Positions 1-20,900 of a stretch of 20,900 nt of DNA are shown here, piece after piece. Origin of the DNA: a virus. The stretch is taken from IMG/VR virus record IMGVR_UViG_3300023429_000010, positions 1 through 20,900 of that record; one strand, written 5' to 3'. A program made the position numbers and the translations under genes. The stretch's first letter is position 1; the number at the start of each line of letters is the position of its first letter. The notes under the pieces were generated by a model. The model saw only the letters and a list, made by a program, of their open reading frames with translations, had not been told where the DNA came from and did no database searches.

Positions 1-2102
1 ACGCATTCCTCTACGTCGGTTCCTTCTAGTGCCATCTGCCTAATACGAATATAGTAGATAGTCTTGATACCCTTTTTCCATGCCATAATCTGAGCACGGT
101 TTACGTCACGGGTAGTGGCGGTGTCCTTAAAAAATAAGGTTAGAGACAGCCCCTGGTCTACGTGCTGTGTTGCAGCAGCATAGGTATCGATGATCTTGTC
201 TGGGCCAATCTCATAAGCATCCTCGAAGTATTCCAGATTGTCGTTTGATAGGTATGGGGCAGGGTAGTAAACACGACCAAGCTTTCCTTCCTTACGAATC
301 TCAATCTTAGAAGCAATAGGATGAATAGAGCTAGTACTATTATTAATATAACTAATAGATCCAGTTGGTGGCACTGCCTGAAGGTTTTGGTTATAAAGAC
401 CATGCTTCATTACAGACCTCTTAAGCTTCTCCCAATCACCCTGTGTTGGAATCTCAATGCTTGAATCTTTAAATAACTTAGCAACCTTCTTAGTAGCTGG
501 CTTCCATTCTGATAAGGTGTACTTATCAAAGAACTCTCCAGAAGCATACTTTGAATTCTCAAAGTTGTCAAATGGATCTCCGGTCTTCTTTGCCATCTCA
601 TTAGATGCTTTAATGGCATGATACACAACAGTATAGAAATACATGTTGGTAAAGTCAATACCCTCTTCAGAGCCGTAGTGAATCTTCTCTTTACCAAGGT
701 AGCCGTGAAGGTTCATCTGTCCTAGACCAATAGCTCTAGACTTCTTGTTACCCTCGGCAATGGACATGACAGATTCAATGTAGCTGATGTCTGCAACAGA
801 TGTCAGTGCCTTGATAGCTACCTCTACGGTCTTACCAAAGTTTGGAGACTCCATAGCCTTAGCAATATTAAGAGAGCCAAGATTGCAACTAATGTCCTTA
901 CCGATCTGGTCATAGCTAAGGTCTGCCTTGTATGTTGTAGGAGTGTTTACCTGCAAGATCTCAGAGCAGAGGTTTGACATATTGATTCTTCCCTCAATAG
1001 GGTTGACTCTATTGACAGTATCTTCAAACACGATGTATGGATACCCCGACTCAAATTGCAACTCAGCAATGGTTTCGAACAAAACCCTAGCCTTCATCTT
1101 CTTTTTACGGATGTCTGGATTGTCAACCATTTCCTGGTACTTTTCTGTTACAGAGATATCTGACATGGGAACGCCATAGACTCGCTCTACATCATATGGA
1201 GAAAACATGTACATGTCTTCATTAGTTTTGGCTAGCTCCAGGGTAATGTCTGGAACAACAACACCAAGGCTAAGGGTTTTAATTCTAACCTTCTCATCGG
1301 CGTTCTCCCTCTTGGTATCAAGAAATTTCATGATATCTGGGTGGTGTGCATTAAGATACACTGCACCCGCACCTTGACGGGCACCAAGCTGATTAGCATA
1401 GCTAAAAGAATCTTCCAATAGCTTCATCACTGGGATAACACCAGAAGACTGGTTCTCAATCTTTTTAATGGGTGCTCCGTGCTCTCTAAGGTTTGTTAGG
1501 TTGAGAGCTACGCCCCCACCACGCTTAGATAGCTGCAAGGATGAATTAATGCCACGAGCAATAGACTCCATGTTGTCTTCGATACGAAGCAGGAAGCAGG
1601 ATACGAACTCTCCCCTCTGCTTCTTGCCAGAGTTTAGAAATGTCGGGGTAGCTGGCTGGAATCGTCCAGAGATAATCTCTTCTACCAGATCCTGTGCAAG
1701 CTTCTTGTCACCCTTAGCAAGCATCAAGGCATTCATGCATACACGATCTTCAAACCTTTCAAGATATCTTTCTCCATCAAAAGTCTTTAGGGCATAGCCA
1801 GTATAAAACTTGTATGCACCAAGGAAGGCCGCAAACCTAAACTTGTGTGCATAAGCTTGTTTAAACAAAGACTTAATAAAATCAAAGTCGTATTGGTTCA
1901 AGACTTCTTCGTCGTAGTATTCATTCTCTACGAGATAGTCGATCTTCTCTTCAAGGCTATGGAAGAAAACGGTATTGAGATTAACATGATCTAAGAAGTA
2001 GTGCTTAGCTGCTAGCTTATCCTTATCAAACTGAATCTTTCTATCCTCATCATAGAGGTTGAGCATTGCGTTGTACTCGTGGTAACTATAGTTCTTGTCC
2101 AT
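1..2102 (-). CDS. nrdE: Class Ib ribonucleoside-diphosphate reductase, alpha (large) subunit, 3' end cut by window edge
   Basis: This subunit reduces ribonucleoside diphosphates to deoxyribonucleotides, using a radical delivered by an NrdF-type partner. The frame is open from an ATG at 2102 to the window edge, giving 700 complete codons. Known catalytic positions are visible: the redox cysteine C169 (in FVSCFLL), the SNLCSEI motif with N377, thiyl C379 and E381, and the second redox cysteine C406 (in ISCNLGSLN). From memory of Salmonella NrdE (C178, C388, C415), all three sit at a constant offset of nine. The last complete codon is C700, which by the same offset is the first cysteine of the C-terminal CxxC shuttle, so only a few residues should be missing. 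The start overlaps the nrdI 3' end by 17 bases, suggesting coupled translation. No nrdF or nrdH is in the window; they may lie beyond the left edge. The family call is firm. Confidence 0.96.
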
Positions 2103-2499
2103 AAAGCAGCGTTAGCCTTTCTTTGATTATGTTTACGTCGTCTTCTGTGCCAAATATTTCTACCTTTGCAATGACTGGCACCCCTGTCTTTGCACTAATT
2201 AAGTCTGCGGCTTTGCAAAAATGCTCACCAAAGTTTCTGTTTCCAAAACCGACCACCCCCTGAAGAAGGTTACGATTTTCTTTTATGTTTAAAAAAGATC
2301 GTACTTGTCGGGGTATTGCTGCTCTTCCTTCGCCACCACCGTAAGTAGGTACCATAAGGACATAAGGCTGAGTAGCGGTAATACTATTACGATCCCAATC
2401 AATAGGAATCCTAGTTGCACTGCTGTCATTTAATTTCTCCACGAATCTCTTAGTGTTTCCAGAATAGTTGGAGAAATAAATAATGTCAATAGGTATCAA
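2086..2499 (-). CDS. nrdI: NrdI, flavodoxin-like activator of class Ib ribonucleotide reductase
   Basis: NrdI is a small FMN protein that supplies oxidant to assemble the dimanganese-tyrosyl radical cofactor of NrdF. The 137-residue product has a flavodoxin phosphate-binding loop near the N terminus ([12 protein letters not shown], residues 8-19), a VPTYGGGEG loop around residues 50-58, and the [11 protein letters not shown] loop around 84-94, all typical of NrdI. Length matches the family. The start is a TTG at 2499, chosen because no ATG or GTG fits nearby and a GGAGAG ribosome binding site lies five bases upstream. It directly precedes and overlaps nrdE, the usual nrdI-nrdE order of class Ib operons. 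A 56-base gap separates it from the terminase gene upstream; I see no clear promoter or terminator there. Confidence 0.95.
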
Positions 2500-2555
2500 T
2501 TGTACTCTCCGTTTATACTAAATCTAGTGGTTTTGCCTGAAAAAATACCCTACAT

Positions 2556-4343
2556 CTAGATCATTTTGAACTGATCAAGATAGTCTTTAACTTCTTCGGT
2601 TATTTCTTTAGGCTTATAGTTTATCACATTATCGGGCAAGTCTTCAACTCGCCTTGGCTTATCCCTGAAGGTATGAATTTCTATTTCTCCAAAGTTATCC
2701 CTGGGCGTGTGAGAGATAGCTCCAAAGATAGACCCACATACAGCGTCGGCCAGGTCTTTAGAGCTTTTGCGGGGGTGATCCACCCTGTTGTTTTTCATAA
2801 TCTTAAGCTGGGTAAGTTCGTCAAACAACAACTCAATCGCTGGGAGGGCTACCCTGTCTTCATAGATAAGCATGGCCATATCTTCATAGTGCTTCTTGGC
2901 TACCGATACCGTCTCTGTTCTAATCCCTACAGCGTTTAGCTCATTTTGAATATCAAATGATTGCCAGCGGTCAAAGCTAACCATACCCAAGTCAAAGCCC
3001 TGTCTTCTTAAGTTTTGAATCCACTGCTTTACTTCTGAAAGGTTGACTGGCCCCTCTACCCTTGGCTCCCACCAAGCAACAGCATCTACCACGACAACGG
3101 GAACAACCTGCTCATAGTCTTTCATTACTTGAATGCTTACCCACTTGTCTACGTGAGCAATGGCTACGGCACACTTGTCATGCTTTTGAGCAAGGTCGGC
3201 GTGAACAAAATATTTTACTCCTTCTTTTGGTTTAAAGTTTGAGTCGAATCTTCTGAAAGTGTCCAGAGGATTTCTGATTGTCATTGCAGACCTTACCTTG
3301 TCTTGTTGCTTAAAGAAGGCATCTGATGCAAAGGTAGGGACACAGGCAAAACGCATCATGGCATCTCCAATGTCTGTGTAGAATGCTAATTTAAAGTCAT
3401 CAATTTTTCTAGTGGGGTTTACTTCCCAGGTGGGCCTCTTTAATGCAAAGATTCCAGGATACTTGTATTGCAAGATGTGATCTTCGTCCCACGAAATTTC
3501 TAAATTGTTTCCGACAGAGTCTTCTGGCAACTCTGGATTCATTACAAACTTATGAGTTCTTTGAATAATTTCTTTGTCCATAATGGCATCGTCGTATTTG
3601 GTAGATATAAAGTCTCCTGGATACCTGGGGAATGACAGCAACACCACCTTGCCAAGATCTGGAAAACGAGAATCTACAGTACCACGGAAAGCCTTGTATA
3701 TGTTGTCAGCTGTCTTGCCCTGTTCGTTGCCTGTGTTTGTTTCACTAGCGAAACCAGAGATCTCATCAAGGATAGCGACCATCAGGTTCAACCCCTCATG
3801 AGACTCCCGTTCGGAGTGCCCAGAGTAAACAGTGACGGAATGATCAAACTCTATAGAGTCCATCTTAGCATAGTACCTACCAGCAAACCAGGGGGACTTC
3901 TCAATCTTGGTCTTAAAGCCCTTAAAAAAAACGTTCTTAGCCTGCTGTGCGTTGATAGCAATGTTGATAATATCAATGGCGTCACCAGATGGCTTACCGT
4001 AGTATCTAGCTGGGTCTTTAAGGCATAGTAGTTTATATACTATATACGATACTGCAACGGTAGATGTAAAGTCTTTTCCGCTACCCTTGCCAAGCTGAAG
4101 AATAATCTCATTCTTAGTAAACTTATTATAATATCTAGCCCCCTCTTCAAAACCCATCAAAGCCTGAAGATCTTCTTTTTTGTATATCTGACTCATGCCT
4201 TCTACAACGTCATATTGAATAGAAGATAGTGGTGGCTGGGCCAAATAATTTTCTCCCTCAACAAATGTTTTAGCATCTACCGGCTCTTCGTTAAAGGGAC
4301 TGTCCTGAAGAACTTCTAGGAAATCATTAAAGTCACTAGGCAT
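2556..4343 (-). CDS. terL: Terminase large subunit (packaging ATPase and nuclease)
   Basis: This is the DNA-packaging motor: it cuts concatemeric phage DNA and pumps it into the prohead using ATP. The 595-residue protein shows the two expected domains. The N-terminal ATPase has a Walker A-type loop at residues 84-91 (LGKGSGKD), a Walker B segment with D193 and E194 (VAILDEIS), and a coupling motif near 235-240 (LLSFPR). The C-terminal RNase H-like nuclease has three acidic sites: D383 (FVHADLA), D458 (MVSFDRWQ) and D530/D533 (KDLADAVCG). The ATG start overlaps the terS stop by 8 bases. The gene is followed by ribonucleotide reductase genes rather than portal and head genes, which is an unusual neighbourhood. 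Family assignment is strong from the ordered motifs. Confidence 0.95.
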   Translation of the reverse strand: MPSDFNDFLEVLQDSPFNEEPVDAKTFVEGENYLAQPPLSSIQYDVVEGMSQIYKKEDLQALMGFEEGARYYNKFTKNEIILQLGKGSGKDFTSTVAVSYIVYKLLCLKDPARYYGKPSGDAIDIINIAINAQQAKNVFFKGFKTKIEKSPWFAGRYYAKMDSIEFDHSVTVYSGHSERESHEGLNLMVAILDEISGFASETNTGNEQGKTADNIYKAFRGTVDSRFPDLGKVVLLSFPRYPGDFISTKYDDAIMDKEIIQRTHKFVMNPELPEDSVGNNLEISWDEDHILQYKYPGIFALKRPTWEVNPTRKIDDFKLAFYTDIGDAMMRFACVPTFASDAFFKQQDKVRSAMTIRNPLDTFRRFDSNFKPKEGVKYFVHADLAQKHDKCAVAIAHVDKWVSIQVMKDYEQVVPVVVVDAVAWWEPRVEGPVNLSEVKQWIQNLRRQGFDLGMVSFDRWQSFDIQNELNAVGIRTETVSVAKKHYEDMAMLIYEDRVALPAIELLFDELTQLKIMKNNRVDHPRKSSKDLADAVCGSIFGAISHTPRDNFGEIEIHTFRDKPRRVEDLPDNVINYKPKEITEEVKDYLDQFKMI

Positions 4344-4869
4344 CCTGCACCACTGTGATGGTTTCTCCCTGTTTTGCTATCTGGGAAAGCTTACGCATGA
4401 TCTTATCTCTGATCTCTGGATGCTCTGAAGCGATGTCCATAAGAATTTGTTTTAATATCTCTTGCTTTCTTTCAATCTCAATCATTTCTTCAGCCAGTTC
4501 TTTATTTTCTAATAGGCCAGCCTTCTGCAACATTTCAATTCTTTTAGACTCAATGTCCATAACAAGCTTAATAGCGCCAGCCTTAGATCTCAGGTCGCCG
4601 TTGGTATCTGCGTCATCTATCACTTCGTATGACTTACCAATTAGTCTGCCGTAGTGTTCATCTGCGGCTGCCAAGGCTTCTCTTGCCCTAGCTCTAATAG
4701 TATCATTTGCTGAAGCAACTATTTTCCATTCGTCTATGTATTCTACAACCTGTTTCCTAGGTATAGATAGTTGTTTAGAAATTTTGGTTGGGTCGCTACC
4801 CTTAAGATATTCTCCAACAACTTTGTTTATTGTCTCAAGACGTTGGAGTTGCTGTTCTTCGCTTTGCAC
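4336..4869 (-). CDS. terS: Probable terminase small subunit
   Basis: This 177-residue, highly charged, almost wholly helical protein lies directly upstream of the large terminase and overlaps it by 8 bases. Residues about 22-48 form a helix-turn-helix-like segment ([20 protein letters not shown]), followed by long amphipathic helices rich in Glu, Lys and Ile that could form an oligomer. That architecture, an N-terminal DNA-binding helix-turn-helix then an oligomerisation region, fits small terminases, which recognise phage DNA and regulate TerL. The start is GTG at 4869, inside the 3' end of the preceding gene (35-base overlap). The call rests on position and architecture rather than a diagnostic motif, so another DNA-binding role is possible. 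Confidence 0.72.
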
Positions 4870-5137
4870 TGCGTGCCCTTCTCTTTGGAATTCTCTTTAC
4901 TCTGTCAAGACTGAATGCCCTAAAGCATCCGGCCTGTTGCTTGTAAACCTCAAAGCAGTCTACCCACTGTGCACCCGTTTCGGTGTTTGTTGTAACAGAA
5001 TCAAACTTAAATCGCATACCCCACTCACCCTGAATCTTAATCAGGTCACCGCGTTCAATTGTGAAATTGCCAAAAGGCATTTCGTAAACACGTTGAAATT
5101 TAGTGGACTTTGGCTCTACCTTTATGCGACTACGCAA
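4835..5137 (-). CDS. Small conserved-type protein of unknown function upstream of terS
   Basis: I cannot assign a function to this 100-residue product. Its central part (residues 29-75) is beta-rich, containing [16 protein letters not shown] and a QWVDCFEVY segment, which reads like a compact barrel or SH3-like fold. The C terminus is strongly basic ([14 protein letters not shown], residues 81-94), which suggests nucleic acid contact. The start is TTG at 5137, supported by an AAGGAG ribosome binding site five bases upstream; that site overlaps the stop codon of the GuaB-like gene, leaving two bases between the genes. It is the first gene after a near-consensus promoter at 5191-5219 and so may head a transcript with the terminase genes. 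A role near packaging is only an inference from position. Confidence 0.8.
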
Positions 5138-5139
5138 TT

Positions 5140-6165
5140 CTACTCCTTAGCGTGTGGTTTAGTTTCATGTAATGAATTACTCGATACTTTATTATACACG
5201 CTATCGGCTTGGAAGTCAACAAGATTCTCTACCCCCGTATACGACAGGGCACTTCGCAATCCATTAGCAAAGTCATTAATAATATTACTAACACTTCCAA
5301 CAAAAGGAACCCTAGTTGAGATACCCTCTACACCAGAAACAAAGCCCCTGCCGTCCTCCTGTGCCTCCTTAGACGCCATTCCTCGAAAGACTTTATGTCC
5401 GTCTACAACATGTCCTGGAGACTCTTCTGTTCCGGCAAGCATTCTACCGACCATTACGGCGTTTGCCCCAGCAGCCAAAGCCTTAGCAGCGTCACCAGAG
5501 TTCCTGATCCCACCATCAGCGATTAAGCTTGGGCCTTCTCCATAGTAAAACTTTTCTCTAATGTTCATGATAGAAGCAAGAGTCGGTACTCCGTGAGCAC
5601 TAACCACTCTAGTGGTGCAGGCTGAACCACCGCCAATACCTACTCTGATAGAATCTGCTCCAGCATCTCCCAGCCTAGCAAATCCATCCCAGGTTGCAAC
5701 GTTTCCAGCCATAAGGTGAACATCCCTAGGAATCTCTTTCCGCAAAAGCTCAACGGCGGTTATTGCATTTTGATTGTGACCATTTGCAACATCTACTAAA
5801 ATAAGGTTTGCTCCAGCCTCGATAAGCATCATAGCGTCTTCTATAAATGCTTTACGAGCTCCGACAGATCCTCCTACATTCCTGTGGTCTTTCTGTGCCC
5901 TAGACATTCTAGCCATAGAAAGCTGTTCTTCGAGTGGCATATACCTATGAAGGATACCCATCCCACCAAGATTATCCATAGCCTCTACCATTTCCCATTC
6001 GCAAACGGTGTCCATTGGTGCTGCAATAATCGGCAGCCCAAGCTCTATTCCATTTCCTAGATTAGTAGCAAGAGAAACATCCTTTCTGCTTTCTATTCCA
6101 GAATGCTGGGGTACCAGCAAGATGTCGTCAAATGATAAATGTTCCTTATTACTATACTGTTTCAT
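5140..6165 (-). CDS. IMP dehydrogenase / GMP reductase family protein without CBS domains
   Basis: This 341-residue TIM-barrel enzyme belongs to the GuaB/GuaC family, which interconverts IMP with XMP or GMP using NAD(P). Motifs in order are SFDDILLVP (11-19), APMDTV (49-54), GGMGILHR (67-74), VDVANGH (124-130), MAGNVAT (152-158), the catalytic-cysteine loop [11 protein letters not shown] with C183, and the phosphate-binding [11 protein letters not shown] (215-225). No CBS module is inserted. The catalytic flap after FRGMAS is short and lacks a clear Arg-Tyr pair, so the sequence does not decide between IMP dehydrogenase and GMP reductase. I place the start at the ATG at 6165, preceded by AAGGAG, rather than the TTG at 6180, whose extension would translate through that ribosome binding site. 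It overlaps the previous gene by 14 bases. Its 3' end contains a likely promoter for the terminase block. Confidence 0.92.
5191..5219 (-). promoter_or_regulatory. Sigma-70-like promoter inside the GuaB-like gene, ahead of the terminase block
   Basis: Read on the minus strand, TTGACT (5219-5214) is followed after exactly 17 bases by TATAAT (5196-5191). That is five of six and six of six matches to the bacterial consensus with optimal spacing. Transcription would start near 5184, giving a leader of roughly 45 bases to the TTG start at 5137. It would drive the 100-residue gene, terS, terL and possibly nrdI-nrdE. It lies inside the C-terminal coding region of the GuaB-like gene. Activity is not shown. 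Confidence 0.55.
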
Positions 6166-6424
6166 TTCTCTCCTTAGCAATTAAAAGTAATACTAAATAC
6201 CCAATGAGGTCAAAGATGGTGTCGTCTCCTGGATACTCGTGACCTCTCTGTACCCTGGAAAGTTTGTCGTCAATACGAACGTAGAGCTGTTCAATGTTAT
6301 CGTTCTTTGAAAACATTCTTACTGGCTCTAAGGCAGAGTCTCCATACGCCCTGTTCTTTTCTATTAACATCTTCTGGATGCCAGACATTACCCGCTCTAT
6401 GCTCTCTTCTGTCTCTTTACTCAA
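6152..6424 (-). CDS. Small MazG-like / DUF1599-type (nucleotide modification associated) protein
   Basis: This 90-residue helical protein has a pattern I associate with the DUF1599, or nucleotide modification associated, family: an early K-x4-YG (K23 to G28), then a P-x2-MF segment (P34-F38), then RIDDKLSRVQR (50-60), and finally FDLIGYLVLL (71-80). The regularly spaced acidic and basic residues resemble all-alpha NTP pyrophosphatases of the MazG type, but the exact reaction is unknown to me. It starts at a TTG at 6424 with AAGGAAA upstream; that start overlaps the stop of the preceding 51-residue gene as TTGA. It overlaps the GuaB-like gene downstream, so the two may act together on purine nucleotides (inference). 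Confidence 0.8.
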   Translation of the reverse strand: MSKETEESIERVMSGIQKMLIEKNRAYGDSALEPVRMFSKNDNIEQLYVRIDDKLSRVQRGHEYPGDDTIFDLIGYLVLLLIAKERNETV

Positions 6425-6576
6425 CGTTTAGATTTCCTTAGTTTAAATTTAGATAGATATACGTAGATTGTTTCTACGCTTACCCCGCACTCTTTTGCGA
6501 TTTCTTCTGGTGTTTTGCGGTCAAGATGATATCTTTTCTTGAGCCATATTTCATTTGTATAAAGTTTAGCAGCCAC
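6421..6576 (-). CDS. 51-residue helix-turn-helix protein
   Basis: This short frame fills the gap between the RuvC-like and DUF1599-like genes. It starts with GTG at 6576, five bases after an AAGGAG ribosome binding site, and ends with TGA at 6423-6421, overlapping the next TTG start (TTGA). The product is basic. Residues about 22-45 (TPEEIAKECGVSVETIYVYL) read as a classic helix-turn-helix, with the turn at ECGVS and a recognition helix beginning VETIYVYL. It could be a small transcriptional regulator or a DNA-binding accessory of the nearby resolvase; I cannot say which. The site, coupling and recognisable fold make a real gene likely despite its size. Confidence 0.75.
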   Translation of the reverse strand: MAAKLYTNEIWLKKRYHLDRKTPEEIAKECGVSVETIYVYLSKFKLRKSKR

Positions 6577-6588
6577 AGTATCTCCTTG

Positions 6589-7164
6589 TCAAGTCAGCTT
6601 GTTCCAATTATTTATGGCATAGTGCCCTATACCAACGGCATCTGCCACGTCGTTGTCTTCTATCTTTCTGTCATAAATAGTATTAACAAACCTAATAGTT
6701 CTTTGTTTCCTAAACTCTCTCTCCCTGGTCTTATACCAAGACTCACTTCTCTCAGGACTACCGACTCTCAGGTTTGCCTTTTCTGGATTGGTAAGCCTAC
6801 CATTTCCTATAAAGGTTTGCCAAGCAATAGGATTAATTGATTTAATAATCTTTACCCCAGACATAGACATCGCACCGAGCATAGCCCCTTGAACCAGTGC
6901 AAGATCTGCGGCGGTCTTTGGACTGTTGATAAAAACAGTGTGCTCAATTACAATGGCTTCTGGTATTCCATAGTGATCAAAGAATGCCTTAGTCTTGGCT
7001 GCGGCGTCTCCAACCTTGTTGTAGGTTGTGTACCCTGTAAAGTTAATCTTTCCAATAGATTCTAGGTTGTCTTCATAGAAAAAAGCAAAGGCAAGGTTAT
7101 TCGTGCTTGCATCAATAGAGCAGATGGTTTTTGGTTTATTCGTTATCTGGCTTAGCTTTACCAT
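6589..7164 (-). CDS. RuvC-like Holliday junction resolvase
   Basis: This 191-residue protein has an RNase H-like fold with the ordered acidic sites of RuvC-family resolvases: D18 (CSIDAST), E74 (IVIEHTV), and D172 and D175 near the C terminus (DNDVADAVGIGH). The spacing of the last two matches the closing DxxD motif. Such enzymes cut four-way junctions formed during recombination and clear branched DNA before packaging. The ATG at 7164 lies inside the 3' end of the zinc-finger gene (29-base overlap), and no better start exists before D18. It sits downstream of RecA-like and Cas4-like genes, consistent with a phage recombination module. Strong family call; substrate preference is inferred. Confidence 0.88.
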   Translation of the reverse strand: MVKLSQITNKPKTICSIDASTNNLAFAFFYEDNLESIGKINFTGYTTYNKVGDAAAKTKAFFDHYGIPEAIVIEHTVFINSPKTAADLALVQGAMLGAMSMSGVKIIKSINPIAWQTFIGNGRLTNPEKANLRVGSPERSESWYKTREREFRKQRTIRFVNTIYDRKIEDNDVADAVGIGHYAINNWNKLT

Positions 7165-7435
7165 TAGCCAACCCCTTTATTTCTCTAAGAGTTTTATGAA
7201 CATCTTTTGGATTTACTAAACAAGAAAAGCAAAGAGAGTCATCGTTGTATGCAGACAGCTTGGACTCGCATAGCTTGCAAAGTCTTTCTTGTTTCATCCT
7301 ACGATGACGTCTTTCAACAGAATAGCGTTGAGCTATCTTTTCTTTTGTTGCTTCTTCCCTGCATTCGGGAGAGCAATATATTTGATAGGTTACTTTTGGA
7401 TTAAATGATGTGTCACACCATTGACAATGCTTCAT
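7136..7435 (-). CDS. Small protein with two four-cysteine zinc-finger motifs
   Basis: I do not recognise a named family. The 99-residue protein has two cysteine quartets. The first is C4, C7, C21 and C25 (CQWC and YCSPEC, an FCS-like pattern); the second is C53, C56, C69 and C72 (CKLC and CFSC). A basic helical linker (residues 31-52, including RRHRRMKQER) separates them. This layout suggests two zinc-binding modules that hold DNA or a partner protein. I see no HNH signature between the fingers, so I do not call it an endonuclease. It starts with ATG at 7435 and overlaps the Cas4-like gene by 23 bases and the RuvC-like gene by 29, which places it within the nuclease cluster. Confidence 0.85.
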   Translation of the reverse strand: MKHCQWCDTSFNPKVTYQIYCSPECREEATKEKIAQRYSVERRHRRMKQERLCKLCESKLSAYNDDSLCFSCLVNPKDVHKTLREIKGLANGKAKPDNE

Positions 7436-8201
7436 CTATAGGCTCCAGAGATTTTAGTTTTATGTCTCCCTTGCCAGCATCGTCGCAAACTGCCCGCAGG
7501 GGACATGATTTGCAAATCTTTGAATTAGAACGATATACCTTCTCTGGCATGGTTTTATTTTCCCATGCCTTACGGACGGTTCTCATCCATTCAAATGCTT
7601 GATCTACCCACTTTATGTAGTACTCGTTTACTTCAACAGGAATAGCCAACAGCTCGTGGTTATTCTTGTTCTCATAAATGAGGACACCTTTTGCTTTCTT
7701 AAGAATCTTCATATAGATAAGGATCTGAATCAGGTGACCAGTCTTTGCCTTACGACTATTCTTTCGATACTCAAACCCCTCGGCCATTGCCGTCTTGATC
7801 TCTCCGAGAAGTTCTTCTCCCTGCCAATCAAGGATGACGTCACCGTAACCAAAGATAGGAGGGTCTTCATTTACAATCTTAAACTCTGAGTCGATAAGGA
7901 TTCCTGCATCGCCCATAGCCTGCTGAATTCTTTCGTGCGACTTAGTGCCATTGGTCATGTTGGCACCAGCAAAGGCGTCTGCGTTGTCTTCAAAGGTACC
8001 GCCTTCAAAGGCTAGATACCAATACCTGGCACACTCTCCATGCCCATAGGCAATTGTAGATGGAGCAAAGCTTTTCTTTTGCTGATGACGAGGACCACGC
8101 TTAGCAATATATCCAGAATTAATCTTTTGAATTAGTGCATCCATATTAGCTTTGTCTATCTGCTTGGGACCCATCACTTGTTGCAATAAATTTTTTGACA
8201 T
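7413..8201 (-). CDS. Cas4/RecB-like PD-(D/E)XK exonuclease with predicted iron-sulfur cluster
   Basis: This 262-residue protein matches the Cas4-type nuclease layout. Visible features in order are a lone N-terminal cysteine C57 (HGECARYWYLA), H89 (KSHERIQ), D121 (FGYGDVIL), E134 and K136 (LGEIKTA), the QxxxY motif Q159-Y163, and a C-terminal trio C230, C233 and C239. One early plus three late cysteines is the arrangement that binds a 4Fe-4S cluster in Cas4 and AddB-type enzymes. In phages such proteins are thought to resect DNA ends for recombination. No CRISPR repeats or other cas genes are in the window, so I treat it as a recombination nuclease. Its ATG is four bases after the preceding stop. 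Confidence 0.9.
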   Translation of the reverse strand: MSKNLLQQVMGPKQIDKANMDALIQKINSGYIAKRGPRHQQKKSFAPSTIAYGHGECARYWYLAFEGGTFEDNADAFAGANMTNGTKSHERIQQAMGDAGILIDSEFKIVNEDPPIFGYGDVILDWQGEELLGEIKTAMAEGFEYRKNSRKAKTGHLIQILIYMKILKKAKGVLIYENKNNHELLAIPVEVNEYYIKWVDQAFEWMRTVRKAWENKTMPEKVYRSNSKICKSCPLRAVCDDAGKGDIKLKSLEPIDEALSMV

Positions 8202-8205
8202 AATC

Positions 8206-8514
8206 TTATCGGGTAATATATTTCAAAGCTGCTACCAGATCACTGATAGCTGAAGCTGCTGTAAAATATATATTCTTTTTAGCCCTATCTCCTTTATCTA
8301 CGTTAGCCATCCAGGTAGCTCTGAAAGACATCTTTGCTGCAATTGCTTGCAACCTAACAATCTCTAGTGTTGCTACATTAATCGGGATGTCTGGCTTTAG
8401 GATAAGCTTTGCAATTGTTACGAGAGCCTGTGTAAGCTCTTCGTCCTCCATGTAATCTGCTATTTCCGAAAGACCATTTACCAAATCAATCGTTGTTTTG
8501 TTTTCTTCCACCAT
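8206..8514 (-). CDS. Helical protein of unknown function
   Basis: This 102-residue product is predicted to be all helical and soluble, with an acidic N-terminal half and a basic C-terminal half. Its central segment (IVRLQAIAAKMSFRATWM, residues 52-69) and the closing helix ending in ALKYITR have the look of a conserved phage family, but I cannot name a function. The ATG is at 8514, four bases after the exonuclease stop. A GTG follows immediately as codon 2. A TGCTATAAT extended -10 element overlaps the upstream stop, and an AAGGTG that could act as a ribosome binding site lies ten bases before the ATG. Between two nuclease genes, a DNA-repair accessory role is possible. Confidence 0.8.
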   Translation of the reverse strand: MVEENKTTIDLVNGLSEIADYMEDEELTQALVTIAKLILKPDIPINVATLEIVRLQAIAAKMSFRATWMANVDKGDRAKKNIYFTAASAISDLVAALKYITR

Positions 8515-8517
8515 ATT

Positions 8518-8527
8518 ATTATAGCAC
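8518..8527 (-). promoter_or_regulatory. Extended -10 promoter element before the 102-residue gene
   Basis: On the minus strand this reads GTGCTATAAT, a perfect TATAAT with the TGn extension. No -35 match lies 16-18 bases upstream. The same ten bases recur at 18801-18810, also just before a gene start. TATAAT lies only three bases before the ATG and six before the GTG that is codon 2, so initiation there would give a nearly leaderless message. It overlaps the stop codon of the exonuclease gene, so coincidence is possible. Confidence 0.35.
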
Positions 8528-9127
8528 CTTCTCAGGGTCTGAGATTTCTCGCTTCTCTTTAATGCTTACACTGCTTGCACCAGGAAGCCAAGGAACAAGA
8601 ACCTGGTATAATTCTTCAAGTAGTACTACGTCTTGGATCTGATACTTTTTCATTTCTGCCCAGGACTTGCCGTTGCCCTCCATGCAGCCAATCCAAAGAT
8701 CAAAGCCTGAGTGCTTGAACTTTGACCCAACGCCTAGGGCTTGTGCCACATAGTCAAGCTTGTTTGATGGGAACTTGAAGTTAGCCTTAACAACACTCAT
8801 AAGGTCAAGATCTTTAACTACAGATGGTGGAGCCATTCCATTTTCAAGGAACTCCCTCTTAATATGCTTGTGGTCAAAAGCCGCTGAGTTCCACCCAATA
8901 AGGATGTCTGCTTCTTCCATCATGGAGTGTAGCTCTTTAAGCATAGCTTCCTTGCCATCGTGATGTACGGACTTAAAGGTTACCTTCTTTTTGCCCTGCC
9001 ACTTGGCACCAAAGCACAGCATTTCGGTAGGCTTGATGATTTGATTAATACCAATATTTTGGTCCCAAAGGCCCCAGGTATAAACTTGCAGAGGTGTTGT
9101 TTCAATATCTAGCATTAGAATTTTCAT
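8519..9127 (-). CDS. DEDDy-type 3'-5' exonuclease (PolB-exonuclease-like)
   Basis: This 202-residue protein is a stand-alone exonuclease of the DnaQ/PolB superfamily. Exo I is at the start (LDIETT, with D7 and E9), Exo II is GWNSAAFDHKHI with D85, and Exo III is YQIQD with Y162 and D166. The tyrosine four residues before the last aspartate makes it DEDDy rather than DEDDh. The family removes nucleotides from 3' ends. The DnaE polymerase here has its own intact PHP site, so this enzyme may serve repair, recombination or additional proofreading. It overlaps the upstream nuclease gene through ATGA (4 bases), indicating coupling. Confidence 0.9.
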   Translation of the reverse strand: MKILMLDIETTPLQVYTWGLWDQNIGINQIIKPTEMLCFGAKWQGKKKVTFKSVHHDGKEAMLKELHSMMEEADILIGWNSAAFDHKHIKREFLENGMAPPSVVKDLDLMSVVKANFKFPSNKLDYVAQALGVGSKFKHSGFDLWIGCMEGNGKSWAEMKKYQIQDVVLLEELYQVLVPWLPGASSVSIKEKREISDPEKVL

Positions 9128-9417
9128 TTGCTATCTCTCTCTTCTATCAATTGTTCTAGCAAGGACATCTCTATGACCGCTAGTCTTGTTTTGTTTCCTG
9201 TTTCTCCTAGTACTACTACTATAGCAGGATCTTTGTGAGACTTCAAGGCATCAGTTGTTGCTTTTGCCCAGACATCTTTGTTTAAAGTAAATGACTTGCC
9301 GACTTCTTTAAAGTCAATGACAAAGTTGTGCCATGAGGCATCTCCCTTTTTTGTATTACGGCCAGAGTTTTTGTGTAGCTTTGCTCCGATACGTTTACCT
9401 TCAGACCTTTCGCTCAT
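9124..9417 (-). CDS. Small PD-(D/E)XK-type nuclease, resolvase-like
   Basis: This 97-residue basic protein resembles small phage Hjc/VRR-like nucleases of the PD-(D/E)XK fold. Likely active-site positions are D26 in KKGDASW and the D35-x-K37 pair in FVIDFKEVGKSF, followed by a helix (LNKDVWAKATTDAL) and a PAIVVVLGE strand. Such proteins act on branched or damaged DNA. The middle acidic residue is Asp rather than the commoner Glu, a change the fold tolerates. The ATG at 9417 has a strong GAGGAG site just upstream, and the stop overlaps the exonuclease start by four bases. The assignment is by fold pattern, so medium confidence. Confidence 0.7.
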   Translation of the reverse strand: MSERSEGKRIGAKLHKNSGRNTKKGDASWHNFVIDFKEVGKSFTLNKDVWAKATTDALKSHKDPAIVVVLGETGNKTRLAVIEMSLLEQLIEERDSK

Positions 9418-9580
9418 AGTCTCTCCTCTTTTTTCTTGTTTCTAGTGAGACTACGCTCAAATGTTTGTCTTTACAAACCCATGTAAGCTTCTTGTCTTCA
9501 GGATAGTGCCTAAGAGTTGTTGCAATCCCCTTACAGGTTTTGCAAACAAATACTCCAGGATGTAGATTATAGCGAGACAT
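9401..9580 (-). CDS. 59-residue zinc-ribbon-like protein
   Basis: This short frame fills the space between the RecA-like and nuclease genes. It begins with ATG at 9580 inside the last codons of the RecA-like gene and ends with TGA at 9403-9401, overlapping the next gene by 17 bases. The product has a CxxC pair (C13, C16 in FVCKTCKG), then C36 and H40 (WVCKDKH), a plausible four-ligand zinc ribbon, and a basic tail (KKRRDYERK). I do not know its function. The compact overlaps on both sides and the metal-ligand pattern argue for a genuine gene, possibly one that contacts nucleic acid or RecA. Confidence 0.75.
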   Translation of the reverse strand: MSRYNLHPGVFVCKTCKGIATTLRHYPEDKKLTWVCKDKHLSVVSLETRKKRRDYERKV

Positions 9581-10580
9581 CGAGCCCCTGCAGTAGTTTT
9601 TTTTGCAGATCGAGATCTTCTTTTACTCGCTCTACAAAGGCGTCTCTTCCCTGAAGCTTTGTACCATCTTCAAGCTGGTACCATGCCCCAGTCCTATGGA
9701 CTAACCCATTGGCTTCTGCTGTATCTACTAGGTCAGCAATGCTGTCCACCCCGATGAAGGGACCGCGATAGTAGAAATCATACTCTCCAGAATCTCCAGG
9801 AGCTGATGTCTTTGAGTTAGTTACTTCCCAACGAACTTTTCTACCAATCTTTTGCTCAATTAGCTTGTCTCCAGATTTAATCTTGCCCTTAATGGCTTGA
9901 GAATCTGACGCAGAAGAAAATAGCTTTACGATAGTAGAAGACATAAACTGTGTTGTTTGTCCTCCAGTGGGCACCTGCTGCGTATACATTGCGTTAATGC
10001 TGTTGCGTGACTGAGAAATGGCAATTATCAAAGTTTTATTATCTTTGTTATTTGCCCAGTTAATCATAAGCCAAGCGTGCTTAAGGTCTTTAGACTCTGC
10101 ACCAATCTGTTTTGTGTTTTCTAAAGGCTTTAGCTCATCAGAGTCTTTTTCAAAGTAGACTGCTGGCAAGAGAGAGCTGATGCTGTCAATTACAATAATG
10201 TCTACCCCTGCAGAGATCAGCCCCACGGCTGCCTCAACCATATCGTTAATGCTTCTTGCCTCAGAGTAGATTAACTCTTCTGTCTTAACTCCAAGCTTCA
10301 TCGCCCATGCCTCGTCATAAGACATCTCTGCATCGATCCAAGCACACAGCTTTCCTTCTTTTTGAGCTAGAGCAATAGTCTGTAAACAAACAGAAGACTT
10401 GGCACTAGACTTGCTGCCCCACAAAAGAACCTGTCGCCCATAGGGAAAGCCCCCGCCTAAAGCCCTGTTGAGTCCAGCACTAGGAGTCGGCTGCATCTCT
10501 GTAGTAATGTTGATGGCTGGGCCAACTTTTTTTCTTAGCTTGGGATCTAGCAGAGCTAGAGCCTCTTCAATAGTAGTCAT
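9567..10580 (-). CDS. RecA-like recombinase
   Basis: This 337-residue protein aligns in layout with RecA: an N-terminal segment, then a P-loop at residues 55-63 (GSKSSAKSS), the WIDAEMSYD strand with candidate catalytic E85, a Walker B strand ending at D132 (IIVIDSISSLLP), and a QSRNS segment around 194-198 like the RecA ATP-sensing region. Relative to E. coli RecA (K72, E96), K61 and E85 share an offset of 11. The P-loop is odd: the usual glycine before Lys is Ala60 and the closing Thr is Ser. It probably forms filaments on ssDNA for phage recombination. The ATG overlaps the preceding TAA by one base (TAATG), with no clear ribosome site of its own. Confidence 0.93.
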   Translation of the reverse strand: MTTIEEALALLDPKLRKKVGPAINITTEMQPTPSAGLNRALGGGFPYGRQVLLWGSKSSAKSSVCLQTIALAQKEGKLCAWIDAEMSYDEAWAMKLGVKTEELIYSEARSINDMVEAAVGLISAGVDIIVIDSISSLLPAVYFEKDSDELKPLENTKQIGAESKDLKHAWLMINWANNKDNKTLIIAISQSRNSINAMYTQQVPTGGQTTQFMSSTIVKLFSSASDSQAIKGKIKSGDKLIEQKIGRKVRWEVTNSKTSAPGDSGEYDFYYRGPFIGVDSIADLVDTAEANGLVHRTGAWYQLEDGTKLQGRDAFVERVKEDLDLQKKLLQGLDVSL

Positions 10581-10897
10581 TAAAAACGAACACCATGCCT
10601 TTCTGGACGTGTCTTGTTGTATTCTGATTTTCTTTCCATAGCGTCATCCAAAGAATGCTCTACATAACCATAATCATACATTCCTCGCCAAAGGTCAAGA
10701 GTCCTGATTAGAATGTCTGCCAACTCCTCGACGACTTCCTGGCTGCCCTTGTCTTTACGAACTGCCTCCATTACCTCTGTAACCTCAGACACGATCATCA
10801 TGCACTGCTTGGCAATAAAGATATCGTCTACTGTGTGATTCCAGAAGCCTTTCTCTACCGCTGTTTCGTGTAACCTACCTGCAATTTCTTCAAACAT
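10580..10897 (-). CDS. MazG-like nucleoside triphosphate pyrophosphohydrolase
   Basis: This 105-residue helical protein carries the metal-binding signature of MazG-type enzymes: ExxE at E38 and E41 (IVSEVTEVMEA) followed by ExxD at E58 and D61 (EELADILIRTLD). A closing NKTRPERHG segment (94-102) resembles the family's C-terminal motif. Such enzymes hydrolyse NTPs or dNTPs to monophosphates, and phage versions are proposed to tune nucleotide pools or alarmone levels. I place the start at the ATG at 10897, preceded by GGAGGAAATAC. A longer frame reaching 10957 would only add residues that read through the 3' end of the DnaE gene and this ribosome site. It overlaps dnaE by 8 bases and the recA-like gene by 1. 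Confidence 0.9.
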   Translation of the reverse strand: MFEEIAGRLHETAVEKGFWNHTVDDIFIAKQCMMIVSEVTEVMEAVRKDKGSQEVVEELADILIRTLDLWRGMYDYGYVEHSLDDAMERKSEYNKTRPERHGVRF

Positions 10898-13800
10898 GTA
10901 TTTCCTCCAATATGACTGTTCCATCTTTTGTTTTTCCAAAAGAGAATTTGTACGCATTACCCTCCTGTATTTTCATATACGCCTGAGCAAACGTCGTTGG
11001 AAACACAAGAATAGAGTGTAGCTCTCTCGACGAATCTGCTAGCGTTAGCGTTGCCATTTTCTTTCCAGCCTTAGTAATCCTTGGCTTAAAAGAAACAACA
11101 AACATTTCTTCTTCACTAAATGGCAGTTGCCTATAGTTTAGAAATTTAATTAAAGCTGCATCAGATTTCTTGATATCATCGGCTGGAATTGCAGAAACAA
11201 TCCTGTTATCACTAGCAAGAAGAATGTATGTCTTCCCTGTTTCAATAGTGGTCTGCTCTTCATCAAAGATACCAACCGAACCAGTCTTATCCAAGATCTC
11301 TACCCTAGACCAGCCCTTGCCCCTCTTGATGGCTTTTACCATACCGATTAGGACAAACGAACCTTTCTCCTCAAACTCTTCAACGTCATTAATAAATGCG
11401 TGATAGTGCTGAGGAATAGTAATGTTGAACTCTGGCAGGTTTAGATATTCATATAAGTTTTCTCTAACCTCGTTGTCGTTTCTTGGGTTGTCTTGAAAAG
11501 TTGCTGCACCAATAATTCTAAGTGCTTGCAAAGATCTACTGTTTACTCCCGTGCCCTTTTTTGCCACAAAGTCTTCTAGCTCTGCATAAGAGTTGAAGGG
11601 CCTGTTCCCTATTAATTTAGAGGCAACGTTATCTGATATGTATTTAATTCCGGATAGTCCGAAACGTATACCCTTGCCTTCAATCTTAAAATCATTATCA
11701 GAATCGTTGACATGGGGCAAACGAATGGGAATGTTCATCCGCTTTGCCTCAATCAAATAGTCAGTCCTAGTGTCTTTGTCTTTTTCGTTCTTGAGAAGAG
11801 CAAACATAAATTCAATTGGGTAATAGTACTTTAGCCATGCTGTCCAGTAGGACAAGGTAGAGTACGCTACAGCATGTGATTTGTTAAATGAATACCCAGC
11901 GTGGGCCTCAAAGTCGTGCCACAATTCTCTTGCCACGTTTGGAGACATAAACCTCGATGCACCGTCTACAAACTTATCCTTAAAGATATCAAACTCTTTG
12001 GCATCTTTTTTCTTACCAATGATCTTACGAACCTGGTCTGCCTCAACCATGGTCATGCCGCCGAGCTCCACACAGGCTTGCATGACCTGCTCCTGGTAAA
12101 GAATACACCCGAATGTTTCAGCAGTAAACGTCTTCACAACATCGTGAGAATACGTTGTCTTTTGTCTGCCGTGCTTTCTTTCGATGTAGTCTTTTCCAAT
12201 TGTGTTCATTGCTCCAGGTCGGACAAGTGCGTTAGAAGCCGCTAGCTCTGCAAAGTTTCTCACACCCATCTTGACTAGCAGATTTGTATACGGAGTAGCC
12301 TCACACTGAAACACACCTTTTGTATATCCATTAGAAAGCATTTCGTAAACCTTAGAGTCTTCCATAGCAATGTCTAATAGTTTTATGTCTTTGCCATAAC
12401 GTTCTTTAATAATGTCGAGGACGTCTTTCAAAACACTCAAGGTCTTAAGGCCCAGGGCATCGATTTTAATCAGCCCAATTCTTTCTGCCTCTTCCATGTC
12501 TACCGCTACTACAGGAATACGCTCGCCGCTACCTGGAGAGTTGCGAGTTTCCATAGGAGCATGTCTAAAGATTGGCTCCTTGCTTGTAACTACTCCTGCC
12601 GCATGGATTCCTGTACCGCGTATCCTTCCACGAAGAAGATCTCCATACTTAACAACTTCAGGATACTTCTCGCGGAACCATGATGTGTTTCTTGAGGTAC
12701 AAAAGTCTTCCCAAGTATCCACAACCTTGAGAACCTTGTTTACGTCAGCCAGAGGTATGTGGAGGACTCTGGAGATGTCTCTGACCACGCCTTTACCCTT
12801 GAACTGCAAGAATGTGGCAATAGAAGCAACGTGCCTGTATTGCTTAACAAGATAATCTTTAACCTCTTCACGACGAGTGTCCTGGATATCAGTATCGATA
12901 TCTGGGAAGTCATTACGATCTGGGTTAATAAACCTAAAGAAGAGTAGTCCATGCTTGATAGGGTCAATGTCTGTGATTCCAAGAACATAACACAGCAAAG
13001 AACCTGCAGAAGATCCTCGGCCAGGGCCAACAATAATACCCTGCTTCTTTGCCCAGTTAATCATGTTACGAACAACTAAGAAGTATGGGCCAAAGTTTTT
13101 GGCTTCAATGATGCCCATCTCTTCTTCAAGACGTTCCATATAGCCTTCTTTTTTGTATACACCACGATCCTTCATGCCCTCAATGGCGAGGCTGGACAGC
13201 TCCCCCATCGGATTTTGATACTGTGCTGGCAGGAGGTCAAGGTGATCCTGAATGTTGTATTCCTCTACCTTTTCTGCAATTTCAATTGAATTTGAGTAGA
13301 TGTCTTCTCTGTCAATACCCTGTGCCGTCATGGCTGAGCGCATCTCTTCATCAGAAAGAAGATGTATGTCGAAGTTGGCAAAGCTTATCTGCCTCTCGCC
13401 ATACAAATAGTCCAGTCTTTCCATCAAGTTATCGTATTTTTTAGACTTTTCATATGTCGCTTCTTTTTGAACCTTATTGCTATAAGTATTAAGAATAAGC
13501 TTAATCTCTTGTATTTCTTTTTGTCCCGTGTGTGCATGATGGCAGTCAGGGGTCACGACTGGTTTTACCCCAAATTCATCGGCAAGAGCCAGCAACTGAT
13601 GATTAATTTCTGCTGGGTTGTGGGGCATAACCTCAATATAGTAATCGTCACCAAAGACATTCTTGTGCCATTCAATCTGTTGCTTTGCTGCTGCTAGCTC
13701 TCCAGACTCAATAGCTTTTGCTACGGTACCACTAAGGCACCCAGAAGTAACAATGATTCCTTCTTTGTACTTTGACAAAACGTCGTAATCAATACGTGGT

Positions 13801-14162
13801 TTCTTGTAGAATCCCTCTGTCCAGCCAATCTCGTTTAGCTTGTTGAGATTCTCCAAACCTTTTTGACTCTTGGCTAGGAGGACTATATGATTGTAGACAA
13901 GATCAAGGGGACCCTCTCGACTATCCCGATCCCTTTGGTCAAACCTGTCTTCAGTTATATAGCCCTCCACACCAAGTATTGGCTTAATGCCCTTCTCTTT
14001 CGCAGCCCGAAACATCTCCCTGTGTCCAGAAAGAGAACCGTGGTCTGTAATTGCTAAGGCACTCATACCCAGTTCGTGGGCACGATCTACATACTCTTGT
14101 GGGGTAGCTATCCCATCAAAGAGTGAGTAGTGAGTGTGAACATGTAAGCCAACATAGGACAT
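10890..14162 (-). CDS. dnaE: DnaE-type DNA polymerase III alpha subunit with intact PHP domain
   Basis: This 1090-residue replicative polymerase has the full family-C order. The N-terminal PHP domain keeps what look like all nine metal ligands: H7, H9, D16, H41, E66, H92, C142, D206 and H208. The palm has the GPGRGSSAGS loop (379-388), the catalytic PDIDTD with D421 and D423, and the third aspartate D568 (LIKIDALGLKTL). The tail includes ILYQEQVMQ (687-695), FNKSHAVAYS (759-768) and an OB-fold-like segment near residue 970. Intact PHP ligands imply intrinsic 3'-5' proofreading, as in mycobacterial DnaE1. The gene starts 8 bases after the SSB stop with only a weak ribosome site, so it probably shares the SSB transcript. 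Confidence 0.96.
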   Translation of the reverse strand: MSYVGLHVHTHYSLFDGIATPQEYVDRAHELGMSALAITDHGSLSGHREMFRAAKEKGIKPILGVEGYITEDRFDQRDRDSREGPLDLVYNHIVLLAKSQKGLENLNKLNEIGWTEGFYKKPRIDYDVLSKYKEGIIVTSGCLSGTVAKAIESGELAAAKQQIEWHKNVFGDDYYIEVMPHNPAEINHQLLALADEFGVKPVVTPDCHHAHTGQKEIQEIKLILNTYSNKVQKEATYEKSKKYDNLMERLDYLYGERQISFANFDIHLLSDEEMRSAMTAQGIDREDIYSNSIEIAEKVEEYNIQDHLDLLPAQYQNPMGELSSLAIEGMKDRGVYKKEGYMERLEEEMGIIEAKNFGPYFLVVRNMINWAKKQGIIVGPGRGSSAGSLLCYVLGITDIDPIKHGLLFFRFINPDRNDFPDIDTDIQDTRREEVKDYLVKQYRHVASIATFLQFKGKGVVRDISRVLHIPLADVNKVLKVVDTWEDFCTSRNTSWFREKYPEVVKYGDLLRGRIRGTGIHAAGVVTSKEPIFRHAPMETRNSPGSGERIPVVAVDMEEAERIGLIKIDALGLKTLSVLKDVLDIIKERYGKDIKLLDIAMEDSKVYEMLSNGYTKGVFQCEATPYTNLLVKMGVRNFAELAASNALVRPGAMNTIGKDYIERKHGRQKTTYSHDVVKTFTAETFGCILYQEQVMQACVELGGMTMVEADQVRKIIGKKKDAKEFDIFKDKFVDGASRFMSPNVARELWHDFEAHAGYSFNKSHAVAYSTLSYWTAWLKYYYPIEFMFALLKNEKDKDTRTDYLIEAKRMNIPIRLPHVNDSDNDFKIEGKGIRFGLSGIKYISDNVASKLIGNRPFNSYAELEDFVAKKGTGVNSRSLQALRIIGAATFQDNPRNDNEVRENLYEYLNLPEFNITIPQHYHAFINDVEEFEEKGSFVLIGMVKAIKRGKGWSRVEILDKTGSVGIFDEEQTTIETGKTYILLASDNRIVSAIPADDIKKSDAALIKFLNYRQLPFSEEEMFVVSFKPRITKAGKKMATLTLADSSRELHSILVFPTTFAQAYMKIQEGNAYKFSFGKTKDGTVILEEIHV

Positions 14163-14170
14163 ACTAGCGC

Positions 14171-14830
14171 TTACCAGTCAAGGTTAGAGCTAGTAGTTGT
14201 ACCTGCAGACTGATCAAAGCCCAAGTAAAAGGCTTCCTGTTCTGCATATGGAATGTTGTTGAGTGCCATCTCAATTGGGTATGGCTCAGCATTGTTCCAT
14301 TCAAAGGGCTCGGCATCTGGAGCCGATGGGATCAACGTATAGCTGGTATCTGTACCGCTACCGCTTCTCTTAAGTTTCCACTCCATGTTCGAGACGCTGC
14401 CAGTTTCAATGGCGTATTCACGAATAGTGTTGAACACGGACATCTTGCTGACACCCATCGACCAAATTGCAACATATGGCTCTTCGATACCATCGTTAAC
14501 CATTACGTTGCAGTAGAAGCGAAGACGTCCACGCCAACCCGCCTTGGGGTCTTTGCGATGCATCTCTTCTGCCCAGTCACGTCCTTCAGTTTCCATAGTG
14601 TCTACTGCACGACGGCGGAAGTCTTTTGGATTAGTATGCTCTTTTACGACCATCGCTAGTCCACGATCTTCTGAGTAGTTGGCAGAGTCTTCGTCAAGCT
14701 CTTCGAGGAAGCGAATCTTTACTGCCTGTCCATCGGCAAGCTTAAGCCAGCGTACTTTTGGTTTGTTTTCATCATATCTTGGTTTGTCGAGCAGGGCATT
14801 GATGTTTGCTAATCCCTTTACTACGCTCAT
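14171..14830 (-). CDS. Probable single-stranded DNA-binding protein
   Basis: This 219-residue protein lies between the primase and polymerase genes and resembles phage ssDNA-binding proteins of the gp32/gp2.5 functional class. An N-terminal basic segment (residues 15-30) leads into strands rich in aromatic and basic residues (KVRWLKLADGQAVKIRFLEE, 25-44; RGRLRFYCNVMV, 100-111) typical of an OB fold. The last third turns acidic (EPFEWNNAEPYP) and ends in SSNLDW, reminiscent of the acidic tails such proteins use to recruit partners. I see no zinc motif. It has the clearest expression signals in the window: a TTGACA promoter and an AAGGAG site seven bases from its ATG, fitting a protein needed in large amounts. 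Confidence 0.8.
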   Translation of the reverse strand: MSVVKGLANINALLDKPRYDENKPKVRWLKLADGQAVKIRFLEELDEDSANYSEDRGLAMVVKEHTNPKDFRRRAVDTMETEGRDWAEEMHRKDPKAGWRGRLRFYCNVMVNDGIEEPYVAIWSMGVSKMSVFNTIREYAIETGSVSNMEWKLKRSGSGTDTSYTLIPSAPDAEPFEWNNAEPYPIEMALNNIPYAEQEAFYLGFDQSAGTTTSSNLDW

Positions 14831-14861
14831 GTTTTCTCCTTATTGTTTTTGTTTTGGTGTT

Positions 14862-15806
14862 TTATTGTAGCATGGCAGTGATGAGTTTGTCAAAACCAAC
14901 GTCTATTGACCTGATTGCTTCATCGTCCATGTCTCCAATATCTTTGTATTGTTTATCTAGTTGTACTACGGAAACACGAGGACCAATCTTTTCGATGATT
15001 CGATCTTTCATGTTTCCGCCAGCTTCGTCATTGTCTGCAACAACATAGATGTTATTGAAGTACTTGCGAAGAAGTTCTACTTGGATATTTGATACGTTGG
15101 CCCCAAGGGTAGCCACTGCTGGCATACCCACCTGATCTAATCTTATCACATCAAACGAGGACTCTACAACAAATACTTTGCTGGAGCTTTTAACTCTGTG
15201 AAGATTAAACAGAACCTTGCTCTTGGGTAAGCCGGGAGTATTCTTGAAGTCTTTACCTTCTACAGACCGACCAACAAAGCCCACTAGGAGGCCGTCAGGG
15301 GCGTGTACAGGCACTGTAACCATGTCTCTGGTCTCAGAGTACCCCAAAGAAAACTTGTCCATAGACGAGGCAGTGATGCTTCTGCCGTCAAAGTATTCTA
15401 CAGCTCTACTGGAAGACTTTGCCTCAGTGGCAAGTCGATTTACAACAGTCTCGTCAAACGCTAGGTAGTCTGGCTTCTCCAGAAGCTTACTAACTATTTC
15501 GTTTCTAAGATCGGACTCAACCTCATTCTTTTTAATATACCTGGCTGCCTCAAAATATGTTTTTCTAGATACCGTCATTACGAATTCATAAACATCGGCA
15601 ACCTTGTGGCAAGAAAAGCAGTAAAAGGTTCCTGTGTTCTTGTCTATTTCTCCAGCGGGAGTTCTATAGTTTCCGTGATATGGACAAAAAATAATGTAGT
15701 CTGTATCAACTTCACCCTCTATGTCTACGCCGACTCCGGCAAGGATTCTTTTAGTTTGTTGGGGGGATAGTACAGTGCTCGGCTTCCCACTACTCCTGAT
15801 ATGCAT
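14862..15806 (-). CDS. DnaG-type DNA primase (zinc finger plus TOPRIM)
   Basis: This 314-residue primase makes RNA primers for replication. An N-terminal CHC2-type zinc finger is visible as C41, H44, C63 and C66 (FCPYHG and YCFSCHK). The TOPRIM core follows: E215 and D219 (VFVVESSFDVI), then the DxD pair D258 and D260 (VADNDEAGG). It is shorter than bacterial DnaG and has no obvious C-terminal helicase-binding domain. The ATG at 15806 is the only usable start before the zinc finger and lies 82 bases inside the preceding gene, an unusually long overlap. A promoter at 15875-15903 within that gene probably feeds it. It lies in a helicase-primase-SSB-polymerase series. Confidence 0.93.
   Translation of the reverse strand: MHIRSSGKPSTVLSPQQTKRILAGVGVDIEGEVDTDYIIFCPYHGNYRTPAGEIDKNTGTFYCFSCHKVADVYEFVMTVSRKTYFEAARYIKKNEVESDLRNEIVSKLLEKPDYLAFDETVVNRLATEAKSSSRAVEYFDGRSITASSMDKFSLGYSETRDMVTVPVHAPDGLLVGFVGRSVEGKDFKNTPGLPKSKVLFNLHRVKSSSKVFVVESSFDVIRLDQVGMPAVATLGANVSNIQVELLRKYFNNIYVVADNDEAGGNMKDRIIEKIGPRVSVVQLDKQYKDIGDMDDEAIRSIDVGFDKLITAMLQ
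14864..14893 (-). promoter_or_regulatory. Strong sigma-70-like promoter for the SSB gene
   Basis: On the minus strand a perfect TTGACA (14893-14888) is followed after 18 bases by TACAAT (14869-14864), which also has the TGn extension (TGCTACAAT). Transcription would start near 14857, leaving about 27 bases of purine-rich leader with AAGGAG before the ATG at 14830. It overlaps the last codons of the primase gene. The downstream units are ssb, dnaE and onward. Confidence 0.65.
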
Positions 15807-16051
15807 TGGCTCTTTTTCTTTCCTAGGTATATTCCATATATTGATAATTCAAATTCAAAGTATTCGCTTTTATTATTATAGCCTAAAGTAAAGTCTGTAT
15901 CAACGTCTAGCCTTGGAACATATCCAGACATTTTCATTTGTGACAGTATTAACTTTGTGTACTCTAGCTTTAGCCTAATAAGATCTGAATCATCATAGAT
16001 TTGTCCACTTAATCCAAATCTCTTTATAGGCTTGTGGTGTATGTTTTCCAT
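15725..16051 (-). CDS. Unknown protein between helicase and primase
   Basis: I cannot assign this 108-residue product. The N-terminal half looks helical (DSDLIRLKLEYTKLILSQMK, residues 22-41) and the second half beta-like and aromatic (KSEYFEFELSIYGIYLGKKK, 61-80). There is no signal peptide, membrane segment or metal motif. It starts with ATG at 16051 without any ribosome binding site; instead a perfect TATAAT lies six bases upstream, so the message may be leaderless. Its last 82 bases overlap the primase start in another frame, and it contains a probable primase promoter. Position suggests a replication accessory role, but nothing in the sequence proves it. Confidence 0.75.
   Translation of the reverse strand: MENIHHKPIKRFGLSGQIYDDSDLIRLKLEYTKLILSQMKMSGYVPRLDVDTDFTLGYNNKSEYFEFELSIYGIYLGKKKSQCISGVVGSRALYYPPNKLKESLPESA
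15875..15903 (-). promoter_or_regulatory. Sigma-70-like promoter upstream of the primase, inside the preceding gene
   Basis: On the minus strand TTGATA (15903-15898) is followed after exactly 17 bases by TATAAT (15880-15875). That is five of six and six of six consensus matches with ideal spacing. Predicted initiation is near 15868, about 60 bases before the primase ATG at 15806. It lies within codons of the 108-residue gene. Confidence 0.5.
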
Positions 16052-16057
16052 ATATCT

Positions 16058-16063
16058 ATTATA
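16058..16063 (-). promoter_or_regulatory. -10 element positioned for a leaderless transcript
   Basis: TATAAT on the minus strand lies in the 12-base gap after the helicase stop codon and ends six bases before the ATG at 16051, so the usual initiation point would be the A of that ATG. The gene has no Shine-Dalgarno site, which fits leaderless translation. There is no convincing -35 match 16-18 bases upstream. Confidence 0.4.
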
Positions 16064-17284
16064 CTAGATATCTTCCAAATCCTTGTATTTGTACCAGCCT
16101 TTATCAAAGTCTACCTGTACCATAAACTCCCCCATAAATCCATTACGGTTCTTACGGAATACACACTCAATAACATCACTGTTGCTACCCCGCCCAAGAG
16201 CCAAGACCCAGTCAGCGTCATAAGCAATCTGTCGGGACCATGCGGTCTGACCCAGTGTAGGGACGGTCTCTAGCTTTGTAACGTCGTCTGGCGTAGCAGA
16301 AGAGATGGCTATGATAGGAACCTCTTCCGAGATAGCCATAAGCTTAAGCTCACGAGAAAGATTTTTCATTCTTACAGTTTCGTTGTCTGACTTCTGATTG
16401 GGACTCATGAGTTGTAGGTAGTCTACAATAACAAAGTCTGGCTTGTATTGGTCAATCTTTCCACGCAACACCGATGGATTGATGTCTCCACCAGTATCGT
16501 TAGAAATAATTCTGAATGGTGGCTTGTCCTTAATGTGTCCGGCGTGCCATCTTTTAAGATCCTGAATATCCATCTCTCCATTGCTAATTTTTCGGTGTGA
16601 CCAAAGACCTTCCCCCATAATAGTGTAGGTTCTATTACGAACCTCCGTCTCTGACATCTCAAGGCTAACAACCATTGGCGATCTGCCCTGCTTCCAGGCT
16701 TGCACAGCAAAGTAAAGAGATAGCCAAGACTTACCAATACCAGGATATGCAAGAAATACCCCAAGCTGTCCAGGCATAATACCAGCAGGAAGGTAGTTGT
16801 CAAAGCCTGGCAAGCCAGTCTTGATACCAATAGCCCCAAGCTCTTTTTGTTTTTGCACTGCTTCAAAGTAGGCGACAGCACTATCAATATCTGTAGCGTC
16901 AATGTCTTTAACGACAGAAGTATTTTTCTTTAGCTCAGATGTCTTTGTAATTAGTTTATCAAGGACGGTATTGGCCTGACCATTCTGAACCTCTGTTGCT
17001 GCCCCTCGCAAAATATCTCTAAGGCTATCATTGAGATACTCCGCCTGTAGCTCTTCTAGGTGATGACGGGTTGCGCCAACATCTTCTGCCGGAACAAAGT
17101 CTTTAAACTTTTCGGAAACCAAATGTGTGGGAGGAAGCTCTGCATTATTTTCTGCATACTTCCGTATGAATTCCCAAATGTCATTATGTGTTTTAAAAAG
17201 AGCGTCGACGTTTGCCTGTAGCAGTACGTGGATCTGCTTGTCCTGTAAGACTGCTGAAATTACCTTTGCCTCTACATTATCCAT
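16064..17284 (-). CDS. dnaB: DnaB-type replicative DNA helicase
   Basis: This 406-residue hexameric helicase unwinds the phage replication fork. An N-terminal helical domain (about residues 1-115) is followed by a RecA-type motor. Walker A is AYPGIGKS (179-186), the catalytic-glutamate motif is VVSLEMS with E209, Walker B is FVIVDYLQLM with D288, and a sensor segment is IIAISSATPDD. It is shorter than bacterial DnaB (about 470 residues), chiefly in the N-terminal domain, which is common in phages. The ATG overlaps the preceding gene by 8 bases. The 12 bases after its stop hold a TATAAT for the next gene. Confidence 0.95.
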   Translation of the reverse strand: MDNVEAKVISAVLQDKQIHVLLQANVDALFKTHNDIWEFIRKYAENNAELPPTHLVSEKFKDFVPAEDVGATRHHLEELQAEYLNDSLRDILRGAATEVQNGQANTVLDKLITKTSELKKNTSVVKDIDATDIDSAVAYFEAVQKQKELGAIGIKTGLPGFDNYLPAGIMPGQLGVFLAYPGIGKSWLSLYFAVQAWKQGRSPMVVSLEMSETEVRNRTYTIMGEGLWSHRKISNGEMDIQDLKRWHAGHIKDKPPFRIISNDTGGDINPSVLRGKIDQYKPDFVIVDYLQLMSPNQKSDNETVRMKNLSRELKLMAISEEVPIIAISSATPDDVTKLETVPTLGQTAWSRQIAYDADWVLALGRGSNSDVIECVFRKNRNGFMGEFMVQVDFDKGWYKYKDLEDI

Positions 17285-17585
17285 TAAGCCACTCCTTAGC
17301 TAACTTTCTTCTCTCTGCTCTCTCGGCAGTATCTTGTTCAATTCTTTGTCTTGATTTTAATATTTCTTCTGCGTAATTGGCAAAATATTTCCAACTAGGG
17401 GAGATCGCAGACTCAAAATAGTAGTCAAGCAGGTCATAGCACTGTGGCAAGCCGTAGGACTCTACGAGCATGTCTGCAGACCACTGCTCTTTATTCAGGT
17501 TGTGCGTTGGCTTTTCTTCATACCTTTTGGTATGTAGCTTTGTGTATCTGCTAAGCAAAGCCATTCGGTCTTTGCGTTCAGCCAT
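17277..17585 (-). CDS. Small basic protein directly upstream of the helicase
   Basis: The function of this 102-residue product is not clear. It is charged and predominantly helical, with an aromatic-rich middle (LLDYYFESAISPSWKYFANY, residues 52-71) and a C-terminal helix with repeated Glu and Arg (RIEQDTAERAERRKLAKEWL). There is no P-loop. It overlaps dnaB by 8 bases and the preceding gene by one (TAATG), so it is translated with the helicase. A helicase-loading or fork-accessory role is a reasonable guess from position and size, but it is inference only. Confidence 0.8.
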   Translation of the reverse strand: MAERKDRMALLSRYTKLHTKRYEEKPTHNLNKEQWSADMLVESYGLPQCYDLLDYYFESAISPSWKYFANYAEEILKSRQRIEQDTAERAERRKLAKEWLNG

Positions 17586-17791
17586 TACTCTCCTACTTCA
17601 GTCTTTGCTTCGTTGATCTTTGTAATAAGTTTGTCCTCAACAAAAGCATATACTCTGTTGAATGCTTCTTCTACGTGCTCGTCATTACGAAGACTGTCCT
17701 CAACACCGATGTCAATTCTTAAGGACTGAAAGTTTCCAAGGTTAAGCGTATAGCCTAACGCAACGTTTACCTTTGTCTCATTGTCTTTCAT
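17585..17791 (-). CDS. 68-residue protein of unknown function
   Basis: I place the start at the ATG at 17791, which has AAGGG six bases upstream and lies just after the preceding stop. Longer in-frame versions beginning at 17875 (GTG) or 17842 (ATG) would run through the preceding gene, and the GTG version also lies upstream of the likely transcription start of the promoter at 17866-17894. The product opens with strands (VNVALGYTLNLG, SLRIDIGVED) and ends in an amphipathic helix (AFNRVYAFVEDKLITKINEA). I do not recognise a motif. It is coupled to the next gene by a one-base overlap and heads the helicase transcript, suggesting a replication-related role. Confidence 0.75.
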   Translation of the reverse strand: MKDNETKVNVALGYTLNLGNFQSLRIDIGVEDSLRNDEHVEEAFNRVYAFVEDKLITKINEAKTEVGE

Positions 17792-17807
17792 CTCATACCC
17801 TTCTAGT

Positions 17808-18329
17808 TTAAATGGATTCCATCCATACGGGGATAAATTCCCCATTTTCTGATCTCGTATATGTAAGCATACCACTCCCCATCCTGCGTGTCAACTCCTG
17901 TTTGGTGGGGGTTATATCGTTCGTAATAAGGCCGTCTCTTCTTGGTCTACCGACATGAAAGCTAGCAAGGATATCTCTAATTTCTTTTACCTTTGATTCA
18001 GAGTAGTAAGATCTTAGACCAAACTTGCTTTCTCCATCTTTCTGCGAACCAACAGGATAAGGAATTGATCCAGATTGCATAAGCCTAGGAAGATATTTCC
18101 TGTGTCTGTTTACAAGCTCTGCTGTTTCTTTTACAGTGTAAGCTCGCTCTCTATTTTTTTTAAAATCAGAAATAAGGCAGCTTTCAATTCTGTCTTTAGT
18201 TATGTTGTAAACAGACATTATTCCATTAGATCTATTAAGGTGATAGCTTCTAACCAAGCTACCGTTTAAAAACCAAACACTCTTGCTGCCCACAATTACT
18301 GGGGCAGAGTTGTATCTCTCTCTATCCAA
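17808..18329 (-). CDS. DNA-binding protein with MerR/excisionase-like HTH and AT-hook-like motif
   Basis: This 173-residue protein probably binds DNA. Residues about 63-90 (AYTVKETAELVNRHRKYL then a short wing, SGSIPYPVG) match the winged helix-turn-helix of MerR/excisionase-type proteins. Further on, HVGRPRRDG (125-133) has the Gly-Arg-Pro-Arg core of an AT-hook, a minor-groove binder of AT-rich DNA. The N-terminal 60 residues are beta-rich and unassigned. The start is TTG at 18329 with AGGAG seven bases upstream. It lies at the boundary between the tail genes and the replication genes, a natural place for a regulator, but targets are unknown. A role in origin binding is an alternative. Confidence 0.78.
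   Translation of the reverse strand: MDRERYNSAPVIVGSKSVWFLNGSLVRSYHLNRSNGIMSVYNITKDRIESCLISDFKKNRERAYTVKETAELVNRHRKYLPRLMQSGSIPYPVGSQKDGESKFGLRSYYSESKVKEIRDILASFHVGRPRRDGLITNDITPTKQELTRRMGSGMLTYTRSENGEFIPVWMESI
17866..17894 (-). promoter_or_regulatory. Sigma-70-like promoter upstream of the helicase genes
   Basis: On the minus strand a perfect TTGACA (17894-17889) is followed after 17 bases by TATGCT (17871-17866), with a TGn extension (TGGTATGCT). Initiation near 17859 would give about 68 bases of leader to the ATG at 17791 and would drive the 68-residue gene, the 102-residue gene and dnaB. It lies inside the 3' end of the HTH gene. Confidence 0.5.
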
Positions 18330-18338
18330 AACAAACTC

Positions 18339-18785
18339 CTATACTGGGATGCCAACAGCCAGCAGGTTAACCCCTACTGATGCAATACCAATTGTATTAA
18401 ACTTTACGAGGCCCTCTACCCTATTTGTAGTAATTTGTGTAAGGATAACAGATACGTCTTTTCCTGCTTCAGTGTTCGCTTCTCCAATCAATACTGGTGT
18501 TGCGGTGACAACGGGAACATACTGAAAGTCGCTAAAGTTATAAGAAAAAGACCCCTCCCCATCCGGAGAGGTAGCACTATTGTTTGACACCGTAACATAT
18601 CCACCAACAATTCTGGCATCGGATGTCCTTACACTTTGTGTTCCGGCAGACACAGTGTCTATACTGGTATACCGTCCTGCCGTAGGCGATAGCTGTACGG
18701 CTATTTCATTAATGGCATTAGACAATTGATAGATGTAGGCAAGATCTAGTGGCTGCCCTCGTTCTGGTAGTGGTATTCTCGACAT
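18339..18785 (-). CDS. Putative virion/tail structural protein
   Basis: This 148-residue, beta-rich protein has no lysine-rich or nuclease-like features. It opens with RIPLPERGQPLDLAYIYQLS, a short helix (NAINEIAVQLS), then Ser/Thr/Val-rich strands (SAGTQSVRTSDARIVGGYVTV, about 46-66) ending in a hydrophobic strand (ASVGVNLLAVGIPV). That composition is typical of tail or baseplate appendage proteins rather than enzymes. It has a good AGGAG site seven bases before the ATG. It follows two other structural-type genes, but is separated from them by a 24-base gap with its own -10 element. The specific structural role is not visible. Confidence 0.6.
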   Translation of the reverse strand: MSRIPLPERGQPLDLAYIYQLSNAINEIAVQLSPTAGRYTSIDTVSAGTQSVRTSDARIVGGYVTVSNNSATSPDGEGSFSYNFSDFQYVPVVTATPVLIGEANTEAGKDVSVILTQITTNRVEGLVKFNTIGIASVGVNLLAVGIPV

Positions 18786-18800
18786 ATTTTCTCCTATAAC

Positions 18801-18810
18801 ATTATAGCAC
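18801..18810 (-). promoter_or_regulatory. Extended -10 promoter element before the 148-residue structural gene
   Basis: GTGCTATAAT on the minus strand lies in the 24-base gap after the preceding stop. It is identical over ten bases to the element at 8518-8527. TATAAT plus the TGn extension can act without a -35 box; none is visible here. Initiation near 18794 would place the AGGAG site almost at the 5' end of the message. Confidence 0.4.
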
Positions 18811-19391
18811 TAAGTTGCTGGTGGTGATGGCGGTGGAGAAATATCTTCGTTGTCTAGTTTGTAAACTAAAAGTGCAGAGTTCTCTCGACTTGGAGGATCG
18901 GCCCTAACATATATTTCTACAGAAATTCTTGTGGGCTCTACCGCAACTATTGTTGGGCTTGGTATTGTGTCAAGAGTATACGATTTTGGAATGACTAAGC
19001 CCTGTTGATTTCCAGCAACCCTATCTGCCTGAACCCAAATTGCATTTGCTTCGTCTACATCCCAACTAAGCCAAACATCATATAGATCTGCGATTTTAAC
19101 AAGGTTATCTGTAACTCTATTTAGTACAGAAACCTTTGGCCAAACAACGGTTACGTAGGGGCTGTTTCCTGGCCTTATTACTGCTATCTCAGTTAAAGAC
19201 CTAGACTCTGGTCTTTCAAATTTATAGTTTGGTCTTACTGTATATATTGGTGAATAATGGGAAAATCTGTTTCTGTCTTCAGATACTAATCTATATCTAA
19301 CACGATATCCGTTGGTTCCATCTTTAAAGAAAGAAAGATTTGGCAGATCAGACTCTAGTACTACGGCTTTTCTTGGACCGCTTGTTGACAT
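18810..19391 (-). CDS. Putative virion structural protein, tail-associated
   Basis: This 193-residue protein is beta-rich with an immunoglobulin- or fibronectin-like alternation of strands (GYRVRYRLVSEDRNRFSHYS, residues 28-47; SPYVTVVWPKVSV, 77-89; YDVWLSWDVDE, 104-114; RISVEIYVRADPP, 155-167). It has no signal peptide or catalytic motif. The C terminus is a proline-rich tail (SPPPSPPAT), often a flexible linker. It starts one base inside the stop of the large tail gene (TAATG), so the two are co-translated and probably assemble together. The structural call rests on composition and context; exact function is unknown. Confidence 0.65.
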   Translation of the reverse strand: MSTSGPRKAVVLESDLPNLSFFKDGTNGYRVRYRLVSEDRNRFSHYSPIYTVRPNYKFERPESRSLTEIAVIRPGNSPYVTVVWPKVSVLNRVTDNLVKIADLYDVWLSWDVDEANAIWVQADRVAGNQQGLVIPKSYTLDTIPSPTIVAVEPTRISVEIYVRADPPSRENSALLVYKLDNEDISPPPSPPAT

Positions 19392-20545
19392 TATTCAACA
19401 CCCATTCCAAACCTAAACTCTATGGAGGTGCCGGTGTTTGCTTCTTTAATTACTGGCCTGCCGTCTATTGTTTTTATAACTGAGTATCCAGTAAGACCAT
19501 ACAGTGGATTCTTGATTGTTGTGTTCTCAAATCTGAACCCATCTAAAGAAATATAAAAATTTTCTGAAGGGAGAGAGCTTGCAGTCTGTAAAACAGTTGC
19601 ATAAATTCTTACAGAGTTTACAGCTTTCCAAGTAAAGTTAGAGCTTCTGATTAATTCTGAAAATTTCTTTTTAATAACAAAGTACCTATTGCTTGAAAAA
19701 TCAATATCAGGATCCGACTGATTAAGAACTACCTCAAACTTAGCAAAGTTTGTCGGGGATGGCACATCCGCATTTACAAATTCAACTAGCAACCTGACAG
19801 ACTCAGGGCTTTGCTCCTGAACGTCTTCTTTGTTTAATAGAGAAAATGCCAGACGTAGCTCGTCCTCTGTTGAGTTTGAATCAAAGTCTGGGAAAATATT
19901 GTTGTAATGAATGTGTGCCCCTGCATATTCAGACGCAGAGGGATTTATTTCAAGATTACCGCTAGTTGCATTTAGACTTAAAAAAGAAATGTCTCCTCGA
20001 AGCATCATTGCTGTATCTAAAAATCTAGGATTTTCAAGAAGGTTCACACGAATCGGTGAACTGAAAATAGTATTGTTGGAATTTGTCCTAAAGACCGTTT
20101 CTGTTATGGCAATTCGACCACTAGCCTCATCCCTGTTTAGGGGCTCTACAAATTTAGAAATTCCAAGTGTTGCAGTCTCTGTATGATACTCCCAGTTTTC
20201 TGCTTCAGAAAAAGAATAAACAATTTTGCTGTCATTTCCTTCCGCAGATGGGTTGACTCTTCCTGGAAAAATTCCTATTTCTGTAATTGAGTATCTCTGC
20301 TCACTCGGCAGTTCTGCAACAAATACAATGTTTGGATTTCCGTTGTCATCGTAAACAAATCCCCTAGATGTTATAGGTGTTCTCAAGACTTCAAACTCTA
20401 AGGCCTTTTGACTAGCAAAGCTTGACATTGGTTCCCCAACCGCTAAAGGTCTTTGTCCAACACCAATAGCGACATAAGACGCATAAGACTGAGCTTGACC
20501 AATTAAATACTTAGTCAAAATATTTTTACCAATGTCAGTTATCAA
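19391..20545 (-). CDS. Putative tail fiber or baseplate-associated protein
   Basis: This 384-residue protein has an N-terminal region (ITDIGKNILTKYLIGQ, then SYASYVAIGVGQRPL) and an ITEIGIF segment near residue 87 that resemble the attachment domain of phage tail-collar or fiber proteins. The rest is long beta-rich sequence high in Asn, Ser and Phe, with LENPRFLDTAMM and EFRFGMGVE segments, consistent with a receptor- or carbohydrate-binding module. There is no peptidase or glycosidase motif that I can name. The start is TTG at 20545, with AGGAGG five bases upstream. It is coupled to the next structural gene by a one-base overlap. Fiber versus baseplate component cannot be decided here. Confidence 0.65.
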   Translation of the reverse strand: MITDIGKNILTKYLIGQAQSYASYVAIGVGQRPLAVGEPMSSFASQKALEFEVLRTPITSRGFVYDDNGNPNIVFVAELPSEQRYSITEIGIFPGRVNPSAEGNDSKIVYSFSEAENWEYHTETATLGISKFVEPLNRDEASGRIAITETVFRTNSNNTIFSSPIRVNLLENPRFLDTAMMLRGDISFLSLNATSGNLEINPSASEYAGAHIHYNNIFPDFDSNSTEDELRLAFSLLNKEDVQEQSPESVRLLVEFVNADVPSPTNFAKFEVVLNQSDPDIDFSSNRYFVIKKKFSELIRSSNFTWKAVNSVRIYATVLQTASSLPSENFYISLDGFRFENTTIKNPLYGLTGYSVIKTIDGRPVIKEANTGTSIEFRFGMGVE

Positions 20546-20554
20546 AAAATCCTC

Positions 20555-20900
20555 CTAGTATATTGTATCATCTTCAAGAATACCACGAGACTGGACCTCA
20601 ACGTCTACCCTTTCGTTTATTTCCATTCTAGTTACATCTACGACTATATTTCCCGTTAGGGGATCGCTATAGACAATATTTCTAACAAGGTATGTTTCAT
20701 CAATATATTTCTGGGCTTCTGCAAAAGTAACAAAACAACCATCCACAGAATCGTCATAGGAGCCCAATACTGGAAAACCTGAACAACCATTTGAGTTTTC
20801 TTCTCCAACATAGTATGGTGATGGACCAGTACCACTTTCTGGAACGTGGACAGAAAACCTAATGGCAAAGTTTTTAAATAACTCTTCTGATGTTCCCGTT
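20555..20900 (-). CDS. Putative virion structural protein, 5' end beyond window
   Basis: The frame is open from the right window edge to a TAG at 20557-20555, giving the last 114 codons of a longer gene. A shorter in-frame TTG start at 20767 exists, but the upstream sequence stays open and protein-like, so this is read as a C-terminal fragment. The visible part has mixed strands (FAIRFSVHVPES; VYSDPLTGNIVVDVTRMEIN) and two cysteines (in NGCSGF and DGCFVTF) close enough for a disulfide or metal pair. The acidic tail (ILEDDTIY) abuts the TTG-initiated tail gene after 9 bases. A structural role is inferred only from the neighbouring tail-type genes. Confidence 0.6.
   Translation of the reverse strand, partial: TGTSEELFKNFAIRFSVHVPESGTGPSPYYVGEENSNGCSGFPVLGSYDDSVDGCFVTFAEAQKYIDETYLVRNIVYSDPLTGNIVVDVTRMEINERVDVEVQSRGILEDDTIY

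Follow-up and report, generated by a model that had tools for sequence, protein, structure and literature searches.

The locus raises the question of whether a phage polymerase of the DnaE type edits its own errors through its PHP domain, and whether a stand-alone DEDDy exonuclease encoded nearby adds a second, independent 3'-5' editing activity, as the initial annotation had suggested. It lies in a stretch of 20,900 nucleotides (the window), positions 1 to 20,900 of the IMG/VR virus record IMGVR_UViG_3300023429_000010. On balance, the PHP domain is probably the polymerase's proofreader, and the DEDDy protein an accessory exonuclease of recombination and repair.

The PHP site of the window polymerase

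The polymerase gene and the residues discussed below are the following.

10890-14162, minus strand: DnaE-type (C-family) DNA polymerase III alpha homologue, 1090 aa (Pfam, phrog_405, model)
14136-14144, minus strand: PHP ligands H7 (14142-14144) and H9 (14136-14138) (alignment with DnaE1 of Mycobacterium tuberculosis, Mtb)
14115-14117, minus strand: PHP ligand D16 (Mtb D23) (alignment)
14040-14042, minus strand: PHP ligand H41 (alignment)
13965-13967, minus strand: PHP ligand E66 (Mtb E73) (alignment)
13887-13895, minus strand: PHP ligand H92 (13887-13889, Mtb H107) and Y90 (13893-13895, Mtb primer-path Y105) (alignment)
13737-13739, minus strand: PHP ligand C142 (alignment)
13539-13547, minus strand: PHP ligands D206 (13545-13547, Mtb D226) and H208 (13539-13541) (alignment)
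12894-12902, minus strand: polymerase catalytic D421 and D423 (alignment)
12459-12461, minus strand: polymerase catalytic D568 (alignment)

The gene is an open frame whose product matches PF02811, PF07733, PF17657, PF14579 and phrog_405. PHP, alpha NTPase/palm, fingers and HhH regions are present in the sequence, the domains running in the order PHP, palm/thumb, fingers, HhH, a low-confidence linker and a C-terminal OB-like end, and the triad of catalytic aspartates is complete. Structure modelling, which had been recommended as a check, gave an AlphaFold model with an overall pLDDT of 82.5 (mostly above 84 in the PHP region, with one block at 71) that superposes on Taq PolIIIalpha (Z 44.8) and Mtb DnaE1 (Z 41.8). 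A candidate clamp-binding-like motif, 'YL.LPEF' near residue 905, occurs in 67 of 81 close sequences, and a crude pattern for it found none in the DnaE of three isolates.

The initial annotation had listed nine PHP ligands, all of which are present, each opposite a ligand of Mtb DnaE1. In a phmmer alignment with 7pu7, from which the Mtb numbers were counted off, H7, H9, D16, H41, E66, H92, C142, D206 and H208 pair in order with H14, H16, D23, H48, E73, H107, C158, D226 and H228. The available text of PMC5636811 names D23, E73, H107 and D226 as ligands, and the window series HHDHEHCDH conforms to the active-type motif HHDHEH[C/H]DH as defined in the accessible part of PMC12926913. The Mtb primer-path residues Y105 and K136 also have counterparts, Y90 and K121, both invariant in the 82 rows of the close clade; by contrast with Mtb DnaE1, the window loop before H92 is shorter, gaps stand opposite S100, S102 and W137 in the phmmer alignment, and activity is predicted from sequence. 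Together, these features support a putative PHP site of the active type in a replicative polymerase that is otherwise intact.

In the explanation favoured here, DnaE, a homologue of DNA polymerase III alpha, would replicate the phage DNA together with a DnaB helicase, a DnaG-like primase and an SSB that the phage itself encodes. The PHP domain of DnaE would hold three zinc ions through the nine ligands and, by analogy with mycobacterial DnaE1, would excise misincorporated 3' ends, so that a separate proofreader would not be needed. PHP ligands by themselves do not prove exonuclease activity. The analysis documents the anatomy of the sequence, its conservation, the polymerase fold, the order of the genes and where each of the two genes occurs; metal binding, exonuclease activity and the division of labour are inferred from these.

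Conservation of the PHP ligands and DEDDh exonucleases across phages

The set of nine is complete in 80 of 80 close viral relatives (a set of 81 rows including the window itself), in 19 of the 24 isolates with DnaE that were sampled (22-56% identity) and in 229 of 238 viral DnaE from three distant groups; 8 of the remainder are cut short. A search that started from the exonuclease recovered 63 DnaE, of which the 51 that are fully readable keep the whole set, 11 lack the N end and one lacks the first four ligands. Among 37 viral DnaE with 27-86% identity to the window protein, only 15 columns of the first 250 residues are invariant, and the nine ligands are among them; in the 82 rows of the close clade, two of which are the window itself, invariance extends to 80 of 250 PHP columns, again including all nine. 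These two counts rule out that the set arose by chance. Most of the viral records are fragments, and an incomplete set was seen in 10 of 421 rows; in sequence L357, C and Y stand in place of the first two ligands, close to a disrupted start. Counts at D206/H208 in group A2 and at E66 in group A4 are favoured by the search, since the scan patterns for these groups contain those positions; no ligand position enters the patterns used for A1, A3 or the window clade. A viral scan that started from Cellulophaga phi19:2 found no relative.

Among the bacterial DnaE most similar to the window, 79 are readable and 77 of these likewise have HHDHEHCDH, a sample biased by having been chosen for that similarity. 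The initial annotation had remarked that many DnaE proteins have lost part of the set, which agrees with the available text of PMC3919608 and PMC12926913 for alpha-, beta- and gamma-proteobacteria and for DnaE2/DnaE3, but does not extend to the relatives of the window DnaE. Rare retention of an intact site is ruled out by these counts: as far as the aligned sequences go, such a site is the norm, and the window polymerase is typical of its group. Nine of nine are also present in the DnaE-like polymerase that Streptomyces phage BillNye shares with its kin in Stanwilliamsviridae, about 56% identical over the whole protein.

PHP losses fall in phages mostly of proteobacteria, and those phages carry a DEDDh DnaQ-like exonuclease. 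Pbunavirus, BcepF1 and Bas99 share with the window a phage C-family polymerase with its triad kept, but retain 0-2 of the nine ligands in isolates, and in the PHP-broken viral group the DEDDh gene lies directly next to dnaE at 32 of 32 loci. A DEDDh exonuclease was detected in 19/19, 10/12 and, among isolates and above Pfam's cut-off, 4/5 PHP-broken phages, compared with 1/38, 0/44 (close relatives that lack DEDDy) and, among isolates, 2/19 of those with an intact PHP site; the PHP-broken cases represent at most three lineages, and host phylum is confounded with them. The profile PF00929 matched no more than 3 of 6 records in which the DEDDy gene is known to be present, and so measures DEDDh, not DEDDy. 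The coincidence of PHP loss with a DEDDh DnaQ-like gene suggests that the bacterial alternative of PHP or DnaQ recurs in phages, a like pattern being described for bacteria in the available text of PMC3666897 and PMC12926913. A literature search, with most subscription papers outside its scope, returned no paper on a phage-wide PHP-or-DEDDh pattern, and novelty is not claimed.

This distribution bears on the view that the PHP site binds metal in a mainly structural role and that the polymerase itself does little proofreading. According to the accessible parts of PMC3666897 and PMC5636811, a metal site can be inactive, as the enzymes of E. coli and G. kaustophilus show, and mutating metal ligands lowers stability; an E. 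coli PHP with restored ligands bound metal (zinc) with no clear PHP exonuclease in the portion of PMC3666897 available. The inactive G. kaustophilus PolC, however, has one altered ligand in that same text, and a structural role alone fails to explain why the full set of nine persists at 22-56% identity when PHP-broken phage groups manage without it; such a mainly structural site is considered improbable.

The DEDDy gene and its slot

The neighbouring genes, from the helicase to the distal resolvase, are the following.

16064-17284, minus strand: DnaB-like replicative helicase (Pfam/PHROG)
14862-15806, minus strand: DnaG-like primase (Pfam/PHROG)
14171-14830, minus strand: single-strand DNA binding protein (PHROG)
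10580-10957, minus strand: MazG-like ORF (Pfam/PHROG)
9567-10580, minus strand: RecA/UvsX-like recombinase (Pfam/PHROG)
9124-9417, minus strand: 97-aa ORF with a PHROG 'Holliday junction resolvase' (HJR) match, left border of the cargo slot
8519-9127, minus strand: stand-alone DEDDy exonuclease, 202 aa (phrog_403; PF13482 RNase_H_2; HMM and residues)
8206-8514, minus strand: 102-aa ORF, phrog_9818 (PHROG), right border of the cargo slot
7413-8201, minus strand: Cas4/RecB-like nuclease (Pfam/PHROG)
6589-7164, minus strand: resolvase, in the position of the RuvC resolvase annotated in BillNye (named from gene order only; no match in Pfam)

The DEDDy gene is the fourth after dnaE, following the MazG-like, RecA-like and 97-aa frames on the same strand, and both its position and its residues bear out the initial annotation. 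The MazG-like frame overlaps the end of dnaE by 68 nt as called, or by 8 nt from an inner ATG (10897), and the DEDDy start codon overlaps the stop of the 97-aa ORF (ATGA). RNR, NrdI and an IMPDH-family gene are present on the same fragment. BillNye has the order helicase-primase-SSB-DnaE-...-RecA-HJR-...-RecB/Cas4-...-RuvC in common with the window, but lacks a phrog_403 gene in its whole record and has a DEDDh-type RNase_T elsewhere (record 61081).

The protein matches the phrog_403 HMM and has the D-x-E, D and Y-x3-D signature, with D7, E9, D85, Y162 and D166 kept in 21 of 21 full-length aligned sequences; Y162 stands where the DEDDh signature of DnaQ/epsilon would have His, in all 21. A regular expression for a Q-x-x-[LMI] clamp-binding-like motif found none, and a search of solved structures gave no match at E <= 1. 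Its fold model is poor (pLDDT 56.4), and the likeness to integrase cores, the best in Foldseek, was dismissed as not meaningful (E 0.011, none <=0.001). The nearest named relatives, in Microbacterium phage Pumpernickel (54% identity) and Arthrobacter phage Ichor (47%), are stand-alone phrog_403/PF13482 exonucleases with the same DEDDy residues, but these phages encode a DNA polymerase I that includes an exonuclease domain, DnaE being judged there from annotation alone.

Within an otherwise fixed replication and recombination cassette, the slot holds variable cargo beside the RecA, resolvase and Cas4-like genes: among the 80 close relatives it is empty in 30, holds DEDDy in 20 and other cargo in 15, and lies off the contig in 15. 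Of the 79 loci found from the DEDDy side, 75 have the HJR ORF upstream and 78 have phrog_9818 downstream. On the tree, the DEDDy gene appears near the base of the window clade, with at least four changes, and losses may be as frequent as gains; its overlap with a cassette neighbour and this placement indicate that it is not a casual passenger. When phrog_403 was searched in the records of the 80 close relatives, the 24 DnaE isolates and 50 distant records, DnaE phages outside the window clade gave weak matches only, where PF00929 also found a DEDDh-type gene.

Roles of the two enzymes

A DEDDy enzyme replacing a weakened PHP domain is ruled out, since close relatives keep nine of nine ligands both with and without the gene, and the ratio of PHP to polymerase-core divergence, a crude measure on 40 hand-picked rows of 81, is not higher with DEDDy (0.76, 1.34) than without (1.16, 1.60). 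It may instead be a second proofreader for the window DnaE, acting in trans without stable binding, as mycobacterial DnaQ reportedly does beside PHP. It shares strand and cassette with dnaE, its catalytic residues are kept, its family bears the PHROG label 'DNA polymerase exonuclease subunit' (a name, not a test), and 63 of the 79 DEDDy loci hold a window-type DnaE, the other 16 being too short upstream to tell. Yet the gene is missing from 45 of the 65 close relatives with a visible slot and, unlike the phage DEDDh genes, is not adjacent to dnaE, the protein has neither an epsilon-like DEDDh nor a clamp motif, and sister proteins accompany Pol I enzymes equipped with an exonuclease domain. 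A second proofreader is doubtful, though conceivable; of the two editors initially proposed, the active-type PHP site is supported, and a DEDDy partner of the same polymerase finds no support in the form put forward. Since PHP and DnaQ act together as editors in mycobacteria in the available text of PMC12926913, the idea of two editors keeps some plausibility. That the clade replicates with two chemically different editors, zinc PHP in DnaE and DEDDy in trans, the latter gained and lost as cargo, is rated unlikely; if true, such a clade would break the one-proofreader pattern (PHP or DEDDh) of phage C-family polymerases. BillNye and PJN02, outside the window's clade, also combine an intact PHP with a DEDD enzyme.

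A main role in host-DNA breakdown or nucleotide salvage, to which the RNR, NrdI and IMPDH-family genes could point, is very improbable, as its HJR and phrog_9818 neighbours link DEDDy with the recombination end of the cassette, not with nucleotide genes. For the DEDDy protein, the part of a repair helper is likelier than that of a second proofreader: it would be an accessory 3'-5' exonuclease that the phage uses in repair, recombination or the processing of DNA ends, alongside its RecA, resolvase and Cas4-like genes.

The wider pattern, in which phage DnaE keep their PHP ligands unless the phage has a DEDDh exonuclease, is more useful than the polymerase itself, and window-clade phages with and without DEDDy in the same slot offer a natural experiment on the weight of a second editor in replication fidelity.

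PHP site of the phage DnaE

The initial annotation assigned nine PHP metal ligands (H7, H9, D16, H41, E66, H92, C142, D206 and H208) to the window DnaE (10890-14162, minus strand, 1090 aa); all occur at those positions, and in a phmmer alignment with Mycobacterium tuberculosis (Mtb) DnaE1, every one pairs with a ligand. In Mtb DnaE1, three zinc ions are described as coordinated by nine residues, and D23N or D226N leads to loss of the exonuclease (PMC5636811). D16 and D206 are the aligned counterparts of D23 and D226. The Mtb primer-path residues Y105 and K136 likewise pair with Y90 and K121, which are invariant across the 82 rows of the close-clade alignment, whereas S100, S102 and W137 align to gaps in the window DnaE. 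An AlphaFold model built on a 37-row alignment (mean pLDDT 82.5, PHP blocks mostly >84) superposes on Taq PolIIIα (Z 44.8, 872 residues, 4.0 Å), E. coli α (Z 42.8) and Mtb DnaE1 (Z 41.8). The PHP domain would most likely act as a proofreader.

Across 421 viral and phage DnaE (237 clusters at 90% clustering), the nine ligands were intact in 329, changed in 82 and incomplete in 10. All nine were kept in 81/81 sequences comprising the window and its 80 close viral relatives (75-86% identity to the window DnaE), and in 19 of 24 sampled DnaE-encoding isolates. By these counts and those for distant viral DnaE groups (see table), DnaE of phages that infect actinobacteria or Firmicutes, and of their environmental relatives, as a rule retains the complete set; the phages that have lost ligands infect mainly proteobacteria, with Cellulophaga phi19:2 as a further case.

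Table. PHP ligands and exonuclease genes in distant viral DnaE groups. Columns: group; intact sets (fetched loci lacking a readable N-terminal half: 2 in A3, 9 in the Klebsiella-phage group); DEDDh (DnaQ/epsilon-type) gene found near dnaE (own HMMs, flanks of up to 10 kb); Pfam RNase_T on whole records.
A1; 0/32; 32/32; 19/19
A2; 79/80; 0/80; 1/15
A3; 72/78; 0/80; 0/13
A4; 78/80; 3/80; 0/10
Klebsiella-phage group; 0/46; 0/55; 10/12
Misses in A2, A3 and A4 are truncated N ends, L357 excepted.

Some DnaE matches exceeded the query length by several hundred bases (L318, L413-L416, L419-L423), suggesting inteins or introns, and others spanned two adjacent annotated genes, suggesting a split dnaE (OP580517.1, Hager; OR475287.1, JDawG; MT776806.1, MrMiyagi).

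DEDDh genes and loss of PHP ligands

The A1 DEDDh gene lies directly upstream of dnaE on the same strand, the spacing of the two open frames ranging from -121 to +209 nt. Both the D-x-E and the H-R-A motif could be read in every A1 gene except one that is truncated by the contig end. Among the 24 isolates, RNase_T was above cut-off in four of the five with broken PHP sites (the fifth weak) and in 2/19 with intact sites, one of which, PJN02, better matches an exoribonuclease family. Three of 50 close-relative records matched RNase_T, in each case through the DEDDy gene; none of the 44 without that gene did. Proofreading in most DnaE1-only bacterial species is described as resting on either PHP or DnaQ (PMC12926913), and coevolution of ligand loss with an exonuclease outside the polymerase has been reported (PMC3666897). 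The phage pattern, in which ligand loss goes with a DEDDh exonuclease, mirrors that in bacteria, over at most three loss lineages and with host phylum as a confounder. The A4 exceptions are SPbeta-type loci with a DEDDh gene downstream of a DnaE:

L379:13592-14167, DEDDh gene
L380:15099-15674, DEDDh gene
L381:15099-15674, DEDDh gene

The DEDDy gene and its neighbours

As initially annotated, a stand-alone DEDDy exonuclease lies four genes downstream of DnaE. On the minus strand of the window, a viral record of 20.9 kb, the genes run in transcription order:

DnaB-like helicase
DnaG-like primase
SSB
10890-14162 (-), DnaE
MazG-like
RecA-like
9124-9417 (-), 97-aa ORF, 'Holliday junction resolvase' PHROG (HJR ORF)
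8519-9127 (-), DEDDy exonuclease, 202 aa, phrog_403
8206-8514 (-), phrog_9818 ORF
Cas4-like nuclease
small ORFs
5140-6180 (-), IMP dehydrogenase/GMP reductase family gene (PF00478, E 1.5e-93), found in just a few relatives
NrdI, near the preceding gene
large ORF, putative ribonucleotide reductase as read from the sequence

A 595-aa ORF (2556-4343), which we take from reading alone to be a terminase, had no match in a Pfam search.

The DEDDy catalytic residues are all kept in 21/21 full-length sequences. Between the HJR ORF and the phrog_9818/Cas4 genes lies a slot that, among the 80 close relatives, carries DEDDy in 20, nothing in 30 and other proteins in 15; in a further 15 it falls outside the contig. 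A whole-record phrog_403 search likewise found DEDDy in 20/80 (18/40 and 2/40). On the DnaE tree, with the count restricted to rows with a visible slot, the fewest state changes are four. An exonuclease-first scan gave 79 new DEDDy loci, with neighbours as in the window on the left in 75 and on the right in 78. Stanwilliamsviridae (BillNye and kin) carry the same cassette but without the DEDDy gene. Other cargo in the slot includes a sodium/hydrogen exchanger gene (L076:15317-16501, plus strand; PF00999, E 4.3e-33) and arrays of between one and five paralogues, each ~180-280 aa long (L019, L024, L026, L033, L054, L056, L063-L065, L067, L069, L072 and others); 42 such ORFs form one homology cluster, and the one protein tested had no match in Pfam.

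The best named DEDDy relatives are in Pumpernickel and Ichor, phages that carry Pol I. Both polymerases have an exonuclease domain, with DEDDy residues in Ichor and one Asp read as Glu in Pumpernickel (residues read by eye), so DEDDy family members are not confined to phages whose polymerase lacks an editor. MrfB of Bacillus subtilis is described as a DnaQ-superfamily exonuclease of DNA repair structurally like DEDDy enzymes (PMC11194089), so stand-alone DEDDy-like exonucleases need not be proofreaders. The DEDDy protein may instead edit in trans beside PHP, for which mycobacterial DnaQ, reported to act beside PHP (described in PMC12926913), is a precedent; we consider this unlikely, and the protein would most probably work with the surrounding recombination genes. 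The proposal of two editing activities is thus partly supported: for PHP, the probable proofreader, but not as stated for DEDDy, which more likely serves its recombination neighbours. The window DnaE belongs to a known kind and is ordinary within it; the separate exonuclease is probably accessory.
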